The translations under genes were made by a program, and so were the position numbers. A DNA stretch of 64,000 nucleotides from Chloroflexota bacterium (GTDB taxonomy: Bacteria; Chloroflexota; Anaerolineae; Anaerolineales; Anaerolineaceae). This document shows, piece by piece, positions 1 through 64,000 of the stretch; the first letter of the stretch is position 1; each line of letters starts with the position of its first letter. The notes beneath the pieces were generated by a model that worked only from the letters and a program-made list of their open reading frames with translations, was not told where the DNA came from and did not search any database. The stretch is taken from positions 1 through 64,000 of the forward strand of contig JAKQFH010000025.1 in NCBI GenBank assembly GCA_029556265.1, read 5' to 3'.

Positions 1-756
1 CTTGCCCTTATCGGCAGCGGCAGCGGCGGTCAGGTTGGATTCGGCCAGGGTCTTGGCGACGTTGAAGTCCCAGTTGGTGGTAATCTGACCGATGATCTTA
101 CCCATTTCATCGCGGGTGAGGGTGGCTTTGTCCTGCAGGGCGACCGCTTCGGGGGAGTTCTTGATGACGAAAGTGCCGTCAGCGATCTTGGGCTGGAGGA
201 CGTTCCAGGCGCCTTCGAAGAAGAGGAAGGCGTTGTTGTCGGAGGCAGCGCCGGCATACAGGTACAGGGGGTTGCCTTTACCTTCAGCGTGGTCCACCAG
301 GTATTGCCCCTGGGCGGCGCCAACCGAGACGGAGTCGAAGGTGACATAGTAGTCGACTGCGTCGGTGTCGGTGATCAGGCGGTCGTAAGAGACAACCTTC
401 ACGCCGGCAGCACGGGCGGCTTCCGCGGAGGCGGCGGCAGCGGTGCTGTCATGCGGGCAGATAATCAGGACTTTGACACCCTTGGAAATCAGGGTTTCAA
501 CGTTCTGCTTTTCCTTGGCGGAATCGCCCTGGCTGAACAGGATTTCCACGCTGTGGCCGGCTTTTTGAAGAGCATCTTTGAAGCGGGTTTCATCCTGGAT
601 CCAGCGGGGTTCATCCTTGGTCGGCAAAACAATACCGACTGCCAGTTTTTCGCCAGCGGCGGGGGCTTCAGCAGGTGCTTCAGTTTTCGCGCAGGCGCCC
701 AGCACCATCGATGCGATGATGAGGATCGAGAAAACGAACATTAACGACTTTTTCAT
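1..756 (-). CDS. ChvE-like sugar ABC transporter substrate-binding lipoprotein (3' truncated)
   Basis: Periplasmic-binding-protein type I family (Peripla_BP_4), of the ChvE/XylF type that feeds monosaccharides to an ABC importer. The protein starts with a Sec/lipoprotein signal whose lipobox is LGAC (Cys22), followed by a short Ala/Pro/Glu spacer. The mature part begins with the first beta strand (VGIVLP), then a KEKQNVETLISKGVKVLI helix-strand unit and the DS(T)AAA and SYDRLI segments typical of the sugar-binding cleft. The ATG at 756 is preceded by AAGGAG. Only 252 residues are present; the family is usually 340-380 residues, so the C-terminal third lies outside the window. It lies 82 bp downstream of the alpha/beta hydrolase on the same strand; no terminator was seen in between, so read-through is possible, but a sugar transporter does not fit that operon. 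The exact sugar cannot be told. Confidence 0.88.
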   Translation of the reverse strand, partial: MKKSLMFVFSILIIASMVLGACAKTEAPAEAPAAGEKLAVGIVLPTKDEPRWIQDETRFKDALQKAGHSVEILFSQGDSAKEKQNVETLISKGVKVLIICPHDSTAAAASAEAARAAGVKVVSYDRLITDTDAVDYYVTFDSVSVGAAQGQYLVDHAEGKGNPLYLYAGAASDNNAFLFFEGAWNVLQPKIADGTFVIKNSPEAVALQDKATLTRDEMGKIIGQITTNWDFNVAKTLAESNLTAAAAADKGK

Positions 757-838
757 TCTGAGTATTCTCCTTGTAATATTGTGTGTTGTCGTTGTTACCA
801 AACAGCTTATACTTTTTTCAGTCTCAGGAACCTCCTTG

Positions 839-1645
839 TTATGCTTTGGTTTCTTGGTTTTTCAGAACAAAACCGATCAGCAGTGTGTTCAGCGGATCGG
901 GTTTATCCAGACACAGGGCATGCCCTGAACCCGGGACCACCACGTATTCTGCGCCCTGGATCTGATCCACGATGACGCGGGCATATTCCCGACCTTTGAT
1001 CAGATCTTCCTCCCCCACTACAACCAGCGTGGGGCATTTGATTTTGGGCAGTTCGCTGGTGATATCCAGCGCGTAAAAAGCTTTTAACAGCTCGTTTAAA
1101 GATACCATATCAAGCGCGCCAAAGCGCGTGATCATTTCCGCGGCAGTATGGCGCGTTTTCGCGACGTATTCCGCGGAAAAATTCATGTGCACGGAGGTCC
1201 AATACAACATTTCCGGGTCGCTGCGTTCCGCGGCTAACTGCCAGGGGTATGTTTGCGCGGCCAGCATGGGCCGGACTTCTGAGACTCCGTCAATTACAAT
1301 CAGCGATTTGGTTTTTTCGGGATATTTCAGCGCGAAAACCATGCTAATTTCGGAACCGTAAGAAATCCCGCCAATATGCGCTTTTGTGATTCCCAAACCG
1401 TCCAGAAGGGCTGCCAGGTCATCAGCGTGCTGCTCCATCGAATACGGACCTGCCGGATGCTCAGACCGCCACATCCCGCGGCAGTCATACAGGAGCACGC
1501 GCATATGCCTTGCCAACGCGCGCGTTTGAAAAGCCCAGCTGGCGGTGCTCATCATAATGCCGTTGGAGAGCACCAGCATCTCCCCGTCTTCGGGGCCGTG
1601 CAGTTCGTAATACAGTCGGACGTTATTGGCGAAAATCTCCGGCAT
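839..1645 (-). CDS. alpha/beta hydrolase
   Basis: Alpha/beta-hydrolase fold protein of 268 residues, the normal length for the family. The nucleophile elbow reads GGISYGSEI (Ser95), the acid is probably Asp214 in VVGEEDLI, and the base is His242 in PGSGHALC. The oxyanion region is SNGIMMSTASW rather than the common HG-x-P. There is no signal peptide, so it is cytoplasmic. It is the last gene of the acyl-CoA operon, 14 bp after the DUF35 gene, with only a weak ribosome binding site. In this setting a thioesterase or a C-C hydrolase acting on the pathway product is plausible, but the substrate cannot be read from the sequence. Confidence 0.85.
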   Translation of the reverse strand: MPEIFANNVRLYYELHGPEDGEMLVLSNGIMMSTASWAFQTRALARHMRVLLYDCRGMWRSEHPAGPYSMEQHADDLAALLDGLGITKAHIGGISYGSEISMVFALKYPEKTKSLIVIDGVSEVRPMLAAQTYPWQLAAERSDPEMLYWTSVHMNFSAEYVAKTRHTAAEMITRFGALDMVSLNELLKAFYALDITSELPKIKCPTLVVVGEEDLIKGREYARVIVDQIQGAEYVVVPGSGHALCLDKPDPLNTLLIGFVLKNQETKA

Positions 1646-1659
1646 GCCTGATCTCTAAC

Positions 1660-2079
1660 TCACTCAAGCGGTTTGAAGGCAAGGAACTTTTTGGTTTGTC
1701 CCTCTGCTCCGCGTTCAATAACCGTCATTTTCAATGGAGTGCCAATTTGAATTTTAGCAGGGTCGCTCAAATCCATGTCCAGGATTTGGGCGCTGATGCG
1801 CGGTCCCTCGTCCAGCGTGACAATTCCAACCATATAGGGGTTTTTGCTATCATAACCGGCTTTCACCATATCGGTGGCGGGTACATAAATCACTGTGTAG
1901 GCTGCCAGTTTTCCCGTTCCCGCGAATTCAAGCCGTTCAGCCTGGTTTGAGTGGCAGCGGGAGCAAATATAGCGCTGCGGGAGGCTGATATGCCCGCAGT
2001 TCAAGCAGCGCGAACCAATGAGGGCTTCGTTTTCAATCGCCTGGAAAAAAGTTTTCGTTTCAAGTTTACAGTCGCTCAT
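1660..2079 (-). CDS. DUF35 Zn-ribbon / OB-fold protein, thiolase partner
   Basis: A 139-residue protein with an N-terminal rubredoxin-like zinc ribbon (Cys25, Cys28, Cys39, Cys42 in C-x2-C...C-x2-C) followed by an OB-fold domain (AAYTVIYV... to the C terminus). DUF35 proteins bind acyl-CoA and hold together thiolases and HMG-CoA-synthase-like enzymes, for example in the archaeal thiolase/HMGCS complex and in BbsA of toluene degradation. I chose the ATG at 2079, one base after the thiolase TGA, with GAGAAG just upstream; an in-frame TTG at 2097 would overlap the thiolase. Tight coupling with the thiolase supports a physical complex. Confidence 0.88.
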   Translation of the reverse strand: MSDCKLETKTFFQAIENEALIGSRCLNCGHISLPQRYICSRCHSNQAERLEFAGTGKLAAYTVIYVPATDMVKAGYDSKNPYMVGIVTLDEGPRISAQILDMDLSDPAKIQIGTPLKMTVIERGAEGQTKKFLAFKPLE

Positions 2080-2080
2080 C

Positions 2081-3346
2081 TCAGCTTCTCTTTTCAAAAA
2101 TATGTACCACGGTGGTTTGACCGGTTCCGCCCACGTTGTGCGTCAGCGCGTATCGGAGGCTGCCCGGGAGCTGACGCGCCCCGGCAGTGCCTTGCAGCTG
2201 CTTCCAAACTTCCACAACCTGCGCCACGCCTGAAGCTCCTACCGGATGACCTTTGGCTTTCAGCCCGCCGCTGGTGTTGATCGGATGTTCACCCACACGG
2301 GATGTTTTGCCTTCCATAGCTGCTTTCCAGCCTTCCCCGCGCGGGAAAAATCCAAGGTCTTCGCTGGCCATAATTTCGGCGATGGTAAAGCAGTCGTGTA
2401 CTTCCGCGAAGTCAATATCCGCGGCAGTAATTCCGGCCATCTCGTATGCCTGCGCCGCAGCTTTGGCAGCTGAGGGGACTTCGGAGAGCGAGTCGCGTTC
2501 CGCCAGGGCGCCGTCGCTGGCCTGACCGATGCCAGCAATGTAAATCGGGTGATCGGTATATTTTGAGACCACATCTTCACTGACCAACAATACCGCGGCT
2601 GCCCCATCAGATACCGGGGAGCAGTCGAACAGACGCAGCGGCCAGGCAATCATCGGGTTGGCTTTTGGGTCGCGCATGAAGTCCATTTCGCTCTCCCAGG
2701 CAGGAACGGGCAAACCTTTTTGTTCCGCTTTGGCGATTTTACCCGCCATCACGTCCTTGATGGTCTGGTTGAACTGCGCTTTATCGTTCAGAGCGCCGTT
2801 TTCGTGGTTTTTGATGCCTACACGCAAGAACGCTTCGGGGTCCGCCTGGTACTTATCCATATACGCGGTAGCCATGGCTGCGTAGAAACCCGGGAAGGTG
2901 AAACCTGCCGGAATTTCGAACATGGTGTCCGCGGCAGAAGCCAAAGCATCGGTCACCGCGGCGATAGGCAGGTCGGTCATCTTTTCCAGACCGCCGACCA
3001 AAACCACATCATACAATCCGGACGAAATCGCCAGGATTGCCTGACGCAGCGCGACGCTGCCGCTGGCGCAGGCGTCTTCCATGCGCGCGCTGGCAACCGG
3101 GGAAAGGCCAATCCAGCTGGCAACAATGGGCGCAAGGTGCCCCTGCTTTTCGAATTGGTCTGCGCTGAAATTCCCGAGGTAAAAGGCTTCAATATCCTTG
3201 GGAGGCAGCCCTTTTTCGACTGTTGAGCGCAGTTCCTGATAAGCTTCCACAAACAAGTCCCTTGAGGATTTATCCGGGAAGACTCCGAACTTGCTCATCC
3301 CAACTCCGGCAACTGCGACGCCGCGTGCTAATTTTTTCGCTGTCAT
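2081..3346 (-). CDS. SCP-x-type thiolase (acetyl-CoA acetyltransferase family)
   Basis: Thiolase-fold enzyme of 421 residues. The acyl-accepting cysteine is Cys93 in EDACASGSVAL and the base is His367 in LKAKGHPVGASG; the VHDCF motif (His317, Cys319) is characteristic of the SCP-2/SCP-x branch. The C-terminal HNVGGTG motif lacks the usual Cys-x-Gly, as in other DUF35-associated thiolases. It either cleaves a 3-oxoacyl-CoA or condenses acyl-CoAs in the cytoplasm. The ribosome binding site AAAGGAT overlaps the stop of the preceding small gene (gap 2 bp), and the DUF35 partner starts one base after its stop, so the pair is translationally coupled. Whether the direction is degradative (BbsB-like) or biosynthetic is not visible. 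Confidence 0.9.
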   Translation of the reverse strand: MTAKKLARGVAVAGVGMSKFGVFPDKSSRDLFVEAYQELRSTVEKGLPPKDIEAFYLGNFSADQFEKQGHLAPIVASWIGLSPVASARMEDACASGSVALRQAILAISSGLYDVVLVGGLEKMTDLPIAAVTDALASAADTMFEIPAGFTFPGFYAAMATAYMDKYQADPEAFLRVGIKNHENGALNDKAQFNQTIKDVMAGKIAKAEQKGLPVPAWESEMDFMRDPKANPMIAWPLRLFDCSPVSDGAAAVLLVSEDVVSKYTDHPIYIAGIGQASDGALAERDSLSEVPSAAKAAAQAYEMAGITAADIDFAEVHDCFTIAEIMASEDLGFFPRGEGWKAAMEGKTSRVGEHPINTSGGLKAKGHPVGASGVAQVVEVWKQLQGTAGARQLPGSLRYALTHNVGGTGQTTVVHIFEKRS

Positions 3347-3348
3347 AC

Positions 3349-3672
3349 TTAATCCTTTACCTGTAATACTTTCTCGTAAACAACCGCGCCGCTCAGATCC
3401 GCGGGGCGTTCTTGCGAACCAGAAGCGACCACGTTTAACAGTAAGCGGGTGCCTTCCACCTGATAGCGCCCGACGAAGAGACCAATCAGACCAAACGAGT
3501 GTTGGGTCTGATTCAATTCAATCAGCTCGCCATCGGTTGTGTAAGTGCCCGCGGATGTGATGCTCATCATTTCGTAGACGGCAGAAAATGTGCCGTCCGG
3601 GTGAAAAGTAAAAGCAAGCCCGGGATAGGGTTGACCTTCAATCTGCGCCCAGGTGCCAATCAAATCCTGCAT
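3349..3672 (-). CDS. small lipocalin-like beta protein, unknown function
   Basis: A 107-residue protein without signal peptide or membrane segment. The sequence alternates short beta strands: LIGTWAQIEG at the N terminus, then LAFTFHPDGTFSA, SAGTYTTDGELIEL, GRYQVEGTRLLL and VVYEKVLQVK. GTW followed by F.F..DGTF and G.Y...G..I resembles the calycin/lipocalin-like small barrel seen in many uncharacterised bacterial proteins. It lies between the CoA-transferase and thiolase genes with a clear GGAGAGAG ribosome binding site, so it is a genuine operon member. A role in binding a hydrophobic acyl intermediate is possible, but that is a guess from position and fold only. Confidence 0.7.
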   Translation of the reverse strand: MQDLIGTWAQIEGQPYPGLAFTFHPDGTFSAVYEMMSITSAGTYTTDGELIELNQTQHSFGLIGLFVGRYQVEGTRLLLNVVASGSQERPADLSGAVVYEKVLQVKD

Positions 3673-3694
3673 GCTGCCCTCTCTCTCCTCAGAT

Positions 3695-5014
3695 TCAGTG
3701 ATAGCGCTTATCGGGCACGATGCCCAGACGATGCGCTTCCTCGCGGATAGACTCGCGGAAATCTGGATGCGCGATTTTAATCAGGGCTTCCATGCGCTTC
3801 CGGACGCTTAGCCCGCGCAATTCCGCGACGCCGTATTCGGTAACGATCGTATCCACATCCTGGCTGGTTACGGTCACCCCGGAACCCGGCGCGAGCGTCG
3901 GCACGATGGTGGAGATGGTGCCGTTTTTAGCAGTCGAGCGCAGCGCGATGATCCCGCGCCCACCCTCAGACATCTGCGCGCCGCGGTGGGTATCGGCCTG
4001 ACCGCCTGTGCCGCTGAATTGGCGGACGCCCAGGCTTTGGGAACACACCTGCCCCAGAATATCCACCTGAATGGCGGTATTCACACTGATCATGCGGTAG
4101 TTTTGCCCAACCACATAAGGATCATTGACGTATTTGCCGCGCAGGATTTGAACATCCGGGTTGCGGTTGATGAAATCGTAAAGCTTTTGGGTCCCCAACG
4201 CGAAAGTGGCCACCATCTTACCGGGATGCAGGGTCTTGCGGCGGTTGGTGACAATCCCCGCCTGGAACAGGTCCACCATGCCATCCACGAACATCTCCGT
4301 GTGCAGACCGAGGTCTTTGCGGGAGCCCAGGAAAGACGCAATCGCGTTCGGGATGCCGCCGATGCCGAGCTGGAGAGTGGCACCATCCTCAATCAGTTCC
4401 GCGATATGTCCGCCAATGAGACGTTCGATTTCAGTCGATTCCTCATTGATCAGCGTTGGCAGCGGGACATGGTTTTCCACAAACAGGTCTACTTCGGAGA
4501 TATGCACCAATGTGTCGCCAAGGGTCCAGGGCATGTTTTCGTTAATTTCCAAGATGACCAGATCGGCAACTTCCACCATATCTTTCTCGTAGACAGTGCC
4601 CAGCGCAAGGGATAGGTAACCCTCGGCATTGGGCGGGGTCGCGGTGCCAACGAAAACGTCCACGTGGTTTTTTGTGGAATGGAGTTTGTCGCTCGCGGCG
4701 GAGTGTAAGTTGTTGGGAATGTACGAGACGCGCCCTTCCGGGTGCACTTTGCGGTCTGGTGCGCCGTAGAACCAGTTTTCATTAAAAATATGGCCTTCCA
4801 TCTCCGGCTTCATAAACGCGTCGTACGGGCGCATCGGAAGGCAGGTCCAGGTGGTTACATTTTCCAGGCGCGGGGCTTGCCTGCCCAGCTCTTCCAGAAT
4901 GCCGGGCGGTTCCGAGCCAGCCATCGCCACACAAACCGTCTGGTGGGATTGAATTCGAGAGACGGCCTCTTCCAGGCTGACTCTTTTAGCTTGGTATTCT
5001 TCCAGGGCAGCCAT
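3695..5014 (-). CDS. acetyl-CoA hydrolase/CoA-transferase family (4-hydroxybutyrate CoA-transferase-like)
   Basis: A 439-residue class I CoA-transferase of the AbfT/Cat1-like family. Seen: the glycine-rich LQLGIGGIPNAIASFLG (about 215-230), the presumed catalytic Glu240 in LGLHTEMFVDG, which forms the glutamyl-CoA thioester in the family, and SGTGGQAD with RGA further on. It moves CoA between acetyl-CoA (or another acyl-CoA) and a free carboxylate, so in this operon it can activate the substrate acid or release the product without ATP. The start ATG is 14 bp after the stop of the KASIII-like gene. Length and motifs are normal. The acceptor acid is unknown. Confidence 0.9.
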   Translation of the reverse strand: MAALEEYQAKRVSLEEAVSRIQSHQTVCVAMAGSEPPGILEELGRQAPRLENVTTWTCLPMRPYDAFMKPEMEGHIFNENWFYGAPDRKVHPEGRVSYIPNNLHSAASDKLHSTKNHVDVFVGTATPPNAEGYLSLALGTVYEKDMVEVADLVILEINENMPWTLGDTLVHISEVDLFVENHVPLPTLINEESTEIERLIGGHIAELIEDGATLQLGIGGIPNAIASFLGSRKDLGLHTEMFVDGMVDLFQAGIVTNRRKTLHPGKMVATFALGTQKLYDFINRNPDVQILRGKYVNDPYVVGQNYRMISVNTAIQVDILGQVCSQSLGVRQFSGTGGQADTHRGAQMSEGGRGIIALRSTAKNGTISTIVPTLAPGSGVTVTSQDVDTIVTEYGVAELRGLSVRKRMEALIKIAHPDFRESIREEAHRLGIVPDKRYH

Positions 5015-5028
5015 AACTCCTCTGCAGA

Positions 5029-6036
5029 CTAAGGCATGATATAGGCGGTAGCGGCTTGGTTGTATCCAACGCCGGAACCGACAAAGAGAACTAAATCGCC
5101 GGACTTTATCTTGCCCAGCTTGCGGGCATCATCAAAGGCGATTGGAAGGCAAGCCGAGCCGGTGTAGCCCCATTTATCCATCACCCAATGCGCCTTTTCA
5201 ATCGGCAGTCCCAGGTTTTCCATCACCAGCTTGATGCTGTTCACATTCACCTGGGTGAAGATGACGAAGTCGACGTCTTCAATTTTGAAGCCGCCGTTCG
5301 CGGCGCATTCACGCGCGCGCGCCGGCCAGCCTTCATGGTTGACGGTGGGTGGGAATGGCGTCACCAGTTTCACCTTAGTGCGGCCGGCTTCCACGCTTTC
5401 CACCGTGGCTGGTTCGTAAGTTCCGCCAGAGTAAATGCCCCAGTGTTTATGATAGGAACCATCCGCCTTGATGGAGCAGGATACAAAGCCGGGTTTGTCC
5501 GATACGCCAACCACCGCCGCGCCTGCCCCGTCTCCGTAGAAGAACGCGGTAATGTCGTGTTTTACATCCGCGAGTTTGTGCATCATGTAGGAGCCGATTA
5601 CGAGGATATACTTCAGGTTTGGGTTGGTAGCGATCATCCCGGCAGCCTGTGCCAGAGCGGTCGGGAAGGACGCGCAAGCGCAGCCCACATCCCAGGTGCC
5701 CGCGTTAACACAGCCAAGTTTGTACTGCACAACCACTGAAGTGGCTGGCGTAATGTAATCCGGGCTGTCGGTGCCGAGAATCACCAAATCCACTTGTTCG
5801 GGGGTGATGCCGGCGTCTTCGAGCGCCTTTTTTCCGGCTTCCACTGCCAAATCGGAGGTCGCCCAATCATCCGGAGCGTAGAAACGGGTTTTGATGCCGC
5901 TGCTCGCTTCAAATTTGCCTACAACTTCGGCGAGCTTGGGGCTGACCGCGCCCATCCACTCCGCGAAGGTAGCGTTGGTAATTTCATTTTCGGGAATGTA
6001 GCGCCCTGTCCCGAGAATTGTCGCGTAACGTGCCAT
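5029..6036 (-). CDS. KASIII / HMG-CoA-synthase-like thiolase-fold enzyme with altered active site
   Basis: A 335-residue FabH-like protein. The nucleophile is Cys121 in DVGCACASFPTAL, aligned with FabH Cys112. In place of the FabH motif P-H-Q-A-N it has FTQVN, so the catalytic His is Thr261; in place of G-N-T-S-A it has GYTGSA, so the catalytic Asn is Tyr291. Those two residues drive malonyl decarboxylation in FabH, so ordinary fatty acid initiation is unlikely; an acyl transfer or an HMG-CoA-synthase-like condensation is more plausible. The rest of the fold (YGDGAGAAVVG, LVLFVGSGVGYNQAA) is intact. It has a strong AGGAG site and sits between the SDR and the CoA-transferase. Together with thiolase and DUF35 it resembles the archaeal thiolase-DUF35-HMGCS trio. 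Confidence 0.85.
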   Translation of the reverse strand: MARYATILGTGRYIPENEITNATFAEWMGAVSPKLAEVVGKFEASSGIKTRFYAPDDWATSDLAVEAGKKALEDAGITPEQVDLVILGTDSPDYITPATSVVVQYKLGCVNAGTWDVGCACASFPTALAQAAGMIATNPNLKYILVIGSYMMHKLADVKHDITAFFYGDGAGAAVVGVSDKPGFVSCSIKADGSYHKHWGIYSGGTYEPATVESVEAGRTKVKLVTPFPPTVNHEGWPARARECAANGGFKIEDVDFVIFTQVNVNSIKLVMENLGLPIEKAHWVMDKWGYTGSACLPIAFDDARKLGKIKSGDLVLFVGSGVGYNQAATAYIMP

Positions 6037-6065
6037 TGTAATCTCCTGCTGCTTTTCCGCTTGAT

Positions 6066-6824
6066 TTAGGGGATGACGCCGCCGTCCACGCTCAGGGCAG
6101 TCCCATGAACGTAGGAGGACTCATCGCTAGCCAGCCACAGGTAGGTGTTGGCAATTTCTTCAGGCGTGCCCAGACGACCGAGCGGAGATTTGGCTGCCAT
6201 AGCCGCCAGCACGTTTTCAGGCATTTTCAGGACCATGTCGGTGAGGATGAAGCCCGGGCAAACCGCGTTTACGCGGATTTTGTATTTGCCCAGTTCGCGA
6301 GCCCAGGTTTTGGTCATGCCGATGACGCCGAATTTGGTTGCGGCGTAGTTTGTCTGTCCAAAGTTTCCGTACAGACCGACCACGGAGGAAGCATTGACGA
6401 TGACACCCCCGCCGCCCTTGATCATATAAGGTGTGACGGCCTGGGTACAGTTGAAAACGCCCTTCAGGTTTACCGCGATGACCATGTCGAAAGCTTCTTC
6501 GCTCATCTGCCCAACCAGTTCGCCTTCCTTAAATTTGACGAACTGCGCGTCGCGGGTGATTCCGGCGTTATTGATGAGCACATCGATGCGTCCGTACTTT
6601 GCCGCCACCTCATCAATCCAGGCTTGCACTTCCTGCCGATTGGTCACATTCACTTTATAGAAACTGGCGTTTTCGCCAAGCTCTTTGACGAACGTGTTTC
6701 CTGCTTCTTCGTTAACGTCACAGATGACGACTTTCGCGCCTTCCTGGGCAAACCTGAGAGCGGTGGCTTTTCCGATACCTGCGGCGCCGCCGGTGACAAT
6801 ACATACTTTATCCTTCAAACGCAT
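6066..6824 (-). CDS. short-chain dehydrogenase/reductase, 3-oxoacyl (FabG/PhaB-like)
   Basis: Classical SDR of 252 residues. The NAD(P) loop is TGGAAGIG (11-18), followed by Asp36 in VVICDVNEE, which favours NAD over NADP; NNAG is at 85-88 and the catalytic Ser147, Tyr160, Lys164 lie in NASSVVG...NYAATK. Its closest look is to 3-oxoacyl-ACP/CoA reductases and 3-hydroxyacyl-CoA dehydrogenases (the NNAGITRDAQ stretch is typical of PhaB/FabG). It is the first gene of the operon; the ATG at 6824 has AAAGGAGC seven bases upstream, better than the in-frame starts further up. It probably interconverts 3-hydroxyacyl- and 3-oxoacyl-CoA ahead of the thiolase. Confidence 0.92.
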   Translation of the reverse strand: MRLKDKVCIVTGGAAGIGKATALRFAQEGAKVVICDVNEEAGNTFVKELGENASFYKVNVTNRQEVQAWIDEVAAKYGRIDVLINNAGITRDAQFVKFKEGELVGQMSEEAFDMVIAVNLKGVFNCTQAVTPYMIKGGGGVIVNASSVVGLYGNFGQTNYAATKFGVIGMTKTWARELGKYKIRVNAVCPGFILTDMVLKMPENVLAAMAAKSPLGRLGTPEEIANTYLWLASDESSYVHGTALSVDGGVIP

Positions 6825-7164
6825 GCTTAGCTCCTTTAATTCGCGGGAAAATCCCAAATTAATATTTGATAATATGTTTTTAACACATGGGGATTACAAG
6901 ACGGTTACAAAGCGGTAACAAAATCCATTTTATTAAAATTTGCTGGGAACTAACCATTCGCAAAAAACACCTTCGAAGATTCAGCGGTTTAACAATACGA
7001 ATTGAGGAAATTGACACCCTGACTTATTGTTTTAATCGCTGGTGGCCTGTATACTATTAATTACAGAAGCACGTTCGTCCCAATCACCAGTATTGTCCAC
7101 TTGACCACATTTGGTCTGCATGCCAATCAACTTTATTGTTTACAAATTTTAAAGGAGGAGTGCT
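6825..7164. promoter_or_regulatory. divergent intergenic region with candidate operator and promoter
   Basis: About 340 bp between the divergent acyl-CoA operon and the lipoprotein gene. On the plus strand TATACT at 7050-7055 has TTGTTT 17 bp upstream (7027-7032), a fair sigma-70-type promoter for the lipoprotein gene. Nearer the SDR gene, GTTAC-6-GTAAC (6904-6919) is an inverted repeat, and two direct 11-bp-spaced copies of CGGTWACA overlap it; this is a possible operator for the acyl-CoA operon. An AT-rich TATTAT lies on the minus strand around 6870. None of this is proven. Confidence 0.35.
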
Positions 7165-8580
7165 ATGAAAAAAACACCCTGGGTTTTTACGTTGCTTCTG
7201 TTTATTTCGGTTTTCGCGCTGAGCGCTTGTGTTCCTTATTCTTTTTCAACACCTATGCAGATCCATATCAATGCGGGGGATAAGGTGGAACATGCTGTTA
7301 TTGCCGTGGATGGCGACGGTCGGTCGCATATTGCCGGTATTGTGGCTGACCGGGTTGTCTATTACCGCACACTCCATGGTGAACCGCTGCAAAAGTTCAC
7401 AATGGCATTAGGCGGAACAGGTCCAAATTGGAAGCAGTACAACCCGGACATAGCCGCACTGAATAACGGCACTTCATTTGTGACCTGGGTTGAGCAGCGC
7501 GGCACAACAGATAAATTTGCCTGCTACCTGACGATACCCATCACACCGCCCATAGGCGGCTTTGACAAGACCTGCCACACCCTTGATAGCACAGATCCAA
7601 CCGCAGGTCATGTCTGGGTCGTCGCGCGCGAAAACACGGCATACGCTGTTTATGACAGACCCTACACCGACGGACGGACCTCCGAGCTGTGGTACAGAAA
7701 ACTCTCCGCCTGGCCAACTTACGCGGGAAGGGTTCATTGGTTTACTGAGCGCTATGAGACCGCAAAGATTTACAGCCTGGATATGGGCATCGATGATGAC
7801 GGCTTCCTGCATGTGGGTTACCACTACAACTGGACAACCGGCGGTCCCCCGCCTTTTGCAGAACGTTTGGAAATACGTTCCAACCGCAGCATAAATCCAG
7901 ATGGCCAGATGAATCAAATCTGGGTCATTAACACCCAATCAGGCACAGACGAGGACGTCCCCGTGAGTCTGTCGTTTTTTAATGACGGGGGCTTTCAGAA
8001 TGTTGCCCTGGCATCGGTAGAGCATGAAGGTACTTTGGACTGCATCTTTATATCATTTTGTACGGCTGCTGGCTGTGTTAATAAAGGAGACCACGCAGTG
8101 AGTTTGCCCAGCAGTTGGGATACTAAATCGGTGATAAAAGATGTAGAAATCCTCGGGGTCGGCAATTACCTCTATTTAGGCTTTATCGGGGATGACGATA
8201 CCGCCCCGACCGGCGCGGAACAGGTCTATTACACGTGGGATCCATTCGCAGCGCCTGTTTCCCTGCTTCAGCCTTCAGCTGGTTCAGCTACCTTTAAATA
8301 TGATCTGGAAATGACCAGGGTAAACGCACGCCCCGGATCTAGCGCGAACCATTTCCCCATGATGGCTTGGGGTGAGTCTAATATGCTCCTCAATGAATTC
8401 TTCGTTTATGAAGGCTTGACCCAAAAAGTAAAGATTTACGAAACCAATTGTATCACCAACCTGCCCATCGGTGAAATCGCTTCCAATGGCGTGTATTTCT
8501 CCGGTGTATGGGATGACTGCTTCAATACGATTTTCTCGACCCAGGCATACATTACCGATCTTCCATTGGTCGTGAAATAA
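7165..8580 (+). CDS. secreted lipoprotein, unknown function, beta-rich
   Basis: A 471-residue protein with a lipoprotein signal peptide (lipobox LSAC, Cys22) and AAAGGAGGAG upstream of the ATG. The mature part is rich in short beta strands with Trp and Asp, such as AVIAVDGDGRSHIAGIV, VTWVEQRG, GIDDDGFLHVGYHYN and LYLGFIGDDD; such D-G-x-x-H-h repeats occur in sialidase/BNR-like beta propellers, so a six- or seven-bladed propeller is plausible. I recognise no catalytic motif. It ends in TDLPLVVK, resembling the end of the subtilisin encoded at 9841. It is monocistronic, followed by a terminator hairpin. Confidence 0.8.
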   Translation: MKKTPWVFTLLLFISVFALSACVPYSFSTPMQIHINAGDKVEHAVIAVDGDGRSHIAGIVADRVVYYRTLHGEPLQKFTMALGGTGPNWKQYNPDIAALNNGTSFVTWVEQRGTTDKFACYLTIPITPPIGGFDKTCHTLDSTDPTAGHVWVVARENTAYAVYDRPYTDGRTSELWYRKLSAWPTYAGRVHWFTERYETAKIYSLDMGIDDDGFLHVGYHYNWTTGGPPPFAERLEIRSNRSINPDGQMNQIWVINTQSGTDEDVPVSLSFFNDGGFQNVALASVEHEGTLDCIFISFCTAAGCVNKGDHAVSLPSSWDTKSVIKDVEILGVGNYLYLGFIGDDDTAPTGAEQVYYTWDPFAAPVSLLQPSAGSATFKYDLEMTRVNARPGSSANHFPMMAWGESNMLLNEFFVYEGLTQKVKIYETNCITNLPIGEIASNGVYFSGVWDDCFNTIFSTQAYITDLPLVVK

Positions 8581-8597
8581 GCCTGACTGGTATTGGG

Positions 8598-8626
8598 GGC
8601 GGGTTTTTTGCCCGTCTTCTTCTTTT
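8598..8626 (+). terminator. rho-independent terminator after the lipoprotein gene
   Basis: Stem GGCGGG/CCCGTC (8598-8603 with 8611-8616, one G-T wobble), loop TTTTTTG, followed by the pyrimidine tail TTCTTCTTTT. It lies 18 bp after the stop codon. Confidence 0.7.
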
Positions 8627-9005
8627 CATTGCTGCTTTTTTACGTTAGGACCCGGCGTGTTGAGCCCTGATCGTTATTCTTGGCGCTGAGGTCTGAAATT
8701 TACACGCAACTTGGATACAAAATCAGATTGCCTGCAAATAGGAAAATAAGCTTGTCGTAACGGCAAAGTGGGCGTCGCAGCGGTCGTGTTTTGTTTGTTA
8801 TTGTGAGCCCCGCTTTACGACCTGTGCCAGACCCTACTTAACAGGAAGGGGCGCGGCAATCTGCCTTTTTCTCTCCTGAAATGCAGACCGCGAGCCGCAT
8901 GATTCGTCTTTGCGAGCCCCCGTCGAGCGACCCCACGAAATAATACCTATAGGAAGGGGGCGTGGCAATCTGCCTTTAGTTTTTACTAACAATTTCCAGC
9001 TTACT
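8627..9005. repeat. intergenic region with two copies of a dispersed repeat
   Basis: No gene seen. Two direct copies of a 26-27 bp unit, AGGAAGGGGCGCGGCAATC followed by TGCCTTT, lie at 8843-8868 and 8951-8977 (the second has CGTGG for CGCGG). Between them is TCGTCTTTGCGAGCCCCCG (8904-8922), which recurs near 9461-9480. The layout (TTTGCGAG...GGCAATCTGCC) resembles the short dispersed repeats common in intergenic DNA of many bacteria. These copies are degenerate. Confidence 0.6.
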
Positions 9006-9299
9006 TCAAAACCAATCTTCAGCGAGGTCTTTCATTTCGGGATTAATTGACTTTATCAGCTTGTCCTTATACGCCCTGGATCGTGCTTTGATTTGCTTTT
9101 CACGATTAATGGCGGACATAATATCACCACCGCATTCGAAGTAAACAAGTTTGTAAACTTTGTATTTACTGGTGAATGCGCTTCCTGTCCCTTGCCTGTG
9201 CTCCGCGACTCTGCGTAAAAGATCGCTGGTTACGCCCGTATAGAGCACTCTGTTATCAATAGTAGACATGATGTAAATGCAATTGGTTTCGTTGCCCAT
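9006..9299 (-). CDS. small GIY-YIG domain protein
   Basis: A 97-residue protein consisting of one GIY-YIG nuclease-like domain (UPF0213/YhbQ type). The name motifs appear as CIYIM (residues 7-11, for GIY) and LYTGVTSDL (for YIG), then the RRVAEH..G helix with the conserved Arg and His, KYKVYKLVYFE, and AINREKQIKARSRAYKDKLI with the conserved Glu and Lys. I took the ATG at 9299; an in-frame TTG nine bases upstream is less likely. There is no clear ribosome binding site. It stands alone among degenerate repeats, typical for these genes, which are often gained and lost. Actual nuclease activity is unproven for this subfamily. Confidence 0.85.
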   Translation of the reverse strand: MGNETNCIYIMSTIDNRVLYTGVTSDLLRRVAEHRQGTGSAFTSKYKVYKLVYFECGGDIMSAINREKQIKARSRAYKDKLIKSINPEMKDLAEDWF

Positions 9300-9308
9300 T
9301 ATTCTCAA

Positions 9309-9784
9309 TTTTATCCGTATTTAAGGGCAGACTGCCACGACCCTTTGCCAGACCAAAACATCATTAATGCTCTGAGGCGCTTTGGCAAAGGGTCTCGCAG
9401 TGACGGCAAGGCTGGTTCTCGCAGTGACAACACAGCGGGTGGCGCTGTGACGGGATTGAATCCGTCTTTGCGAGCTCCCGTTTTCGGAGTTGCACGAAGT
9501 TTGGAATCGCAGGAAGGGCGCGCGGCAATTCGCCTTTATACCTCTGGCATGTTCTCGGGTTTGTCTTGTCACACTCCAGGTTTTAGGCACGATTTCATCG
9601 GGTATATAGCCAATATTATCCAGATCCTAGCTGAATAGTTGAATGCAAGTTTTAAAGTGTAGATTGCCGCGCTGTTTTGCTCTGACTGAGATTACTGTCT
9701 CCCTACTAGCTTACAGACAGACTGCCATGCCCCCTCGATCGTATCAAGCTCTTATCCAGGCAAGTAGCGGGGGGCTCGCAGTGA
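9309..9784. repeat. intergenic region with further degenerate repeat copies
   Basis: No credible gene. A third copy of the repeat unit is at 9511-9537 (AGGAAGGGCGCGCGGCAATT, then CGCCTTT). CTCGCAGTGAC occurs three times (near 9393, 9419 and 9775), and TCCGTCTTTGCGAGCTCCCG (9461-9480) matches the segment at 8904-8922. Other fragments (GACTGCCACGACCC, AGATTGCCGCGC) look like older copies. An open frame at 9345-9638 is made entirely of this repeat material. Confidence 0.55.
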
Positions 9785-9817
9785 CCATAAAGAAGAGCCC
9801 GCCTTGCAGGCGGGCTC
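9785..9817 (-). terminator. terminator of the subtilisin gene
   Basis: Perfect 9-bp stem GAGCCCGCC/GGCGGGCTC (9795-9803 with 9809-9817), 5-nt loop, followed on the minus strand by TTCTTTATGG. It lies 24 bp downstream of the minus-strand stop at 9841. Confidence 0.7.
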
Positions 9818-9840
9818 TCGGACGAACAAAACGATATGGT

Positions 9841-12800
9841 TTACTTGAACAGCAGTGGAACGTAGATGTTCTTAATGCTTGCGGGGAGTTGAACCACGGC
9901 GATCGCGCGTTCCTCCACGGTGCCCATCTGGTTGTTCTCATGCAGGGCAACGTTGGTCAGCAGGTCGGCGCTGCCCTCGTCCACAGTCACCTGGAAGGTG
10001 ATTGTCTTAACTGCGGACATGAGCACCCAGTCGAAGCAGATGGCCATGCCGTTGCTCAAGTCACCCAATGCCGCATCATTATAGGCAAATTTGACGCCCT
10101 TGGTGCCGGTGCTATTCTCCACGCCAATGGTCCCAATATCCTTTGGACCTGTGATGTTGTCGTAGGCAATGACCACCTCATACTCGCCAGGGGTATTGTC
10201 CACTGCCTTTTGGATATACATTTCAATATCGTATGTCTGAGTCGGTTGACCCTTTACATAGACGTCATCCCATTCGATAACATGCCCGACTGGGACTCCA
10301 CCAGAGGTCAGGTTAGCCAGGCTTAAGCCCTTATTGGTAGCTGAGTCATAGACGGCAACCATATCCCGCCACAACATCGCAATCAGGTTGTTGGGGCTGG
10401 CCGGGTTTGGAATGTCCGCGTTGGCGGCTGGTTTAGGACTAAACTCTTCCAGGTACACATAACCATCTTCGGTGATGCGTATGTTATTACCCGAGTTTTG
10501 TCCATAGAACTCTATCGCGCTCCCAGAGGTTGCCACTTGCCATGTGCCCTCTCCGGAAACACCAGCTTGCGTCAAAATCCCAAATTCCTCCAAATCAACG
10601 TACGCCCCGCTGTTAGCCAACGGCATGGCGCAAACCGGATTATCTATACTTGTGGTCATGGCATAATCGTAACCACCAGACTGAACCGTTCCGCTCCATT
10701 GGATAGCATTGGTGCCAGCGTCATAAACCGCGCCCCCGGTAACAGAACCAGGAACATATGTCACACCCGCAGGCAGCACGTCGTTAATGTCGTAAACAAG
10801 CGCGTTGGGGGTGTAGTTCGTGATTTCAATCGTATAGGTGATGGTATCGCCAGGTTCGGCGCTTGTCACGTCCGCGGTCTTAACCACATCATCCTTTTCG
10901 CGGATTACATCCAATTGGGAAATACCAATCCAGACGTCATAATCCGCGTCCGCGTAGACGTCAATCATGCCATACAACCGGTCACCCTCTTCGGTATCCA
11001 TGTCGTGCCAATAGATATCCATTGAGAATGGCGCCTCTGCGGGGTTGCTTGCCGGGCCGTCGACGGTCATATTCTCAGGGGAGACAGGCGCATAAGGCAC
11101 GTGCCCAATGGTGAGGGTGATGTCATCCAACGCGGCGCCAGAACCCCTCCAGTTCTGAACCATAATCCAGACATCATAGAAAGGAGCCGGGAAACCCCAT
11201 TCGGTCAGGTACTCAAAGGCAGTAGCCGTAGCGCTGTGACCGTACTCCTCATTTTCCTGCGGTTTTCCATCTCCGTTGAGGTCAAAGCCCCAGTAAAGGT
11301 CAAGGTCCAGCGCGGTGGTAGCGGTAATTTCCGCCACAAGCCGGGCAGCGCCCTCATCCATCGGGACTACGGTGTACCAGACCTGAGAGAGGTTGTCGTA
11401 GGGGTCGCTGTTGGTGGGGTCTTCGGCAAGCTGAATCTGGTTCTTTTCGCCCTTCACCCAACCGTATTTATCCACAGTCAGCTCGGTAATTTCCACAGCC
11501 AGCAAATCTTCGAGCGTATCACCGCCAGTATCACGGTGGGTTACAAACTTAGCCAGCGCGGGCAGGTTGCCAGCCGCAGGCAGAACCGCGGCAGGGATAG
11601 CCACGTCGGAGATGGGTTTCCCTGTCGGGACGGACGTTAAGGCGATATCATCTACCACCCAGGCATCCGCGTCTTCACCCTGATAACGGAAGGCGAGGTA
11701 AACAGTCTTTCCGCTATACGCGCCGAGAGGAACCGTGTGTTGAGCCCATGCTGTCGTAGGGTTGTCAAATTCAGCCAATTCAACATAATCACCATCTGCC
11801 GGGTTGGAACTGCCTTCAGAGATCCACAACCCATGATACATGTACCAGGTAGGATATTGAGTTTGCTCCCAGAAGGAGAAAAGCTCACCGCCGGTAAGGG
11901 TGATAGCCGGAGAAACCAACCAACCATCCTGGTCTTCTCCAGGGTTGCTATATAAGTGCCGCGCACCCGCTGAACCAGTGTGCTTATAAAGAGTCGTTCG
12001 AGCCCAGTTTGGAGACGCACCATCCATATCAAAAACCTGCCAGCCTGTCGGTGGGAAGGTGGTGGATTCAAAGCCTTCGGATAAGAGCACAACCGGAGCG
12101 CCGCCAGCAAAGGTGCTGTCGGTCAGGAATTCAATGTTCCCAAAAATCCAGTCACCGGGTTCGTAAGCCGAAACATCCGCGGTGATGGTGATTTTCTGGG
12201 TCGCGCCGGGATTAATCGTGAAGCTGGACGGCGCAACCGTTATCCACGCCGGAGCGTTCACGGTGTAAGTCGCAGGCATATCAGCCACGCTGGTAAAGGT
12301 GCGCGTCCAGGAGCATTCGCCCACGCAAGTGCTGTTGTAGACGCTGGCAATGTTTAGCGACTTAACATCCCCACCCAAAGCCGGATCAGCAGCCTCGTAA
12401 TTCCCGATAGTCTCATCCATCACCAAGCCCGTCAGACCAGCCAGCTCAAGCTGCACACGCCCAGCGCCAATGTCAAACGGGTCAGCAGCGGTGGTTTTAT
12501 CTTCTTTCAGCAGATAGTCGTAGGCCGTCAGCATCAGCGCGGACTTAATTCTGGAAGCAGACCAGGTCGGGTGCAGCGCCTTAAGCAGCGCGGCGGAGCC
12601 GGCATCGTGCGGGCTTGACATCGAGGTGCCCTGCATCAGTTCAACTTCGTACTCGGGGCTGGGAGCAATTGTTCCGTCCGCGACAGCAGCCAGAATCTCT
12701 AAGCCGGGGGCGGCGATATCAGGTTTGAGCACGTCAAAAGTGTTGTTCGGCCCGCGGGAGCTGAAATTCGCCATAATATCAGCGTAAGCGTTGGAATGAA

Positions 12801-14400
12801 GGTCGCCAAATGCTGAAATGCTGACCGTATCATCCATCGCGCTGGCCACCCAAGCGGCAATCGCGTCGCCAGTCGTGCCGGGGATATCCAGCATAACGCC
12901 GGGGATAGTCGTGCCCGAGACGCTCATCGCGCCGGGAGGATTCGTGTTTGTAAAAATCAGTACGCCAACGGCGCCCGCGTCAGCTGCGTTATTGATTTTT
13001 TCGGTGAAAGTACAGCTGCCGCGTTTTACCAAGGCAATGCTGTCTGTAAAGAAACCGGCCGGATAGGCATTGCAGCCGAACTCATTACCCAGATCTTCGC
13101 CGGAATACTTGACTGCTTTGTCCACGACCGCGGTAGTGAAAGGAATTTCACCGGCGAGGGTGGTGATGCCCTGATACAAGGGGTTGGAGAAATCCACCGT
13201 ATGCGTAAACTTGCGGTTGTGCGAGGTAGCAGCCGTGCTGAGCACCCAGGGCGAGCGGTGCGCGACGGTCCCGGCAGCGGGTCCGCTGTTGCCGGCGGAA
13301 GTTGAAACGGTAATGCCAGCCGCGGTCGCGTCAAGGAACGCCAATTCGACGGCATCGTTATAGGGGTCTTCCCCACCAGAGATGGAGTAGTTAATCACAT
13401 CCACGCCGTCCAGAATAGCCTGTTGGACAGCCGCGACAGAATCATCGCCCGCGCACTGACCGCCGGATGGGGTTGGATAGCACACGTCATAAGCAATGAT
13501 CTGCGCGTGCGGCGCGACGCCAGAAATGGTGACCGGAACACCAAAGAATTCCACGTCCACCGTGTTACCGGCAACCGTGCTGGCTGTATGCGAACCGTGA
13601 CCGTCCGAGTCTTCCGGGGTCACCGTTTCGGAAGGCGCGTCGTGCGTGTAGCTCCAGGCGCCAACCAATTTATCATTACAGGCGTCCTTGTAATCAGGGT
13701 CACCGCCTGTTGAGGCGCAAACACCCAGATAGTCGCCGGCCCAGGTATAAACGTAGCCGTCTGCGGGGGTGTCGCTAAAAGAGGGGTGGTCAAAGTTGAT
13801 GCCGCTGTCCAGGATGCCAACCAGCACGCCCTCACCCTTGGTTCCAAGCGCGTCCGGAACGGCGCTGCCGGTCCAAATACCATCCGCGCCAATCCATTTG
13901 GGTCCCGCGTCGGTATCCAACGTGTAGTCGCGGTCTTTCAGGACTTTGCGGATGCCGGGCATGCCTTCCAGGTTTTTGGCTTCCTGAGCGCTCAGCTCAA
14001 CAGAGACGCCGTTCAGAACGACGTCATAAATATAGCGGACCTCGATGGAACGCCCCAGCAGATTCTCAGCCTTGGAAAGCACAGACTGGCGATTGACAGC
14101 CAGACTGTTCAAATAGTTTTGGCCCTCAATGCTGTTGATTCCCACGCCGCCTTTGGCGCGGCTGAGCGAAGCGCCTTCAAAAAGGACAATATATCGCGAG
14201 ATTTCTGCCAGGTCGACAACGTCGTCCGCCTCGACAAGTGAATATTTCTCGACTGGTGTATGACCGGTGGGGACCAGATCGTTGCGCCCGGGTAGGCCGC
14301 CCTGGGCTTCGACGGTGTTCAACCGCAGGCCGCTGACCGGGGAGGCGATCATCGCCAGAACAATAATTAAAGCAAGGACACGGATAGTTTTCGATCTCAT
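9841..14400 (-). CDS. multidomain secreted subtilisin-like serine protease
   Basis: A 1519-residue S8 peptidase. Order: signal peptide (1 to about 33), I9-type prodomain (about 68-160), catalytic domain with Asp198 (GILDSGINFDHP), His268 (DGHGSHTA), oxyanion Asn371 (SAGNSGP) and Ser593 (GTSMSSPH), interrupted by a PA domain (about 410-525, ALVKRGSCTFTEKI). Then a Fn3-like domain (about 680-765), a choice-of-anchor-J/MAM-like sandwich (about 775-925, EGFESTTFPPTGW...), further beta domains, a DUF11 repeat (about 1160-1230, ITYTIEITN...LPAGVTYVPGS) and the C-terminal NIYVPLLFK. After the catalytic Ser the sequence is SPHDAG, where SPHVAG is usual. The ATG at 14400 follows TGGAGTG. It probably digests extracellular protein; the C-terminal motif may direct sorting. 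It is monocistronic. Confidence 0.93.
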   Translation of the reverse strand: MRSKTIRVLALIIVLAMIASPVSGLRLNTVEAQGGLPGRNDLVPTGHTPVEKYSLVEADDVVDLAEISRYIVLFEGASLSRAKGGVGINSIEGQNYLNSLAVNRQSVLSKAENLLGRSIEVRYIYDVVLNGVSVELSAQEAKNLEGMPGIRKVLKDRDYTLDTDAGPKWIGADGIWTGSAVPDALGTKGEGVLVGILDSGINFDHPSFSDTPADGYVYTWAGDYLGVCASTGGDPDYKDACNDKLVGAWSYTHDAPSETVTPEDSDGHGSHTASTVAGNTVDVEFFGVPVTISGVAPHAQIIAYDVCYPTPSGGQCAGDDSVAAVQQAILDGVDVINYSISGGEDPYNDAVELAFLDATAAGITVSTSAGNSGPAAGTVAHRSPWVLSTAATSHNRKFTHTVDFSNPLYQGITTLAGEIPFTTAVVDKAVKYSGEDLGNEFGCNAYPAGFFTDSIALVKRGSCTFTEKINNAADAGAVGVLIFTNTNPPGAMSVSGTTIPGVMLDIPGTTGDAIAAWVASAMDDTVSISAFGDLHSNAYADIMANFSSRGPNNTFDVLKPDIAAPGLEILAAVADGTIAPSPEYEVELMQGTSMSSPHDAGSAALLKALHPTWSASRIKSALMLTAYDYLLKEDKTTAADPFDIGAGRVQLELAGLTGLVMDETIGNYEAADPALGGDVKSLNIASVYNSTCVGECSWTRTFTSVADMPATYTVNAPAWITVAPSSFTINPGATQKITITADVSAYEPGDWIFGNIEFLTDSTFAGGAPVVLLSEGFESTTFPPTGWQVFDMDGASPNWARTTLYKHTGSAGARHLYSNPGEDQDGWLVSPAITLTGGELFSFWEQTQYPTWYMYHGLWISEGSSNPADGDYVELAEFDNPTTAWAQHTVPLGAYSGKTVYLAFRYQGEDADAWVVDDIALTSVPTGKPISDVAIPAAVLPAAGNLPALAKFVTHRDTGGDTLEDLLAVEITELTVDKYGWVKGEKNQIQLAEDPTNSDPYDNLSQVWYTVVPMDEGAARLVAEITATTALDLDLYWGFDLNGDGKPQENEEYGHSATATAFEYLTEWGFPAPFYDVWIMVQNWRGSGAALDDITLTIGHVPYAPVSPENMTVDGPASNPAEAPFSMDIYWHDMDTEEGDRLYGMIDVYADADYDVWIGISQLDVIREKDDVVKTADVTSAEPGDTITYTIEITNYTPNALVYDINDVLPAGVTYVPGSVTGGAVYDAGTNAIQWSGTVQSGGYDYAMTTSIDNPVCAMPLANSGAYVDLEEFGILTQAGVSGEGTWQVATSGSAIEFYGQNSGNNIRITEDGYVYLEEFSPKPAANADIPNPASPNNLIAMLWRDMVAVYDSATNKGLSLANLTSGGVPVGHVIEWDDVYVKGQPTQTYDIEMYIQKAVDNTPGEYEVVIAYDNITGPKDIGTIGVENSTGTKGVKFAYNDAALGDLSNGMAICFDWVLMSAVKTITFQVTVDEGSADLLTNVALHENNQMGTVEERAIAVVQLPASIKNIYVPLLFK

Positions 14401-14696
14401 TTGTTCACTCCATTGTTTTAGTTTGGATTGCTTACAGAGACAGGAAATTCTCAGGCCATACAAAGGCTGTGACTGCCAAAAGGATGGCTGAGGGTTTGGA
14501 AGCGATTTGCTTTATTTGCAATAATGCGACCTCCTTCCATGGATAAAAAAGCTAAGAACAGGTAATTTCAAACAAAACTATACACAAACCAGCGTGTGCG
14601 TAATCAAAGTATACCACCTGAAGCGAATTAATAGGCTTTTTTCACAAATTCTGTCTAATATTGGCTCTCACAAGCGGCAGGTTGAATTCAATTTCG

Positions 14697-16082
14697 TCAA
14701 TAAGAACTGTTGGAATGCGAGATTTCAACACCGCGGACGCAAATAAAGCGCGGCACCCAAATCGCGCGCGGATTGCGCTCTCCATAGCTCAGTGAGACGT
14801 TGTGCGCGCATTGTTCGCGGGAAAGCCATTCCAGGCGCTCTCCAAACAAATCCTCAAAACTTTGCGTGACGCGCACGTTATAGGGCACCGCCACGCTGCC
14901 GTCCTTGCGCAGCAGCAGCGCGCCAAACCGCGAACTTCCCGTGAAGATTCCGGCGGTCGGGTTGACGATGTTCATATAATGGATGTAAGGGATATACAGG
15001 ATGTCTTCCTCACGCGGGAGAGCTGCCAGCTCCTCAAGACTGCCAACCTCTTTTTCGCCGCCCGAGAGCACAAGATTGTTGTGATAAACAGAATGACCGG
15101 TTGCTTCCCTTCCGAACTCATCCGCGTCATCCTGGTTCCAGAAGAACGCTTTCAACACGCCTGCTTCAAAGAGCGGGAAGCGTTCCCGGCGTTTGCCCGT
15201 CAGGTCATGCGAAACCGGATAGGTTGCCTGGCAGCGCGGGTCATCCGTCAGCGTGAACCGGGGTGAAAAGACAGGCTGCCCAATTTGTTCTTCTTTCAGG
15301 AAAGAATAGCCGCGCTTCATCATCCCGCCGTTAGGTCCGACCCAATTGAATATATCCAGCACATCGCCCACTGCCGCGGCGCCAAACACCACGGTGTACT
15401 TACCCAGAGGCAGCTGAACAGCCGGGTTTTGGCTGTATTGCCGCACCAGGAAAGCCAGTTCAGCGCGCAAACGTTCCGGGTTCAGCTCGGTTTTCGCTTG
15501 AGCGGACTGCAGCGCGTTCACTTCCCACTTCAATTTCTGATGAGAAAGCACCGCGGTAATGGACGCGTCGGTGCAAGCAAAGTATTGGGTGTGTTCGCTT
15601 TCCGTGCTGATTTGGGCGGTGATGGTGGTGCCGTTCGAAAAGACGCCGGAGAGTTTAATCGTTTCGGTTTCCAAACCGCGGGCGAGCGTGTTGAAAAACT
15701 CCAGCCGTTCAGGGTTAGTGATGCCCGCCAGGAAGGGGTCATACGCTTGCATATCAATAACAGTCTCACGATAGCAAGGGATGCTGGGCGTATAAGAAAG
15801 CGCTTGGGCGCGGCTTGCCATCTCGGCAGCCGTATCGATGCCGCGCTTCAGCGGCTCAATCTGGTTCGGATCCGCAATCATCTCGTAATCCGCGTGTTTA
15901 TTGCCGTCATATACGCTGATTTGGAGCCGGACAAGATGTTCATTCGTATTCAACGAAATGGCGGAATTCGCGAAACGCATCAGGTAGCTGTCTTCCTCAT
16001 GGTAATAAATCGCCGCCCGTAAACTCTTTTCGAGGGCATACGCGCGCAGTTCTTTTAACAATGCGATGACACTCTGCTGCAT
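14697..16082 (-). CDS. pmbA: TldE/PmbA-like subunit of the TldD/TldE protease
   Basis: A 461-residue member of the TldD/PmbA family without the HExxxH motif, as expected for the TldE-type partner. Recognisable parts are the N-terminal domain (ISLNTNEHLVRLQISVY...), the central KYTVVFGAAAVGDVLDIF, and the C-terminal YNVRVTQSFEDLFG. TldD/TldE form a heterodimeric zinc protease that trims peptides, for example microcin precursors and unfolded peptides. It starts 2 bp after the TldD stop with GGAGAAT upstream, so the two subunits are co-translated. The protease gene downstream is separated by about 300 bp and probably independent. Confidence 0.88.
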   Translation of the reverse strand: MQQSVIALLKELRAYALEKSLRAAIYYHEEDSYLMRFANSAISLNTNEHLVRLQISVYDGNKHADYEMIADPNQIEPLKRGIDTAAEMASRAQALSYTPSIPCYRETVIDMQAYDPFLAGITNPERLEFFNTLARGLETETIKLSGVFSNGTTITAQISTESEHTQYFACTDASITAVLSHQKLKWEVNALQSAQAKTELNPERLRAELAFLVRQYSQNPAVQLPLGKYTVVFGAAAVGDVLDIFNWVGPNGGMMKRGYSFLKEEQIGQPVFSPRFTLTDDPRCQATYPVSHDLTGKRRERFPLFEAGVLKAFFWNQDDADEFGREATGHSVYHNNLVLSGGEKEVGSLEELAALPREEDILYIPYIHYMNIVNPTAGIFTGSSRFGALLLRKDGSVAVPYNVRVTQSFEDLFGERLEWLSREQCAHNVSLSYGERNPRAIWVPRFICVRGVEISHSNSSY

Positions 16083-16084
16083 GG

Positions 16085-17539
16085 CTATTCTCCTACCGTC
16101 ACATGATCAAAGCGGCAGACCGGCACGCCGTGCCCCAGCTGCATAATCTGGTTGGGCTGCCCTTTGCCGCAATTATCCACGTACATCACTTCCCAGGTGC
16201 TCTCGTCTCCGACAGCGGAAAGCGAGTTATAAAACTTGAGCGTGTCGCCCTTATAGGTTGTGTTCTTCAAAACGCCTTTCACTTCGCCGTCCTCCACCAA
16301 CCAGCCAATATCGGTGGCAAAGTGGAATTGCTCGCGGTTGGAGCCGATCGACCAGCTTTTATCCCCGTCCAGAATAACGCCCCGCTCTGTGCCGCGCACG
16401 ATGTCTTCCAGGCTGCCATCCGTGCCGGGGTCCACATTGATATTGGTCATGCGTTCAATCGGAACGCGATAAAAGGCGGTGGCGCGGTTGGCGCCGCTGC
16501 TGCCCGAAAAGATTTGGCGGCGGGCTTTGGCATTGGCTTCCTCCACCATCTGCCTGCCGGTAATCGCGCCGACCAGGATGCCTTTGTCAATCAGCAGGTT
16601 GTTCTGGGCCGGCACGCCGTCATCATCAAAACCAAAGCTCCCGGGTGAATTTTCCAGGGTGGCATCCGCGCGCACGGTCAACTTCTCGGAGCCATAACGC
16701 AAGCTGCCAAAGTCTTCCAGGCGCACAAAAGAGCCGCCCGCGAATGCCAGCTCATAACCGAGAATACGGTCAAGTTCCAGCGGGTGACCGATGGTTTCAT
16801 GTGTCTGCAGGAACATAATGCCGGGCAGGAGGATAACCGAGCGCTCGTCTTTCGGGCAGTTATCCGCCACCAGCAGCTGATTCAGTTCGCGCACCAGGCG
16901 TTCAGCCGTACCTGAGAAATATTCGGGGTCCAGGGATTCCCAGCCGCGCGTGCTGCCTTGCCGGGCAGATTTATATTTACGGGATTGCATCTCGCCGTCT
17001 TTATCAATACCCATCACCTCAAATGTCGGAAATACGTCGATGATGGTCTTGTCAATCTCACTGCCTTCCGAATCCATGAACACAATCTGGCGTTTCACGA
17101 AGTCCAGGGCTGCCACACGCTGGGCGACGCCGGACTGGTTTAGTTTGGTGTCCATCATGCGCAGGAATTCCAGTTTATCGGTCAGCGGGACGGTGAAAGG
17201 ATCAATGCAGTTCGGGCTGACAAAAGAGGCCCGGACAGCGTCTTTTTCCGCCAGGCGCACGGGGAAGTCCACCCGTTCGGCTGCCGTGCGGGCGTTATCC
17301 AGCGCTTTCTCAAAAATGGCAGCGGTATCTTCCAGGCTGGACGCGGCGGAAAAACCCCAGGCGCCGTGGTAGAGCACGCGCACGCCTACCCCGCTTTGGG
17401 AAGAGGCGGAAAGGTTCTTGAGGTTGCCGTTCCACATCAGCAGGCTGTTGCTTTCCTCCGACGGGTACCAGCGCGCGTCCACATAGGTGGCTCCCTGCGC
17501 CATGAGCTTATCCATGTTCTGTTTGAGTTGCTGCTTCAC
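16085..17539 (-). CDS. tldD: TldD-like zinc metalloprotease subunit
   Basis: A 484-residue TldD homologue. The metal site HETIGH (His247, Glu248, His252; HExxxH) and a C-terminal Cys in VDNCGKGQPNQ, a further metal ligand in TldD, are both present. The typical FLQTHETIGHPLELDRI context and the GSSGANRA and MTNINVDPG stretches agree with the family. It is cytoplasmic, forming a heterodimer with the product of the next gene, whose tunnel admits only unfolded peptides. The start is GTG at 17539 with AAAGGAGAACGCCC upstream; no better ATG exists nearby. No peptide substrate gene (for example a RiPP precursor) is visible beside it. Confidence 0.92.
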   Translation of the reverse strand: MKQQLKQNMDKLMAQGATYVDARWYPSEESNSLLMWNGNLKNLSASSQSGVGVRVLYHGAWGFSAASSLEDTAAIFEKALDNARTAAERVDFPVRLAEKDAVRASFVSPNCIDPFTVPLTDKLEFLRMMDTKLNQSGVAQRVAALDFVKRQIVFMDSEGSEIDKTIIDVFPTFEVMGIDKDGEMQSRKYKSARQGSTRGWESLDPEYFSGTAERLVRELNQLLVADNCPKDERSVILLPGIMFLQTHETIGHPLELDRILGYELAFAGGSFVRLEDFGSLRYGSEKLTVRADATLENSPGSFGFDDDGVPAQNNLLIDKGILVGAITGRQMVEEANAKARRQIFSGSSGANRATAFYRVPIERMTNINVDPGTDGSLEDIVRGTERGVILDGDKSWSIGSNREQFHFATDIGWLVEDGEVKGVLKNTTYKGDTLKFYNSLSAVGDESTWEVMYVDNCGKGQPNQIMQLGHGVPVCRFDHVTVGE

Positions 17540-18368
17540 GGGCGTTCTCCTTTATAGGTCACAATGCGTGCTTCGCCACAGCGAAACACCTGTTGATTAT
17601 ACCGGAGGAAGCGCGGAACGGCCGAAAAACAGCGTGATTGGTCAAAAAACCGCCTTGACCTCCAGCTTCGGCAGAAGACCCGCGGGTCATTTCCGCTGTG
17701 GTATCGCGGCATCGGCATAATATTAAAGGAACCGTCTGTCCATCGGATTAGGGGCAGGTGTTTTTCACCTGGTTCTAATAAGAAGAAAAGCGGCATAAAG
17801 CGCCACCCGCTATCACTCCGGAAAAATTGGAGGTTGTCAGGTTTTCAGACCCGAAAGGACCCATCCCCGATTTGAATAGGCGCGGACCAGGCCGATTTTC
17901 AGATTGCTGGATTATCCAACGTGACATAAGTTCTCCCGGGCTGCTCCTGGTGCCGCAGCACAGCGCTTTTTCCGGTTTGCCGTTGCCCCATCAATATCAC
18001 CAAGGGAAACGTTGCTGAACTTTTCAGGATTGCTGCTTCGATATGTCGTTTAATGTCCATTTACAACTCTCGTCAATCAGGCATGTCATTCCTGTTTCGC
18101 AAGCTCGGTATTCCCGTTTAGCAGAAGAAATACAAACTTTCGTCCTTTCTCCCAAAGCGCTGGCTTTATTTTCGAAGGCGCTATTTACGGACCAGGCGGA
18201 ACCGGCTGACAAACGGAATCGCCCCCGGGGCAGTGGATAGGCGCATCCCATTTTCTTGATTTATTGGAAATGTTTATAATACTGTGCAAGAAGTGGCCGC
18301 ATACTTTGGGAACAAAGCGCGCCGATTTTCGTCCTGAACATAACATCTTTTTTTACAGACAGGTTGCC
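17540..18368. other. intergenic region, no gene recognised
   Basis: About 830 bp between the divergent tldD and Yip1 genes. Several short open frames exist on both strands (for example 18043-18240) but none has a ribosome binding site and recognisable protein character. No tRNA, repeat or pseudogene was recognised. Promoters of both flanking operons are expected here, but I could not choose convincing ones. Confidence 0.4.
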
Positions 18369-19154
18369 ATGGCTGAAACAACGATTGAAAAGAAGAAACC
18401 TTCCCTGCCGACGATGCGTTGGCAGTGGCTGCTGGGTATGTTCCTCAAACCGCGCAAAACGCTTCGGAAGGTTCTCGCGGAAGATAAGGCGGTCTGGCTG
18501 ACGCCCCTGCTGGTGCTTTCGGTGCTGATTATCCTGGCTGTGCTGGTCGCGGCGCCTATTCAGAAGCAAATCATCCAATCGGGTTCGAATACCCCGGAGA
18601 ATTTCCAGTATTGGACCAGCGACGAACAAAACGCGTTCTTGCAGGCACAAGCTTCGCAAACCTCACCTCTGTTTCTTTATGTGTTCCCTGTCCTGAGTCG
18701 GTTGAGCGGTTGCTGGCTGACCTGGTTGTTAACCAGCAGCCTGCTGCACCTGGTTATCACTCTGAGGGGCAGTCGTTCCAGCCGCGTCGGCGCCAGCAAT
18801 CTGGCAGCCTGGTCTATGACCCCGTTGATTTTGCGCGTCGTGGTGGAAGTTCTTGTGGTTTTATTCGCGCGTCGATTGATTGCGAACCCGGGGCTCTCCA
18901 CCTTAATTCCTTCGGATGCCGCCGGTTTCAAGTCCTACCTGCGCAGCTTGCTTTCAGTCGTAGACCTGTATTACGTCTGGCATGTGGTTCTTTTGTTGAT
19001 AGGCTCCATACCGCTTTCCGGCCTATCCAAGGGCAAAGCGGTAAGCTCCGCCTTGACCGCGGTTATTATCATGCTGCTGCTGCTGGGAATACCTGGGTTT
19101 CTAAAGGCCGTTTTCAGTAAGATTCCCTCAACCGGCGGCTATTATTTCTTCTAA
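18369..19154 (+). CDS. Yip1-domain integral membrane protein
   Basis: A 261-residue membrane protein of the Yip1 (YIP1/DUF1282-like) family. A soluble N terminus (residues 1-50, with the WLLGMFLKPRKTLRKVL segment before the first helix, typical of bacterial Yip1 proteins) is followed by five or six hydrophobic segments starting with WLTPLLVLSVLIILAVLVAA. I chose the ATG at 18369; a longer frame begins at 18264 but its extra 35 residues are not family-like. Its stop overlaps the start of the ABC ATPase gene (TAATG), so it belongs to that transporter operon. Its job is unknown; Yip1 proteins often accompany MacB-type transporters in this kind of genome. Confidence 0.8.
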   Translation: MAETTIEKKKPSLPTMRWQWLLGMFLKPRKTLRKVLAEDKAVWLTPLLVLSVLIILAVLVAAPIQKQIIQSGSNTPENFQYWTSDEQNAFLQAQASQTSPLFLYVFPVLSRLSGCWLTWLLTSSLLHLVITLRGSRSSRVGASNLAAWSMTPLILRVVVEVLVVLFARRLIANPGLSTLIPSDAAGFKSYLRSLLSVVDLYYVWHVVLLLIGSIPLSGLSKGKAVSSALTAVIIMLLLLGIPGFLKAVFSKIPSTGGYYFF

Positions 19155-19891
19155 TGACAGCGAATATGCAAGACGGCTTCGTCAGTACGACGGATTTAAA
19201 AAAGCACTATCGCATGGGCGATATGGACGTGCGCGCCCTGGATGGAATTACCCTGCGCATTGAAAAAGGCGCTTTCATGGTAATTATGGGTCCTTCCGGC
19301 TCCGGCAAGAGCACCCTGTTGAACCTGATTGGCGGGTTGGATTGGCCTACTTCAGGCTCAATTCGCGTGGACGACGAAGAAATCGCCGCGCTGGATGAAA
19401 ACGCCCTGGCAGCTTACCGTCGCAATAAACTTGGTTTTGTGTTCCAATCTTTCAACCTGGTGTCATCCATGACAGCGGAAGAGAATGTGGGTTTCCCGCT
19501 GCGTTTTTCCGGAATTAAATCTTCGGTGCGCAAAGCCCGCGCCCGCGAAAAACTGGAGCAGGTTGGCCTGGCAGACCGTTTTAACCATAAACCAACCGAG
19601 CTTTCAGGCGGGCAGCAGCAGCGGGTTGCAATCGCCCGAGCGCTGATTAATGACCCCGCGCTAATTTTGGCGGACGAGCCGACTGGGAACCTGGATACCA
19701 GCAGCGGCACGGCAATTATGCAAGCTTTGGTGGATTTGCAGAAAGCTGGCAAAACAATTCTGGTCGCCACGCACGATCCGCGCATGCTTACCATTGCATC
19801 CGACTCGATTTTTCTCCTGGATGGAAAACAAGTCAGTGAAGCGCAATACCGCGAAACAATTGAAATTAAGACCTGGGAAGGTGTTGAATAA
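19154..19891 (+). CDS. MacB/LolD-type ABC transporter ATPase
   Basis: A 245-residue ABC ATPase: Walker A GPSGSGKST (46-54), Q-loop FVFQSFNLV, signature LSGGQQQR (150-157), Walker B LILADEP (170-176) with the GNLD D-loop, and the H-loop in VATHDP. The sequence type (MGPSGSGKSTLLNLIGGLD, ADEPTGNLD) places it in the MacB/LolD/FtsE group, which power mechanotransmission rather than classical import. It overlaps the Yip1 gene by one base and is 2 bp from the next gene. Its partner permease is the MacB-like protein at 21321. Confidence 0.94.
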   Translation: MTANMQDGFVSTTDLKKHYRMGDMDVRALDGITLRIEKGAFMVIMGPSGSGKSTLLNLIGGLDWPTSGSIRVDDEEIAALDENALAAYRRNKLGFVFQSFNLVSSMTAEENVGFPLRFSGIKSSVRKARAREKLEQVGLADRFNHKPTELSGGQQQRVAIARALINDPALILADEPTGNLDTSSGTAIMQALVDLQKAGKTILVATHDPRMLTIASDSIFLLDGKQVSEAQYRETIEIKTWEGVE

Positions 19892-19893
19892 CT

Positions 19894-21309
19894 ATGAGAA
19901 AACTACTGATTATGTTCTGCGCTGCTGTGTTTTTGTTTACCGTTGTGCTGGCGGTCGTTCCCGCGCAAATAGCAAGCGCGCAAGCCCAGCCGCTGCTCTA
20001 CGTCCATTCTTATTCTCCGGGACCCAACACGGGTGTCTCACCGTGGGAGCCTTTTACCTTTACTTTTGAAATCGGAAATAACGGCGCGTCTACAGCCAAA
20101 AACGTGGTGATAACATTCAGCAGCGAGGATTTCATTCCGCTGGAGGGCGGCGTGACCACCTGGCAAGACATAAGCCCTGGTAGTCATCCAGGGGCAACCT
20201 TACACTTTCGCGTCAGCGATAGCAGCAGCTGGAAATATTCCGGCGTCATTCATGCCACCGCAACTTTCACGGATGACGCTGGCGTCAGCTATTCCACCTC
20301 ATTCGTGTTTTATATCGCCATTGCCCAGTCAGCAGTCGCCAGCCCCACCAAGACTCCTACCCCAGGGCCTGCCAACAAGCCCCAGTTGGTTATTTCGGGT
20401 TACAGCACAGACGTGGATCCGCTGCAGCCCGGATCTGCCTTCAACCTAAAACTTAAGATCCACAACGCCGGCGTGGCGGATGCCAGCAATGTGTCGCTGG
20501 TGTACGGCGGCGGCGTCTCGCTTTCTCCCGGTGAACAGGGAACACCGCCGGCAGGCGTTCCCGGCTCGACCGGAGACCTGGCCAATTTCGCCCCGGTGGG
20601 CAGTTCCAATGTCGTCCTGCTGGGCAATATGCCAGTTGGCGCTGCAATTGAAACAGAGCAAGCCTTTGTGGTCAATGTCACTACCGTCCCCGGCGCTTAC
20701 CCCCTGAAAGTCTCCCTGGTGTATACAACCCCAGGTGGAACGCGCGCAGTAGATGACCAGCTCATCACCCTGTTGGTTTTTGCCCTCCCCCAACTGGAAA
20801 CGGTTTTTTACCGGGACGCGGGCATCATCTATAAAGACCAGCAAACAACACTCCCTATCCAGATTACCAACCTATCCCGGAAGAGCGTAGTGCTTGGGAA
20901 TATGACAGTCAGCACCGATTCTGGCGACCTGCAAAACAACACCAGTTTAGTAGGCTCCCTGGACCCGGGCGGTTACTTTACTTTGGACGTCATGTATACA
21001 CCCCATACAGAAGGACCAGCCAAGGTCAATGTGAGCATCAGTTACACCGATGATTTCAATCAGCTGCGTGTGTATCAATCCACATTGGATATTGAGGTAC
21101 AGCCAGCGATGGAGCTCCCACAGGAACCAATCCCCGGTGAAGGCGGGGTGCCGCCTGTCGCTCCGGAACAGCCGGTCGGCTTTTGGGCCAAGCTTTGGTC
21201 CGCGATCAAAGGCTTTTTAGGAATCGGCACAGGCAGCCAAATTGACCAACCCACCGAAATGCCGATTCATGGAGGACAGGGGCGCCTCTTCGACCATCGG
21301 GGTGCCTGA
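19894..21309 (+). CDS. secreted CARDB/COG1361-like protein with C-terminal amphipathic helix
   Basis: A 471-residue protein with a signal peptide (about 1-30, ends near IASAQAQP). The exported part has three immunoglobulin-like CARDB repeats, each with an N-N-G/H-N-A-G turn: about 45-140 (FEIGNNGASTAKNVV), 165-300 (LKIHNAGVADASNVS) and 320-405 (IQITNLSRKSVVLG). A Thr/Pro linker (SPTKTPTPGP) separates the first two. The C terminus carries a Trp-rich amphipathic stretch (GFWAKLWSAIKGFLGIG) and no membrane anchor after it. In position it replaces the MacA-like adaptor expected next to a MacB permease. The start is 2 bp after the ATPase stop, with GGAAGG upstream. Confidence 0.82.
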   Translation: MRKLLIMFCAAVFLFTVVLAVVPAQIASAQAQPLLYVHSYSPGPNTGVSPWEPFTFTFEIGNNGASTAKNVVITFSSEDFIPLEGGVTTWQDISPGSHPGATLHFRVSDSSSWKYSGVIHATATFTDDAGVSYSTSFVFYIAIAQSAVASPTKTPTPGPANKPQLVISGYSTDVDPLQPGSAFNLKLKIHNAGVADASNVSLVYGGGVSLSPGEQGTPPAGVPGSTGDLANFAPVGSSNVVLLGNMPVGAAIETEQAFVVNVTTVPGAYPLKVSLVYTTPGGTRAVDDQLITLLVFALPQLETVFYRDAGIIYKDQQTTLPIQITNLSRKSVVLGNMTVSTDSGDLQNNTSLVGSLDPGGYFTLDVMYTPHTEGPAKVNVSISYTDDFNQLRVYQSTLDIEVQPAMELPQEPIPGEGGVPPVAPEQPVGFWAKLWSAIKGFLGIGTGSQIDQPTEMPIHGGQGRLFDHRGA

Positions 21310-21320
21310 TAAGGATTTCT

Positions 21321-22658
21321 ATGCGATTTAGCGACCTGGTTGAATTAATCGTCGCCAACCTTTCACGTCGGAAGGGAAGAGTGCTTCTGACCGCAATTGG
21401 CGTGGTGATTGGCACCGCCGCGGTGGTAACGCTGGTCTCGCTAGGCGCGGGCTTGCAAAAGAATGCCACCGAATCTTTATGGGGTATCAGCGACTTATCG
21501 AATATTACCGTTTACCCGGGTTATCCGAGCGAAACATCCGGTATGATTCGGGGCGGTGGTGGCGGCGGCGGCGGTGGTGGCGGTGATATGCAGAACCTTG
21601 TGCTGATTACCCCCTCCGTGATAGATCAAATCAAAGCCATTCCTGGCGTCAAACGCGTGATTATTCAGGACTATGCCAGCATCGGCACAGAAATCAGCCT
21701 GAAAAAGCTCAGCGCCTGGGGTTCATTCCAGGGTGTGGACATATCAGACCTGGCGGATATGAACCTGGAAGCCGCCCAGGGAACCACTGAACTTGGCAAG
21801 GGCAAACTTGTTGTTGGTGCATATGTCAACCGCAACTTTTACGACCCCAACCCCAAACCCAACGCGGAACCCATCGATCCGCCGGATTTATTGGGCCAGG
21901 TGTTAAAAGTAACTCTTGTCAAATGGAATCAGGACGGCACAGTGACCCGCCGATCGTATAACATGGAAGTGGTTGGCGTGCTTAAGGAAAGCAAAGGTGA
22001 GTCTGATTACAACATGTATATGACGTTGGATGAACTCACCCATTGGAACGAATGGGGGCTCGGCAAAAAAATCAACCGCGAGAAAGACGGCTATGGCCAG
22101 ATCCTGGTAAAAGCGGAAAGCCCGAAAGAAGTCGTCGCCATCAGCGAACAGATTATCAACCTGGGTTTACAGGCGTATACGCCCCAATCCATGGTGCAGG
22201 GGATAAACTCGTTTTTCACGATTATGCAAATCATCTTTGGCGGCGTAGGCGCGATCGCGCTGCTGGTGGCTGCCATTGGCATCGCGAACACGATGACCAT
22301 GTCCATCCTGGAGCGCACCCGCGAAATTGGCATTATGAAAGCCATCGGCGCGACCAACAACAACATTCTGACCATATTTCTGGGCGAGGCGGCTGGTATT
22401 GGCTTTGTCGGCGGGCTGGGCGGGGCAGCGCTGGGTTGGATTATCAGCGCGGTAATAAATGTGTTTGCCAGCTCTTACCTTGCCAGCCAGGCATCCAGCA
22501 ATGGATACATGAGTTCGGCTCCTATTGCCACCTCCACCCCGTTTTGGCTGCCGGTTTTCTCCATTGTGTTTGCCACGTTGGTTGGCTTGCTCTCCGGGCT
22601 TTATCCTTCGCTGAACGCCGCCACGCTTGTGCCTGTGGACGCGTTGAAATATGAGTAG
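21321..22658 (+). CDS. MacB/FtsX-type ABC transporter permease
   Basis: A 445-residue permease with the MacB layout: first helix (about 21-42, VLLTAIGVVIGTAAVVTLVSL), a large extracytoplasmic domain (about 45-290), and three C-terminal helices with the FtsX domain (MSILERTREIGIMKAIGATNN, then LGWIISAVINVF and LPVFSIVFATLVGLLSGLYPSLNAA). The extracellular domain contains an uninterrupted run of eleven glycines (78-88) encoded by mixed GGC/GGT codons. It works with the ATPase two genes upstream; the substrate is unknown, with lipids, peptides or mechanotransmission all possible. Last gene of the operon, followed by a terminator. Confidence 0.92.
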   Translation: MRFSDLVELIVANLSRRKGRVLLTAIGVVIGTAAVVTLVSLGAGLQKNATESLWGISDLSNITVYPGYPSETSGMIRGGGGGGGGGGGDMQNLVLITPSVIDQIKAIPGVKRVIIQDYASIGTEISLKKLSAWGSFQGVDISDLADMNLEAAQGTTELGKGKLVVGAYVNRNFYDPNPKPNAEPIDPPDLLGQVLKVTLVKWNQDGTVTRRSYNMEVVGVLKESKGESDYNMYMTLDELTHWNEWGLGKKINREKDGYGQILVKAESPKEVVAISEQIINLGLQAYTPQSMVQGINSFFTIMQIIFGGVGAIALLVAAIGIANTMTMSILERTREIGIMKAIGATNNNILTIFLGEAAGIGFVGGLGGAALGWIISAVINVFASSYLASQASSNGYMSSAPIATSTPFWLPVFSIVFATLVGLLSGLYPSLNAATLVPVDALKYE

Positions 22659-22735
22659 TTAATCAGAACCTTTTTAGGCTTTGCTGAAGGACCCAGGCAG
22701 CCTGAACGGCAAGTTTTAGCTGCAATTAAGAAAAA

Positions 22736-22761
22736 GACAGGGCGGCTTCCACCGCCCTGTC
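22736..22761 (-). terminator. strong terminator between convergent operons
   Basis: Perfect 10-bp stem GACAGGGCGG/CCGCCCTGTC (22736-22745 with 22752-22761) and a 6-nt loop. On the minus strand it is followed by TTTTTCTTAATT, so it mainly ends the mal operon (stop at 22775). It may also stop plus-strand transcripts, though the plus-side tail is poor in T. Confidence 0.88.
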
Positions 22762-22774
22762 TTGTGAATATGGA

Positions 22775-23668
22775 CTAACCTTTTACTGCTCCTTGCGTCA
22801 GACCACCGACAATCTGATCCTGAAGGATCAGGTAAATGGTCATAATCGGCAGAGCGGCAATCAGCGCGCCGGCAGCGAACACACCCCAGTTTTGGGTATA
22901 TTGCCCGGCAGTAAAGATTTGCAACCCCACCATAGCCGTTTGCAGTTCGCGCTTGGTTAAAAGCGTACGGGCGATAATAAACTCTCCATAGGTGCCAATA
23001 AAGCTGAGGATAGCGATGACAGTCAGGATTGGCCGGAGAAGCGGCAGGATAAGCTTGCTGAATACCTGCCAGTCTGTCGCGCCGTCGACGTGCGCGGATT
23101 CATCAATATCGCGCGGGATGGTATCCATATACCCCTTCATCAGCCAGATGTTCATGCCCATCGCGCCGCCTGAATAGACCAAAATCAAGCCGGCATGCGT
23201 GTTCAAACCCAGCGGGGGAAAGACATCACCCAACTGCTTGATAATGGTGAACAAAGCCACGATTGCCAGCAGGTTCGGGAAGCTTTGAATAAGCAAAATG
23301 GACTTGAGCAGCGTCTGTCTGCCGGTGAAGCGGAAACGCGAAAACGCAAAGGCTGCCATGGTTGTCAGAGTTAATGTGAGCAGTGTCGAAAGGGTGGAGA
23401 CCTTCAACGAGTTCTTCATCCAGGTAAAGAAAGGAAAAATCGGGTTGGTGGTTAATTCCTTGAAATTGGAGAAGTTCGCGTTCGGTGGGATAAGCTGCTG
23501 GTTAGCCATATCAGTCACCGGGTTAATCGCCGCGGAAAAGATCCAAAGCACCGGGAAAATGCTGAATGTGACCAGGACAATCGCCAGCAGCCAGCGCAAG
23601 ACCAGCCCGATACGTTTGCTGCGTTTGATGGATTGGGGTTTATGGGTAACGCTCTTCGAATCAGACAT
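22775..23668 (-). CDS. malG: MalG-type maltose/maltodextrin ABC permease
   Basis: A 297-residue permease of the MalG family, with six predicted helices. The EAA loop is ESAHVDGATDWQVFSKLILP, the docking site for the ATPase, and the long periplasmic segment INPVTDMANQQLIPPNANFSNFKEL follows the first helix, as in MalG. The ATG at 23668 follows GGAGGAGGTTGGAGAAA and overlaps the malF stop by 8 bp, so the two permeases are translated together. No ATPase gene is linked; such operons usually share a distant MsmX/MalK-type ATPase. Confidence 0.9.
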   Translation of the reverse strand: MSDSKSVTHKPQSIKRSKRIGLVLRWLLAIVLVTFSIFPVLWIFSAAINPVTDMANQQLIPPNANFSNFKELTTNPIFPFFTWMKNSLKVSTLSTLLTLTLTTMAAFAFSRFRFTGRQTLLKSILLIQSFPNLLAIVALFTIIKQLGDVFPPLGLNTHAGLILVYSGGAMGMNIWLMKGYMDTIPRDIDESAHVDGATDWQVFSKLILPLLRPILTVIAILSFIGTYGEFIIARTLLTKRELQTAMVGLQIFTAGQYTQNWGVFAAGALIAALPIMTIYLILQDQIVGGLTQGAVKG

Positions 23669-25265
23669 TTTCTCCAACCTCCTCCCACATATTCGTGAAC
23701 CTGAATTGCGCCAAAGACATAATGGCAATCAAAACAAAGAGTACGAGCGAGATTGCCGAAGCATATCCATATTGGACGCCGCGGCCGCTGGCGAACGCCA
23801 GATTGTATACGTAACTGATGATAATGTCCGTATAACCGGCTTGGGTCGTCGCGGTCGGGATAGGCGGTCCGCCGTTGATAAACGCGTAAATCAGATTGAA
23901 ATTGTTGAAGTTGAAAATGAACGAGGCGATCATCAACGGACCTACAGAAACCAACAGCAGTGGCAGGGTGATATTCCAGAAGCGCTGCCAGCCCGTGGCG
24001 CCGTCCACCTGGGCGGCCTCGTAAATATCGCTGGGGATGGACTGCAAAGCGCCGCTGGTAACCAACATCCAGTAGGGGTAGCCCAGCCATGTGTTCACAA
24101 TCAGGATTGCCGTGCGCGCCAGCCACGGGACGTTATGCCAATCCGGGGAGAGACCAAACAAACTGTTCAGCACGCGGTTGATGATGCCAAGGTGGGGGTT
24201 CAACATACCGCGCCAGATCAGGATGGTAATCAGGCTGGGAATCGTGTAGGGAATCAACAGCAGCGACCGCAGCAGTTTTTTCCCTTTGAACTTGGGGTCT
24301 CCATAAATGATGGAAATTAACAAACCCACGGAAAAAGTCAGGAACAGACTCATGAACGCGAAAATAAAGTTCCAACTGACAATCGTCGCCAGAGGTCCCC
24401 GCAGCCCGGGGGCGGTGACAAACTGCACAAAGTTCTTGGTGCCAACCACGGCGGAATAACCGGGTATCAGTTTGGCACCGTTTTTGGCGGTATAAGTCCC
24501 TTCAATATCTGTGTAGACCACCCCGGTTTGCTGATTTGTAAATGTATTTGCTTCCCGGTCGTAGACGAATAATGGCAGAAGTTCAGCCGCTTCGGAAGGG
24601 CTGCGAACCTGGATTGTTTTTTCAGGGTTCCCAAACTTGATATTGGTCAGGTTTTTGTCAGTCGCCGCGGTGATGCGGTTGAGGCGGACGTAGCCTTCAA
24701 TGGTTTTTGGTACGCCGTCTTCATCCAGCTCACCAATGCCATTTTGCCCTGGTATCACTTCGAGGGTGTGATCTTCCGCGTTCGCATCCACCATACGCAC
24801 AATGCTGGTGTGGCCTTCGGTATCTTTCAGCCAGAGCAGATAGGTATTTTCGGGAGAACGGAAAGCGACCCATTTATAGGCTTTTCCGGTTTCAGGCAGG
24901 TAGGTTTGTGACTCAATCTGATTGATGGCTTGCGTTTGCGTAATCAGGTGGGCGTCGCCGTAGTTGGTGAAAGCGTTGTATATAGTATAGAGAATCGGAA
25001 AGATGGAAAATAAAAGCCAGGCAGCCAACCCGACCGCCATCCAGCGGAACATATGGGCTTTTGGAATGAGGAACGAGAAGCTGATAAGCGCGATAATCAA
25101 AATGAAAACAATCGCGAGCGGGATGTACCCCAGATTAATTAATCGATACGTGAAATATCCAAGGAGCGCATCAACGATGAGGACGATTATGGTGGTGATA
25201 AACGAGGAAACTTCCAGAATCGTCCGCTTTGCAAACTGAGCTTTCGTGATAGTTGTTTCACCCAT
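23661..25265 (-). CDS. malF: MalF-type maltose/maltodextrin ABC permease
   Basis: A 534-residue permease. Four N-terminal helices (to about residue 105) precede a large periplasmic P2-like domain (about 110-290), and the permease core carries the EAA loop EAAQVDGATGWQRFWNITLP. The large insert is the hallmark of MalF, where it cradles the binding protein. The ATG at 25265 follows GGAGTGACAGG. It is 134 bp downstream of malE, with a perfect palindrome in the gap, and overlaps malG by 8 bp. Substrate by context: maltodextrin or starch oligosaccharides. Confidence 0.92.
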   Translation of the reverse strand: MGETTITKAQFAKRTILEVSSFITTIIVLIVDALLGYFTYRLINLGYIPLAIVFILIIALISFSFLIPKAHMFRWMAVGLAAWLLFSIFPILYTIYNAFTNYGDAHLITQTQAINQIESQTYLPETGKAYKWVAFRSPENTYLLWLKDTEGHTSIVRMVDANAEDHTLEVIPGQNGIGELDEDGVPKTIEGYVRLNRITAATDKNLTNIKFGNPEKTIQVRSPSEAAELLPLFVYDREANTFTNQQTGVVYTDIEGTYTAKNGAKLIPGYSAVVGTKNFVQFVTAPGLRGPLATIVSWNFIFAFMSLFLTFSVGLLISIIYGDPKFKGKKLLRSLLLIPYTIPSLITILIWRGMLNPHLGIINRVLNSLFGLSPDWHNVPWLARTAILIVNTWLGYPYWMLVTSGALQSIPSDIYEAAQVDGATGWQRFWNITLPLLLVSVGPLMIASFIFNFNNFNLIYAFINGGPPIPTATTQAGYTDIIISYVYNLAFASGRGVQYGYASAISLVLFVLIAIMSLAQFRFTNMWEEVGENV

Positions 25266-25353
25266 TACCTGTCACTCCTTTCTGTTTCCAAGCACACTTT
25301 GTGTCGCGAAGCATACGTTGCACCCCGAAACACGCCTGGTATTAAATTGTTTG

Positions 25354-25381
25354 GAGGAGACCAGGCATGCCTGGTCTCCTC
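25354..25381 (-). promoter_or_regulatory. perfect 28-bp palindrome between malE and malF
   Basis: A perfect inverted repeat with 14-base half-sites (GAGGAGACCAGGCA) and no spacer, 18 bp after the malE stop. On the minus strand it is not followed by a T tract, so it is more likely an mRNA-stabilising or attenuating hairpin than a full terminator. In E. coli the malE-malF gap carries REP hairpins that raise MalE over MalF; the same stoichiometry control is inferred here. Confidence 0.7.
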
Positions 25382-25399
25382 ATTAACTAAGTAACTGAC

Positions 25400-26938
25400 T
25401 TATGGAACGATGATCTGGAGAGTTGTGGTCTCGGGATCAAAGATGAAGGTCACGTTGCCATCAGCGGCAACCGTGAACTTGTAATTGCCTTCGCCATCGC
25501 CGTAGGAAACAGCCCAGCCGCCGTCAAGGGCAACTTTGCATTCGTATTCGCCAGCGGGGATCAGGAAGGTGCCGGTGTATTTGCCGTCTTCGCCCTTCAC
25601 CAGAGCGGTCTGAGCGCAGTAAGGCATCCAATCGGAGGCGCAGCCGACTTTGGTCTGGTAAGAACCAGGCACGTTGACCATGCCCTTGGAGGCAATCGCA
25701 ATCTTGATGTTGTTGGCGGCATCGGTGTAAGCCTGTTCGGGGGTCTTATCGCCGTTGAAGATAAAGGTCAGGGCATTGCCCCAGTCAGACCAGACAGCGC
25801 CCATTTCGGGGATAGCGGGCATAGGCAGAGCGCCTTCGCCGGCTTCCGCAATCGCCTTCAGATCCGGGTCGTCCACTTTCTCGAGGGCGGGGATATAGGC
25901 GGGGCCGCGGGGGTCAGCTTCGTAGAGCTTGAGCATTGCGTCTTCGGTCGCGACGAATTCAGTCAGGAAGGTCTGCGCAAGCAGGATATTCTCGCTGAAG
26001 GCATTCACAACAAAGCCCTGGACGCCGAGGAAGGGGGTGCCGCCATCCGGGAACTTGGTGATGGCAAAGGGAGTACCAGCTTTGCGCAGGTTTTTAATTT
26101 CCCAGGGGCCATTCATGAAGAACGCCACGTTGCCGTCTTTGAACATGGATTTCGCGGTGGTGTTGTCAGTGTTGCTGGAAAGCGTACCGTCTTTGACCCA
26201 ATCCAACGCCATTTGGCCGAACTTGATCATGCCTTCACCGCCGACGCCGATGTCTGCCGGGTTGTAATCGCCATTGGCATCCACACCAAAGATATAGCCG
26301 CCCTGAGAGGTCATCCAGGGATAGGCGTCATAGGAGGTGCCGGCCAAAACAATGCCGTATTCCACTTTACCGTCAGCAATCAACTGCTGGCTGATATCGT
26401 GAACTTCCTGCCAGGTGGTGGGAGGCGTTGGGACGAGCTCGGTGTTGTAGAAGAAACCGAGGTTTTCCTGGGCATAGGGCATTCCGTAGAGCTTACCTCC
26501 GTAGGTAAAAGCTTTAATGGAGGACTCGACGAAATCGGATTTCTTTTCACCAAGGTCGATTTCGGCGGCCAGACCAGAGGCAACCAAAGCGGGCACCTGA
26601 TCATGGGGAATCACGATAATATCGGGACCTTCGCCAGCGGGAGCGGCAACGGTGAATTGATCGCGAATACCGGAGATATTCTCAACGACCACATCCACGT
26701 TGTACTCAGCCTTGAACTTCGCGCCCAATTCAGCAAGAACGGGAGCGCGCTGTTCGTCCGCCCAGATGCGCAGAGTGCCAGCGACGGCTTCGGTCGGAGC
26801 CTCAGTCGGGGCTTCGGTTACTACAGGAGCCTCAGTCGGGGCTTCAGTAACGACCGGGACTTCTGCTGCTTTGGCGCAAGCGCCAAGCACCATACTTGCA
26901 ATCAAAAAGATTGCGACGAGCATAATACTTTTCTTCAT
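25400..26938 (-). CDS. malE: maltodextrin-binding lipoprotein with C-terminal X25-like starch module
   Basis: A 512-residue extracytoplasmic binding protein. Signal with lipobox LGAC (Cys21), a TEAP-repeat linker (about 27-47), then the MalE fold: GTLRIWADEQRAPVLAELGAKFKAEY, GPDIIVIPHD, FFMNGPWEIKNLRKAGT. The last 93 residues (420-512) are an extra domain: VNVPGSYQTKVGCASDWMPYC..., IPAGEYECKVALDGGW, VTFIFDPETTTLQI. This resembles the X25 modules of amylopullulanases, which have the same VG(S)-x-Q-x3-GC-x-DW and PAG-x-YE-x-KVAL-x-G-x-W pattern. The ATG at 26938 has AAAGGAG. It binds maltodextrins at the cell surface and hands them to MalFG. Confidence 0.9.
   Translation of the reverse strand: MKKSIMLVAIFLIASMVLGACAKAAEVPVVTEAPTEAPVVTEAPTEAPTEAVAGTLRIWADEQRAPVLAELGAKFKAEYNVDVVVENISGIRDQFTVAAPAGEGPDIIVIPHDQVPALVASGLAAEIDLGEKKSDFVESSIKAFTYGGKLYGMPYAQENLGFFYNTELVPTPPTTWQEVHDISQQLIADGKVEYGIVLAGTSYDAYPWMTSQGGYIFGVDANGDYNPADIGVGGEGMIKFGQMALDWVKDGTLSSNTDNTTAKSMFKDGNVAFFMNGPWEIKNLRKAGTPFAITKFPDGGTPFLGVQGFVVNAFSENILLAQTFLTEFVATEDAMLKLYEADPRGPAYIPALEKVDDPDLKAIAEAGEGALPMPAIPEMGAVWSDWGNALTFIFNGDKTPEQAYTDAANNIKIAIASKGMVNVPGSYQTKVGCASDWMPYCAQTALVKGEDGKYTGTFLIPAGEYECKVALDGGWAVSYGDGEGNYKFTVAADGNVTFIFDPETTTLQIIVP
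26796..26850 (-). repeat. 30-bp tandem repeat in the malE linker
   Basis: Two nearly identical 25-base blocks (26796-26820 and 26826-26850) repeat with a 30-bp period and encode the TEAPTEAPVV spacer between the lipidated Cys and the binding domain. Such repeats change spacer length by slippage. Confidence 0.75.
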
Positions 26939-27005
26939 TAGTTTCTCCTTTGAAACACTCGAATGATTTGGCTGTATTTGCCATTGTTTTACGGACATCC
27001 TGACC

Positions 27006-27500
27006 TCAATTGATGAACGTTGAAATGGGCCGCGCGTTTCCCAGGTGCTGCGCGGCTTTCTGGCTCACTGTATTTTTGGGGGCCAGGGTGTTTTCGATGT
27101 GACTGCTTACGGCGGTGTAACGGTTCAGCTCTTCTTCGCTAAAAAGTGACATCAGGTGGTCTACGAGTGCCAGATACTCCGGATAGACCCGTTCAAAAAG
27201 CATGCAGCCGGATTCGGTTAACGAAAGTTGGAAGCTTCGGCGGTCTTCCGGGTGCGCCTTACGCAATACCAGCCCATCTTTTTGCATTCCCTGAACGACG
27301 CGCGTGGTGTTGGACTTGGTGCACAGCATCAGATCACTCAGATCCATGTAAGTAATTCCGGGGTGATTTTGGATATGTAACAAGGCATAGAAACGGGGAA
27401 TCGAAAGGTTGTACTGACTGAGAAAGGCTTTCTCATGGTTATCAATATGAAGAAAAATAGCCTTCAAAGATTCGTAAAAAGTCATGCCTTCCGGTACCAT
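27006..27500 (-). CDS. MarR-family transcriptional regulator
   Basis: Winged-helix regulator of 164 residues (from ATG 27500; ATG 27485 is an alternative). Seen: N-terminal dimer helix, YNLSIPRFYALLHIQNHPGITYMDLSDLM, the recognition helix LCTKSNTTRVVQGMQKDGLV, and the wing RKAHPEDRRSFQLSLTESG, which carries the usual D-x-R. It lies directly upstream of malE on the same strand with a 67-bp gap and no visible terminator or promoter in between, so it is probably the first gene of the mal operon. That is unusual, since sugar operons normally use LacI-type regulators. The ligand is unknown; autoregulation through its own promoter is likely. Confidence 0.88.
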   Translation of the reverse strand: MVPEGMTFYESLKAIFLHIDNHEKAFLSQYNLSIPRFYALLHIQNHPGITYMDLSDLMLCTKSNTTRVVQGMQKDGLVLRKAHPEDRRSFQLSLTESGCMLFERVYPEYLALVDHLMSLFSEEELNRYTAVSSHIENTLAPKNTVSQKAAQHLGNARPISTFIN

Positions 27501-27545
27501 TTTCCAACAGACTAAGCGCTGCAGCAATTAGTTAACATATCAACC

Positions 27546-27573
27546 ATTTTAGTATTAAAGTGATTTTTGTCAA
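27546..27573 (-). promoter_or_regulatory. promoter of the marR-malEFG operon
   Basis: TTGACA (27568-27573) and TAAAAT (27546-27551) on the minus strand with a 16-bp spacer, an excellent sigma-70-type match, 46 bp upstream of the marR start. A GTTAAC-centred near-palindrome just downstream (near 27530-27536) could be the MarR operator. Confidence 0.7.
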
Positions 27574-27771
27574 GAATTAATCCAAGCTTAACATTGTCAT
27601 GCGTTGCACTTTAAGGAAACAGCAATACGGCTGGTTGGGTACATCTCCGTCGGCATTCACACTGACGGTGAACGGCGCTCTGCCGCCGCAGTGATGCTGA
27701 TAGTTTTTTTGCGGCCCGTAAATGCCGGGGGTCTTCTTGACGTTTTACTGTCTGAATGTTAACCTTAGCCC

Positions 27772-28563
27772 ATGACAACAATATCCCTCACAACTGACTT
27801 CGGAAACCTGAATGGTTTTGTCGGCACCCTGAAAGGGGTGATTTGGAACATCGCGCCAGGCGCGCAGATTGCCGATATTACCCACGATATCCCCGCCCAG
27901 GATGTTCGCCAGGGCGCGATCGCCCTCTGGCGGGCCGCGCCTTTCTTCCCGCCCGGCTCGGTACACATTGCCGTCGTTGACCCTGGCGTGGGTACTGACC
28001 GCCGCCCGATTGGGGCGCGCTTTGGAAACCAATTTTTCATCGCGCCGGATAACGGTTTGCTGACCCCGATGTTGGAGGATGCCGAGGCTGCCGGGGAATC
28101 CGTGCAAATTATCTGCTTGGATCAATCCCGATTTTGGCTCCCCAGCGTAAGCCGCACCTTCCACGGGCGGGATATCTTTGCACCTTGCGGGGCGCATCTT
28201 GCAAATGGTGTCCCATTATCCGAACTGGGCACGCCTGTAACCGAAATCGTACGCAAACCCCTGCCAAAACCCGAACAAACAGAACTGGGCTTTCGCGCTC
28301 ATATCCTCCTGGCAGACGTGTTCGGCAATCTCACCACGGACCTGCCCGCCAGCTGGGTCAGAGACTACGAAAAGGTCACTTTCACGCTGCACGGCAAAAC
28401 AATTGAGGGTCTGACGCTCTCTTATGGACATAAGCAAATTGGCGACCTGGTTGCCCTGGAAGACAGCGAAGGTTATATTGAAATCGCGGTGGTTAATGGC
28501 AGCGCGAAAAACTTTCTTTCCGCCCAAATTGATGACGTGGTTGAGGTCTGCCTGAATGCCTGA
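27772..28563 (+). CDS. S-adenosyl-L-methionine hydroxide adenosyltransferase (DUF62)
   Basis: A 263-residue DUF62 enzyme, which hydrolyses SAM to adenosine and methionine. The N-terminal TTDFG (7-11) and the D-R-H set Asp70 (VVDPGVGT), Arg77 and His131 (RTFHGRDIFAP) have the spacing of the characterised archaeal enzymes. The C-terminal domain (VFGNLTTDLP, IEIAVVNGSAKNFL) is complete. It overlaps the following ECF ATPase gene by 8 bp, so it is translationally coupled to a transporter. This pairing suggests that the reaction is linked to uptake of a SAM-, purine- or methionine-related compound; that is inference. Confidence 0.93.
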   Translation: MTTISLTTDFGNLNGFVGTLKGVIWNIAPGAQIADITHDIPAQDVRQGAIALWRAAPFFPPGSVHIAVVDPGVGTDRRPIGARFGNQFFIAPDNGLLTPMLEDAEAAGESVQIICLDQSRFWLPSVSRTFHGRDIFAPCGAHLANGVPLSELGTPVTEIVRKPLPKPEQTELGFRAHILLADVFGNLTTDLPASWVRDYEKVTFTLHGKTIEGLTLSYGHKQIGDLVALEDSEGYIEIAVVNGSAKNFLSAQIDDVVEVCLNA

Positions 28564-30178
28564 GCAAGACGCCCTGCCCCTCGTTATTCGGGACCTGTCC
28601 TTTCGCTACAACTCTCGCAGCGCGCCAGCCATTAAAAATATAAACCTGGAGCTGTACCCAGGGGAAGTGCTGCTGTTGGCGGGCTCGAGCGGCTGTGGGA
28701 AAACCACCCTGATGCGCTGCATCAACGGGCTCATTCCGGAAGCTTATCACGGCGAAATGACAGGCGACATCCTGCTTTACGGCGAAAGCGTGCGCGGGAA
28801 AAAACTCTCGGATATCTCTCAGCATGTCGGCACGCTGCTGCAAGACCCTGAGCGACAAATCCTGGGCACTTACGTGCTCAATGAAGTTTGTTTCGGGCTG
28901 GAGTGTCTGGGTTTGGAACGTTCGGAGATGATTCGCCGCGGAGAGGAAGCCCTGCGGCGGTTGAATATCCTGCACCTGCGCGATAAAGAAACCTTCGGTA
29001 CATCCGGTGGGGAAAAGCAAAAGGTGGCGCTGGCTGGCGTGCTGGCCATGCAGCCGAAAATCCTGCTTCTGGATGAACCGCTCGCGAGCCTGGACCCCGC
29101 CTCCGCGCGCGAAGCGCTGCTGGCTTTCAGGCAGCTGGCGGATGAAGGTCTGGCAGTCATGATCGTGGAACACCGCGTCGAGGATGTGCTCGCGATTCAT
29201 CCCGAACGCGTTATCTATATGGAAGATGGCGAGATAACCTACCAGGGCAGTCCCGCCGGGCTAAGTCAGGTGGTGGATTATCACAAGATAAAACTGCCCG
29301 CTGAGGATATCCTCGCGCGGGCAAAAAAAGAGCCCGAAGCTGATTTTGTGCCGGCGGTGCCAAAACTGGATTACTCCAAACCCCTGCTTCAATTCAATGA
29401 GGTCGGCTTTCACTATCATGAAGATTTGCCCGAGGTATTGCACGGGATTAATCTGAATATCTATACCGGCGAGGTAATCGCAATCCTGGGGCACAACGGC
29501 TCCGGGAAAACCACGCTCGTCAAACACGCGCTCGGTTTGCTCAAACCCACCCGCGGCAGCGTGCTGCTGGAGGGTATGAATTCCAAATCAACAACAGTGG
29601 CCAAAGCCGCCCGCACTGTAGGTTACGTCTTCCAAAGCCCGACGCAGATGCTTTTTGCCGCAACTGTCGAAGACGAACTTTCTTTTGGACCGCAAAACCT
29701 GGGCTTTTCAAAAGAAACCATCGCGGAAAATGTGCGTTGGGCAATTCAATCTGTGCACCTCGAGGAAGAGCTGGGCACCCCACCGCTGGCGCTTTCTTTT
29801 GGTCAGCAAAAGCGGGTCAGCATCGCTTCCGTGCTTTCCATGCGCTCACGCATCCTGATGATGGACGAGCCCACCGCCGGGCAGGATTACTGGAACTACC
29901 AATCCTTTATGGACACTATCCTGCAAATGCCGGGCTTTGATTCAATTATTTTTATCACGCATGACCTGGACCTGGCGCTGACTTACGCGAACCGCATCAT
30001 TGTGCTCTTTGACGGCGAAATCGTGGCGGACGGCGCCCCGCAGGACGTGCTCCAGGATACCGACCGGCTGCTTCAATGGAGGCTGCTGCCAACCAGCCTT
30101 CTCGAATTGAACTTCCGGATGCTCCCCCGGACGGGGAAGTTTCAGCGCGCTGAAGCGTTGGCGCGTTATGTCGGATAG
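28556..30178 (+). CDS. ECF transporter energising ATPase, fused A-A' (two ABC domains)
   Basis: A 540-residue tandem ABC protein. Domain 1: Walker A GSSGCGKTT (43-51), signature TSGGEKQKV, Walker B ILLLDEPLASLD. Domain 2: Walker A GHNGSGKTT (near residue 312), signature LSFGQQKRV, Walker B ILMMDEPTAGQD. The fusion of EcfA1 and EcfA2 into one chain is found in several phyla. It drives the T/S components encoded downstream (30383 and 30992). It is translationally coupled to the DUF62 gene; 204 bp separate it from the S component. Confidence 0.93.
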   Translation: MPEQDALPLVIRDLSFRYNSRSAPAIKNINLELYPGEVLLLAGSSGCGKTTLMRCINGLIPEAYHGEMTGDILLYGESVRGKKLSDISQHVGTLLQDPERQILGTYVLNEVCFGLECLGLERSEMIRRGEEALRRLNILHLRDKETFGTSGGEKQKVALAGVLAMQPKILLLDEPLASLDPASAREALLAFRQLADEGLAVMIVEHRVEDVLAIHPERVIYMEDGEITYQGSPAGLSQVVDYHKIKLPAEDILARAKKEPEADFVPAVPKLDYSKPLLQFNEVGFHYHEDLPEVLHGINLNIYTGEVIAILGHNGSGKTTLVKHALGLLKPTRGSVLLEGMNSKSTTVAKAARTVGYVFQSPTQMLFAATVEDELSFGPQNLGFSKETIAENVRWAIQSVHLEEELGTPPLALSFGQQKRVSIASVLSMRSRILMMDEPTAGQDYWNYQSFMDTILQMPGFDSIIFITHDLDLALTYANRIIVLFDGEIVADGAPQDVLQDTDRLLQWRLLPTSLLELNFRMLPRTGKFQRAEALARYVG

Positions 30179-30382
30179 GGCTTGTTCTTTCAAAGTTCGG
30201 CGTTTGGTCTGCGGAGAAAGCAGAATTTTTGGCTGCTCAAAGCAATGCACTAAAATAACTGTGTTCATTTTCGGGTCAGTCAAAATGTTCATTGAACAAG
30301 GTATAAGCCGCAGAGACCCGCAGCTGTTTATCGGGTAGAATTGCACTGTATTATTCGTGATTACTGATTCAGGAGGTTTTGT

Positions 30383-30937
30383 ATGCAAGAAAAGAAGTCT
30401 TTATGGAAATTTGGTACGAAGCAAGTTGTGTTTGCCGCCATTGGCGCGGCTTTGTATGCTGTCCTGGCATATGCCACCAACATGTTCCAGCTGCCCGGCG
30501 CTGGTAATGTGTCATTCAGACCTGCTGTCGTCATTCCGATGTTCTTCGGCATCGCGTTTGGACCGATTGTCGGTTTCATCGCCGGATTTGTTGGCAACAT
30601 CCTGGCAGACCTGCTCTCCGGTTACGGCTTTTGGTTTTGGTGGGATCTGGGCAACGGTCTCCTCGGCCTGGTGCCGGGGCTTATCTATCCCCTCATTGAA
30701 AACTACAAAGCCGGCAAGTCTATCCTGCTCGCCGAACTTTTTGTAGTACTCGGTTCCGCGATTGGCATGGGCGTGGCATCTTTATCCGAAATGTGGGTCT
30801 CCGGCGCGGATTTGAACACGGTCATTTTCGCGAATTTCGTGCCAGCCCTCATCCCCGATGTGATCAATGGACTGGTACTGGTTCCGCTTCTGATGATTGC
30901 CTACGCTGCCATAACCCAGCGCAGCGGTCGCAGCTAA
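30383..30937 (+). CDS. ECF transporter S component (substrate-specific subunit)
   Basis: A 184-residue integral membrane protein with about six helices, preceded by a perfect AGGAGG. Seen: VVFAAIGAALYAVLAYATN at the first helix, VSFRPAVVIPMFFGIAFGPIVGFIAGFVGNILADLL in the middle and a long C-terminal helix. The AxxxGALYAxL type start and the GPxxGxxxGxxxNxxxD segment are typical of ECF S subunits. The substrate cannot be read; linkage to SAM hydrolase points towards a nucleoside, methionine or cofactor precursor. No riboswitch was recognised in the 204-bp gap upstream. Confidence 0.88.
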   Translation: MQEKKSLWKFGTKQVVFAAIGAALYAVLAYATNMFQLPGAGNVSFRPAVVIPMFFGIAFGPIVGFIAGFVGNILADLLSGYGFWFWWDLGNGLLGLVPGLIYPLIENYKAGKSILLAELFVVLGSAIGMGVASLSEMWVSGADLNTVIFANFVPALIPDVINGLVLVPLLMIAYAAITQRSGRS

Positions 30938-30950
30938 CTTTTGCTTCCCG

Positions 30951-30975
30951 GGCAGGCGGCAGTGCCGCCTGCCCA
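30951..30975 (+). promoter_or_regulatory. perfect hairpin between S and T genes
   Basis: GGGCAGGCGGCA (30951-30962) and its exact complement (30964-30975) around a single G, 13 bp after the S stop and 16 bp before the T start. No T tract follows, so it is more likely an mRNA-stability or attenuation element lowering T relative to S than a full terminator. Confidence 0.65.
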
Positions 30976-30991
30976 GTGATACCACCTTCCC

Positions 30992-31864
30992 ATGCTCGTA
31001 AGCTGGCACTACAAATATCGCGGCAGCCCGATGGATCAGATTGATCCCCGGGCGCGTTGGATTTTCTCCTTCGCTTTTCTGGTGGCCGCAACCTCCACCT
31101 GGAACAGCGCCATGCTGGCAGTTCTGTTTGTCATTGCCATCATCTGGTACAGCCTGGGGAAAACCACCTGGAAAGAAACGCGCCGCGGCTGGACTCTGGT
31201 CTTAATCATGCTTTTTACCATGATTGTGGTCAACACCATCATTACCGGCGGTGGTGCAGGCGGCGTGGTACCCGAAGGCGGAAAATTGGTTTGGCCCGAA
31301 GGCATCCGTTTGTTTGGCAAGCTGCTGAGACCTGGCCTGACCGTTGACCGGATTTGGTTTGCCCTTTGTCAGCTGATGCGCATCGGCGGTATCTCAATGT
31401 TTTTTATTCTGATCCCCTATACGATGGATTCACGCTCCTACGGCGCCACCTTCAGCAAGCTGGGGCTGCCAGACAAACTGGCATACACCATGGAACTGTC
31501 CATTCGTTTCATTCCCAGCCTGGCGCGCAGTTTCTCAATCACCCTGGATGCCCAGCGCGCCCGCGCTTTCGAACTGGATGACGTAAAGGGCGGAATTATC
31601 CGGAAAATTGGCCGGATCGCGCCGCTCATCATCCCTGTGACGATGAATGCTATCCTCTCCAGCGAAGACATCGCCAACGCCATGGATTTGCGCGGTTTTG
31701 GACAGCGCAAACGCACCTGGCTGTTCGAGTTGAAATACCATTGGTGGGATTACCTGGTCATCGCGTTTGGTTTTCTGATAGCTGCTGGAAGTCTGATTTT
31801 GGTTTATGTCTACAAACTCGGTTCGTTTTCTGTTCCCCTGTTCTTCTATCAACTCTTTCAATAG
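30992..31864 (+). CDS. ecfT: ECF transporter T component (transmembrane energy-coupling subunit)
   Basis: A 290-residue membrane protein of the CbiQ/EcfT family. The N-terminal KYRGSPMDQIDPRARWIFSF and the cytoplasmic coupling helices with the Ala-Arg-type motifs (DAQRARAFELDD and ANAMDLRGFG) match the sites that dock onto the two ABC domains. It completes a group II-like, dedicated ECF transporter (A-A', S, T) in one operon. The ATG at 30992 has only a weak ribosome binding site, consistent with lower expression after the hairpin. Confidence 0.9.
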   Translation: MLVSWHYKYRGSPMDQIDPRARWIFSFAFLVAATSTWNSAMLAVLFVIAIIWYSLGKTTWKETRRGWTLVLIMLFTMIVVNTIITGGGAGGVVPEGGKLVWPEGIRLFGKLLRPGLTVDRIWFALCQLMRIGGISMFFILIPYTMDSRSYGATFSKLGLPDKLAYTMELSIRFIPSLARSFSITLDAQRARAFELDDVKGGIIRKIGRIAPLIIPVTMNAILSSEDIANAMDLRGFGQRKRTWLFELKYHWWDYLVIAFGFLIAAGSLILVYVYKLGSFSVPLFFYQLFQ

Positions 31865-31973
31865 GATTCGTTCTTCCCGGCGGGACGACCCGAAAACCCT
31901 GATAACAGGGAGTGATTAAAACGCTGCGGTAAATAACTCGAATTGAAATGGGTTATCTCAGGAGACCCGCGTG

Positions 31974-32831
31974 TCAGGCATCATCTGGCAGCGGGGACAG
32001 GGCCGTCTGTTCAAATTCCGTCAGGATTTCTCGCAAATAAACACGGGGAGAAAGGGTTTTATCGCGCGCCAAAGGGTTCAGGTCCATTGCGTACGCCACG
32101 GCGCGAGCGTTATCCACGGCGTTGGGTTCATCCATGGTGGCGTTGGCGGCGCGCCTGCCCGGAATCGCACGATCATAGCGTTTGCCGCTCTCGACCTGGG
32201 TGCCAAATACTTTCAAAAGTTCGCGCTGCAGCTCCAGGCGCTCAGAACAATCAAAAGCTATCCGAAAGCGCTCTGGCAGCCATTCCAAACCGCGCCAGAC
32301 CTCGCAGCCGAAGACTCTTTCCGGGAGCATCGCTGCCGGCAGGCCGCGCAGCGCCTGAATAACGCGCCAGGCAGCCGCGGTATGAGTCGGGTGCGAATCT
32401 AACAGGCTGTGGGTATAAACCCAGCAGGGCCGCGCCATGATCAGCAGGCTGGCGAGGCTTTGCACGACCGCGTTTCTCTGGCGAATATCCTGGCTGGCAT
32501 AATTCATGAAGACGAGCGCCCCATACCTGCCAATCCGGGCTGCGGTCTTTTGCTCTTCCTTACGCAAGGCGGCCAGCTGGTCGTCGCTCCAGGCGGCAAA
32601 CTTACCCGCGCGCGGCGCGCCTCTGCCATCCGTGAGCACCACACCGCCAAAGACGCTGCCACCTTTGGCGTATCCTTTGAGGATGCCGTCTATTGCCATG
32701 ATTTCCAGGTCATCCGGGTGCGCGGCAATCCCCAGGTGCGTGATTGAAGCCAATAACTCCTGTTCAGCCGCCGCATCGGAGACAAGCTCCCCTGTTTCTG
32801 GCACATAAACTTCAAATATCGCTGCGCTCAT
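31974..32831 (-). CDS. LmbE/PIG-L family deacetylase
   Basis: A 285-residue zinc deacetylase of the LmbE/PIG-L type. The first metal motif is AHPDDLE (His38, Asp41) and the second is HPTH (His150), followed by TAAAW. The family removes N-acetyl groups from GlcNAc-linked compounds (GlcNAc-PI, bacillithiol and mycothiol precursors, chito-oligosaccharides). The N terminus (residues 1-30) is longer than usual and has no signal peptide, so the enzyme is cytoplasmic. ATG at 32831 follows AAAAGGTGG. It is convergent with ecfT and single-gene. The acceptor is unknown. Confidence 0.9.
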   Translation of the reverse strand: MSAAIFEVYVPETGELVSDAAAEQELLASITHLGIAAHPDDLEIMAIDGILKGYAKGGSVFGGVVLTDGRGAPRAGKFAAWSDDQLAALRKEEQKTAARIGRYGALVFMNYASQDIRQRNAVVQSLASLLIMARPCWVYTHSLLDSHPTHTAAAWRVIQALRGLPAAMLPERVFGCEVWRGLEWLPERFRIAFDCSERLELQRELLKVFGTQVESGKRYDRAIPGRRAANATMDEPNAVDNARAVAYAMDLNPLARDKTLSPRVYLREILTEFEQTALSPLPDDA

Positions 32832-32911
32832 CCACCTTTTCTTCCGGTGTCAGGTGAGAAAAGCCAGGCGTGGGAAGATCGCACCCCGCGCCTGGCATTG
32901 GTAAGTTGTGG

Positions 32912-34123
32912 TTATAGGCCCAGGTCTCCGATTGAAAGCCTGCCCCAATCTACCGCGCTGTCGGAATACGCGTCGATAACAAAGGGAAGCAAGGTCCGCG
33001 TTTCGGACACTCTGTCGTAGACATAGACTTGGCGCACGCCGCCAAATTCCCGGGAATAAAGAATCCGGCTGCTATCCGGCGACCAGGCCAGGAATTCCGC
33101 GTTGCCGCTTTCCACCAGAAGCTGTTCGTGCCCATCCGGACTTATGAGGATGACCATATGCTCTGTGGCGGTCCTTTGCACAGGGTCAATCTCGACCAGG
33201 GTAAAGGCTATCATGCTTCCATCCGGAGACCATTCCTGGCGGATAGGCGCGGTATCTGAGCGGTTGTAAATCGTTATGGGGCTGCTCAGGTTGCTGCCGG
33301 CGGTATAGAGCGCGCTTTCCTCATAACCGTACATCTGCCACTGTCCGAACACCGTCCGGGAGCTATCGGGGGAGAAATCAATCGCGCCAATTTGGAAGCT
33401 GAACGGCGGGCTTATCTGGTTGAGAGTAGGCAGATGCCAGACTGATTCGCTGCCGCACTCGGAATAACAGCCGCAGCTGTTGGCAACCAGCCACTGCCCA
33501 TCGTTGGAGATGGTATTGACGAACTTCAAACCTCCGCCGATGTTGCCCAGATTGGTCGAGCTGCTCAGATTGGTCTGGTCATAGCGCATGACGTTAAAGT
33601 TCAATAAGGATTGGTCTTCCAGGTTCTCGACAGGCGGGCAGGTCATATTCCCAAGCATGGTGAAAAACTGTCGGCCAACCCCGTTCCACTTGATGAACTT
33701 GCCGTAGGCGCTCATATCAACCTTCGTTCCGCTGGTGAAATCATTCATATAGCTGTTCTCACCTTTGATATACGCCAACACTGCTCCGTCAGGAGAAATT
33801 TCCGCTTTATTATAGGCATTCCCGTAATCCCCCGGCACGCCATCAAAGGTCAACTGCTCCAGGGTTCCCGAATCAACCAGATAGCGCCAGAGGTTAGCGT
33901 TGTATCGGAAAATAATTTGACCGTTCGGAGGAGCCAGCGCCTCAGTTGGCTCGAGGGTGGGTGTGGGTTCCAGGGTTGGCTCCGAGTGTTCTGTCGGTAT
34001 GGCGGGCGGCAGGGTCGGGGCTTCAGTTGGGAGTTTTGGGATGAAAGAGGGAAAACAAGCCTGCAGCAAAAGCAGGCAAACAATAATCAGAAAGATTTCC
34101 AAGGGTCGGCGGCTGCGCATCAT
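32912..34123 (-). CDS. TolB-like beta-propeller lipoprotein
   Basis: A 403-residue lipoprotein (lipobox LQAC, Cys23) with a Pro/Glu/Thr linker (about 30-65, TEAPTLPP, EPTLEPTPTLEPTEA), then WD40-like/TolB-like blades. Repeating motifs: AEISPDGAVLAYIKG, AIDFSPDSSRTVFGQW, QEWSPDGSMIAFTLV and LAWSPDSSRILYSR, with a last blade RQVYVYDRVSETRTLLP. Such extracytoplasmic propellers bind partners or ligands; no catalytic residues are apparent. The start is the first of two adjacent ATG codons, after AAAGGAG. No operon partners apart from the LmbE gene 80 bp downstream on the same strand. Confidence 0.85.
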   Translation of the reverse strand: MMRSRRPLEIFLIIVCLLLLQACFPSFIPKLPTEAPTLPPAIPTEHSEPTLEPTPTLEPTEALAPPNGQIIFRYNANLWRYLVDSGTLEQLTFDGVPGDYGNAYNKAEISPDGAVLAYIKGENSYMNDFTSGTKVDMSAYGKFIKWNGVGRQFFTMLGNMTCPPVENLEDQSLLNFNVMRYDQTNLSSSTNLGNIGGGLKFVNTISNDGQWLVANSCGCYSECGSESVWHLPTLNQISPPFSFQIGAIDFSPDSSRTVFGQWQMYGYEESALYTAGSNLSSPITIYNRSDTAPIRQEWSPDGSMIAFTLVEIDPVQRTATEHMVILISPDGHEQLLVESGNAEFLAWSPDSSRILYSREFGGVRQVYVYDRVSETRTLLPFVIDAYSDSAVDWGRLSIGDLGL

Positions 34124-34922
34124 TATCTCCTTTGCGAATTGATTTAATGGACGTGGTTCTAAGCGTGTGTAATCAGTTTGAAAGGTTTATTAATGCTTAG
34201 TGTTCATTCATTATACCCGGTGTGCCAGGTCAAAAAAATGGGCTGTAACAGCTTAATATCTCATAAATGAAATTCGCTTTTTAAACCACCCGACTCGGAA
34301 ATTTAATCGGAAAAATTTCACTGCGACAGGAGCGGAGATCCGCGCAATTTCTTGGACCTAACTCAGGTGAAGGCAGCCCGAAAAAGACTCTGGATTTGGG
34401 TTTTCTTTGGTTATCCTGTTGTCCACCAGCTGTCCCCCGCGTGCTCTGGCTCAGGCTGGTAGTTATTTACCGCGACAAAAGCCAGGCCGTGCTAATCCGT
34501 CTGAACGCGATTTCCGAAAACTTTGAGAGACGAGTATAAGCGAATTAAACAAGGCATGTTGCCTAGGCAGGGGTAAGCAGGGTCGCCTTCCGCGGCATGA
34601 AAGAATTGCCGGGGTTCCGCAGCCAGCTTGCCGCTTGAGAATCCATAGACTGGCGTGCCTTCAATAGATTCAAGATTAGCTGTCGCGTACCCATCCGATT
34701 TTTACCGACGGCCGAACCTTGCCGCGCGGCGGGAATTTGCTGGCGATTCAGCGCAAAAGGTTTCTGGAAATAACCACGGCGGCAGGTATTCAAGGGAATA
34801 GGAACTGCAGCCCGCCGCGTTTTGGTTGGTCTCCTCCCCTCCCCTGCTTCGCGCGAATCAGCGCGGAGGGCTCCTATCGGTTATATCCGCGCTTGTTTTT
34901 CTTGAAGGGTAAGAAAAATACT
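34124..34922. other. intergenic region, no gene recognised
   Basis: About 800 bp with only short open frames (34563-34793 minus and 34719-34949 plus overlap each other and resemble nothing). No tRNA or repeat seen. The 5' end holds the promoter region of the propeller lipoprotein gene. Confidence 0.4.
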
Positions 34923-34948
34923 CAGGCGCTCCGGAAAGGGAGCGCCTG
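34923..34948 (-). terminator. terminator downstream of bacterioferritin
   Basis: Stem CAGGCGCTCC/GGAGCGCCTG (34923-34932 with 34939-34948), loop of 6 nt, followed on the minus strand by AGTATTTTTCTT. It is about 100 bp beyond the bfr stop at 35047. Confidence 0.72.
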
Positions 34949-35046
34949 ATTGATGGATTTGTGCAACGTAGACAACGACTGATTATTTGGCTACGCGCAA
35001 CCGCGACTCTGCTGTTTCCTAACAAGGCCGCGGCTTTAGGGGCTAT

Positions 35047-35520
35047 TTAGTCTTCTTTGGTAAGGGTGGACAGATAGAAGGTCAGCCCCATCTGTTCCAT
35101 CTTGCTCATTTCGGTCTCGATATAATCGATGTGGTCTTCTTCTTCCACCAGGATGGAATCGAGCAGTTCCTTGGTGCCGTTGTCGCTGGCATCCACGGCC
35201 ACTTTAATTGCGGCGTTGTACTTATCGATGGCTTCCTGTTCGGCAGCGTGGTCATTCGCGAAAATCTTGGGGACGTCCGCGCCAATATGGATTGCCTTTA
35301 GGTTGCTTACAATCGGCACGCCTTCCAGGAACAGGATGCGGGCGATGAGCTTTTCGGCATGGCGCATTTCTGTAATGGCACGTTTTTCAATCGTTTCATG
35401 CAGCACAGGGTAACCCCAGTCTTCAGCCATCTCGCCGTGAACCATATACTGGTTGATGGCGGTCAATTCATCCGAGAGTAAATCATTTAAAACTTCCAAA
35501 ACTTTCTTATTACCTTTCAT
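35047..35520 (-). CDS. bfr: bacterioferritin
   Basis: A 157-residue bacterioferritin that stores iron and limits Fenton chemistry. The dinuclear ferroxidase ligands are in the standard places: Glu18, Glu51 and His54 (ITEMRHAEK), Glu94 (AAEQEAID), Glu127 and His130 (EEEDHIDY). Met52 is the residue that ligates the intersubunit haem, so this is a haem-binding bacterioferritin and not a plain ferritin. Length is normal. The ATG follows AAGGAGCTGAAC. It is a single-gene unit with a good -10 box upstream and a terminator downstream; no ferredoxin (Bfd) gene adjoins it. Confidence 0.95.
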   Translation of the reverse strand: MKGNKKVLEVLNDLLSDELTAINQYMVHGEMAEDWGYPVLHETIEKRAITEMRHAEKLIARILFLEGVPIVSNLKAIHIGADVPKIFANDHAAEQEAIDKYNAAIKVAVDASDNGTKELLDSILVEEEDHIDYIETEMSKMEQMGLTFYLSTLTKED

Positions 35521-35554
35521 GTTCAGCTCCTTAAGTTAAACGTTTGTAGTGCTT

Positions 35555-35560
35555 ATTATA
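35555..35560 (-). promoter_or_regulatory. -10 box of the bfr promoter
   Basis: TATAAT on the minus strand, 35 bp upstream of the bfr start. The -35 region (AATTCG at 17 bp) is poor, which suggests activator dependence. No clear Fur box was seen. Confidence 0.5.
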
Positions 35561-35680
35561 GCATAGGCTGTCTGCAACGAATTTATCCCGAGAAGGCAAG
35601 GCATTATTCCAGGAAGCGCCTTCCCCGGGGATTCCCAACTTCCAAACCCTCCTTTGCAACCGCAATTTTTCCGGTTGTGT

Positions 35681-35710
35681 TTGTGGGTGAAGGCAAACAA
35701 GTAATATAAT
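35681..35710 (+). promoter_or_regulatory. promoter of the molybdenum hydroxylase gene (near-leaderless)
   Basis: TATAAT at 35705-35710 with TTGTGG 18 bp upstream (35681-35686). The ATG begins at 35717, only 6 nt after the -10 box, so transcription would start at or within a base or two of the start codon. There is no Shine-Dalgarno sequence. Confidence 0.6.
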
Positions 35711-35716
35711 TCTGGC

Positions 35717-38539
35717 ATGGCAAATATCGCATTGCGCGTCAACGGCAGTCCCTATTCCCTCCCCGAAGTTCCCAACGAAACGCTCGCGTCCCTGTTGCGC
35801 GAGCGTTTGCGCCTGACCGGCACCAAAATTGGCTGCGGCGAGGGGCGCTGCGGCATTTGCACGGTGCTGGTGGAAGATCAACCGGTTAAGTCTTGCTTGT
35901 ATCCCGTTAAAAAAGCCGCGGGCAAGTCTGTCCTAACGATTGAGGGGCTGCGCGCGCTCTCCCCCACCCCAGGCAGCCCGCATCCATTGCAAGAGGCTTT
36001 CCTTGCCTACGGCGCGATACAGTGCGGTTTTTGTACGCCCGCGCAAATAATCAACGCTTACGCTTACCTTTTGAAGCACCCGGACCCGGATTACGAAGCG
36101 TTGAAAGCCGCGCTCAAGGATGTGCTTTGCCGCTGCGGCGCCTACGAGTCAATTCTCCAGGCAGTCCTCACTGCCGCTCAAGTGATGCGCGGCGGAGGTC
36201 CCCTGCCCCTTCCACAAATCAGCCTGACGTCAACCGAAACCCGAGCAATCGGCACCCTGCATCCCAGACCCGACGCGAGTGCGAAAGCTGACGGTTCTGC
36301 TGTTTTTACCGATGACCTGAGCTTCCCCGGCATGCTCTACGCCCGCGTACTGCGCGCGAACACGCCCAGCGCAATACTGCGCTCGCTGGATATCACCCAG
36401 GCTTTGGCGCACCCGGGCGTACGCGCGGTTCTCACAGCCGAAGACCTGCCCGCGGCCCGTCGGCATGGTTTGTTCATCAATGACTGGCCGATTTTGGTCG
36501 GACAGGGAGAACGCATCCGCACCATGGGGGACGCCCTGGCCTTAATCGCCGCGGAAACCCAGGCAGACGCCGACTCCGCGCTAAAGCTTATTCGGGTGGA
36601 ATTGGAGCCCCTGCCAGTGTTTTCCACGCCCCACCAGGCACTCGCTCCTGAGTCAGCCCCGCTGCACGAAAACGGCAACCTGCTGAAACATATCAAGGTG
36701 CGCAAAGGCGATCCCGGGCTGGGTTTTAAGGATGCGGAAATAATCGTTGAGCACAACTTCTACACACCATTTACTGACCATTTGTTTATGGAACCGGAAT
36801 GCAGCATTGCCGTTCCCCTTTCAGACGGACGCATGGAAGTGTACGTGGGTTCTCAGATTCCCTATTCTGACCGCAGCCAGGTTGCAGCCGCCCTGGGCGT
36901 TCCGGAAGAGCAGGTGCGCATCCGCGGGCAGCTTACCGGTGGCGGCTTTGGCGGAAAAGAGGATATCGCCGGGCAGATTCACGCCGCTCTGCTTGCCCGG
37001 GCGGCAGGCAGGCCGGTTAAGCTGCTTTTTAGCCGGCGGGAGAGCCTGCTGGTGCACCCGAAACGGCACGCCACCCAAATCCGGGTGAAATTGGGCGCGC
37101 GCAAAAATGGGGTGTTGGTTGCCGCGGAGACGGAGCTGTATGGAGATACCGGCGCGTATGCTTCGCTTGGCGAGAAAGTGATGACGCGCGCGACAACACA
37201 TTCCACCGGGCCGTATGTCATTCCACACGTGAAAGCCGACTGTTTCGCTGTCTACACGAACAACCCGCCAGCCGGGGCGTTTCGCGGTTTTGGTGTTTTG
37301 CAGTCCGCCTTCGCGGTAGAAAGCACAATGGACATCCTCGCGCATGCGCTGGGAATGGACCCACTGGAGCTGCGTAAGATTAACGCTTTGCATGAAGGCA
37401 GCCTGACCAATACCAATCAGCTGCTGGAAAACAGTGTTGGTTTACCAGATTGTCTTGAAGCGGTTGAACAAACCTTGCGTCAAGTGGCTGGTACAGAGCC
37501 ATTTGCGCCCAAATCTCACACCCGCGCCGGAAAACAGTACTTGCGCTGCTGGGGGGTGGCGGCAGCTTACAAAAATACAGGTTTGGGAAGCGGCGCGGAC
37601 GATGTCGGGGCTGCTGACGTTGAATTGCAATTGAACGGCAGGCTGCAGGTGCGCACTGCCGCGGCGGAAATCGGGCAGGGTTTGGTTACCACCCTGCAGC
37701 TCATCGCGGCGGAGGTGTTCGCGCGAGACCCTGAAGACGTGGATGTGTTGGTTATGGATACCGACCTCACGCCCGACAGCGGCCCAACAACGGCATCACG
37801 CCAGACGTTTGTGACTGGCGGGGCGGCTTTGCTTGCCGCTAAAGAGCTCAGGCAGCACATTCTGACGTACCTGGCTGTGCTCTGGAATGTGGAACCAGGG
37901 GTGATTTCCTTTAATGCTGAAGGCGCCCGTTCTGAGCTGCCTGAAATGACAGCCGCGGCTTACACGCATAGAATGCGCTGGGACGAAATCGCCGCGCTCA
38001 TGGAGGCGAGCCCAGCCGGCCGGTCTATCCGCCGCGCGTATCACGCGCCGGAGACCAGCCCGCTCGGCGAAAGTGGGCCGATTCACTTTGCTTATTCATT
38101 CAGCGCGCAAGCGGTCGAGATTGAGGTGGAACTGGAGAGCGGCAGGGTACGGGTGCTACGGGTAATATCCGCCAATGACGCCGGGCGCGTGCTGAATCCC
38201 CTGGGCTTTCAGGGGCAGGTAGAAGGCGGGGTAATCATGGGTTTAGGGCACGCTTTGATGGAAGAATTCCGCGTGACCGGAGGCGTCATTGAATCCGATC
38301 GGATGGCACGCTGCCCAATCCCGCGCATGTCAGACAGCCCGCAGGTAATTTCCATCCCCGTAGAACATCCTACGGCCGAGGGTCCCTTCGGCGCCAAGGG
38401 CGTCGGCGAAATTGTTTGCATCCCGACCCCGCCCGCGATCGCAAACGCGCTGTACAACGCGATTGGGCTGCGGGTGTTCCGCCTGCCCATTCGACCGGAG
38501 GAAGTACTCGCTTTCCTGCAAGAGCACCCGCGAATTTAG
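35717..38539 (+). CDS. Mop-type molybdenum aldehyde oxidoreductase (fused 2x[2Fe-2S] and Mo domains)
   Basis: A 940-residue xanthine-oxidase-family enzyme. N terminus: plant-type [2Fe-2S] domain with Cys40, Cys45, Cys48, Cys60; then the helical [2Fe-2S] domain with Cys103, Cys106, Cys138, Cys140. From about residue 190 the molybdopterin domain follows directly, with GGGFGGKED, GAFRGFGVLQ and the catalytic Glu898 in KGVGEIV. There is no FAD domain, so electrons leave through the iron-sulphur clusters to ferredoxin or flavodoxin, as in Desulfovibrio gigas Mop (907 residues). It hydroxylates an aldehyde or N-heterocycle. No accessory XdhC or Moco genes lie nearby. Transcription appears near-leaderless. 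Confidence 0.92.
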   Translation: MANIALRVNGSPYSLPEVPNETLASLLRERLRLTGTKIGCGEGRCGICTVLVEDQPVKSCLYPVKKAAGKSVLTIEGLRALSPTPGSPHPLQEAFLAYGAIQCGFCTPAQIINAYAYLLKHPDPDYEALKAALKDVLCRCGAYESILQAVLTAAQVMRGGGPLPLPQISLTSTETRAIGTLHPRPDASAKADGSAVFTDDLSFPGMLYARVLRANTPSAILRSLDITQALAHPGVRAVLTAEDLPAARRHGLFINDWPILVGQGERIRTMGDALALIAAETQADADSALKLIRVELEPLPVFSTPHQALAPESAPLHENGNLLKHIKVRKGDPGLGFKDAEIIVEHNFYTPFTDHLFMEPECSIAVPLSDGRMEVYVGSQIPYSDRSQVAAALGVPEEQVRIRGQLTGGGFGGKEDIAGQIHAALLARAAGRPVKLLFSRRESLLVHPKRHATQIRVKLGARKNGVLVAAETELYGDTGAYASLGEKVMTRATTHSTGPYVIPHVKADCFAVYTNNPPAGAFRGFGVLQSAFAVESTMDILAHALGMDPLELRKINALHEGSLTNTNQLLENSVGLPDCLEAVEQTLRQVAGTEPFAPKSHTRAGKQYLRCWGVAAAYKNTGLGSGADDVGAADVELQLNGRLQVRTAAAEIGQGLVTTLQLIAAEVFARDPEDVDVLVMDTDLTPDSGPTTASRQTFVTGGAALLAAKELRQHILTYLAVLWNVEPGVISFNAEGARSELPEMTAAAYTHRMRWDEIAALMEASPAGRSIRRAYHAPETSPLGESGPIHFAYSFSAQAVEIEVELESGRVRVLRVISANDAGRVLNPLGFQGQVEGGVIMGLGHALMEEFRVTGGVIESDRMARCPIPRMSDSPQVISIPVEHPTAEGPFGAKGVGEIVCIPTPPAIANALYNAIGLRVFRLPIRPEEVLAFLQEHPRI

Positions 38540-38541
38540 CA

Positions 38542-39282
38542 TTATCCGTCCACTTTTTTCTTCCACTCAGCTTTCCATTCGGCATCGCGCCGGTGGGTGC
38601 CGTCGCAAAGCGGTTTATTGCTGGAATTCCCGCAGCAGCACAAAGTCACCCGGTTGCGCGCGACAAATGGGAGGCCGTCTGAACGTTTGATGGCTAAATA
38701 CCCTGTAACCCATAAGGGACCCCGGATTCGGCCTTGAGAAGTGACTTCAAAAGTCTCGGCAATTTCTTGCGGTAAGTCTGGTTCCACATCCGGTTCATCC
38801 GGGTCCAGCTGATAGGTCAGCGCGCCGGAAGGACAGCGTTCTATCATCGCAATAGCGAGAGAGCGCTTCAGCGTATCCTCAGATTCCGCCGTCAGCTGCA
38901 CAATTCCGATGTCGCGCAGATTACAAAAACCCGAATTCATGCAGAGATCCCGTGATAGATGAACGATTATCTGTTTGCCGCCGGGGAGTAACATAAAATC
39001 ATCCGCGGTGCCATCGGTAACGGCTGTCTCTTTGCCATCAAAGGGTTTGAAGAGGTGGGTTTTATCGCAGAAAGGCATGTGTTTCGAGTTCCCACAGCGG
39101 CAGAGAGAATAGCGCTCACCTGGCAGCTGCAGCCGTTCGAGCAGCTGCCAACTCAGGGGTTCCCCATATTCTGAGACGATTTGAATCTTGCGAACGAGAG
39201 GAACCGCACCCTCAACGATATACGGACCCTTTTTCATAATAGAAATCCGCACGGGGTCTTTTTTGGCTGTTTCCTGGTCCAT
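38542..39282 (-). CDS. double CDGSH iron-sulphur protein with central divergent ferredoxin domain
   Basis: A 246-residue protein. CDGSH domain 1: C61-x-C63...C72-x3-H76 (CRCGNSKHMPFCDKTH). Centre: a Fer4_19-like domain with Cys114, Cys120, Cys150 (LCMNSGFC...ERCPSGAL). CDGSH domain 2: C215-x-C217...C226-x3-H230 (CCCGNSSNKPLCDGTH). Each CDGSH domain should hold a redox-active, pH-labile [2Fe-2S] cluster with 3 Cys and 1 His. The ATG at 39282 follows AAAGGATGG; a longer frame upstream is less likely. Its stop is 2 bp from the convergent Mop-type gene with no terminator between them. Role: electron transfer or iron/redox sensing; exact partner unknown. Confidence 0.9.
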   Translation of the reverse strand: MDQETAKKDPVRISIMKKGPYIVEGAVPLVRKIQIVSEYGEPLSWQLLERLQLPGERYSLCRCGNSKHMPFCDKTHLFKPFDGKETAVTDGTADDFMLLPGGKQIIVHLSRDLCMNSGFCNLRDIGIVQLTAESEDTLKRSLAIAMIERCPSGALTYQLDPDEPDVEPDLPQEIAETFEVTSQGRIRGPLWVTGYLAIKRSDGLPFVARNRVTLCCCGNSSNKPLCDGTHRRDAEWKAEWKKKVDG

Positions 39283-39401
39283 TAGTCCATCCTTTGTTTC
39301 CGGATATTCGGATAAATAATCATCTCCATTCTGAGAGTGCCTGCTTAATAATAGCAAGACTCCTGATTTTTAGAGTGTATAGTCTTTGTATAGCCATTGC
39401 C

Positions 39402-39431
39402 TTGACAATAATAACTTGTGGAAGCTAAAAT
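39402..39431 (+). promoter_or_regulatory. sigma-70-type promoter of the small membrane protein
   Basis: TTGACA (39402-39407), 18-bp spacer, TAAAAT (39426-39431). It is 45 bp upstream of the GTG start at 39476. Confidence 0.75.
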
Positions 39432-39475
39432 GTAAGCGGCATTAACAATGATCAATATTTAAATAGGAGCTTATC

Positions 39476-39646
39476 GTGAGACTCAATCAACCCAAAGTGT
39501 TTACCTTTATCGTTTCTGTCGTGCTCGTCCTGATTGGCGTCATTGCTAAATTGGGAGTCATCGCCGCGCTGGCAAATTTCGCCTTCTGGTTTGTCTTGGT
39601 TGGCTTTATCCTGCTGGCTTTAGCTGTCCTCCTGAAGAATCTTTAA
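39476..39646 (+). CDS. 56-residue membrane protein, unknown
   Basis: A short gene starting with GTG, with AGGAG eight bases upstream. The product has two hydrophobic segments: FIVSVVLVLIGVIAKLGVI (about 11-29) and FWFVLVGFILLALAVLL (about 37-53), separated by a short turn. It has its own TTGACA promoter and its own terminator, so it is a real monocistronic gene. No family is recognised; two-helix peptides of this size may be membrane regulators or toxins. Nothing in the neighbours points to a specific role. Confidence 0.8.
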   Translation: MRLNQPKVFTFIVSVVLVLIGVIAKLGVIAALANFAFWFVLVGFILLALAVLLKNL

Positions 39647-39661
39647 TCAACCGGTTTTGAG

Positions 39662-39691
39662 AATAATGGCTGCCTTGAGGCAGCCATTATT
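39662..39691. terminator. bidirectional terminator
   Basis: Perfect 13-bp stem AATAATGGCTGCC/GGCAGCCATTATT (39662-39674 with 39679-39691), loop TTGA, tail GTTTAATCC on the plus strand. It serves the small gene on the plus strand and probably the lysozyme gene (stop at 39707) on the minus strand. Confidence 0.85.
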
Positions 39692-39706
39692 GTTTAATCC
39701 AGCCCT

Positions 39707-40843
39707 TCAGAGTTTTCGCGTATATTGCGCGGCGCCGGAACACCATACCTGGTTTTCCGGATCAATCCGATACCAGTTGTTCGTCACCTCGTAGACAGAA
39801 ATCTGTTCACCTTTCCGCAGGTAGCCCGTAATGGCATAACTCGCGCTGGGTCCGCGCCGCTTATAAAGCGCCGTCACAATCACCTCTGCTTTGAACAGCG
39901 GTTGTTTCACCGGGTCGGGTTGACCTGGATCCAAGGGGCGCATGTAGCGCGCGTTTCCGGAACACCAAACGGAAGCCTGTGGATCAATCCGATACCAATC
40001 TTCCTTAACCTCATAAACATCCACTTCTTCTCCCAGATTCAGCGAACCGACGACACTATATCGCGTGCCTGGACCTTCGCGCTTATAAAGCGCCGAGACT
40101 ACGCAGCGGGCGCGGAATAGCACCTTGCCTGGTTCTGGTTGGGGTGGATTGGGCGTCCCATTGACCGGATAATTAAAGTAACGCAAGACATCCGCCTTGC
40201 CGCCGTTCCAGCGGTCAAAATCCATATAGCGGCTGGCAGAGCCGATAGCTTTGTTTTTGTCGCCGGTCTGTTGAATCAGGTAAGTGTCGACCCCTCTGGG
40301 TAAAGCGGGGGGCCCGGGGTGTTCCGGGGTGAAGCTGGGGTAAGGAAAAGGCTTTCGATAAGTTGCCAGCCACCAATCCAGGCGCGGCAGCTGTTCAATT
40401 TTGAGATAAGTGTCCACCCAGGACGCGCGCGAATAGCAAATCGGATACAAGCCGGTGCGCGCTTTGCAGATATCCAGGCATTTTTGGGTGGTTGAGGTAA
40501 TGCGTTCGCGGGTATTGATTCCCGCCACTTCCAGGTCGAGAACCAGGCGGTCGTGAGTCCAATTTGCTTTGCCTTCAACAATCTTAAAGAGGGCGTCCAT
40601 CTGGGATATCGCGCTTTCGCCGAAGTAGACAACCAGGTATGCCATGCGGCACACCTGAATGCGCGCCATTTCGCTCCAATAATAATCAAACTGGGGATCC
40701 TTATACCCCCAACACACCCCAGCCCGCGCGGCAATAAAGACCACCTCTTCGTTGTGAGCTTTCAAGGCATTAAAGTCCTGCCGTTTGGTACCATCCTGGC
40801 TGGTTTGATATTTACTGATGTCTACACCAAATGCTCTGGTCAT
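39707..40843 (-). CDS. GH25 lysozyme-like muramidase with two SH3-like domains
   Basis: A 378-residue GH25 protein. The N terminus begins directly with the fold (RAFGVDISKYQ, Asp8); the DxE pair is Asp103 and Glu105 (LVLDLEVAG), and DTYLIQQTG is the last strand. After a short Pro linker two SH3-like repeats of about 63 residues follow (about 245-308 and 316-378), sharing ALYKR-x-GP, VYEV, WYRIDP and VWCSG. No signal peptide is visible from the ATG at 40843 (with CCGGAGGACG), so export would need a holin-like or alternative route, as in phage endolysins. A GTG start at 40867 adds only eight polar residues. No phage genes adjoin it. Confidence 0.88.
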   Translation of the reverse strand: MTRAFGVDISKYQTSQDGTKRQDFNALKAHNEEVVFIAARAGVCWGYKDPQFDYYWSEMARIQVCRMAYLVVYFGESAISQMDALFKIVEGKANWTHDRLVLDLEVAGINTRERITSTTQKCLDICKARTGLYPICYSRASWVDTYLKIEQLPRLDWWLATYRKPFPYPSFTPEHPGPPALPRGVDTYLIQQTGDKNKAIGSASRYMDFDRWNGGKADVLRYFNYPVNGTPNPPQPEPGKVLFRARCVVSALYKREGPGTRYSVVGSLNLGEEVDVYEVKEDWYRIDPQASVWCSGNARYMRPLDPGQPDPVKQPLFKAEVIVTALYKRRGPSASYAITGYLRKGEQISVYEVTNNWYRIDPENQVWCSGAAQYTRKL

Positions 40844-41069
40844 CGCGTCCTCCGGGGCGACCGGCACGCTTACATGGGATTGCTGGCGCCTGAATGCACG
40901 CCCAGCGAGCGGCGGGTCGTATTATCCTTAGAGTTGCAATAACAATGCCAGCACTGGAAGCTCATGTTTCCGCGGCTGGAGCTGGCATTTAGATACCTGG
41001 TAGGTTTTCACGACCTCCCTAGGCAGAATCAGGGAGTATCAAGGTCTCGCGAATAGGGGTCTTGCCCGC

Positions 41070-41195
41070 TTAACGCAGAAGTAAATACAAGGCGGCAAGC
41101 GAAAGGAACAGCGCAAGCTGAAGAACGATTATCCAATTCAGTTTCCGGTTGAGAATCTTACTGGGAATATGTTCGTGGTCGGATTGCTTTGGCAT
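41070..41195 (-). CDS. 41-residue single-span membrane peptide, unknown
   Basis: A very short gene in the gap between the lysozyme and the flavocytochrome genes. ATG at 41195 with GAAAGGTAATTG upstream. The product has a charged, His-containing N terminus (PKQSDHEHIPSKILNRKLN) and one hydrophobic helix (WIIVLQLALFLSLAALYLLL), ending in Arg. That layout, plus its ribosome binding site, supports translation. No family recognised; it lies downstream of the flavocytochrome's terminator, so it is independent of the cytochrome cluster. Confidence 0.55.
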   Translation of the reverse strand: MPKQSDHEHIPSKILNRKLNWIIVLQLALFLSLAALYLLLR

Positions 41196-41311
41196 TCAAT
41201 TACCTTTCTTCAATGCGGCGGATTAATCAGGGGGTTAGTTCGCACATTAAGAGTTCTTTATCCCACCGGGCAAACAAGCGGCATCCTGCTCGCGGTCTCC
41301 GCCTCAAAAAT

Positions 41312-41339
41312 GACAGACCTCCCCAAAGGGAGGTCTGTC
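41312..41339 (-). terminator. terminator of the cytochrome/ccm cluster
   Basis: Perfect 12-bp stem GACAGACCTCCC/GGGAGGTCTGTC (41312-41323 with 41328-41339), loop CAAA, followed on the minus strand by ATTTTTGAGG. It is 15 bp after the flavocytochrome stop. Confidence 0.88.
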
Positions 41340-41354
41340 TCTTACGTTTAGGTT

Positions 41355-42647
41355 TTATGCCATCTCGTACTTTTCAGTTGCGATTTGGGCATGGTCCACA
41401 CCCATAGCTGCAAGGTGTTTATTCATCGCGTTCATCATAGGCATCGGACCGCACATAAAATAGAACAGTTCTTTGTAATTTTCCGGCAGGGTGCTGAGCA
41501 GCAGGTCTTTTGTGATGTAGCCCTTGTATTTACAGGCTTCAGGGCTTATCGGCTTCTCAAGCACTTTGACCACAGTCAGGTTCATGCGCGCTTTCAGCGC
41601 ATCGAATTCTTGATCGAAAGCAGCGGTCTCCTCATTCAAGTCGCCGTAAAACACATACACAGGACGTTTATCACCGGTATCCGCGATGGTATTGACCATA
41701 CTCATCACCGGCGCGATACCAATCCCGCCGCCCATCAGAACCAGCCCCTTTTGCATACGCTCGTTCTTCAAATCAAATGTGCCGTGGGGACCATCAATAA
41801 AGAACCGATCGCCAGGTTTCAGGTTCGGAATTGTATTGGTGAAGTCACCAGCTTTCTTGATTGAGAAGCGTACTTCGTCCCATTCCGTACTTCCGGAGTA
41901 AGAGAAGGGGTTTCTGCTGATTACAAAGGGCGAAGGTCCTTTGCTAATCCAGGCAACCTGACCCGCCTTGAAAGCAGGGCGTTTGAAGCCTTCCGGTTTC
42001 AAATAGACAGAGTAGGTGTCTTTGCCTTCTTCCACAACCTTGCTCACAGCATACGGATGTTTTCCAAGAATCAACGGACGAATCAACCGCATGTACAACA
42101 TAAGGCCGCCCCAGATAACGATCAACAGAATCCAGGCCGCAGCCATCGCGGGATCGCGCATATAGTAATTCCGCTTGAACATGTGCTGCAAACCGAAAAC
42201 CATGATCAATAGGGTGAGAAGATCATGCATCAGCAGCCAGGTAGTGTAACTGATTTTCAGCTGTTTACGGTAGATAGATGTAATCGCGATCAGAACCAAA
42301 CCCGCCAAACCAATCCACCCGCCAATGATGAGGAAGCCTGAATAATATACGCTGCTGGTAAGCAACAGGATAAGTGGGTGCAGGGCAACCAGTAAGACCG
42401 AGGAAGCCGAGACAACATGGTGAATTTTGTACATCTTGTCCAATTCCACCACATCCGACAGCCAGGGGATTCTGGCAATGGGGAGAAATTGCATCCCCGC
42501 GATTGCCATCCCAAAGAATGCCAGCCCAACAGAGATATCCCGGATGGGCAGCGCCCAATTGGCTTTGACCAGCATGATTGCCAGGGGGGTCAGTGCGAGC
42601 GCAGCTGAAAGCGCCACAAATAATAGTAGTTTGGTTTTTAGGCTCAT
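41355..42647 (-). CDS. ferric-reductase-like membrane flavocytochrome with FAD/NAD(P) domain
   Basis: A 430-residue protein. Residues 1-205 form a ferric-reductase-like (NOX/FRE) membrane domain with about six helices and paired His candidates for b-haems: KIHHVV and VALHPLI, and LLMHDLL with GLQHMF. The C-terminal half is a ferredoxin-NADP reductase module: FAD site around RNPFSYSGS, NAD(P) loop GGGIGIAPVMS, and the closing FMCGPMPMMNAM. It moves electrons from cytoplasmic NAD(P)H across the membrane. Lying 41 bp after a pentaheme cytochrome and the ccm genes, it may pass electrons to or from that cytochrome. It ends at a strong terminator. Confidence 0.88.
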   Translation of the reverse strand: MSLKTKLLLFVALSAALALTPLAIMLVKANWALPIRDISVGLAFFGMAIAGMQFLPIARIPWLSDVVELDKMYKIHHVVSASSVLLVALHPLILLLTSSVYYSGFLIIGGWIGLAGLVLIAITSIYRKQLKISYTTWLLMHDLLTLLIMVFGLQHMFKRNYYMRDPAMAAAWILLIVIWGGLMLYMRLIRPLILGKHPYAVSKVVEEGKDTYSVYLKPEGFKRPAFKAGQVAWISKGPSPFVISRNPFSYSGSTEWDEVRFSIKKAGDFTNTIPNLKPGDRFFIDGPHGTFDLKNERMQKGLVLMGGGIGIAPVMSMVNTIADTGDKRPVYVFYGDLNEETAAFDQEFDALKARMNLTVVKVLEKPISPEACKYKGYITKDLLLSTLPENYKELFYFMCGPMPMMNAMNKHLAAMGVDHAQIATEKYEMA

Positions 42648-42688
42648 GGTTGACGCGTCTCGATTTTTATAAGCGTTTCCGCGCCTGA

Positions 42689-43834
42689 TCAGGGGCGAAC
42701 CAAACCCTTGGTGCTGACACCACTGAACTCAGACAGGTTCTCGATGGAGTCATACATCAACTGTAACGCGTATCTCGCGTTGTGAATGTACGCAGCCGGA
42801 TCCTTGGTAACGAACATCAGGTTGTAAGCCGCTTTGAGCATGCGGGGGGTGAAGGCTTTGAACTGATTCATGTATGCGGCTTCTTCTTCGCTAATGGTTC
42901 CGTCACCGTTCGTGTCAATGAAGGCGTATGGGTAGGCCATGGGGTTGAAGCCGAAGGTCGCGCCGGATTTGGCGGTGGAGTAGCCTGCGAGCGCTTTAAC
43001 CAGAATGGCTTTCATGCCTTCGATTTCATCGTAGGTGCTCTCCACGGTCCCGTCACCGTCGTAGTCAACCTTTGCCAAAGAGATTTTCTTGTAATCCTGG
43101 TAGCTCTTGACATCGGAATGGCAGGTTGAGCACAGGTTGGCATCGCTGCCGGGGATTTTCTGCGTGTGCAGGCTGTGGGGGTCGTGGCATTCCGTGCAGG
43201 AATTCACAGGTTCGGCGTGCTTGAATGTACCAACATAGGATTTGCCTGGATATTGGAAGCCCATGCCGCCGTCAGCCCCAGCCATGGTAGCGGCCGCAGC
43301 CAAATAATGGTCAGCCATCATTTCCTGATCGGGCATGACATCATCTTCAGCCACACCCTTGACGGCATCGGTTACGTCCTTAGAAGAACCCAGACCGCTG
43401 TGGCAGGTGGCGCAAATCGCGCTCTTGCCAAGACCGGTCAATTGTTTTCCGTTGCCCAGGGTGGCGGCGTCCAGTTTATCTGCCGCATCGTTATGACATG
43501 CCGCGCAATTAATCGGATCCATCACCTTACCGGGCGCGTCAACTTTTCCAGCCTCGGAGCCATCGGCGCCCAGATAATCCCGGAAACCGGTGGTGCTGTG
43601 GCATTTTGCGCAGTACGTGGGGATTTCCTTAGGGTCTTCCGTGTTCCAATGATTAAAGGCATACGAGGACGCATCAGCATGTGCCGAACCAGCCCATTTC
43701 GCAGAAAAAGCATTCAGCTCCGCGGTAATTTCTTCAGCTGGTTCTTCAACTGCTGCTTTGGTAGTGCATCCGACCCAGGCGACCAGGGCCAACGCGACTA
43801 CGGCCAACAAAACGAACAACGTGCTCTTTTTCAT
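42689..43834 (-). CDS. pentaheme cytochrome c with EF-hand-like calcium loops
   Basis: A 381-residue exported protein, with a signal peptide ending near Cys23 (WVGC, an imperfect lipobox). Five CxxCH haem motifs: 75-79, 110-114, 141-145, 213-217 and 235-239 (CAKCH, CAACH, CATCH, CTECH, CSTCH). After them, two EF-hand/dockerin-like loops: DYDGDGTVE (257-265) and DTNGDGTISEEE (307-318). The C terminus (320-381) is helical with no haem. It is presumably a periplasmic or surface electron carrier whose fold may need calcium. It lies directly between ccmD and the flavocytochrome on the same strand, so it is the likely client of the ccm system. GGAGAGG precedes the ATG. Confidence 0.92.
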   Translation of the reverse strand: MKKSTLFVLLAVVALALVAWVGCTTKAAVEEPAEEITAELNAFSAKWAGSAHADASSYAFNHWNTEDPKEIPTYCAKCHSTTGFRDYLGADGSEAGKVDAPGKVMDPINCAACHNDAADKLDAATLGNGKQLTGLGKSAICATCHSGLGSSKDVTDAVKGVAEDDVMPDQEMMADHYLAAAATMAGADGGMGFQYPGKSYVGTFKHAEPVNSCTECHDPHSLHTQKIPGSDANLCSTCHSDVKSYQDYKKISLAKVDYDGDGTVESTYDEIEGMKAILVKALAGYSTAKSGATFGFNPMAYPYAFIDTNGDGTISEEEAAYMNQFKAFTPRMLKAAYNLMFVTKDPAAYIHNARYALQLMYDSIENLSEFSGVSTKGLVRP

Positions 43835-43936
43835 AAACCTCTCCAGTAATATTAAAGATATTTACGATATTAATCGGACATAATTATAAAACTAAGTGCC
43901 TGTTTGTCAATGTGATAAAAAGCACAAATCGACCAT

Positions 43937-44098
43937 TTAATTTGCATTTTCCAAATGCGGTTGAACGCTGTCTTTTTTCAAAGACGCGAGAGCCCGCCCG
44001 ATCTTCCGGCTTTGCAAAAAAAGAATCACACAATACGCTGCCAGAAGCCCAAGAATGACGGCATACCCGGCAATAAAATAATTCAAAGTTTGCGCCAT
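43937..44098 (-). CDS. ccmD: CcmD, small haem-exporter subunit
   Basis: A 53-residue protein with one hydrophobic helix (YFIAGYAVILGLLAAYCVILFL) near the N terminus and a charged cytoplasmic tail (QSRKIGRALASLKKD). This is the typical CcmD layout: Tyr-rich start, single span, basic coil afterwards. It follows ccmC by 4 bp with GGAGAATGAG upstream. In System I it stabilises CcmE binding to CcmC and release of holo-CcmE. Too short to carry motifs of its own, but size, topology and position make the call. Confidence 0.85.
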   Translation of the reverse strand: MAQTLNYFIAGYAVILGLLAAYCVILFLQSRKIGRALASLKKDSVQPHLENAN

Positions 44099-44102
44099 TA
44101 TC

Positions 44103-44807
44103 TCATTCTCCCCAGTCGTAATCGCTGTCTACGGCAGCCATTTGTTGATTGAGTTCCTCCTGCTGTGCCATCAAGCGGGCTCGCTGCAGCAGCAGAGCAA
44201 TGTATAAGACCGTAAACGCCGCCAAGGATATAAAAAGCGTAGCCACCATTTGCGGGTTGAGGTTCATCTCAGTTTCACCACCTCCAAAGACCACCGGATG
44301 AATCGTGCGCAGCAAACGGGCGGAGAAAAAAGTAAGCGGCACGCTGATAAATCCAATAATTGCGTATACAGCGCTGAAACGGGCTCGTCGAGCCGGGTTG
44401 TCCACTCCCCTGCGCAGCAGAATGAACGCGATGTAGGTGAAAGCCATGATCGTGACCGTGGTCAGACGCGGGTCCCAGGTCCACCAGGTATTCCAGATAG
44501 GACGCGCCCAAATCATCCCGCTAAGAATGCAAATAATGGTAAACAACAGCCCGACCTCCACGCTTGCCGCGGTCAGGGTATCCCACTTCAGATCCTTCCG
44601 CGAGAGGTACAGGATGCCAAACGCCGCTGCCGCGAGAAATGCCAGCATTCCCACCCAGGCAGCGCTCATGTGGAAGTAAAAGACTTTCTGGACCAGACCC
44701 ATGGTTTGTTCTACCGGCGTGAAAAAAAGCACCCGAACGAACGCAAACAGGACCAGCGCAAATGCCAGAATTGAAAGGTACGACAAGAATTTATTCCTGG
44801 ATGACAT
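44103..44807 (-). CDS. ccmC: CcmC, haem-handling protein
   Basis: A 234-residue six-helix membrane protein of the CcmC/HemX family. The tryptophan-rich motif appears as TWWTWDPRLTT between helices 3 and 4, flanked by conserved His residues (YFHMSAAWVG, and RTIHPVVFG). CcmC presents haem to CcmE. The ATG at 44807 overlaps the ccmB stop by 17 bp; a TTG two codons upstream is an alternative. In the order ccmA-B-C-D it completes the ABC part of the system. Confidence 0.93.
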   Translation of the reverse strand: MSSRNKFLSYLSILAFALVLFAFVRVLFFTPVEQTMGLVQKVFYFHMSAAWVGMLAFLAAAAFGILYLSRKDLKWDTLTAASVEVGLLFTIICILSGMIWARPIWNTWWTWDPRLTTVTIMAFTYIAFILLRRGVDNPARRARFSAVYAIIGFISVPLTFFSARLLRTIHPVVFGGGETEMNLNPQMVATLFISLAAFTVLYIALLLQRARLMAQQEELNQQMAAVDSDYDWGE

Positions 44808-45465
44808 ATTCAAACACCATGATTGACAGCATAGTAACTACGGCGTCATATACCAACAGCAGGTTGAGCCAGCCGTTGATATCCTGCCCGGCTACGGAGC
44901 CAAGCAGCACACCACAGGATTTTACCACTGCCATATTAACCGGCAGCAGCAGCGGGAAAAGCAGGACGGGTAAAAGCAGGTCCCGCATGCGGGTTTGTAC
45001 GGTCATGCTGGAGATAAGGGTGCCAGCCGCGCTGTAACCCCAGGCACCCAAAGCCAGCACGCCAAAAAACGCCCAGTTAAACAGAGACTGATTATAGAGA
45101 ATGGAATAGATCGGGATGACGAGCACAGCCAAAAAGACCATCATCAAAAGGTTGGTGAGCAGCTTCGCGAAATAAATCGCGGAAAGATCCGGCACCGCCA
45201 TGATGAGCCCTTCAAAGCAGCCTTGGTCCTGTTCGGCGGTAAAGGAGCGGTTCAAACCGAGCGTGCCCGCGAATACCATCACCACCCACACGATTCCGGG
45301 GGCAATTTCCGACCGGTTTATCGGCGAAAGCTCCAGCGCGTAATTAAAGATGAACAGCGAGAGCACCGCGAACGCCAACATGGAAGTGAGGATATCGCGG
45401 CTGCGCCACTCCTGGAGCAAATCTTTCCAGACCAAAACGCGCACGGAGTGAAGCCAGGCTTTCAT
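44791..45465 (-). CDS. ccmB: CcmB, ABC permease subunit for holo-CcmE release
   Basis: A 224-residue membrane protein with six hydrophobic segments. Recognisable CcmB features are VLVWKDLLQEWRSRDIL at the N terminus, WVVMVFAGTLGLNRSF and EQDQGCFEGL in the middle. It pairs with the CcmA ATPase. The ATG at 45465 overlaps the ccmA stop by four bases (ATGA), typical for co-translated subunits. Confidence 0.92.
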   Translation of the reverse strand: MKAWLHSVRVLVWKDLLQEWRSRDILTSMLAFAVLSLFIFNYALELSPINRSEIAPGIVWVVMVFAGTLGLNRSFTAEQDQGCFEGLIMAVPDLSAIYFAKLLTNLLMMVFLAVLVIPIYSILYNQSLFNWAFFGVLALGAWGYSAAGTLISSMTVQTRMRDLLLPVLLFPLLLPVNMAVVKSCGVLLGSVAGQDINGWLNLLLVYDAVVTMLSIMVFEYVIQE

Positions 45466-46190
45466 AACCGCTCCATCAGGGGCTTTTTTTCAGCGCCAAG
45501 CGCCGTGCTGTATTGTTCCTGCAAAGCGTCCAGGCTGACCCCGGCGTTTGGAAACTCAGCGGCAATCCTGCCGTGATGCAGGATAGCAAAGCGCGTGGCA
45601 ATCTGACGGATGAAACTCAGTTCGTGCGTGGTCAGCAGAATCAATTTGTTGCGGGCGCTTTCTTCCTGTATCAACTGGTTCAACATACCGCAGCCCTGTT
45701 GGTCGAGCCCGGTATAGGGCTCATCGAACAAGAGAATTTGCGGGTCACATAAGAGCGCCCGCGCGATGGTCAGGCGCTGTTTCATCCCGCGTGAAAAGGC
45801 GCGGACCGGAATCGGGCGGGTTTTTCCCAACCCGACCCTGCTCATGAGCCTGTGTAAATCCCCCTCGTCGAGCGCAGTTTCGTAAAGACGGGAATAGAAG
45901 CGCAGATTCTCCATTCCGGTCAGGTGCTCATATAAGAATGGTTGGTGCAAGATTATTCCAATGTTTCGGCGCAATTTCAGAATGTTTTCGTCCTCCGCTT
46001 CAACGCCGAATAGTACCTTGCCGCTGTCTGGTTTCTGCAGCCCGCTGAGCGTACGGATGAGGGTGGTTTTCCCGGCTCCGTTTGGACCCAAAAGGCAAAC
46101 AACCTCCCCCGCGTCAATGGACAGGTCCAGCCTATCCAAAACGCGCTGCGCGCCGTACGCTTTAGAGACCTGCCGCGCTTGTAGTCTCAA
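45462..46190 (-). CDS. ccmA: CcmA, ABC ATPase of cytochrome c maturation
   Basis: A 242-residue ABC ATPase: Walker A GPNGAGKTT (about 35-43), signature-region FSRGMKQRLT, Walker B ILLFDEPYTGLD, H-loop TTHELSF. The variant signature (SRGMKQR) is common among CcmA. The start is TTG at 46190 with TGGAGGATACTC upstream, overlapping the ccmF end by 29 bp; no ATG is near. ATP hydrolysis is needed to release haem-loaded CcmE from CcmC. Confidence 0.92.
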   Translation of the reverse strand: MRLQARQVSKAYGAQRVLDRLDLSIDAGEVVCLLGPNGAGKTTLIRTLSGLQKPDSGKVLFGVEAEDENILKLRRNIGIILHQPFLYEHLTGMENLRFYSRLYETALDEGDLHRLMSRVGLGKTRPIPVRAFSRGMKQRLTIARALLCDPQILLFDEPYTGLDQQGCGMLNQLIQEESARNKLILLTTHELSFIRQIATRFAILHHGRIAAEFPNAGVSLDALQEQYSTALGAEKKPLMERL

Positions 46191-48201
46191 GAGTATCCTC
46201 CATCAGCCGTGTTTCCTCATCCTGATCCCCGCGTTTGCCGGGCAATGTGACAGCCAGCGCGCCGCCCAAGGTCATGAAAACCCCGCCAATCCACATTAAG
46301 TTGACCAGAGGGTTATCGGACAGGCGCAAAGTTATATAAGGAACATCAATGTCGTAGCCAGCCAACAGAGTATAGACATCTCCCTGCAGGGTGGCACGCG
46401 CGTCTGGGATGGTGATGTACTGTTGGCGGTCCGGATAGATGTGCTGCGCCGGGCTCAGGCGCGCGATTTCTTTACCGTCTTTATAGAGAATCGTTTCAGC
46501 CTTGACGGTCTTGTACTCGGGATTTTCATAACTTTCGTTCACGGAGACAAACTCAATCTCGTAGCCGCGCAGGGGCATCTTTTCCCCGGGCAGCATAGTT
46601 CCCTCAATACTGGCCGAGAGATTTCCCATCCCGATAACCCCAAGGGCAATCAGAAGTATGCCGGCATGAACCAGCCAGGCGCCGTAGCGCGCGCGCTGAT
46701 TCCACCAGAGGTTCGGAAAACGCTTTAAACCAACCGCTTTCGCATCCAGTGCGGTCAGGTAAATCAATGTGGTCAACCCCAGGATGACGATAAAAACCCC
46801 TCCAAGCGCCCAAACCTGACGCACGCCGCTCAGGAAGACCGCCAATAGGCCCAGCCCGCCGGCGCTCAGTGGAATCCAAAACTTTTTTCCGAATTGCTTG
46901 AGTCTGGCAGCATTCCAACCCACCAGGGGGCAAACCGCCATCAGAACCACCAGCAGCGCGAAAAGCGGCGTGGTGCTGCGGTCATAAAATCCTCGATGCA
47001 GGGTCATCTCAACCCCGGATAGCGCGCCTTTAGCCATTGGGTAGAGCAGCCCCCACAGACAAATCAGTACAAGCGCGATCAGGATAATGTTGGTATAGAG
47101 AAATAAGGCTTCCCGACTGAAAGCCGAACCAAATTTCCACTCGCGGTCGAGCGCTTTCCAGCGCCACACCAACAAAATAGTCGAGCCAATTAACAGAATC
47201 AGCAAAAAGCCGAGCAGAGGGAGAGCGATACTGCTTTCTCCAAACGCGTGCACCGAGCTGACCAAACCCGACCTTGTGACAAAAATGCTGAAGACAACCA
47301 ACAAATAGCTTAGCAGAACGAGCAGCAAATTAAAGCGTTGGAATATTTTTTGCCGCCTTTCCAACAGTAAGCTGTGCAGCAGCGCGGTGCTGGAAAGCCA
47401 GGGCAGCAGCGAGGCGGTTTCGACGGGGTCCCAGGCCCAATACCCGCCCCACCCCAATACATCATAAGACCACCAACTGCCCAGGACAATCCCGGCGCCA
47501 AGGAAGACCCAGGCGCCCAAGAGCCAGGCGCGGGATTGGTCCAGAAGCTGATCACCCTCAACGCCGCGGATGAGCCCAGAGATGCCTAAGGCAAATGGGA
47601 CCAGATAGAGAGCGTAACCGATATAGAGCAGCGGTGGATGGATGACCATGCCGGGATGCCGCAGCAAAGGATTCAGGCCCATACCATTGTTAAGTTTTTC
47701 AACAAGCGCGCCCACCCCAGGCGCGAACAGACTTGTAGTCAGGCTGCCATCAGCCAGCGTCCAAATGCGGGTAAAAGGGTTGTCTGCCACGAGAGATAAC
47801 CCGAGAAACAGGATTTGGTTTAAATTAACGACAAGAAAAGACCAATTATCCAGCAAAGGTTTCTTACCGGAAAGCGCCAAAAAGGCGCATAATGAGACTA
47901 TCCAACTCCAGAAGAATAGTGAGCCGGTCTGCCCGCCCCACAGGGCTGTAAGTTTGAGGATCCACGGCATCGCCGGGTTGATAACCGAGACGACATGCAT
48001 ATTGGTGTAATCTTGTGTTACCTGCATGATCATCAGAGTAAGCAGCGCGGCGCTGTGAGTAAAGAAACCTAGTTTGGTCAGCAAAACAGCCGCGCCAGGC
48101 AGCCGGGTTTGTTTGCGAATTAGGGCAACAATCACCAAAACCAGCGCCACAGCGCTGGCAGCCATGGCGAAAGAAGACGTCAGAAAACCAAGATAGAACA
48201 T
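46162..48201 (-). CDS. ccmF: CcmF, cytochrome c-haem lyase
   Basis: A 679-residue polytopic membrane protein. The WWD-type haem motif WGGYWAWDPVETASLLPW (around residue 245-262) and the early GGQTGSLFFW are typical of CcmF. Conserved His residues flank the haem sites (LRHPGMVIHPP, LHSLLLERR). The C-terminal soluble region (about 540-640, YEIEFVSVNESYENPEY...) matches the CcmF C-terminal domain. In System I* CcmF attaches haem without a separate CcmH. ATG at 48201, 22 bp after the ccmE stop. Confidence 0.93.
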   Translation of the reverse strand: MFYLGFLTSSFAMAASAVALVLVIVALIRKQTRLPGAAVLLTKLGFFTHSAALLTLMIMQVTQDYTNMHVVSVINPAMPWILKLTALWGGQTGSLFFWSWIVSLCAFLALSGKKPLLDNWSFLVVNLNQILFLGLSLVADNPFTRIWTLADGSLTTSLFAPGVGALVEKLNNGMGLNPLLRHPGMVIHPPLLYIGYALYLVPFALGISGLIRGVEGDQLLDQSRAWLLGAWVFLGAGIVLGSWWSYDVLGWGGYWAWDPVETASLLPWLSSTALLHSLLLERRQKIFQRFNLLLVLLSYLLVVFSIFVTRSGLVSSVHAFGESSIALPLLGFLLILLIGSTILLVWRWKALDREWKFGSAFSREALFLYTNIILIALVLICLWGLLYPMAKGALSGVEMTLHRGFYDRSTTPLFALLVVLMAVCPLVGWNAARLKQFGKKFWIPLSAGGLGLLAVFLSGVRQVWALGGVFIVILGLTTLIYLTALDAKAVGLKRFPNLWWNQRARYGAWLVHAGILLIALGVIGMGNLSASIEGTMLPGEKMPLRGYEIEFVSVNESYENPEYKTVKAETILYKDGKEIARLSPAQHIYPDRQQYITIPDARATLQGDVYTLLAGYDIDVPYITLRLSDNPLVNLMWIGGVFMTLGGALAVTLPGKRGDQDEETRLMEDTLETTSAAGL

Positions 48202-48223
48202 AGAGGGTGCCTCGGGGTTTGCG

Positions 48224-48709
48224 TTAGTTGGGCTTATCGGGCAAATCAGCTTCGTATTTTGATGGACATTTCAGGAGCAGTTCGCTCACCTGAAAAACGC
48301 CATTTTTGTCCAGGGCGCCGGTCATAATCGCCTGGGCTTCGTCTTTCAGAAGGTCGGGCCGGGGTCCTTTGTAATGCACGGTCATCTTTGGCAGGTTTGG
48401 GTCATGCGCAGCCTGCGCGAGCACTACCGACATCCCACCCATTGCTTTAATGAGCTTGTGGTCACCCGGAATCTGGGCGACTTCAAAGCTAAGGTCCAAC
48501 GTTTTTGGGTCATAAGAAATCGTATCGCCCAGCACAACCCCGGAAACGCGAAGGTTTTTTCCGACGAGTTCGGCTTGACCGGATTTCAGTTCCTCAACCG
48601 TCATAAAGTATTGCGACTGTGACAAAGTGGAACTGATAACAAGGTATAAGAGCGCAGCTGTAATCACCACAATGCCAATGATAAGCTTAATATTTTTCTT
48701 TGTTTTCAA
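48224..48709 (-). CDS. ccmE: CcmE haem chaperone of the C-x3-Y type
   Basis: A 161-residue protein: a single N-terminal membrane helix (KLIIGIVVITAALLYLVISS) and an OB-fold periplasmic domain (ELVGKNLRVSGVVLGDTISYD...). The haem-binding motif near the C terminus is CPSKY, so a Cys replaces the His of the usual H-x3-Y; such C-x3-Y CcmE occur in archaea and Desulfovibrio in systems lacking CcmG/CcmH. I take the TTG at 48709 with GAGGTG upstream; the longer frame to 48874 has a non-family N terminus. It is the first gene of the ccm cluster. Confidence 0.88.
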   Translation of the reverse strand: MKTKKNIKLIIGIVVITAALLYLVISSTLSQSQYFMTVEELKSGQAELVGKNLRVSGVVLGDTISYDPKTLDLSFEVAQIPGDHKLIKAMGGMSVVLAQAAHDPNLPKMTVHYKGPRPDLLKDEAQAIMTGALDKNGVFQVSELLLKCPSKYEADLPDKPN

Positions 48710-49063
48710 GTAATTTAACACCTCAAATAAAATGGGCTTTATTGTAGTTGATATTATACATTTATGGGTGTCAACCCATATCCGTGTAGACCTCTGAAAA
48801 CAGTTCCGCGGCCCGCCCTTGCCCATTGAAGGCGGCGCTGGAACGCGCCCCAGGTCAAATCGCTTTTCGCGCAAGAATATGTCATTTTGAGACTATAGTT
48901 TTTTGCAGGAATGCCTATGCGCATTATTCGTCGTTCAGCGGAATGCGCTTACCCGGGCTTTCAGTAGCTCCGGCCTACCGATACACCCGATATCCCGCAC
49001 CCACTCTCAGTTTGTACGCAATGGGTTGAAAGAATACTCGTTCCAGCCAGAATGGGTAAATAA
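48710..49063. other. intergenic region with a lone iteron-like motif
   Basis: No gene. GTCATTTTGAGAC at 48881-48893, preceded by AATAT, is identical to a core of the 33-bp repeats inside the 719-codon gene at 52282 (fourth repeat), about 5 kb away. The region should also hold the ccmE promoter on the minus strand, which I could not place with confidence. Confidence 0.4.
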
Positions 49064-49096
49064 AATGACCGCGCTGGGGTTTCCAGCGCGGTCATT
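49064..49096 (-). terminator. terminator of the parA-parB unit
   Basis: Perfect 14-bp stem AATGACCGCGCTGG/CCAGCGCGGTCATT (49064-49077 with 49083-49096), loop of 5 nt, followed on the minus strand by TATTTACCC. It is 20 bp after the parB stop. Confidence 0.85.
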
Positions 49097-49115
49097 ATGC
49101 CTTCAGAATTTAGCC

Positions 49116-50258
49116 CTATCGCAGGCTGCCCAGGCGCTGTTTAACCGCCTTGGTTAACTCCTCCAGATGCGTCATCAGGCGTTGGACCTCTTCTTTGTCG
49201 GATTCACTGACCAGCGCGTCCGCAAGGGAGCCGATTTTGTCATCCTGCGGCAGTTCATCCACGTTCAACAAAACGCGTTTGAGTGAGCGCGCCGATTTGG
49301 TCGCCGGGTCAGCTGGCAGTCGTACCGCGCGTTGTTTTTCGCGCCCGCAAGCACGTTCCAGGAAGGAATGCACATCCTGATAGGTGCGTCCTTCGTGTTC
49401 CGCGTAGTATGCCACCGCGCCCGCCCAGTATTGCGGGTCGTACGCCATAATTTCTCTTAACACTCTTTCCGGCATCTCGGCCCGGTCGCAGATTTCCAAG
49501 AGGTTTTCCGGCAGTTCAAAAAACTTCATCAATCGTCCGTAGTAGGTGCGTTCCAGCTGCAGGGTTTTCATCAGCACATCGCGGGTCTCATCACTCAGGC
49601 GCACCTCACCAATTTTCCGAAAGAAAGCAAACTCATCTTCCTCATTTCCGGGTTTGATGTTATTTGCCTCCAAGACCATACGAGCCGCCGCGCGTGCTTT
49701 GCCCACCGGAGTCAGAGCCTTATAGGCCATATTCTCCGCGATTTGCTTCTCGAGACTGGGCTGATTGTCAATCAGGGCGAGCACGTACGGTTCCTCTTCC
49801 AACCCTTCGCGCACCGACTTGAGGGCGGTGGCCCAGAACCGTCTTTCGCCGGTCAGCATCTGGAATATGTCCCTGCCCTGGATGTTGATTACCTGCCCGG
49901 TAACCGGTTTGATTTGCCCGGTATCGTGAAGGGAGTCCCCCAACGCGATAAGTTCTTCAATTTCGCGTCGGATAAGTCGGTCGTGTTCAGCCAGCTTAAG
50001 CCACCTGCGCACGGTCTCCGCCCATCCGGCTTTTTGGGAAAAGAAATCTTCCCGCAATTCATACGGCAGCATAAAGCGCGCCTGAAAACGGTCCGGCCGG
50101 ATCATGGAAAGCGGCACGCGGTATACACTTTGCCGGTTGTTCACCATCTTTGGAGCATCTTCCGGGTAAGACGCCTCAGATTCAGCCGTGCTGGCTCCAA
50201 ACGCGGTGGTCGTAATATTAATTAAATCTCCAAAACCTTTTTTCTTTGGTTCAGCCAT
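49116..50258 (-). CDS. parB: ParB-like partition protein
   Basis: A 380-residue ParB-family protein. N terminus: a short basic segment (AEPKKKGFGDLINI) like the ParA-stimulating tail of ParB. The ParB/Srx domain spans about 45-170 with the nucleotide-box motif LTGERRFWATALKS (GERR-x2-A) and a preceding QIKPVTGQV. The helix-turn-helix DNA-binding region is about 175-260 (ENMAYKALTPVGKARAAARMV, LSDETRDVLMKTLQL). The C-terminal helix (EEVQRLMTHLEELTKAVKQRL) would dimerise. It has an unusual insertion between residues 75 and 110 (KAGWAETVRRWLKLAEHDRLIRREIEE) compared with chromosomal ParB. It follows parA by 87 bp; the palindrome at 50296 lies between them. Confidence 0.88.
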   Translation of the reverse strand: MAEPKKKGFGDLINITTTAFGASTAESEASYPEDAPKMVNNRQSVYRVPLSMIRPDRFQARFMLPYELREDFFSQKAGWAETVRRWLKLAEHDRLIRREIEELIALGDSLHDTGQIKPVTGQVINIQGRDIFQMLTGERRFWATALKSVREGLEEEPYVLALIDNQPSLEKQIAENMAYKALTPVGKARAAARMVLEANNIKPGNEEDEFAFFRKIGEVRLSDETRDVLMKTLQLERTYYGRLMKFFELPENLLEICDRAEMPERVLREIMAYDPQYWAGAVAYYAEHEGRTYQDVHSFLERACGREKQRAVRLPADPATKSARSLKRVLLNVDELPQDDKIGSLADALVSESDKEEVQRLMTHLEELTKAVKQRLGSLR

Positions 50259-50295
50259 TTTACAGCTTCCTTTCTAACTTTCTCGCTTTCCAAAC

Positions 50296-50311
50296 TGTGC
50301 CCATGGGCACA
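50296..50311. promoter_or_regulatory. parS-like 16-bp palindrome, copy 1
   Basis: TGTGCCCATGGGCACA, a perfect 16-bp palindrome between parA and parB, in the size and outer-base pattern (TGT...ACA) of chromosomal parS (TGTTNCACGTGNAACA type). The same 16 bases, with six more identical flanking bases, recur at 52512. Likely ParB site. Confidence 0.6.
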
Positions 50312-50345
50312 CCCTCCGGTTTTGTACACGCTGCTCGCGTTCAGG

Positions 50346-51176
50346 TTATGCCTGCCCTAATTTACCCAGGACGGCATCCACCAGATTTGAAAAACAGCGG
50401 TAGGCTTGCGACTTTTCGGGACAATACGAAAACACATCAAACCCCGCTGTCGTTGCCGCCGAAATCTCCGCCAGATCTTTGATGTACGGCAAAAGCAGGT
50501 GCCCATACATGCGTTCCATATCGCCGATTACATCACGGGATTGCCGTCGGATCATCCGAAACCGGGAAGGAATAATTCCCAGAATTTTTAGGTCGGGATT
50601 GGTGTTTTTATGGACGCCTTCAATCATTCTCAGAATATCTGCCAACCCAATCAGACTTAAGCCGTCGGGTTCAATTGGAATTAAAACATGGGTGCTTGCC
50701 ACCAGCGAGTTCATGGGCACAATCCCGGCTGATGGGGGGTTGTCGATGATGATGTAGGAGTATTCGTCCTTAATGGATTCCAGGAAATACGTCAGCTGGA
50801 AAGCAGAATCTTCACGGGTTTTCAAAGCGGCTTCCAAGCCTTCCATGCGGGTCTTGTTTGTGCGGAAAAGGCGGACCTTATCTTCACGCTTGCGCGGCAA
50901 TAAGGAGTTGCTGATAATCGATTCAGAAGCTCCATACCCGTTTGCCAGGGCGTTCGGAAAGTTATTCTCCGCCGTGATCAGCGGGACAAATTGGTCGTCC
51001 AATCCGCCTCCCATCGCGGTGATTGTGGCGCTCAATTGATCATCCATATCAATCAGCAACACCGGCCTGCTGCGCGCCTTGCGGGATTCGTAGATTGCCA
51101 GCCCAGCTGCCAGGTTGATGCTGATAGTGGATTTTCCGACGCCGCCCTTCCGATTAATCAAAGATATAATTGCCAT
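50346..51176 (-). CDS. parA: ParA-family partition ATPase
   Basis: A 276-residue ParA/MinD-type ATPase. The deviant Walker A is KGGVGKS (10-16); Walker A' is LLIDMDDQ; Walker B is IIIDNPPS. It starts directly with the P-loop, so it lacks the N-terminal HTH of type Ia plasmid ParA. An insertion (about 58-115) carries NNFPNALANGYGASESIISNSLLPRKRED. ATP-dependent nucleoid binding and ParB-stimulated hydrolysis would drive DNA segregation. It is divergent from the AAA gene at 51369 and co-transcribed with parB. Confidence 0.92.
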   Translation of the reverse strand: MAIISLINRKGGVGKSTISINLAAGLAIYESRKARSRPVLLIDMDDQLSATITAMGGGLDDQFVPLITAENNFPNALANGYGASESIISNSLLPRKREDKVRLFRTNKTRMEGLEAALKTREDSAFQLTYFLESIKDEYSYIIIDNPPSAGIVPMNSLVASTHVLIPIEPDGLSLIGLADILRMIEGVHKNTNPDLKILGIIPSRFRMIRRQSRDVIGDMERMYGHLLLPYIKDLAEISAATTAGFDVFSYCPEKSQAYRCFSNLVDAVLGKLGQA

Positions 51177-51368
51177 AAGCGCTCGCGCTCCTTTTCCATG
51201 AAATCAAGCTCTTAGTTATTTTACATTACTTTTTGTCTTTTTCAAGTTATTCCTGAATATTGATTGTAATTTCCTTCTCAGTTACCTAAAGTGAGCATAT
51301 AATATTATGCACTTGACTTAATTCAACGCGCATGCTAACCTGTTAGTACATATAAGGAGCCGCAGCCT

Positions 51369-52175
51369 ATGATTTCTTCAATGGATTTACTCTCTTCTGG
51401 TTTGCTTGAGCACCCGTTTTTATATTACCCGGATACCCGCTTTTTTTATCCACAAATTGCTGAGCAGCGCCGTGTTCTTGAAGTTGCCTCCAGCTTTATT
51501 ATGGACGAAAAGGATCCTTCAAAGAACCTGGGGGTCATCGCTGGAACGGTAGGCAGCGGGAAAAGTATGCTGGCGATGAAACTCGCCGCCACGCGTTTCC
51601 TTGCCAGTTCACGCGGCTCAGTCCTGGGTTTGTACATGAATACCAATACGGTGACCGAACCCCGTCATTTTCTGATGGCGGTGATTGAAACCTTAGGTCT
51701 CCCCTCCGCGCGTTCCAATGCCAACCGGATAGACAGCATATTGGACTATTTGGATGAGCATGACGATGAGTTGCTGCTGGTATTAGACGGCCCGCCGGTG
51801 GATCAGGAATATCTGACCCAACTGTTGTCCTGGTCTGTGGAACACACAAAGAAAATCCGAACGCTTATTTTTCTGCAGGACCTTAATAACACAACCAGCA
51901 ACATTGGCAGTCTTAATCAATTCCTCGGCTTGTATGTTCCTTTTCGGGCTCCCAGCCTGCAAGAGATTGCCAGTCTGCTTTACGGTCGGATGAAGATGGC
52001 CGGTTTATTGGACCCGCTGACGCTTCTGCCGGAAATTGCCGCGTTGGAAATCGCTGAACAAGCCCGGGGTTCGCTTACCAACGCGCTGGCACTATCCAAA
52101 ACGTATCTTGAGGAGCAAATTGAGCTTCGGAAAAATCGTCTGCTCATTCCGGATATCAGTTTACGCGGCTTCTGA
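51369..52175 (+). CDS. AAA ATPase (ExeA/TniB-like), partition-module neighbour
   Basis: A 268-residue AAA+ ATPase. Walker A GTVGSGKS (59-66), Walker B LLLVLDGP (135-142), sensor-1-like LIFLQDLNN. The N-terminal LLEHPFLYYPDTRFFYPQIAEQRRVLE is the pattern of the ExeA/TniB family (a h-x-x-PF...FY-x-h-x-x-x-x-A segment). Members include secretion ATPases, transposition helpers and DNA-replication loaders. With an AAGGAG site and no operon partner other than the gene that follows 106 bp downstream, it most likely assists the 719-residue protein, as a helicase-loader or target-selector might. No transposase is present. Confidence 0.75.
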   Translation: MISSMDLLSSGLLEHPFLYYPDTRFFYPQIAEQRRVLEVASSFIMDEKDPSKNLGVIAGTVGSGKSMLAMKLAATRFLASSRGSVLGLYMNTNTVTEPRHFLMAVIETLGLPSARSNANRIDSILDYLDEHDDELLLVLDGPPVDQEYLTQLLSWSVEHTKKIRTLIFLQDLNNTTSNIGSLNQFLGLYVPFRAPSLQEIASLLYGRMKMAGLLDPLTLLPEIAALEIAEQARGSLTNALALSKTYLEEQIELRKNRLLIPDISLRGF

Positions 52176-52281
52176 TCCTCGTAATTTCTGTGTGTATTAC
52201 TGGCGCTTTGGATTATGCAAAGAGCAACCTTACAAATATTCTTATGGACATCGGTAATCTACTGAAAGCAGCTAAAGGTTC

Positions 52282-54441
52282 ATGATGAACTCGGATGGTA
52301 ATTCCTGGCCGGACATTGAAGCGGCGTTGATCGCGACGCAAGACCCTGATCTTGCCCGGTTGTTGGATTCTTCCGATGTTACCTATAACGGCGCCTATCA
52401 ACTTTCCGCGCCTCCCAGGGTATATGCCAGCCTCTGCCGTTATTACCCTATGATTGAAACCGTAGTTCAAGACCTGACCGGGAAGCAGTTCCAGCTTTCG
52501 CTCTCTCAAACTGTGCCCATGGGCACACTTCCACCTGATTCTGATGAGGCGGTTGACGAAGGTTTGATGAGTTTTGATCTGAGCTCTGCGGATGTGACCG
52601 AAGCCATCCTGGCACCGGAATCCATCGCTGCAATTCCATCGTACACACTGCGGTTTGTTCCTTATGTCGGGTCGAGCGCGGTGTTAATCGCGAGCGCCTT
52701 GCGGCAGGCTTTTTATCGGCGTTCCCGGGAACACGGCGCTGACCAACTTTATCCCCGTCAGGGAGACGCGGTCACCATTGATGTGGACAGGCTGTTACAA
52801 ATGCTCGGACGCGTATTCAGCCGGGCGACCTTCTTTCGCGTCTTTAAAAGCGGGGCTATGGATTGGTTCGTTCGTCGGGCAGACCCCGTTCATCGCTTTG
52901 TGAATGGCAAGGTAATCCGCCAGGCGAATACCTATACTTATCGCGGTCTTCTGCTGACCCCCGGAGACGCGCAGGACCTTTTTGAGTGGCTTGTGAAATC
53001 GGGCGCCACCGAGGAACCGGCCGAAGCCCTCAAATTATCCATAGAGACCCCCAGAGATCAGATTTTGACCTTTCCTTACCGGGTTCCGGATCCATTGCGA
53101 GATAAACGATTTGATTCTGCGGTTTCGGTGCATGAGGTCCTTCAATCCGTCATGGGAGCCTCCCGCCTGACCCCCGCGCTGGCTGGATTGTGTGACCGGC
53201 TTTCAGTTCATCTTATCCGCCCCGAAAGCTTTTTGGCTGTTCCCTGGTATTGGTTTCATCGCGTGCTGCCGGATCTTGGCGCCGATCTTGGAGTGCTTTA
53301 TTTGATGAGTAAAAACTGTTGTTATATTGACTGGGCGCGCGGAAAAGATCGCAGCACTTTTTGGGTTTCCGGAGGGATGACAACCCTTCAAAAGTGGATC
53401 GGTTCTGAAACTTTGCCTGCTCGTATTCCGCATCAAAATCCAAGTTCCCGCGGGCGGCCGCGTAAGGAACAAGTGAGCGTGGAGTCGCAGTATACCCGCG
53501 ATTGGCGCGCGGCAAACCGTAAACTTGCCAGCCAATATCTTTGCCGGGTGGCAACCCGAGCTGGTAATAACGGCACCGACTGGCAGCTTCGGGTTGAAGA
53601 GGTGCGGCTTACGGCTTCGGATGAAATTCTTAAAGGCGCTTTGTATAGTTTCTTGCTTGGGGAGCACAGCGTACAAGCCTTGGAGGCGATCCGCGCTTTT
53701 TCTGCCGAGCCGCTTCTCAGACAGCTTTTATTGAACGCTTTACGCCTTGATCCCGTTCAAATTAGTCATTATGAGACCTTAGTAAAGCACGATATTTGTC
53801 ATTCTGAGACCTTAGCTGCTGATCAAATATGTCATTTTGATACTTTGGCAGACAGCCTAAATTGTCATTTTGAGACCCTTGTCCGAGCCGATATTTGTCA
53901 ATTTGACACGATAATTAAAATACTTATCAGACTCAAAGATTCCGCATTATTTCCAAATATGGCTAACCAACCAGATACAATCGCGGATCAATCGACCGCG
54001 GTAATTGAAACCAATGAGGTGGTGGGTTATTTTACCGGAGCTGAATGGGATTTTGGCGTGATTTTGGAGAGGATTAATCCCAAATTGCGTGAGAGATTAC
54101 TTACACCCTCACATCAGTCAAGGTTTCTTTCCTGGCTCATTTACGGCTGCTTAACTGATTCCATACACAGTCCGTTGAGTTTTGCGGTAAGCCGCACTTT
54201 GGAAAGCGCGGGCGATGCTGGCGGACCTGCCGTACGTTTGGCTGCCTTGCCCGCCGCGCAATTAGCCGGCCTTCTTTGGGATGAGCGACTGCGCGTTCAG
54301 GCGGGATACATCGGCAGAAACGTTTTCGCCCAAACCGGCGCGGAGGACCTGGAAGCGCTGCTGCTTTCAGCGCCCGACAGCGCCAGCCGAAGCCGACTGC
54401 TCCAACGCGCGCTGGACGCGCTGGGTATTCGGGCAGCCTAA
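52282..54441 (+). CDS. 719-residue protein of unknown family, candidate replication initiator
   Basis: I do not recognise the family. The sequence is mostly helical with no signal peptide or membrane segment. The region at about 165-240 (VTIDVDRLLQMLGRVFSRATFFRVFKSG...) could be a winged-helix domain and about 375-430 is basic (RGRPRKEQ, TRDWRAANRKLASQ). Residues 494-549 consist of five 11-residue repeats of the type CH(F/S)(E/D)TL..., which are the translation of five 33-bp DNA repeats. A 16-bp palindrome identical to the one in the parA-parB gap is at 52512. It lies beside parA, parB and an AAA ATPase. A Rep-like DNA-binding role is the most natural inference; nothing proves it. ATG 52282 and ATG 52285 are both possible. 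Confidence 0.75.
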   Translation: MMNSDGNSWPDIEAALIATQDPDLARLLDSSDVTYNGAYQLSAPPRVYASLCRYYPMIETVVQDLTGKQFQLSLSQTVPMGTLPPDSDEAVDEGLMSFDLSSADVTEAILAPESIAAIPSYTLRFVPYVGSSAVLIASALRQAFYRRSREHGADQLYPRQGDAVTIDVDRLLQMLGRVFSRATFFRVFKSGAMDWFVRRADPVHRFVNGKVIRQANTYTYRGLLLTPGDAQDLFEWLVKSGATEEPAEALKLSIETPRDQILTFPYRVPDPLRDKRFDSAVSVHEVLQSVMGASRLTPALAGLCDRLSVHLIRPESFLAVPWYWFHRVLPDLGADLGVLYLMSKNCCYIDWARGKDRSTFWVSGGMTTLQKWIGSETLPARIPHQNPSSRGRPRKEQVSVESQYTRDWRAANRKLASQYLCRVATRAGNNGTDWQLRVEEVRLTASDEILKGALYSFLLGEHSVQALEAIRAFSAEPLLRQLLLNALRLDPVQISHYETLVKHDICHSETLAADQICHFDTLADSLNCHFETLVRADICQFDTIIKILIRLKDSALFPNMANQPDTIADQSTAVIETNEVVGYFTGAEWDFGVILERINPKLRERLLTPSHQSRFLSWLIYGCLTDSIHSPLSFAVSRTLESAGDAGGPAVRLAALPAAQLAGLLWDERLRVQAGYIGRNVFAQTGAEDLEALLLSAPDSASRSRLLQRALDALGIRAA
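52512..52527. promoter_or_regulatory. parS-like 16-bp palindrome, copy 2
   Basis: TGTGCCCATGGGCACA inside codons 77-82 of the 719-codon gene (reading frame TVPMGTL). The 22-base context 52507-52528 is identical to 50291-50312, which is far beyond chance and is not required by the protein. Confidence 0.6.
53764..53928 (+). repeat. five 33-bp tandem repeats (iteron-like) inside the 719-codon gene
   Basis: The core GTCATTNTGAGAC occurs at 53765, 53798, 53831, 53864 and 53897, exactly 33 bp apart (about three helical turns), with preceding AT-rich bases (ATATTT, AAATAT). The variants are CATTATGAGAC, CATTCTGAGAC, CATTTTGATAC, CATTTTGAGAC and CAATTTGACAC. They encode repeats such as CHSETLAADQI. 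Regular helical phasing and AT-richness are hallmarks of initiator-binding iterons. Confidence 0.7.
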
Positions 54442-55061
54442 ACTGCTTGCGCGCATAAACCTCTTCGGTCAGATGGATGGATGGCCGGGGAGAACAACAC
54501 CCTAGGTTTAATTAATATGTAAGAGGGACGACCCCGGGCGCGAGGTTTGGAAGACAAAGGCTGAATATCACCCGCCTGGATAAAACCGATTGGCAAAAAA
54601 ACTGACGAGATAAATACGGAATGATAAGCTCTCATTCAGGGTAAACCAATGAGGTGGAAAAGATTGGGGCGTGCTTCATTGTAGGCTGCTGCCTCCCAAC
54701 GTTTGATAAGCAGAGAATTACAATCCAGGCATAAGAGAGTGCGAATTGGATATCAATCAGGGGAGAGTCATCGAACCGGTGGACGTGCCCAACCGCCTTG
54801 CAACAGGGCCACCAGCTGCCTGATGATTATCTAGTTTCATTCTCTATACGCATTGCGCGTAGAATAATAACAGATTACCTCCTTTACGAGGGGTGTGTCC
54901 ATGAAGTATCAGCTGCCGCGTGCCACGAACGGTGATAAAAAAAGCATCACTGTAATAGGATTGCGCATAGCATAATATCCCGTCTCTTTGTCACGCAAAC
55001 GCTGGGGTGGGGGAGGATGTATGCGCTATAATTCCACAAAACAAGAAATCTTGGAGGCAGT
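54442..55061. other. intergenic region, no gene recognised
   Basis: About 620 bp after the 719-codon gene. No convincing gene, tRNA or repeat. A -10 box TATAAT at 55027-55032 with a GGAGG ribosome binding site just after it serves the following gene; the -35 is not clear. Confidence 0.4.
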
Positions 55062-56132
55062 ATGAATTACGCAGTCATTATGGCTGGCGGCGCTGGAACC
55101 CGTCTTTGGCCAATCTCCCGGGAGCGATTGCCAAAGCCCGCGCTTCGCCTTTACAGCGATGAGAGCATGTTTCAGATTGCCGTGAAAAGGCTCTCGCCTT
55201 TGTTTACACCTCAACAGGTTATCGTGGTGGCTGGCGCCGGGCATACTGCCGTCCTCTCAGAACAAGTCCCTGAGATCCCGCCGGAAAACTTCATCGTGGA
55301 ACCGGAAGGGCGCGGCACCGCTTCTGCGATCGCCTTGACAGCTGTCCATCTGGCGGCACGCGACCCGGAAGCGACTATGGCAGTTTTAACCGCAGACCAC
55401 TTTATCGGCAACGAGGTCGTCTTTCGCGAAGCCGTCGCTGCCGCTCTGACTGCTGCGGAAGATGACTGCCTGGTGACGTTAGGGATCACCCCGGAATTTC
55501 CTTCCACCGAGTACGGCTACATTCAACAAGGCCAGGTGCTTCGGGAGATCGCGGGCCATAAAGTTTTGGAAGCGCTGCGCTTTGTGGAAAAACCAGACTT
55601 GGAACGCGCCAAAGAAATGCTCCAGTCTGGTGATTACTCATGGAACAGCGGGATGTTTATTTGGAAGGTCAGCGTTATCCTGGACGAATTTTCGCGCCAG
55701 ATGCCCGAGCTGTTCGATCAGATTACTTGTATCGGCAGGGCAGTCAATACGCACGCTTACGCTGTCACCCTGGGGGAAACCTGGCCAAAAATCCGCAAAC
55801 AAACCATTGATTACGGCATTATGGAAGGGGCGCGCAAGGTGGTTGTTATTCCCGTCGCGATGCAGTGGACGGATGTGGGTAACTGGAACAGCCTGAAAGC
55901 GCTTCTACCGGAGGACGCACGGGGAAACACCATCCGGGGAGATGCGTTCTTGCTCGACTGTGATGGATCGCTCATTGTCGGCGCTCAAAAACTGATCGCG
56001 GGTGTGGGCTTGGAAGATCTGATTGTGGTGGATACCCCAGACGCGCTTCTCGTCTGCCGCAAAGACCGAGTTCAGGACGTCCGAAAAATCGCGGATACTT
56101 TGAAAGCAGCCGGGCGGCTGGATTTAATTTAA
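55062..56132 (+). CDS. manC: mannose-1-phosphate guanylyltransferase
   Basis: A 356-residue nucleotidyltransferase that makes GDP-mannose from mannose-1-phosphate and GTP. Motifs: MAGGAGTRLWPISRERLPK (7-25, pyrophosphorylase loop), FIVEPEGRGTASAIAL, TADHFIG with the metal Asp, FVEKPD, WNSGMFIWK and AMQWTDVGNWNSL. It lacks the C-terminal cupin isomerase of bifunctional ManC/AlgA, so it is the monofunctional GMP type, as in actinobacteria and Chloroflexota. Transcribed alone; GDP-mannose likely feeds cell-surface glycans. The rhodanese gene starts 240 bp later. Confidence 0.93.
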   Translation: MNYAVIMAGGAGTRLWPISRERLPKPALRLYSDESMFQIAVKRLSPLFTPQQVIVVAGAGHTAVLSEQVPEIPPENFIVEPEGRGTASAIALTAVHLAARDPEATMAVLTADHFIGNEVVFREAVAAALTAAEDDCLVTLGITPEFPSTEYGYIQQGQVLREIAGHKVLEALRFVEKPDLERAKEMLQSGDYSWNSGMFIWKVSVILDEFSRQMPELFDQITCIGRAVNTHAYAVTLGETWPKIRKQTIDYGIMEGARKVVVIPVAMQWTDVGNWNSLKALLPEDARGNTIRGDAFLLDCDGSLIVGAQKLIAGVGLEDLIVVDTPDALLVCRKDRVQDVRKIADTLKAAGRLDLI

Positions 56133-56370
56133 TTATCTAGCCGGCGGGGCGAAACGGCTGGTTTTTGATCTCACACTGTCTTTTCAGCAGGATGCCGGAT
56201 AGGAAAGCAGCCGCGGCAAGTCCCACAGACCATCAGCCGAAAATAATCCGCGCGGGTTGTTGAACTAACAGACCTAAACCCCGGGCATGTTCACGAAATG
56301 CCGCACAAGTGTGTACGTTAGCTTTCTTTTCAAACCTGAATATGTAAAAATTCCGCCAGTGAGAGGTAAA

Positions 56371-56835
56371 ATGCGGATACCAAATAAGCAACTGAATAGA
56401 AAGAACAGCGCGCTGCCGGTGGTATTGTTTCTGTTTGCGGCGCTCATCAGCCTGGGGGTATTGGTTTATCGGGGCGCGCGTGCTCTCGGCGGCAACCCGA
56501 TAGTTAAATCGCAGGATGACGTTCCCCGCCTGACTGTTCAGGAAGCGTATCAAGCTGTCCGGGATGGAAAAGCGATACTGGTAGACACGCGTTCCGCTGA
56601 ACAATACGCGGCGCAGCACGCGGCCGGCGCGATCAGCCTGCCGGTCTCCAACCTGGAGGCTAATCTCCCGGCTTTAGACCCAGAGCAGTGGTATATAACC
56701 TACTGCACCTGACCGGCTGAAAATACGAGCGCCCGTGCGGCGTTCCTGATGCTGCAAGCAGGTTTTTCCAAAGTCAACCCGATAAAAGGCGGCTTTGAAG
56801 CCTGGATAAATGCCGGCTATCCTACCGAACCATAG
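56371..56835 (+). CDS. membrane-anchored rhodanese with in-frame TGA (candidate selenoprotein or broken gene)
   Basis: Reading through one TGA gives 154 residues: an N-terminal anchor helix (LPVVLFLFAALISLGVLVY, about 15-33), then a single rhodanese domain (about 55-152): LTVQEAYQAVRDGKAILVDTRSAEQYAAQHAAGAISLP, YITYCT-TGA-PAENTSARAAFLMLQAGFSKV, GGFEAWINAGYPTEP. The TGA (56710-56712) sits two codons after the presumed catalytic Cys112. Homologues as I remember them have Cys in that place (YC-x-CP-x-E-x-TSA-x-A); the reading frame before and after is intact and well conserved. A 7-bp hairpin starting 14 nt after the TGA looks like a bacterial SECIS. The alternative is a C-to-A nonsense mutation; the neighbouring ferredoxin gene is broken, which supports decay. 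ATG 56371 follows GAGAGGT. Confidence 0.6.
56727..56745 (+). promoter_or_regulatory. SECIS-like hairpin downstream of the TGA codon
   Basis: GAGCGCC (56727-56733) pairs with GGCGTTC (56739-56745), seven pairs including one G-U, with a 5-nt apical loop CGUGC. The loop begins 22 nt after the TGA and has G as its second base, which fits the loose bacterial SECIS pattern. Short hairpins of this kind also arise by chance in GC-rich coding DNA. Confidence 0.4.
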
Positions 56836-56966
56836 GACCGCGTCGCAATCAGTTGAGCCTGTTGTGTAATCCTTTTCGCCCTGGATAACAAGCTGCTCTG
56901 ATGTAATTTGCATCAGGGCATTATAAAATCGGGAAATCACCCCTGAAGGCACAACGGAGCATGGAT

Positions 56967-57691
56967 ATGAAACGCAGGGCGCGAAGAATTACGGCTTTCA
57001 TTAGTTTCCTTCTATTTCCAATTACCCTGAATTTCTTTTCTTCTTATGTCAGGATTGACGGCGCGTTGAACGGGATTATCTAGGGCAGCCTGATCGTCTT
57101 CCTGATCATGTTTTTGACCGGTTTGTTTTTAGGACGTGCCGGTGTTCATATGTTTGTCTGTGGGCGGCGCCCTCGGAATATCTTCAAGCAGTCAATAACC
57201 GGCCCGTAAATCGCAAACACCTGGCAGTCCTTCGCTATGCGATCTTTGGTTTCTGGTTTGGGGCTGTGATTGTCTCGTTTCTCCTGGCAGGCGGGATTCG
57301 CGGCATTAATCCGCTTCACCTGACTGAGACAGGCGTTTCTGTGGACGTCCCGCTTAAGTATATAACCTATTACATGGTTGTCCTCCTGCTTTTCTTACTG
57401 ACCTGGTTGATCGGCAGACGGGGCGCTTGCCATGCCATATGTTGGATGTCACCCTTTCTCGTTGCGGGTACCTGGCTTGGCCGGAAGCTGCGCATGCCGC
57501 AGTTTAAGGTGTATTCAGAGACTGAAAAATGTATCGCTTGTGGTAAATGCACGCGCGATTGCCCGATGAGTATTGATGTAGAGCAGGAACAAAAGGCAGG
57601 CTTGGTGGCAAGTTTTGATTGCATTCTCTGCGGTAATTGCGTGGATGTATGCCCGAAAGACGTTCTAAAAATCAAAGCAAGCCGACACTAA
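56967..57691 (+). pseudogene. broken NapH-like polyferredoxin membrane protein
   Basis: A four- or five-helix polyferredoxin gene with two lesions. The N terminus (ATG 56967, GGAG upstream) reads a helix and NFFSSYVRIDGALNGII, then a TAG at 57081. After FLGRA a single base is missing between 57140 and 57141; in the shifted frame the protein continues CSYVC...EYLQAVNNRPVNRKHLAVLRYAIFG. The C terminus is complete: RGACHAICWMSPFLVAG and two [4Fe-4S] motifs, CIACGKCTRDCPM and CILCGNCVDVCPKD. In addition the expected CPWGA motif is CLWAA, so decay is more likely than a sequencing error alone. It was probably a partner for electron transfer beside the rhodanese. Confidence 0.8.
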
Positions 57692-57756
57692 GGGCAGGCT
57701 CTCTAAGCTGCCGGCCGCTTTCTGACTTCTCATTAATCGAGATTAGCTTAAAAACA

Positions 57757-57800
57757 CTGCACCCCCTCGTTCGGTTTTGATGCCGACTTTGGGGGTGCAG
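57757..57800 (-). terminator. terminator of glnA
   Basis: Perfect 10-bp stem CTGCACCCCC/GGGGGTGCAG (57757-57766 with 57791-57800) around a 24-nt loop that folds a small inner stem (TCGG/CCGA). On the minus strand it is followed by TGTTTTTAAGC. It lies 30 bp after the glnA stop. Confidence 0.85.
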
Positions 57801-57829
57801 TTGGTTAGGCGAACTTTATATCAGGCTGA

Positions 57830-59248
57830 TTAGCAGTCGTAATAAGTTTCAATCTCAAACGGGCTGGGACGCTGATTAACCTGGTCTGCCTCTTTTCTTT
57901 TGGCATTAACCCAGGTTCGAATCAGAGTCTCGTCAAAAATCCCAGATTCCGTGAGGAAAGAAGCACCGTTTTCCAGAGCGCTCATGGCCGCATCCACCGA
58001 GGTAGGAAGAGACTTAATCGTTGCCCGCCGCTCTTCAGACCAATCAAAGATATTGTCGTAAATCGGTCCAAAGCCCGCTTCGGTCGGATCGATGCCTGCC
58101 TGGATACCAGCCAGCCCAGCCATCAGCATGGCTGCCATAGAAAGGTAGGCGTTGCCGGTGGCATCGGGTGGCCGAAATTCCATCCGGACTGCATCAGGGG
58201 CGGTGGCATATTTCGGGATACGGATGGCCGCGCTGCGGTTGGCAACGGAAAAAATGGCTTTGATTGGCGCTTCGAAGCCGGGCACCAACCGGCGGTATGA
58301 GTTGGGGCTGGGGTTGGTGAAGGCCATCACCGCCGGGGCGTGCGTGAGCAGCCCTCCGATATACCGCAAGGCAGTCTGGCTGAGCAATGACAAGCCGTCA
58401 GGGTCATAAAACTGGTTTACGCCGTTTTTGGTCAGCATCTGATGATAGTGCGTGCTGCTGCCAGCCAACCCGTAAATCGGCTTGGGAAGGAATGTGGCGG
58501 TTTTTCCTGCGCGCATGGCTATCATCTTGACAACGTACTTCACAAGCAATGCAGTATCCCCCGCCTCGGTTATGCCCAGCAAAGGCGTTTCAATTTCGGA
58601 TTGTCCGGGACCGCCAACTTCGTGATGATGGTATTTGACGGGGACACCGAGTTTTTCGAGGGTGACGACGATTTCGTCCCGGATTTGGTAGTAGTTATCG
58701 CAGGGTGGTGCGGCTTGATAGGCCTGATTATCCGGAAGGGAGTAACCATTGGGATTGATGAAGGTGCCCCAGTTTGCCTCCCCAGAGTCTATCTGACACA
58801 AGGTGTATGCGGGACTGTTTTTCAGGGTAATCCGGTCAAAGATATAGAACTCAAACTCCGGACCCCACAGCGATTTATCCGCGATGCCGCTTGAAATCAG
58901 CTTTTGTTCAGCTCGGCGGGCAATTTCGCGCGGGTCAAACAGATATAGCTCCTTGGTATCTGCCTCATATACGCTGCACAGGCAGGCAAGGGTGGGCTGG
59001 CTGTGGAAAGGGTCCACAAAGGCTGTACCCAGGTCAGGGATAAGCACCATATCGCCGGCATTCACGTGTTTGAACCCCACGCTGGAACCGTCAAAGCCGA
59101 CGCCTTCTGTCATCGCTTCCTGAGTGAATTCTCTGGATGTCAGGGTGACGTGGTGCAGGTTCCCCCACAGGTCGCAGTACAGCAAGTCAATCAATTCGAT
59201 GTGTTGTGCGCGGACAAAATCGCGCGCTTCTTTGAATGAAGAAAACAT
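57830..59248 (-). CDS. glnA: type I glutamine synthetase
   Basis: A 472-residue GSI that makes glutamine from glutamate, ammonia and ATP. Seen: FDGSSVGF (N-terminal beta-grasp), WGPEFEFYIFD (metal Glu), KYHHHEVGGPGQSEIE, the ATP/metal segment SSTHYHQML, NPSPNSYRRLVPGFEAP and the C-terminal active-site Arg region RMEFRPPD. In the place of the adenylylation site NLYDLP the sequence is NIFDWS, so the modified Tyr is Phe and the enzyme cannot be regulated by that Tyr. It has a single-gene unit with an extended -10 promoter (59293) and a terminator. Ammonia assimilation; no regulator gene adjoins it. Confidence 0.93.
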   Translation of the reverse strand: MFSSFKEARDFVRAQHIELIDLLYCDLWGNLHHVTLTSREFTQEAMTEGVGFDGSSVGFKHVNAGDMVLIPDLGTAFVDPFHSQPTLACLCSVYEADTKELYLFDPREIARRAEQKLISSGIADKSLWGPEFEFYIFDRITLKNSPAYTLCQIDSGEANWGTFINPNGYSLPDNQAYQAAPPCDNYYQIRDEIVVTLEKLGVPVKYHHHEVGGPGQSEIETPLLGITEAGDTALLVKYVVKMIAMRAGKTATFLPKPIYGLAGSSTHYHQMLTKNGVNQFYDPDGLSLLSQTALRYIGGLLTHAPAVMAFTNPSPNSYRRLVPGFEAPIKAIFSVANRSAAIRIPKYATAPDAVRMEFRPPDATGNAYLSMAAMLMAGLAGIQAGIDPTEAGFGPIYDNIFDWSEERRATIKSLPTSVDAAMSALENGASFLTESGIFDETLIRTWVNAKRKEADQVNQRPSPFEIETYYDC

Positions 59249-59292
59249 AGGCTCCTCTACGCAATGGATTGGGTGAGTGTCATCGCGTTTGA

Positions 59293-59301
59293 ATTATAAC
59301 A
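59293..59301 (-). promoter_or_regulatory. extended -10 promoter of glnA
   Basis: On the minus strand TGTTATAAT (TG-n-TATAAT) about 45 bp upstream of the glnA start, with TTCATT 17 bp further upstream as a weak -35. Extended -10 boxes compensate for weak -35 boxes. Confidence 0.65.
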
Positions 59302-59643
59302 AGAAGCAGGTGTTGAATGAATGGGTTTTTCCAACCGCGTGCGCTTCAAATCCGTAATCTAGGAAAACCAATCAAAATGCTTTGCTGTGTTTGGCAAATT
59401 AGCCCCAAGGCGGCTGAGAGATACCCTTGCCCCTGTCGTTATTTGGCGGCTCTGTTGGGGGCTGAAGGCCAAAACCCGCGCTGCTGCTCGTGACCGCTTT
59501 TCTTCCACAGGTAAAACCCAGCCCCAGAAGGCAAACTATTCAAGCGCTGATTGAAGACACCCAAATTCTTTTAATTCACGGAATTTCGACAGGGGTGCTG
59601 ACTATGGAATTGAATTGGGGAGCGGATTCGATGAGGCTCAGAC
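59302..59643. other. intergenic region, no gene recognised
   Basis: About 340 bp between the glnA promoter and the end of the acyltransferase gene. A short open frame (59490-59678 plus) lacks a ribosome binding site and runs into the acyltransferase gene on the opposite strand. Nothing else seen. Confidence 0.4.
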
Positions 59644-60744
59644 TCAAGCAGCCCAACACAGGAAGGGCAGCTTTTTGAGACCATAAATCACGCCAGCGCT
59701 GAATAAGAAAACCAACAGCGTCAGCACTGGAACAGACAGGATCGGGTTGAACGACAACAAGGTAAGCCCGAATGTTTTGCCAAGAAAAAAGGACACCAGC
59801 GGATGAATCAGATAAACACCCAGGGTAAGCCGGGAAAGATTCGCAATAAGGCAGCGTGCCCGTTCAGAAAAGTGGACCTGACTCACCTGAAATCTGAAAA
59901 ATGTGAAGATTGAAGCAGCCACAAAAAAGGTCATCAGGGTGAGCGGGTCCGAAAAGCGCAAATCCGTCGCCCCAACTCTTTGGGAGGCAAGCAGCGTCAC
60001 CGCGGCATTGGCAAGCATACCCAACAGACCTAGAAGGTAAATTATCGCGCGGGTTTTACGGTCTGTTAAGAAATAAAAGAGCAAATAATTGCTTATGAGG
60101 AAATAACCGGCGAAGAGCAAGACCTTTCCGACCGGAAATTTCTCCGCGATGGAACTGACCCAATCTGCCATCGGGAGGAAATCACCGCTCAGCACCAAAG
60201 TATGCCCCAGAAGACCCAACACAAGCAGGACAAGCGCGTACTTGAGGGTTTGTTCTCCGCCGCGGTCCACAATAAGCTGAAGAAAGGGAGAGAGCAGGTA
60301 GAGACTGATCAGGACAGGCAGAAACCAAAGGTGATAGTGACTGTTAACCACCAGGGCCGCGAAGCGCGCGACCAGGGGGCCAGGGGCGGCAGGCTCAGAA
60401 AGCAAGCTGAACAAAGCGTAGAGAATTGTCCAAAAAACGTAGATGATTCCAATTTTCTTTACAGGACCACTCAGGAGCTGCTTAAACGTGCGCTGCTTTC
60501 CCAAACCGAGAAACAGAATGCCGCTCACCAGTGTGAACAGAGGGGTTGCGGCGCGCGCCGCCCCCATATACAGATTAATTGCCCGCCAACCCGACGCGTT
60601 TACGGGCAGGGTTCTAAGCTGAACCGAGCTCAGGTTCAACATCACGATCAGGAGCGAGGCTGTAATACGCAGCAGGTCAAGCCATACCAGGCGGTTTGGG
60701 TCCCCGGAAGACGGTTTAGCGAGGGTGGTGTCTGGTTGGTTCAT
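59644..60744 (-). CDS. family-3 (OafA-like) membrane acyltransferase with altered catalytic motif
   Basis: A 366-residue protein with about ten hydrophobic helices, of the Acyltransferase_3 family that O-acetylates surface polysaccharides. The first helix has the family start LVWLDLLRITASLLIVMLN: Arg26 is present, but the His expected eleven residues later is Asn37. The RSG-like loop is not apparent. Later helices (YHLWFLPVLISLYLLSPFL, LTLGVYLIHPLVSFFLGK) match the family. From ATG 60744; a longer frame upstream (to 60879) is not family-like. Either a non-catalytic or divergent acyltransferase. A functional partner is not adjacent. Confidence 0.82.
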   Translation of the reverse strand: MNQPDTTLAKPSSGDPNRLVWLDLLRITASLLIVMLNLSSVQLRTLPVNASGWRAINLYMGAARAATPLFTLVSGILFLGLGKQRTFKQLLSGPVKKIGIIYVFWTILYALFSLLSEPAAPGPLVARFAALVVNSHYHLWFLPVLISLYLLSPFLQLIVDRGGEQTLKYALVLLVLGLLGHTLVLSGDFLPMADWVSSIAEKFPVGKVLLFAGYFLISNYLLFYFLTDRKTRAIIYLLGLLGMLANAAVTLLASQRVGATDLRFSDPLTLMTFFVAASIFTFFRFQVSQVHFSERARCLIANLSRLTLGVYLIHPLVSFFLGKTFGLTLLSFNPILSVPVLTLLVFLFSAGVIYGLKKLPFLCWAA

Positions 60745-60928
60745 AAGGCTGTGATTTCCAAGGCGGGATTGTAGAGGATAACCCAATAAAAAGCCAATCT
60801 TTGTAAAAGAAATCGTTCCCCCGGGGCAGATACCCCTTGGTCTGAATGCCATTAATAATCTTTTCATAAGCCCAAACACAACCGCGGAGAGTCCGTATTC
60901 ATCAGGGTTGGCTGGTGAACGAGCGGAT

Positions 60929-61484
60929 ATGCAATCCGGTTACTTTGATGACAAAGCCCGGGAATATGTAATTACCCGACCGGATACACCCCTTCCCTGG
61001 ATTAATTATCTCAGCAGCCGGGTTTTTTTCAGTTTAATTTGCAACACCGGCAGCGGCTACTGCATTAATAACGACGCGCGTTAGCGCCGGATAACCCGCT
61101 ACCGCTACAATAACGCGCCATTGGATATGGGTGGGCGCTGCCTCTGCCTGCGCGACGATGAAAACGGGCAGCATTGGCCTGTGGGGTGGATGCCGGAACC
61201 TTCCCAACTGGACGTGTATGAATGCCGCCACGGGCCTGCGGATCCAATCGAAATCCATGGGGATTGATGCAAAGGTCAGATTCTTTGTGCCCTTGGACGC
61301 TCCCATAGATATCTGGGGTCTCACGCTCAGGAACCAACGCGAAACGCCGGCTGAAATCAGCTTGTTTTCCGCTTTTCAGTTGAGCCCCGCGAGGAAGATT
61401 ATGTTGAAGTCCGGTTGGGCATGCCGGCGGCTTAGCGTTGCAGCTGTCCGGAGAGTTGGAACGCGGCCGGAGATGGCAGAATAA
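60929..61484 (+). pseudogene. decayed N-terminal fragment of a GH94 phosphorylase
   Basis: Frame 1 from 60929 reads [18 protein letters not shown], then [21 protein letters not shown], an in-frame TAG at 61082, RRITRYRYNN, LCLRDDENGQHWPVGW and LDVYECRHG. After about 61230 the homology moves to another frame: RIQSKSMGIDAKVRFFVPLDAP, then IDIWGLTLRNQRE, ISLFSAFQ. These are the N-terminal landmarks of cellobiose/chitobiose-type GH94 phosphorylases (YFDD..REYVI, NTGGGY, RYRYNN, YECRHG, VPLD.P.E.W.LTLRN). About 180 of roughly 800 residues remain, with one stop, one frameshift and no catalytic domain. A remnant of a sugar-utilisation gene. Confidence 0.8.
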
Positions 61485-61593
61485 AGGACAGATAATGGAA
61501 AACCCTTCCGGCGGCTAAATGACCGGCGCGCCTCGGCTGGTTGTTTCACAGGGGGTCGATAGAGCCGGTTTTAATACTATTCCTTACCAAAAA

Positions 61594-61618
61594 AAGAGGA
61601 GGCTCTTGGCCTCCTCTT
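61594..61618 (-). terminator. terminator of the BMP-type ABC transporter operon
   Basis: Perfect 10-bp stem AAGAGGAGGC/GCCTCCTCTT (61594-61603 with 61609-61618), loop TCTTG, followed on the minus strand by a run of T (TTTTTTTGG). It is 14 bp after the stop of the last permease gene. Confidence 0.92.
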
Positions 61619-61631
61619 CATGTCAAAAAAC

Positions 61632-62594
61632 TCAGCGCCTTTCTCCGCGAATATACGGAACGGCAAGCGCGCCAGGCGCTCCAATGCGCTGCCTGCGCGC
61701 GGAAGCTGAACCCCACACCAGCGCGATGATTGTCAGCAAAAATGGCATCATCTGCAGGAAAAAAACCAGGTTATGATTGTAGAAGAAAGGGTTGCGCAGC
61801 CCAAATATGAGCATTGGACCCTGTAAATCGAGCATGAAACGGCGGAGCATCCCGAATAGATAGCCGCCCAAAGCCGCCCGCAGAGGGTTCCACTGCGCGA
61901 AAATAACCAGTGCCACCGCAATCCAACCTTGCCCGGAGGTGGTCAGGTTGCTATACCATCCCGGGGAAATCGCGATGCTGATTGATGCTCCTGCCAGGCC
62001 AGCCAGGCAGCCCCCGATAAACGTGTAAAGGTAGCGCACTCCATAGACATTAATGCCCAGGCTGTCGGCTGCCGCGGGTTTTTCGCCAACAGCGCGCAAA
62101 TGCATGCCGGGGCGGGTTTTGTTGATATACCACCAGGAAAAGGGTATCAGCAGGTAGCCCAGAAACACCAAAACGTTCAGGTCAGAAAAGAAAACCCGTC
62201 CCAGTATAGGAATATTTGAAAGCAGAGGAATAGACGCGTTCGGGATAAGCGGGGCGTTTTGGCCGGACAAACCCTCACCCAGAACAAGCGCGAGTCCGGT
62301 TCCCAAAAAAGTGAGCGATAAACCGCTGACCACCTGGTCGGCCTGAAAGTGAATGGTCACCAGGGCATGCGCGAGGCTGAGCAGTCCGCCCGCGGCGATA
62401 CCCGCCAATAAACCCAACCAAGGGCTGCCTGTCAGGAGGGAGGTTTTGAAGGCTGCCATGGCGCCCAAGAGCATCATGCCCTCCACGCCGAGATTCTGAA
62501 CACCGGAAAGTTCGGTTAATATTTCGCCGATTGCCGCGAACAGAAGAATTGTGCCGGTGGAAAGACCGGATCTGAGGATGATTTCTAAGCTCAC
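61632..62594 (-). CDS. nucleoside/simple-sugar ABC permease (NupQ/YufQ-like)
   Basis: A 320-residue permease of the BPD_transp_2 family (COG1079), with about nine helices. The typical stretch TELSGVQNLGVEGMMLLGAMAAF near the N terminus, DQVVSGLSLTFLGTGLA, and MHLRAVGEKPAAADSLGINVYGVRYL, which carries the coupling region, all match. It starts with GTG at 62594, overlapping the upstream permease stop by 4 bp (GTGA), with GGAGGAACGCAA upstream. It forms a heterodimer with the next protein and uses the ATPase at 63715; BMP-family importers take up guanosine-type nucleosides or sugars. The binding protein lies beyond the window. Confidence 0.92.
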   Translation of the reverse strand: MSLEIILRSGLSTGTILLFAAIGEILTELSGVQNLGVEGMMLLGAMAAFKTSLLTGSPWLGLLAGIAAGGLLSLAHALVTIHFQADQVVSGLSLTFLGTGLALVLGEGLSGQNAPLIPNASIPLLSNIPILGRVFFSDLNVLVFLGYLLIPFSWWYINKTRPGMHLRAVGEKPAAADSLGINVYGVRYLYTFIGGCLAGLAGASISIAISPGWYSNLTTSGQGWIAVALVIFAQWNPLRAALGGYLFGMLRRFMLDLQGPMLIFGLRNPFFYNHNLVFFLQMMPFLLTIIALVWGSASARRQRIGAPGALAVPYIRGERR

Positions 62595-63718
62595 TTGCGT
62601 TCCTCCGGAGCCGCGCGGACAAGCTCAATTTTGTAATGCAGCAAAACATCACTGCTGATAACCAGGAAAAGTATCATTCCCTGGATGAAGAAATACAGAC
62701 CGGAAGGTTGGATTTCCCTTCCGGCGACAATCAACGCACCAAACAGGAAGGAAACCAGGATAGTGGCAAAGGGATTGAGTTTTGACAGCCAGGCCACAAT
62801 CACACCGGAGAAGCCATAGTTGGTGGAGATGCGCTCTTGCAAGCGGTGCACCACGCCGCTGACCTCGGACATGCCCGCCAGCCCGGCTAACGCACCGGAA
62901 AGCATAAAGACCAGGATGATATTCCGGGAAATATCAATGCCGGCGTAGCGGGCGGCCTGTGGGTTATCACCAACCAGGTTGATTTCATAACCCCAGCGGC
63001 TGCGGGTAATAATTACCCAGATAATGACCGCGGCAACCAGGCCAAACACGACGCCAAGGTGCAGCGTGATTCCGGAGAAAGCTTTTACTTGCCGGGCATA
63101 ATCCGCAAGGCGCGGAAGCCAGGCGGATTTCGGGAACATGGGGGTCATCTGAAAACCCGCGTCGCTGAATTTGCTGTATATCCAGTAATTATTGAAAAAT
63201 ACCGCTACATAGTTCAACATCAAGGTGGAAATAATCTCACTTACCTGGAATTTTGCTTTCAACCAACCGGGGATTAAGCCGTACAATCCGCCGCCCAGCA
63301 TTCCAAGCAGCCCCATAATCAGCAAAATGACAAACTTGGGCGTCGTTTCCATATTCACCAACGGCACCAGGGGTACCAGGCTGGCAAAAAACGCGCCAAT
63401 ATAGAATTGACCTTCCGCGCCAATGTTCCACAGACGCATGCGGAATGCCAGGCCGCAGCCCAAGCCAATCAGCAGCAAAGGAGTGGCCTTCACAACCACA
63501 TCCGAGAGGGCTCCCCAGCTGCCGAAAGCCGCGTTGAAGAAATATCCGAATGTCCGGATTGGATCCCCGCCGATCAGGAGGAGAATCAACGCGCTGATGA
63601 GGAAAGCGAGGACAATCGCGCCGACCGAAGTCGCCAGCGGCAGCCAACGCGAGACTTCATCAGTGCGTTTCTGAATGTGAAGCTTATAAGGAAGGAAACG
63701 TGCGAAGCTGAAACTCAT
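62591..63718 (-). CDS. nucleoside/simple-sugar ABC permease (NupP/YufP-like)
   Basis: A 375-residue permease of the BPD_transp_2 family (COG4603). Seen: IGGDPIRTFGYFFNAAFGSWGALSDVVVKATPLLLIGLGCGLAFRMRLWNIGAEGQFYIGAF, the longest conserved stretch of the family, and SRWGYEINLVGDNPQAARYAGI, which precedes the coupling helix. The ATG at 63718 follows GGAGGCAGGA and overlaps the ATPase stop by 4 bases (ATGA). The gene order ATPase, NupP, NupQ is standard for BMP-type importers. Confidence 0.93.
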   Translation of the reverse strand: MSFSFARFLPYKLHIQKRTDEVSRWLPLATSVGAIVLAFLISALILLLIGGDPIRTFGYFFNAAFGSWGALSDVVVKATPLLLIGLGCGLAFRMRLWNIGAEGQFYIGAFFASLVPLVPLVNMETTPKFVILLIMGLLGMLGGGLYGLIPGWLKAKFQVSEIISTLMLNYVAVFFNNYWIYSKFSDAGFQMTPMFPKSAWLPRLADYARQVKAFSGITLHLGVVFGLVAAVIIWVIITRSRWGYEINLVGDNPQAARYAGIDISRNIILVFMLSGALAGLAGMSEVSGVVHRLQERISTNYGFSGVIVAWLSKLNPFATILVSFLFGALIVAGREIQPSGLYFFIQGMILFLVISSDVLLHYKIELVRAAPEERK

Positions 63719-64000
63719 TCCTGCCTCCGTAATTCTCCCGTCATCAGTAAGCCGATGGTTTTTACGTCAGCCTCTTCCGTGGGGAATATCCCGGCTAATT
63801 CGCCCTCAAATATCACCGCGATCCGGTCGGAAAGATCCAGCAGTTCATCCAATTCCTCTGAAATTAAAAGCACCGCCGCGTCCTTCTCACGCTGCTCTAA
63901 TAACAGGTTCTGAATACCCTCAATCGCCCCGACGTCCAATCCGCGCGTCGGTTGGACTGCCACGATAAGAGTAGGTCCGCAGGATATTTCCCGCGCGAGG
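63715..64000 (-). CDS. ABC ATPase of the BMP-type importer (5' part outside window)
   Basis: Only the C-terminal end (about 95 codons) is in the window; the gene continues beyond 64000. Reading frame LAREISCGPTLIVAVQPTRGLDVGA corresponds to the Walker B/D-loop region of the second ABC domain of NupO/RbsA-type duplicated ATPases (typically 500-ish residues), then LLISEELDELLDLSDRIAVIFEGELAG and the end. It couples with the two permeases through 4-base overlaps. Confidence 0.9.
   Translation of the reverse strand, partial: LAREISCGPTLIVAVQPTRGLDVGAIEGIQNLLLEQREKDAAVLLISEELDELLDLSDRIAVIFEGELAGIFPTEEADVKTIGLLMTGELRRQE

Follow-up and report, generated by a model that had tools for sequence, protein, structure and literature searches.

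Rhodaneses with a Cys-x-Sec (CxU) active site are an already predicted kind of protein, described as 'form 3' or 'COG0607 form 2' and represented in NCBIfam by NF041203, rhodanese_LYCAU (PMC13188914, PMC9312934). The gene analyzed here lies in a 64,000-nucleotide stretch of a Chloroflexota genome (hereafter, the window), and its product was assigned to the broad CxU kind on finding a predicted Cys-x-Sec at the active site of a rhodanese domain. The score of the window protein against NF041203 was 71.9 bits, short of the curated cut-off of 115, and the window protein and ten relatives, including both Sec and Cys forms, scored between 66 and 90 bits. Because these scores are below the cut-off, the protein was filed in the broad kind and not in NF041203 itself. 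When 400 genomes of the phylum were scanned, not one passed the cut-off.

We interpret the gene as encoding a selenoprotein, namely a membrane-anchored single-domain rhodanese with selenocysteine at residue 114 (Sec114), whose UGA would be decoded via a hairpin located 3' of the codon (probability of about 0.93). Insertion of selenium is, judging from the sequence comparisons, nearly certain. The first-pass annotation of the window had proposed a selenoprotein, and this proposal was supported by the conserved TGA, the Cys homologues, the covariation in the SECIS hairpin, and the presence of selA, selC, and selD. The features of the locus are as follows.

56371..56835, forward strand: gene for the predicted Sec-containing rhodanese, 154 aa and a TAG stop (open reading frame and translation; Pfam PF00581; AlphaFold2).
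56410..56490, forward strand: hydrophobic N-terminal helix, residues 14-40 (AlphaFold2 helix; hydrophobic stretch also in congeners).
Residues ~51-154: rhodanese domain (PF00581, E 3.4e-14; AlphaFold2 fold).
56704..56706, forward strand: TGC for Cys112, which follows the end of a beta strand and occupies the position of the rhodanese nucleophile (model; loci with TGA at both positions).
56710..56712, forward strand: in-frame TGA, predicted Sec114, at the second position of C112-T-U114 (TGA copies and Cys homologues).
56727..56745, forward strand: putative bacterial SECIS hairpin, stem 56727-56733 / 56739-56745 and loop CGUGC 56734-56738 (covariation, codon entropy).

The frame at 56371-56835 on the forward strand contains a single internal TGA at 56710-56712 and is otherwise open to the TAG, which bears out the earlier claim of a frame that is open before and after one TGA. 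In the translation (MRIPNK...WYITYCT, TGA, PAENTSARAAF...NAGYPTEP, stop), the context of the codon is I-T-Y-C112-T-TGA-P-A-E-N-T-S-A-R-A-A; that is, the TGA was found within Y-C-T-[TGA]-P, at the second position of YC-x-C, where Cys-Thr-Sec had been proposed. The alignment to the Pfam rhodanese profile ran uninterrupted over the TGA, and assignment to PF00581 was indicated by 53.6 bits (gathering score of 22.2) together with the fold match. A basic N terminus is followed by the hydrophobic helix (14-40) and then by the rhodanese domain. The helix is likely a membrane anchor, a topology that we infer, and the positive residues preceding it suggest that the rhodanese domain is located outside the cytoplasmic membrane.

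Homologues were searched in 61 related genomes with stops read through. The rhodanese with exactly one TGA was found in 13 congeners and also in further families of the order, with three copies in one genome assembled as a single contig (G047), and every locus read from this search had the TGA at the same place, always after Y-C-T. Within the genus, 14 complete copies and one cut by a contig end shared the TGA at an identical alignment column. A scan based on the alignment and covering 400 genomes of the phylum retrieved many further TGA rhodaneses from many families, and the TGA was located at the same site in more than 65 homologous genes across the phylum. For the analyses below, 73 fetched copies were used in the codon analysis and 68 sequences in the DNA alignment. 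The distribution of the gene was patchy, with about half of the congeners lacking the TGA rhodanese. The contigs of two congeners (G018 and G011; L023 and L024) stop at or just before the TGA; G018 still shows the TGA, and G011 is uninformative for it.

These comparisons bear on the possibility that the TGA is a true stop or a degrading mutation, leaving a truncated rhodanese or a pseudogene in a decaying stretch. The NapH-like gene downstream, which appears disrupted by a TAG and a frame change, would be in keeping with such decay, but the same TGA is followed by an open, conserved frame in dozens of independent genomes, and a covarying hairpin follows the codon. The congener sequences past the TGA are also conserved to the C terminus, in agreement with the earlier claim of conservation to the last residue. 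As the TGA is common to dozens of independent assemblies, a sequencing error or a pseudogene stop is ruled out, and the conservation of the TGA with intact downstream frames refutes the reading as a stop, which we regard as having a negligible chance of being correct. By comparison among homologues, the UGA is conserved as a coding codon. The NapH-like gene (4Fe-4S / ferredoxin-type protein, ~56964-57691) indeed looks disrupted, as the first-pass annotation had noted, with the TAG at 57081-57083 and the frame change, but its condition is irrelevant to the TGA. No NapH-like gene was seen at the syntenic locus of a congener (L072 of G024).

A scan of genome contigs retrieved 65 related loci that read Y-C-T-C-P-[SA]-E, with Cys at the exact site of the TGA; the search pattern itself required Cys, and these loci therefore show that Cys forms exist, not how frequent they are. 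Nearly all of them were from Acidobacteriota (Granulicella, Edaphobacter, and others), a few were labelled Rhodanobacteraceae or Verrucomicrobia, and the Cys sequences formed one group on the tree. The examination of homologues for Cys or Sec at this site, which had been suggested as a check, thus yielded Cys in 65 loci and TGA in more than 65 genes. With 73 TGA copies and 65 Cys homologues, the locus shows the conserved UGA and the Cys in other homologues by which selenoproteins are recognized.

The 7-bp hairpin that had been pointed out, with its loop beginning 22 nt past the TGA, was found as described. Its arms, GAGCGCC (56727-56733) and GGCGTTC (56739-56745), enclose the loop CGTGC (56734-56738), and it fits both the bacterial SECIS rules and the bSECIS model of PMC13188914. 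As a single sequence, the hairpin was unremarkable, with a fold z-score of -0.29; when both strands of the window were considered, 26 of 2139 TGAs (~1%) had a comparable hairpin (7-bp, G-containing, at an allowed distance), and an Rfam scan of the rhodanese gene returned only a chance match (E 4.4). The hairpin by itself is weak evidence, and it is the comparative evidence that lifts it above chance.

The 39 columns from the TGA onward aligned without gaps. Among 68 homologues, 88.5% of the cells in the 7-bp stem were paired, and compensatory changes on both sides were observed for all seven stem pairs. The covariation score of the stem was 0.196, compared with 0.120 in shuffles (none of 500 shuffles was as high), and sliding the stem as a control gave at most 0.112. 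The two outermost pairs were frequently lost, being unpaired in 22 and 28 of 67 sequences; the core therefore consists of five pairs, with which RNAalifold agrees. Codon use provided a test of the SECIS independent of covariation. For S120 A121 R122 A123 A124, the TGA genes almost always used AGC GCC CGT GCG GCG (codon entropy of 0.19-0.33 bits), compared with mostly 1.7-1.9 bits for other conserved four- or six-fold residues in the same genes. In the Cys homologues, the corresponding Ser and Ala codons varied freely (1.1-1.6 bits). The hairpin, checked as a putative SECIS, was thus covarying, fixed in distance, and synonymously frozen across homologues, and by these comparisons it is under selection as RNA.

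The genome containing the rhodanese also harbors selA, a tRNA-Sec gene (selC) with the anticodon UCA, and selD (L059, 1405-2475, reverse strand), itself a selenoprotein gene with an in-frame TGA of its own in C-A-G-U. This genome, which is 85% complete, yielded no gene of the SelB winged-helix family (selB), and 28 of 28 congeners have one; the lack is likely due to a missing contig at this completeness. The candidates for selB, first EF-Tu and then IF-2, LepA, and a TypA-like GTPase, were all other GTPases. The search for selenocysteine machinery called for by the first-pass annotation was therefore borne out for selA, selC, and selD and not, in this assembly, for selB. In the proposed mechanism, SelA, SelB, SelC, and SelD would read the UGA as Sec114, guided by the hairpin downstream of the codon.

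An open frame by itself would also permit the UGA to be decoded as a residue other than Sec (Trp, Cys, or a reassigned code). UGA, however, terminates genes in this genus. In two congeners (G002 and G023), the rhodanese gene itself holds the internal TGA and also ends with TGA, and UGA is therefore not reassigned. The dedicated tRNA-Sec and selA in the genome, a hairpin obeying bacterial SECIS rules, and homologues with Cys, the equivalent of Sec, at the site further argue against another residue, and we consider such decoding very improbable, though somewhat less so than a real stop.

At least seven loci (L167, L173, L178, L179, L181, L183, and L205) have TGA at both positions of the active site, TGA-[Thr/Ala]-TGA (UxU). 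These loci belong to several families, and a single SECIS-like hairpin is kept after the second TGA. When UxU was labelled on the tree, four changes were counted, of which at least three are forced by well-supported branches; this tree was built from short rows and contains many uncertain forks. The selA gene was found in six of the seven genomes with UxU loci and was not found in the remaining one, G326 (95% complete; UxU rhodanese L173). The UxU motif was absent from the list of a 2026 review and from a text search of the open literature on rhodanese selenoproteins. We moderately favor the interpretation that the clade represents a membrane-anchored, selenium-dependent enzyme in which the active site has repeatedly changed from Cys-x-Sec to Sec-x-Sec. 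In that case, the Sec-x-Sec pair would be made from two UGA codons, spaced one codon apart, under the direction of a single SECIS.

Other variants were also observed. L185, L201, and L212 form a separate clade with Sec elsewhere in the same fold, Y-C-x(4)-TGA-G-[ES]-S-Y, and L206 yields the same protein stretch. In related domains at four loci of family f36 (L188, L189, L209, and L210), the site reads Y-[GT]-D-... and contains no Cys or Sec.

In the AlphaFold2 model (mean pLDDT of 88), the rhodanese domain lies behind the long helix, and the fold matches 3tp9 (Z 18.4) and GlpE 1gmx (Z 17.2). A strand at 107-111 ends at Y111 and is followed by a loop, so that C112 stands where rhodaneses have their nucleophile, with U114 two residues further along the active-site loop. 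Sequence alignments to PDB entries were split, the ungapped alignment placing U114 and the gapped alignment placing C112 on the catalytic Cys, and the identity of the nucleophile is ambiguous between the two. We infer, at roughly even odds, that C112 and U114 may act as a redox pair on sulfane sulfur outside the membrane. Cys112 or Sec114 would take sulfane sulfur (persulfide/polysulfide) or a different oxidised species of sulfur or selenium, its partner in the pair would resolve it with release of sulfide and formation of a selenenylsulfide, and a thiol partner would then reduce the C112-U114 selenenylsulfide. The recurrent C-to-U change at the other Cys as well supports a predicted pair of redox-active residues. 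No conserved partner gene was found in the eight neighborhoods compared, and the biochemical role is therefore a guess. In G047, a second, lipoprotein-like rhodanese adjoins two of the three copies.

The selenoprotein might instead be a thiosulfate sulfurtransferase of the classical type, in which Cys112 would be the sole nucleophile and Sec114 would only tune the loop. This would be consistent with the canonical position of C112 in the model and with rhodaneses such as GlpE being the closest folds. Position 114, however, is always Sec or Cys in the CxC, CxU, and UxU members, and Cys112 itself is replaced by Sec in several lineages, suggesting chemistry at both positions; we therefore regard the classical activity as rather unlikely and prefer the redox pair.

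The annotation of this gene is likely to be a rhodanese truncated at the active site, and both this rhodanese and its relatives escape the curated selenoprotein model by which they should be named. By sequence comparison, they represent a largely uncurated clade of predicted membrane-anchored Sec rhodaneses, which adds a well-supported and widespread group to a phylum with a little-described selenoproteome. The CxC, CxU, and UxU series in one fold offers a natural test of the contribution of Sec at each position, and the UxU genes can be used to test whether a single SECIS drives two nearby UGA codons.

Among the known systems, NF041203 is the best NCBIfam match for the window protein and the ten relatives and resembles it in the rhodanese domain and Cys-x-Sec; its motif is C-A-U, whereas that of the window protein is C-T-U, and the window protein has an N-terminal helix ahead of the region spanned by the 126-position model. 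The YCTCP rhodaneses of Acidobacteriota (Granulicella, Edaphobacter) have C-x-C at the same site followed by P-x-E-x-[ST]-S, but Cys replaces Sec and the codons of the hairpin are not frozen. The fold is shared with E. coli GlpE (1gmx; Z 17.2) and with further single-domain rhodaneses; proteins of the GlpE type carry one active-site Cys in place of the predicted C-x-Sec, and in the alignment the following S-A motif of the window rhodanese is two residues farther from the first Cys.
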